The translations under genes were made by a program, and so were the position numbers. Positions 1-5,129 of a stretch of DNA of 5,129 nt are shown here, one piece after another. Within the stretch, counting starts at the first letter, position 1; every line of letters starts with the position of its first letter. The stretch lies in NCBI GenBank assembly GCA_035528375.1, contig DATKYS010000108.1:1-5129 (forward strand), read 5' to 3'. Below the pieces are notes generated by a model. That model did not search any database. It worked only from the letters and a program-made list of their open reading frames with translations, and had not been told where the DNA came from. The stretch comes from a bacterium (GTDB lineage Bacteria; RBG-13-66-14).

Positions 1-1
1 G

Positions 2-124
2 GTCTATCACGGCGGCTTCAAGCGAAACTTCCACCTGTTCATCAGAGAAATGGAGTTCCGCTTCAACCACCGAAACGACCCGGATATGCTACCCTATCTG
101 AAAAGCATCCTCTTTGGTCCATGA
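2..124 (+). CDS. IS1595/ISXO2-like transposase, C-terminal end (5' part outside window)
   Basis: Frame 2 is open from the window edge to a TGA and gives the last 40 residues of a protein. The stretch FHLFIREMEFRFNHRND resembles the C-terminus of DDE transposases of the ISXO2-like (IS1595 family) type, where an aromatic-rich 'EFRFNHR' helix closes the catalytic domain. The catalytic residues lie upstream and cannot be seen, so whether the element is intact is unknown. The protein would cut and join the ends of its own insertion sequence. It is codirectional with the ferritin/superoxide reductase unit and no terminator separates them, so read-through from the element is possible. The family call rests on motif memory from a short fragment; a related DDE family is the main alternative. 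Confidence 0.72.
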   Translation, partial: VYHGGFKRNFHLFIREMEFRFNHRNDPDMLPYLKSILFGP

Positions 125-144
125 ACGTGTGTGATGCCAAACCC
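124..144. repeat. Possible right-end terminal inverted repeat of the insertion sequence
   Basis: Immediately after the transposase stop lies a segment that, read inward from position 144 on the minus strand, begins GGGTTTGGCATCACACACG. IS1595-family ends usually start with G residues and lie a few bases beyond the transposase stop, so position and composition fit. The left end is outside the window, so neither the repeat partner nor a target duplication can be checked. If 144 is the boundary, the following AT-rich bases 145-152 would be the flanking target copy. This is an inference. Confidence 0.35.
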
Positions 145-164
145 AAATTAAAAAAGGAGTCGCT

Positions 165-662
165 ATGGGTACGAAAGGGACCGAGATAGTCGGCATGGAC
201 ACGGGAAAGCTCATCGGGGAGCTCAACCGGGCCCTGGCCGACGAGTGGCTGGCCTACTACCAATACTGGCTGGGGGCGAAGGTCATCCAGGGCCCCCTGC
301 GGGAGGCGGCCATGGACGAGCTCATCGAGCATGCCGACGACGAGCTCCGGCACGCGGGACTCATCGCCGACCGCATCCTCCAGCTCGGCGGCACGCCGGT
401 GCTCAAGCCCGAGGAGTGGTACAAAATCACCAACTGCGGCTACGACGCCCCGACCGACCCCCACGTCCGTAAAATCCTGGAGCAGAACATCGCGGGCGAA
501 CGCTGCGCCATCGGCGTTTATCAGAAGCTCACCACCCTGGTCAAAGACGCCGACCCCATCACCTACCACATGCTCCTGACCGTTCTCGCCGACGAGGTCG
601 AGCACGAGGACGACCTGGAATCCGTTCTCGAGGACCTGGACCTGATGATGAAAAAAGGCTGA
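165..662 (+). CDS. Dps-like ferritin (DPSL / thioferritin, Bacteroides-type)
   Basis: A 165-residue ferritin-like four-helix protein, close to the family's usual length. Expected role: a hollow cage in the cytoplasm that oxidises Fe(II), preferably with H2O2, and stores the mineral. Visible di-iron ligands are E27 (in ADEWLAYYQYW), E60 and H63 (ExxH in helix B), E112, and E144/H147 (ExxH in helix D). C91 and C114 match the cysteine pair that marks DPSL proteins, placed beside the metal site, here 23 residues apart. The N-terminal text ELNRALADEWLAYYQYW and 'GGTPVL' recall the Bacteroides DPSL protein. The ATG is chosen because AAGGAG (154-159) precedes it by 5 bases; M11 is a less likely start. 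It is followed after 34 bp by superoxide reductase with no terminator between, so the two are probably cotranscribed. Distinguishing it from bacterioferritin: no haem-ligand methionine was recognised, and the cysteine pair favours DPSL. Confidence 0.88.
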   Translation: MGTKGTEIVGMDTGKLIGELNRALADEWLAYYQYWLGAKVIQGPLREAAMDELIEHADDELRHAGLIADRILQLGGTPVLKPEEWYKITNCGYDAPTDPHVRKILEQNIAGERCAIGVYQKLTTLVKDADPITYHMLLTVLADEVEHEDDLESVLEDLDLMMKKG

Positions 663-696
663 CAGACGGACGATCCCGGTAATTTAAGGAGGCCCG

Positions 697-1095
697 ATGG
701 CTGAACACATCGCCGAGAAAATCCAGTCGGCGGACTGGAAGTCGGAGAAGCACGTGCCGGTCATCACCTGTCCGGACACAGTCAAACCGGACGAGTGGAC
801 TCAAGTGACGGTAACCCTGGGCAAGGAAATTGCCCATCCCAACACCACGGAGCACCACATCCGCTGGATAAAGGCGTTCTTCGTGCCGGACGGCGCGAAG
901 TTCGTCTACGACCTGGGCGTCTTCGAGTTCAACGCCCACGGCGAGTCCACCGACGGCCCCAACACCGGCCCGGTGTACACCCACCACGAGGCGACGTTCT
1001 CCTTCAAGACCGCCAAGCCCGGCACGCTCAACGCGCTCGCCTACTGCAACATCCACGGGCTGTGGGAATCGAGCAAGCGGGTGAACCTCGGTTAG
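697..1095 (+). CDS. sorA: Superoxide reductase (neelaredoxin-type, class II, single iron centre)
   Basis: A 132-residue protein that reduces superoxide to H2O2 without releasing O2, a cytoplasmic defence typical of anaerobes. All residues of the catalytic Fe(His)4Cys centre are visible: H19 inside the EKH motif (E17-K18-H19, where the Glu and Lys are the known active-site residues), H47 and H53 (six apart), and C117 and H120 in CNIHGLW. The spacings H47-H53 and C117-H120 equal those in characterised archaeal superoxide reductases. There is no N-terminal desulforedoxin domain, so it is the short 1Fe form and needs an outside electron donor such as rubredoxin, which is not encoded in this window. 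AAGGAGG (686-692) sits 4 bases before the ATG. It follows the ferritin gene by 34 bp and is closed by a strong terminator, so the pair looks like one operon. Confidence 0.95.
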   Translation: MAEHIAEKIQSADWKSEKHVPVITCPDTVKPDEWTQVTVTLGKEIAHPNTTEHHIRWIKAFFVPDGAKFVYDLGVFEFNAHGESTDGPNTGPVYTHHEATFSFKTAKPGTLNALAYCNIHGLWESSKRVNLG

Positions 1096-1120
1096 CGGAA
1101 ACGCCGCGCCAACGATTCGA

Positions 1121-1147
1121 GGCCGCCCAGGGGCGGCCTTCTTTTTC
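1121..1147 (+). terminator. Rho-independent terminator of the ferritin-sorA unit
   Basis: GGCCGCCC at 1121-1128 is the perfect reverse complement of GGGCGGCC at 1131-1138, leaving a tight loop (in practice about 7 bp around a 4-base loop). A T-rich run, TTCTTTTTC, follows. It lies 25 bp after the superoxide reductase stop. Confidence 0.9.
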
Positions 1148-1453
1148 GTACATCATCACCAACGTCTTACGGGCATTCCGACCGGTTCTCTTTTCGGGAA
1201 AGAGGCGGGACACCCACGCCGCGGGAGCCGGGCGGCGGACTGTAACTCCTCGGCCACTTTTCGATAGCAGACGATGGCGGAGGAAAAATTGGTTCAGGCG
1301 TATTACTATGATAATGTGCTCGTTATATTCAATGAGAGTTACATTTGTATGACTTAAAATATTCGCAATCTGTAATGTAATTACATAAGAAACACGCTAT
1401 AATTCTCCCGCGGTTCGAAACATTCAACCCTAACCTGTAATGGAGGGAAAACC
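1148..1453. other. Long intergenic region: GC-rich first half, AT-rich regulatory second half
   Basis: No convincing gene lies here. The first half (about 1148-1290) is GC-rich and contains two small hairpins without T tracts: CTCTTT/AAAGAG at 1188-1204, and CGCCGC/GCGGCG at 1217-1237. The second half (about 1290-1405) is sharply AT-rich compared with everything around it and holds several -10-like words and TTACAT/TGTAA half-sites, so it is most likely the control region of the downstream ferritin. A 27-codon ORF at 1274-1357 has no ribosome binding site and is not called as a gene. Confidence 0.6.
1375..1403 (+). promoter_or_regulatory. Promoter and probable operator of the second DPSL ferritin
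   Basis: A perfect TATAAT lies at 1398-1403, about 50 bp before the ferritin ATG. The expected -35 position (1375-1380, 17-bp spacing) is a poor match (ATGTAA) but is the left half of a perfect 12-bp palindrome, ATGTAATTACAT (1375-1386). A further TGTAA starts at 1371 and another TTACAT at 1339-1344, 42 bp (about four helical turns) upstream of the palindrome's TTACAT. A weak -35 overlapped by a palindrome suggests control by a dimeric regulator. The sequence is not a clear PerR, Fur or FNR box, so the regulator is unknown. Confidence 0.55.
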
Positions 1454-2005
1454 ATGGCCAAAGTCGCCAGAGAGATGGTGGAAAAAGCCGGCGTGGACGT
1501 GGACAAGCTCCTGGACATGCTGGTGAAGAACGCCGCCGCCGAGCTCACCACCTATTACTACTACACCATCCTGCGGTCCAACCTCACGGGCCTGGACGGC
1601 GAGACCCTGAAGGAGATCGCCGAGACAGCCCGGGTCGAGGACCGCAACCACTTCGAGGCGCTCTTCCCGCGCATCTACGAGCTGGGCGGCAAGCTGCCCG
1701 ACGACATGAAGAAGTTCCACGACCTGTCCGCCTGCCCCCCGGCCCACCTCCCCGCGGACATCTCCGACGTCAAAGCCATCCTCGGGGTGCTCGTGGCGGC
1801 GGAGCGCTGCGCCGTCCGCGGCTACACAGAAATCTGCCACATGACCGCGGGCAAGGACCACCGGACCTACGACCTCGTCCTGGCCATCCTCAACGAGGAG
1901 ATAGAGCACGAGTCCTGGTTCTCGGAATTCCTCGGCGAGGGACCCTCGGGGCACTTCTTGCGGCGCGGCGAAACCTCGCCCTTCGTCTCGAAGTTTCTGA
2001 GGTAG
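1454..2005 (+). CDS. Dps-like ferritin (DPSL / thioferritin, Sulfolobus-type)
   Basis: A 183-residue protein strongly resembling the DPSL of Sulfolobus solfataricus along its length: AAAELTTYYYYTILR in helix A, VEDRNHFE in helix B, the loop SAC..., AERCAVR in helix C, and NEEIEHESWF then PSGHF near the C-terminus. Di-iron ligands visible are E30, E62, H66, E117, E149 and H152. C94 and C119 are 25 residues apart, the same spacing as the conserved cysteine pair described for the Sulfolobus protein. Expected role: a 12-subunit cage that consumes H2O2 while oxidising Fe(II), limiting Fenton damage. The start is fixed by GGAGGG (1442-1447) 6 bases upstream. It has its own promoter region and terminator, so it is a single-gene unit. 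It is clearly paralogous to, but diverged from, the ferritin at 165-662. 'Bacterioferritin' or 'rubrerythrin-like' are the likely automatic labels. Confidence 0.92.
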   Translation: MAKVAREMVEKAGVDVDKLLDMLVKNAAAELTTYYYYTILRSNLTGLDGETLKEIAETARVEDRNHFEALFPRIYELGGKLPDDMKKFHDLSACPPAHLPADISDVKAILGVLVAAERCAVRGYTEICHMTAGKDHRTYDLVLAILNEEIEHESWFSEFLGEGPSGHFLRRGETSPFVSKFLR

Positions 2006-2021
2006 GGGCGCACCGCTGAAG

Positions 2022-2046
2022 AAGCCGGCCTTCGGGTCGGCTTTTT
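2022..2046 (+). terminator. Rho-independent terminator after the second DPSL ferritin
   Basis: A 9-bp stem, AAGCCGGCC (2022-2030) with GGTCGGCTT (2035-2043, one G-U pair), encloses a stable TTCG tetraloop and runs into a T5 tract (2042-2046). It begins 17 bp after the stop codon. Confidence 0.92.
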
Positions 2047-2063
2047 AAAACCCATTCGGCCGG

Positions 2064-2092
2064 TTGCGGGGACGGCCGGCCCGTGGTAAAGT
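2064..2092 (+). promoter_or_regulatory. Possible extended -10 promoter giving a leaderless DUF1858 transcript
   Basis: TGG precedes TAAAGT (2087-2092), forming an extended -10 with four of six consensus bases. A weak TTGCGG lies 17 bp upstream (2064-2069). The -10 ends 6 bases before the ATG at 2099, so transcription would begin at about the A of the start codon. The absence of any Shine-Dalgarno sequence before 2099 agrees with a leaderless message. The -35 region overlaps an imperfect inverted repeat (GGCCGG 2058-2063 with CCGGCC 2076-2081). Confidence 0.42.
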
Positions 2093-2098
2093 TTAACC

Positions 2099-2308
2099 AT
2101 GTCGCTAAAAGACACCAGCGTGGAGCGGCTCCTGGAGGAGCACCCGGCGGCCGCCGACTGGCTCCTGAAAAGGGGAATCGTCTGCCTGCGCTGCGGCGAG
2201 CCATTCTGGGGCACCCTGGCCGAGCTTCTCGGCAACAAGGGGTATGCCGCGGGGGACGTGGAGAAAATCGTCGCCGAGCTGAACGCATTCCTGGAAAAGG
2301 GGGAGTGA
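2099..2308 (+). CDS. DUF1858 small redox-disulfide protein, copy 1
   Basis: A 69-residue protein built of a single DUF1858-like domain, a small helical fold also described as the hybrid-cluster-protein-associated redox disulfide domain. The family pattern is visible: an N-terminal TSVERLLEEHP helix, then the RGIVCLRCGE turn with C29 and C32 in CxxC, then VEKIVAELNAFLEKG as the last helix. The paired cysteines suggest thiol redox or metal binding; the exact function of the family is not known. It has no signal peptide and is probably cytoplasmic. No Shine-Dalgarno precedes the ATG, and a -10-like element ends 6 bases upstream, suggesting a leaderless message. Its TGA overlaps the ATG of copy 2 by one base. 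The start is supported by gap-free alignment with copy 2 from residue 1. Confidence 0.82.
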   Translation: MSLKDTSVERLLEEHPAAADWLLKRGIVCLRCGEPFWGTLAELLGNKGYAAGDVEKIVAELNAFLEKGE

Positions 2309-2517
2309 TGGTGACCAAGGACACGTCGGTCAAGACCGTCCTCGCGGAGCACCCCAAGGCCGCCGACTGGTTCCAGCAGCGCGGCATCATCTGCCTGCGC
2401 TGCAACGAGGTCTTCCCCGGCACCGTGGGCGAGCTCCTGGCGACCAAACGCTACCGGCCGAACCAGGTCGAGGAGATAATCGGCTGGCTCAACGGCTACC
2501 TGGAGGAGAAAGGGTAG
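2308..2517 (+). CDS. DUF1858 small redox-disulfide protein, copy 2
   Basis: A second 69-residue DUF1858-like protein, aligning with copy 1 without gaps at 37 of 69 identical positions. C29 and C32 sit in IICLRCNE, and the flanking KDTSV, EHP, AADW and GT elements are shared. The ATG at 2308 is chosen over upstream in-frame starts because the domain begins there, GGGGGAG (2299-2305) lies just before it, and its A is the last base of the copy 1 stop (TGATG), an arrangement typical of translational coupling. The two copies arose by tandem duplication and have diverged, most at the residues following the CxxC and in the third quarter. A coupled pair made in equal amounts could form a heterodimer, which is an inference. 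No convincing terminator follows; only a 5-bp stem without a T tract is seen at 2519-2534. Confidence 0.82.
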   Translation: MVTKDTSVKTVLAEHPKAADWFQQRGIICLRCNEVFPGTVGELLATKRYRPNQVEEIIGWLNGYLEEKG

Positions 2518-2586
2518 CGTCGTTCCCCCACGACTGTCGCAAACATAAGCACACCCCAGGCTTTCAGCGACTGAGCTTTGGACAAA

Positions 2587-2615
2587 TTGAAAGGTGACCA
2601 ATTAGGCTGTATAAT
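2587..2615 (+). promoter_or_regulatory. Near-consensus sigma-70-type promoter of the lipoprotein gene
   Basis: TTGAAA (2587-2592) and TATAAT (2610-2615) are separated by exactly 17 bp, five of six and six of six consensus matches. Transcription would begin near 2622, giving a leader of roughly 35 bases that contains AAGGAGGT. It is the best-matching promoter found in the window. Confidence 0.8.
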
Positions 2616-2635
2616 TAAGTAATTTTAAAGTCACC
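2593..2635. repeat. Inverted repeat GGTGAC...GTCACC flanking the -10 region
   Basis: GGTGAC (2593-2598, directly after the -35) and GTCACC (2630-2635, in the early transcribed region) are perfect reverse complements, centred 37 bp apart on either side of the -10 and start site. Because the left arm is upstream of the expected start site, the repeat would act as DNA rather than as an RNA hairpin. It may be a pair of operator half-sites; a chance 6-bp match is also possible. Confidence 0.3.
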
Positions 2636-2656
2636 ACACTAAAAGGAGGTCCGATC

Positions 2657-3256
2657 ATGAGAAACTCGATAAAAACCCTCCTCGCACTGCTCTGCACCCT
2701 CGTTCTGGCCCTAGTTCCGGGCTGCGCCAGCTCCACCGGGGACGGTGATGGAAACGGCGACGACCACAGCCTCGGCTGGGGCCGCGACCTGGCCGACGCC
2801 GTCCGCGATGAGGAACTGCCCGATGGTTCTCTGTACAATATCGTCTGCATTGACGTGACGGACGACGGCGAGCCCGAGGAAGACCAGTCCTGGCAGTTCT
2901 ACTACGCCGAGCTGCCGGGCGGACCCGATGAGGACGTTCTGATCGTCACCGTCCAGTACAACGGTTCAACGTTCACCATATGGGAAACCGATTCCAGCCT
3001 TCCCCTGGAAGGCCTGCCCGACTACGACGACGCCGGGCCCTGGGTCGAGGCCGCCGCCGAGGCCCTGGCCGATGAGGGCTACCCCGATTGGCTTCCACAG
3101 AGCCTGGTCGTCGAGCCTTACGACGGGGACGACTTCCCCGGCACCACCAACTGGGCCGCCCTCGGTTTCGTTCCCCCGGATTCCCCGGGTCAGGCAACCG
3201 TGGCCGTGGACACGGACACCAACGATGTGCTGGACGTGGAAGTCTTCCTGCCCTAG
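2657..3256 (+). CDS. Orphan acidic lipoprotein of unknown function
   Basis: A 199-residue protein not recognised as a member of a named family. Residues 1-22 form a lipoprotein signal peptide: basic start (R2, K6), hydrophobic stretch LLALLCTLVLALV, then lipobox V20-P21-G22-C23. Proline at -2 is unusual but tolerated. C23 would be lipidated and anchor the protein outside the cytoplasmic membrane. A short flexible linker rich in Gly, Asp and Asn (24-36) follows. The rest is very rich in Asp and Glu and has two regions with alternating strands: about 60-112 (YNIVCIDV, WQFYYAEL, VLIVTVQYNG) and 150-199. The last segment, ATVAVDTDTNDVLDVEVFL, loosely recalls the strand-turn-strand of PepSY-like repeats, which is a guess. 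AAGGAGGT (2643-2650) sets the start. It has its own strong promoter and a terminator, so it is monocistronic. Confidence 0.85.
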   Translation: MRNSIKTLLALLCTLVLALVPGCASSTGDGDGNGDDHSLGWGRDLADAVRDEELPDGSLYNIVCIDVTDDGEPEEDQSWQFYYAELPGGPDEDVLIVTVQYNGSTFTIWETDSSLPLEGLPDYDDAGPWVEAAAEALADEGYPDWLPQSLVVEPYDGDDFPGTTNWAALGFVPPDSPGQATVAVDTDTNDVLDVEVFLP

Positions 3257-3272
3257 CCTAAGCGGACGGGAA

Positions 3273-3302
3273 AAAGAGGCGGCCAATCGGGGCCGCCTTT
3301 TT
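3273..3302. terminator. Bidirectional terminator between convergent units
   Basis: GGCGGCC (3278-3284) pairs with GGCCGCC (3291-3297) around a 6-base loop. The hairpin has an A-rich run on its left (3271-3277) and TTTTT (3298-3302) on its right, so either strand yields a stem followed by U residues. It lies between the stops of the lipoprotein gene (+) and dtd (-) and can end both transcripts. Confidence 0.88.
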
Positions 3303-3322
3303 ATCCCGGTAACGAAATCCGG

Positions 3323-3775
3323 TCAACGTCCGTGCTCCCGCTCCAGGATGAGCGTGACCGGGCCGTCGTTCACCAGGCTCAGGTGCATGTGGGCGCCGAA
3401 GACGCCCTCGGCCACGTTGAACCCCCTCTCGCGCAGCATCTGCGCGAATTTTTTGCACATAGGCTCCGCCAGTTCAGGCGGGGCGCTTTTTATGTAGCTC
3501 GGCCGCCGACCCTTGCGGCAGTCGCCGTAGAGCGTGAACTGGCTCACCACCAGCAGCTCACCCAGCCCCAGATCGCGCAGGGAGCGGTTCAGCTTCCCCT
3601 CCTCGTCGCGGCACACACGCAGGTCCAGGACCTTTTCCGCCATCCAGGCGAGCTCCGCCTCGGTGTCGTCGGCGGCTATGGCGACCAGAAGGACGTGGCC
3701 GAAGCCGATTTTCCCGACCACGCGGCCGTCCACCTCGACCCGCGCTTCCGAAACGTGTTGCAGGACTACGCGCAA
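3323..3775 (-). CDS. dtd: D-aminoacyl-tRNA deacylase (DTD)
   Basis: A 150-residue cytoplasmic enzyme (family usually about 145) that removes D-amino acids, and glycine mischarged on tRNA-Ala, from tRNAs. The two signature motifs are present: SQFTLYGD (78-85), which carries the SQxTL active-site strand, and NDGPVT (136-141) with the Gly138-cisPro139 pair that excludes L-amino acids. Other family text includes GKLNRSL, RKGRRPSY and GVFGAHM. The start codon is TTG at 3775-3773: the family N-terminus (MRVVLQHV) begins there and AGGAG (3786-3782) lies 6 bases upstream, while no ATG fits. The Shine-Dalgarno overlaps the TAG stop of the preceding gene, so dtd is the last gene of the minus-strand operon and is probably translationally coupled. 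It ends before a bidirectional terminator. Confidence 0.96.
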   Translation of the reverse strand: MRVVLQHVSEARVEVDGRVVGKIGFGHVLLVAIAADDTEAELAWMAEKVLDLRVCRDEEGKLNRSLRDLGLGELLVVSQFTLYGDCRKGRRPSYIKSAPPELAEPMCKKFAQMLRERGFNVAEGVFGAHMHLSLVNDGPVTLILEREHGR

Positions 3776-3784
3776 AAATCGCTC

Positions 3785-4249
3785 CTAGGCCGGCTCCGCT
3801 TCTTCCAGCGTATAGAGCGTGTCGCAGAACGGGCAGTGCACCGCCGGGACGCCCTCTATTTTAGTGATGTGCCCGGTGGAGACCGCCGCGCCGCAGTTGG
3901 GGCAGCGGGTTTTTATCCGGACCGGCCGCCGCGTCGGCCGCTCCGGCCCCTTTAGGCGCCCCAGGACTTCCCTGAAATCGGCGTTGCGCTCCAGGAGGGC
4001 GTCTTTCGCCGCGGAGGAGACCCGGATGGTGGCGCGGATGAAGAAGACGAGCGTGAAGAGGAAAAATCCGCCGACGACCCAGGGGAGGAAGCCCCACCCG
4101 ATGATGACGCCGAAGGTGATGCCCGGCCCCAGAACGGTGCAGCCGATGATGAAGAGTACGACCCAGCGCAGGAGATGACCGTAATGCGGGGCCACACGCG
4201 GGTCGTGCCGCACGTTGGTGACGTCCAGGCCGTTCACGACGAAGCGCAT
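3785..4249 (-). CDS. Two-helix membrane protein with C-terminal zinc ribbon, function unknown
   Basis: A 154-residue protein not recognised by name. A short polar N-terminus (1-24) precedes two likely membrane helices at about 27-50 (LLRWVVLFIIGCTVLGPGITFGVII) and 54-72 (FLPWVVGGFFLFTLVFFI), joined by a very short turn. A charged cytoplasmic-looking stretch (73-112) follows, including AKDALLERNADFREVLGRLK, probably helical. The C-terminus carries CPNC (C116, C119) and CPFC (C139, C142), a four-cysteine zinc-ribbon knuckle pair 19 residues apart. The ribbon could bind a protein or nucleic acid partner at the membrane; that is an inference. It starts 2 bases after the stop of the upstream gene and its own stop overlaps the dtd Shine-Dalgarno, so it is embedded in the operon. 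The start ATG is supported by this spacing. Confidence 0.8.
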   Translation of the reverse strand: MRFVVNGLDVTNVRHDPRVAPHYGHLLRWVVLFIIGCTVLGPGITFGVIIGWGFLPWVVGGFFLFTLVFFIRATIRVSSAAKDALLERNADFREVLGRLKGPERPTRRPVRIKTRCPNCGAAVSTGHITKIEGVPAVHCPFCDTLYTLEEAEPA

Positions 4250-4251
4250 GG

Positions 4252-4632
4252 CTACCCGGTCCTCTCGGCGAGCTCGTCCTCGGTGAAGGCCGCCTCGTCA
4301 TCTTCGGCGTCGAAGGCAAGATAGGCGCGCCGGGCGAATTTCTCCGGCTCCCGGCGCATGGCGGACCGTTGGTGGAGCTGAAGGAAGAATACCACCGCCG
4401 ATACCGCGCATCCCACGGCCATAACCCCCAGGGCCCACCCCGCCCCGATTTCCTCCGGCACACCGGCGAGGACCGCCGCCGCCGCTCCGAAGAGAACGGT
4501 CAACCCGAAAGATAAAAGCAGCGGGAAACGGTTCAGCCTCCGCAGCCGCTCCGCGGTATAAGAAACCTCCACGGGCCGGAGGTCGTACTGGCCCGGTTTG
4601 TCGGGAACCGGTAGCCCCACCCAGAGCCGCAT
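4252..4632 (-). CDS. Small two-helix membrane protein, function unknown
   Basis: A 126-residue protein with no recognised family. Residues 1-35 are polar and basic towards the end (AERLRRLNR). Two hydrophobic helices follow at about 37-57 (LLLSFGLTVLFGAAAAVLAG) and 64-85 (GWALGVMAVGCAVSAVVFFLQL). Next comes a basic segment (88-103, RSAMRREPEKFARR) and a clearly acidic tail (108-124). The basic residues flanking both helices suggest that both ends face the cytoplasm. It lies 5 bases after the ancestral stop of the YugP-like peptidase gene, whose TAG forms part of the weak Shine-Dalgarno (TAGGA), and 2 bases before the next membrane protein. A link to the peptidase is suggested only by position. 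Confidence 0.75.
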   Translation of the reverse strand: MRLWVGLPVPDKPGQYDLRPVEVSYTAERLRRLNRFPLLLSFGLTVLFGAAAAVLAGVPEEIGAGWALGVMAVGCAVSAVVFFLQLHQRSAMRREPEKFARRAYLAFDAEDDEAAFTEDELAERTG

Positions 4633-4637
4633 TTTTC

Positions 4638-4754
4638 CTACCGCCGGTTGAAGGCGCCGGCGATTAAAAGAAGGCGCAGTAGAATCAACAGGCTGGACAC
4701 CAGGGCGGCAACGTAGGTCAGCGCCGCGGCGGAGAGAATCTTCCGCGCCCCGAT
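4638..4754 (-). pseudogene. Detached C-terminal tail of the YugP-like peptidase, beyond an in-frame TAG
   Basis: After the TAG at 4757-4755 the same frame stays open for 38 codons to a second TAG (4640-4638). The text GARKILSAAALTYVAAL, followed by a hydrophobic stretch and AFNRR, is what one expects for the closing membrane helix of YugP-type peptidases, which usually continue from the 'PVEFNAS' region through 'GA+KVL.AAALTYVAA' to the end. The codons look under coding constraint and no start codon with a ribosome site precedes the segment, so it is not an independent gene. It is either a lost tail (recent nonsense mutation), a read-through product, or the result of a base error in the sequence. 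Confidence 0.85.
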
Positions 4755-5129
4755 CTACTCCTCGGGCTCTAGGTAATTTCCGTCGCTCAGGATGGCCAGG
4801 GCCCGCGAGCTGGCGTTGAATTCCACCGGCAGCGTTATGAGCTGGAACAACAAGAGGAGCGTGAAGCAGCCGATGCCGACCCAGACCAGCGGCTCCAAGG
4901 CGAAGATGAGCCCGGCGATGAAGAGCGGCAGGTATAGCCAGGAGCCGATTCTCGTCGCGGGAACGGCGGCGTTGCGCAGGTGGAGCGGGAAGTAGCCGCT
5001 AGAGTGCTGGATGGCGTGTCCAACCTCGTGGGCCGCCACCCCCAGCGCGGCCACGGAGGGCGAATGGGCCACGTCGGCGGAAAGGTACAGCTTCCGCGTC
5101 CGCGGGTCGTAGTGGTCCGACAGCCGACC
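4755..5129 (-). CDS. YugP-like membrane zinc metallopeptidase (Zn_peptidase_2 type), 5' part outside window, interrupted by in-frame TAG
   Basis: The frame is open from the right edge and gives 124 residues of a YugP-type putative membrane peptidase. Visible in order: LSDHYDPRTRKLYLS at the edge, the catalytic zinc motif HEVGH (visible residues 34-38) in ALGVAAHEVGHAIQH, the family stretch YFPLHLRNAAVP, two adjacent hydrophobic helices (about 61-78 and 81-100), and the conserved PVEFNASSRAL (101-111) whose E103 may be the third zinc ligand. The GTG at 5072 is internal, because family sequence continues upstream of it to the window edge. The frame ends at TAG (4757-4755), but matching family sequence continues in the same frame for 38 more residues, so the protein made would lack the last membrane helix. 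It heads the minus-strand run with two small membrane proteins and dtd. Activity and substrates of the family are poorly known. Confidence 0.9.
   Translation of the reverse strand, partial: GRLSDHYDPRTRKLYLSADVAHSPSVAALGVAAHEVGHAIQHSSGYFPLHLRNAAVPATRIGSWLYLPLFIAGLIFALEPLVWVGIGCFTLLLLFQLITLPVEFNASSRALAILSDGNYLEPEE

Follow-up and report, generated by a model that had tools for sequence, protein, structure and literature searches.

Introduction

YugP (Zn_peptidase_2; PF04298), a putative metalloprotease of the membrane, occurs in Bacillus and in many other bacteria. The family is listed as M65 in MEROPS (PMC3890501), and in Bacillus the protein is described as a putative metalloprotease of the inner spore membrane (PMC13393411). 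An in-frame stop codon in a gene of such a family may be read in several ways, and in draft genomes the reading also depends on the assembly, given that metagenome assemblies are known to have trouble in telling close strains apart (PMC9889960). Here, we analyse a YugP-like gene with an internal TAG at the end of a draft contig and compare it with the family, with the other contigs of the same assembly and with related genomes.

Results

The window, that is, the whole stretch of DNA analysed, is the entire contig C108 of assembly G000 (5129 bases). Its right end cuts a YugP-like gene (PF04298) on the minus strand, on the N-terminal side. Re-read from position 5129, the frame runs to ...DGNYLEPEE, meets a TAG at 4757-4755, continues with IGARKILSAAALTYVAALVSSLLILLRLLLIAGAFNRR and ends at a second TAG at 4640-4638; no frameshift occurs along the way and the letters are as an earlier note on this DNA had described them. 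The motifs that it reported as intact, HEVGH and PVEFNAS, are both present. The PF04298 match spans the stop (profile positions 60-217, with 1 TAG inside), and the 38 residues past it are undecayed, being identical in a second copy described below and conserved in relatives. The identification of these residues as the YugP C-terminus is thus borne out, and the alternative that the tail is mere downstream sequence is ruled out, because the tail lies within PF04298 and is conserved in relatives. The features of this end of the window are:

4573..5129, no strand: end-to-end overlap of C108 with C60, 97.1% identical to the first 557 bases of C60, gap-free
4573..4709, no strand: identical left flank of 137 bases, at the start of C60
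4710..4995, no strand: overlap core, to which the 16 mismatches are confined, 7 falling within 4757-4787
4996..5129, no strand: identical right flank of 134 bases, at the end of C108
4638..4754, minus strand: conserved YugP C-terminal tail, 38 residues and the final TAG, with one synonymous difference from C60
4755..4757, minus strand: in-frame TAG, where the C60 version has CAG (Gln)
4758..5129, minus strand: part of the YugP-like zinc peptidase before the TAG, the N-terminal side being lost at the contig end

The assembly contains two PF04298 matches, the second of which (C60:87-734) is free of stops. It belongs to an open reading frame on the minus strand of contig C60 (C60:66-770) that encodes a complete YugP protein of 234 amino acids (...GYLEPEEQIGARKILSAAALTYVAAL...), with glutamine, encoded by CAG, at the TAG site. 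The earlier note had held that a sense codon in the raw reads, for example CAG, would mark the TAG as an error; such a codon is indeed found, in the assembly's second version rather than in raw reads. The C60 version matches PF04298 with 282 bits over profile positions 1-217 of 218; it and the window version (217 bits) both pass the curated cut-off of 27 bits, and in both the HExxH zinc-binding motif reads HEVGH; PVEFNAS, too, is present in the C60 version. Judged by these signatures, this is an ordinary YugP protein and a putative peptidase; a sequence search for a solved structure found none.

What the window alone could not show is that it spans a contig from end to end and that it overlaps, at one of these ends, a second contig on which the gene is intact. 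When contig ends were compared by individual searches, C108:4573-5129 aligned with C60:1-557 in the same orientation and without gaps, 541 of the 557 bases being identical (97.1%); the overlap opens with base 1 of C60 and closes with the final base of C108. All 16 mismatches fall between the identical flanks of 137 and 134 bases, an arrangement with a chance of about 5e-6 under random placement. Searches of the assembly found no third copy of the overlap and no second copy of the 273 bases that precede it. The far end of C60 was also searched for a contig join and none was found, only a dispersed, diverged repeat (C60:4810-4946, L019), of which about 50 partial copies, 71-96% identical, occur genome-wide.

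The intact version bears directly on how the TAG is to be read. A recent event, readthrough and a wrong base had been listed as its possible origins, which was a fair list. Functional readthrough or recoding of UAG, by a suppressor tRNA or as pyrrolysine, would fit a frame that is open and conserved past the TAG, but this reading is extremely improbable: the C60 version simply has CAG, no CUA anticodon occurs among the 46 tRNA genes (Rfam tRNA model, then ARAGORN; the draft assembly is rated 100% complete), and PylS gives no match above its curated cut-off (19.9 bits vs 178.15), a match also being obtained in 13 of 14 control genomes. The search for an amber suppressor tRNA or a pyl cassette, suggested in the earlier note, therefore points away from its readthrough option, and amber suppression and pyrrolysine were both rejected on these two results. 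In addition, TAG is the stop of six other genes in the window: sorA, the second ferritin, the second DUF1858 gene, the lipoprotein, the zinc-ribbon protein and a small protein at 4252-4632. At least five had been counted before, with the view that whole-genome reassignment of UAG is unlikely; the six lead us to reject it. A tRNA-Sec gene (UCA anticodon) is present at G000:C36:5510-5602 (L169) and concerns UGA, not UAG; the organism therefore probably makes selenoproteins, some of its UGA codons standing for selenocysteine.

In related genomes, the codon at the TAG site is a sense codon in 13 of 13 aligned relatives, CAG in the congeners G001 and G002 and other sense codons elsewhere. The tail is common to all 13: each protein goes on into it, and the possibility that relatives end at EPEE, which was to be checked, does not hold. 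Across a sample of the phylum, the YugP family occurs in 13 of 14 genomes, with the end of C108 as the only match that contains a stop; a wider scan of contigs returned distant relatives only, at most 57% identical. On one contig of G001, sequence like C108 3723-5124, the YugP gene and sequences like C60 1-837 and 1127-3914 follow each other in this order, and G002 agrees, with C108-like and C60-like flanks around a single YugP gene. Taken together, the overlap and the synteny in these two congeners suggest that C108 and C60 are chromosome neighbours and that the overlap is one piece assembled in two versions. Two PF04298 matches in one assembly could also mean a true second, truncated paralogue or a tandem duplicate elsewhere in the chromosome. 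This is most unlikely, since each copy occupies the very end of its contig, the two ends facing each other and the common sequence running from the first base of C60 to the last base of C108, and since relatives carry a single gene, at one site, between the two flanks; a true paralogue was rejected on these grounds.

If one locus was assembled twice, the TAG version could come from a real haplotype or from base errors. Polarised against three congeners, the 16 differences are window-derived at 8 sites, C60-derived at 4 and ambiguous at 4. The balance tips somewhat from base error towards a real minority haplotype, because each version has changes of its own and because at four sites it is the window, not C60, that retains the base of the congeners. 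It is slightly better than an even bet that a co-existing strain truly carries the nonsense allele, its YugP gene being a young pseudogene. An excess of synonymous changes (9 of 16, 5.5 expected, P 0.045) points the same way, but it is weak and disappears in the TAG-bearing part, 4710-4850 (6 of 10, 4.6 expected, P 0.28). A less probable source of the TAG is base error at a contig end with thin coverage, although this would account for the crowding of 7 of the 16 differences inside 31 bases (P 0.0006), for the uniform direction of the 10 differences in 4710-4850, each of which pairs a G/C in C60 with an A/T in the window, and for several differences at positions that are invariant in relatives. 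Against errors, 134 identical bases separate the core from the contig end, which places them away from the end itself, and assemblers usually require more than one read per k-mer. The stop as such does not discriminate: a nonsense change among 16 such random changes has a probability of 0.29, no surprise either way. The derived sites lie in separate halves of the core, those of the window in 4710-4850 and those of C60 mostly in 4896-4995, a pattern that might reflect recombination tracts between strains.

Elsewhere in the window, positions 1-140 hold a repeat of about 140 bases that is also found at the starts of contigs C123, C107 and C37, at the end of C47 and inside C92. An open frame at 2-124, at the contig start (VYHGGFKRNFHLFIREMEFRFNHRN...), is presumably the end of an IS1595-type transposase. 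Positions 165-2517 encode two ferritin-like proteins, a desulfoferrodoxin-type superoxide reductase and two adjacent DUF1858-like small CxxC proteins, both DUF1858-like assignments being below the Pfam cut-off; this region is likely an oxygen- or iron-stress cluster.

Discussion

The TAG is very probably no constant trait of the gene: one locus appears to have been assembled in two versions, contig C108 ending in one and contig C60 opening with the other. We propose that the assembly broke at this chromosomal locus, leaving the two contigs with about 135 identical bases in common to the left and to the right of the mismatched core, which is what an unresolved bubble in the assembly graph would give. 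The C60 version would then be the one with the sense codon and a complete YugP, like all relatives examined, and the C108 version the one in which a TAG stands among 16 differences; it may stem from a nonsense mutation in a minority haplotype (somewhat likelier) or from base errors at the contig end (less likely). Either way, the rest of the genome largely accounts for the TAG.

It follows that the split gene does not characterise the genome; it belongs to a variant or to a faulty contig end, and the assembly also contains the gene intact. The earlier note's split gene is thereby reduced to at most one haplotype or a contig-end fault, and its suggestion that a shortened enzyme might still work has lost its basis. 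That a co-existing strain with the amber version and an undecayed tail makes a YugP that works, truncated or read through, which would amount to a natural intact/amber polymorphism within the population, is very doubtful. The case serves mainly as a caution: before an in-frame stop near the end of a draft contig is interpreted, the sequence ought to be checked against all other contig ends in that assembly. In this genome, the check yields a sense codon, and neither recoding nor a split gene is left with a case.

How does the locus compare with what has been described? As a YugP protein, the C60 version resembles the family throughout, whereas the C108 version differs from it by the internal TAG and by the N-terminal part that is missing because of the contig end. 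As an assembly structure, the overlap looks like what a bubble would leave in a k-mer graph whose k is close to 140: at the repeat, the start of C108 likewise shares exact overlaps of 137-140 bases with the starts of C123, C107 and C37, while the slightly unequal flanks (137 vs 134) count against it. The likeness to strain-variant bubbles in metagenome assembly graphs lies in near-identical versions between common flanks, with the contigs broken there: (i), a near-identical second version stands at the facing end of another contig; (ii), the differences lie between identical flanks of similar length; (iii), in relatives (G001, G002) one locus carries the flanks of both contigs. In the present case, the bubble is diagnosed from contig overlap and synteny alone.
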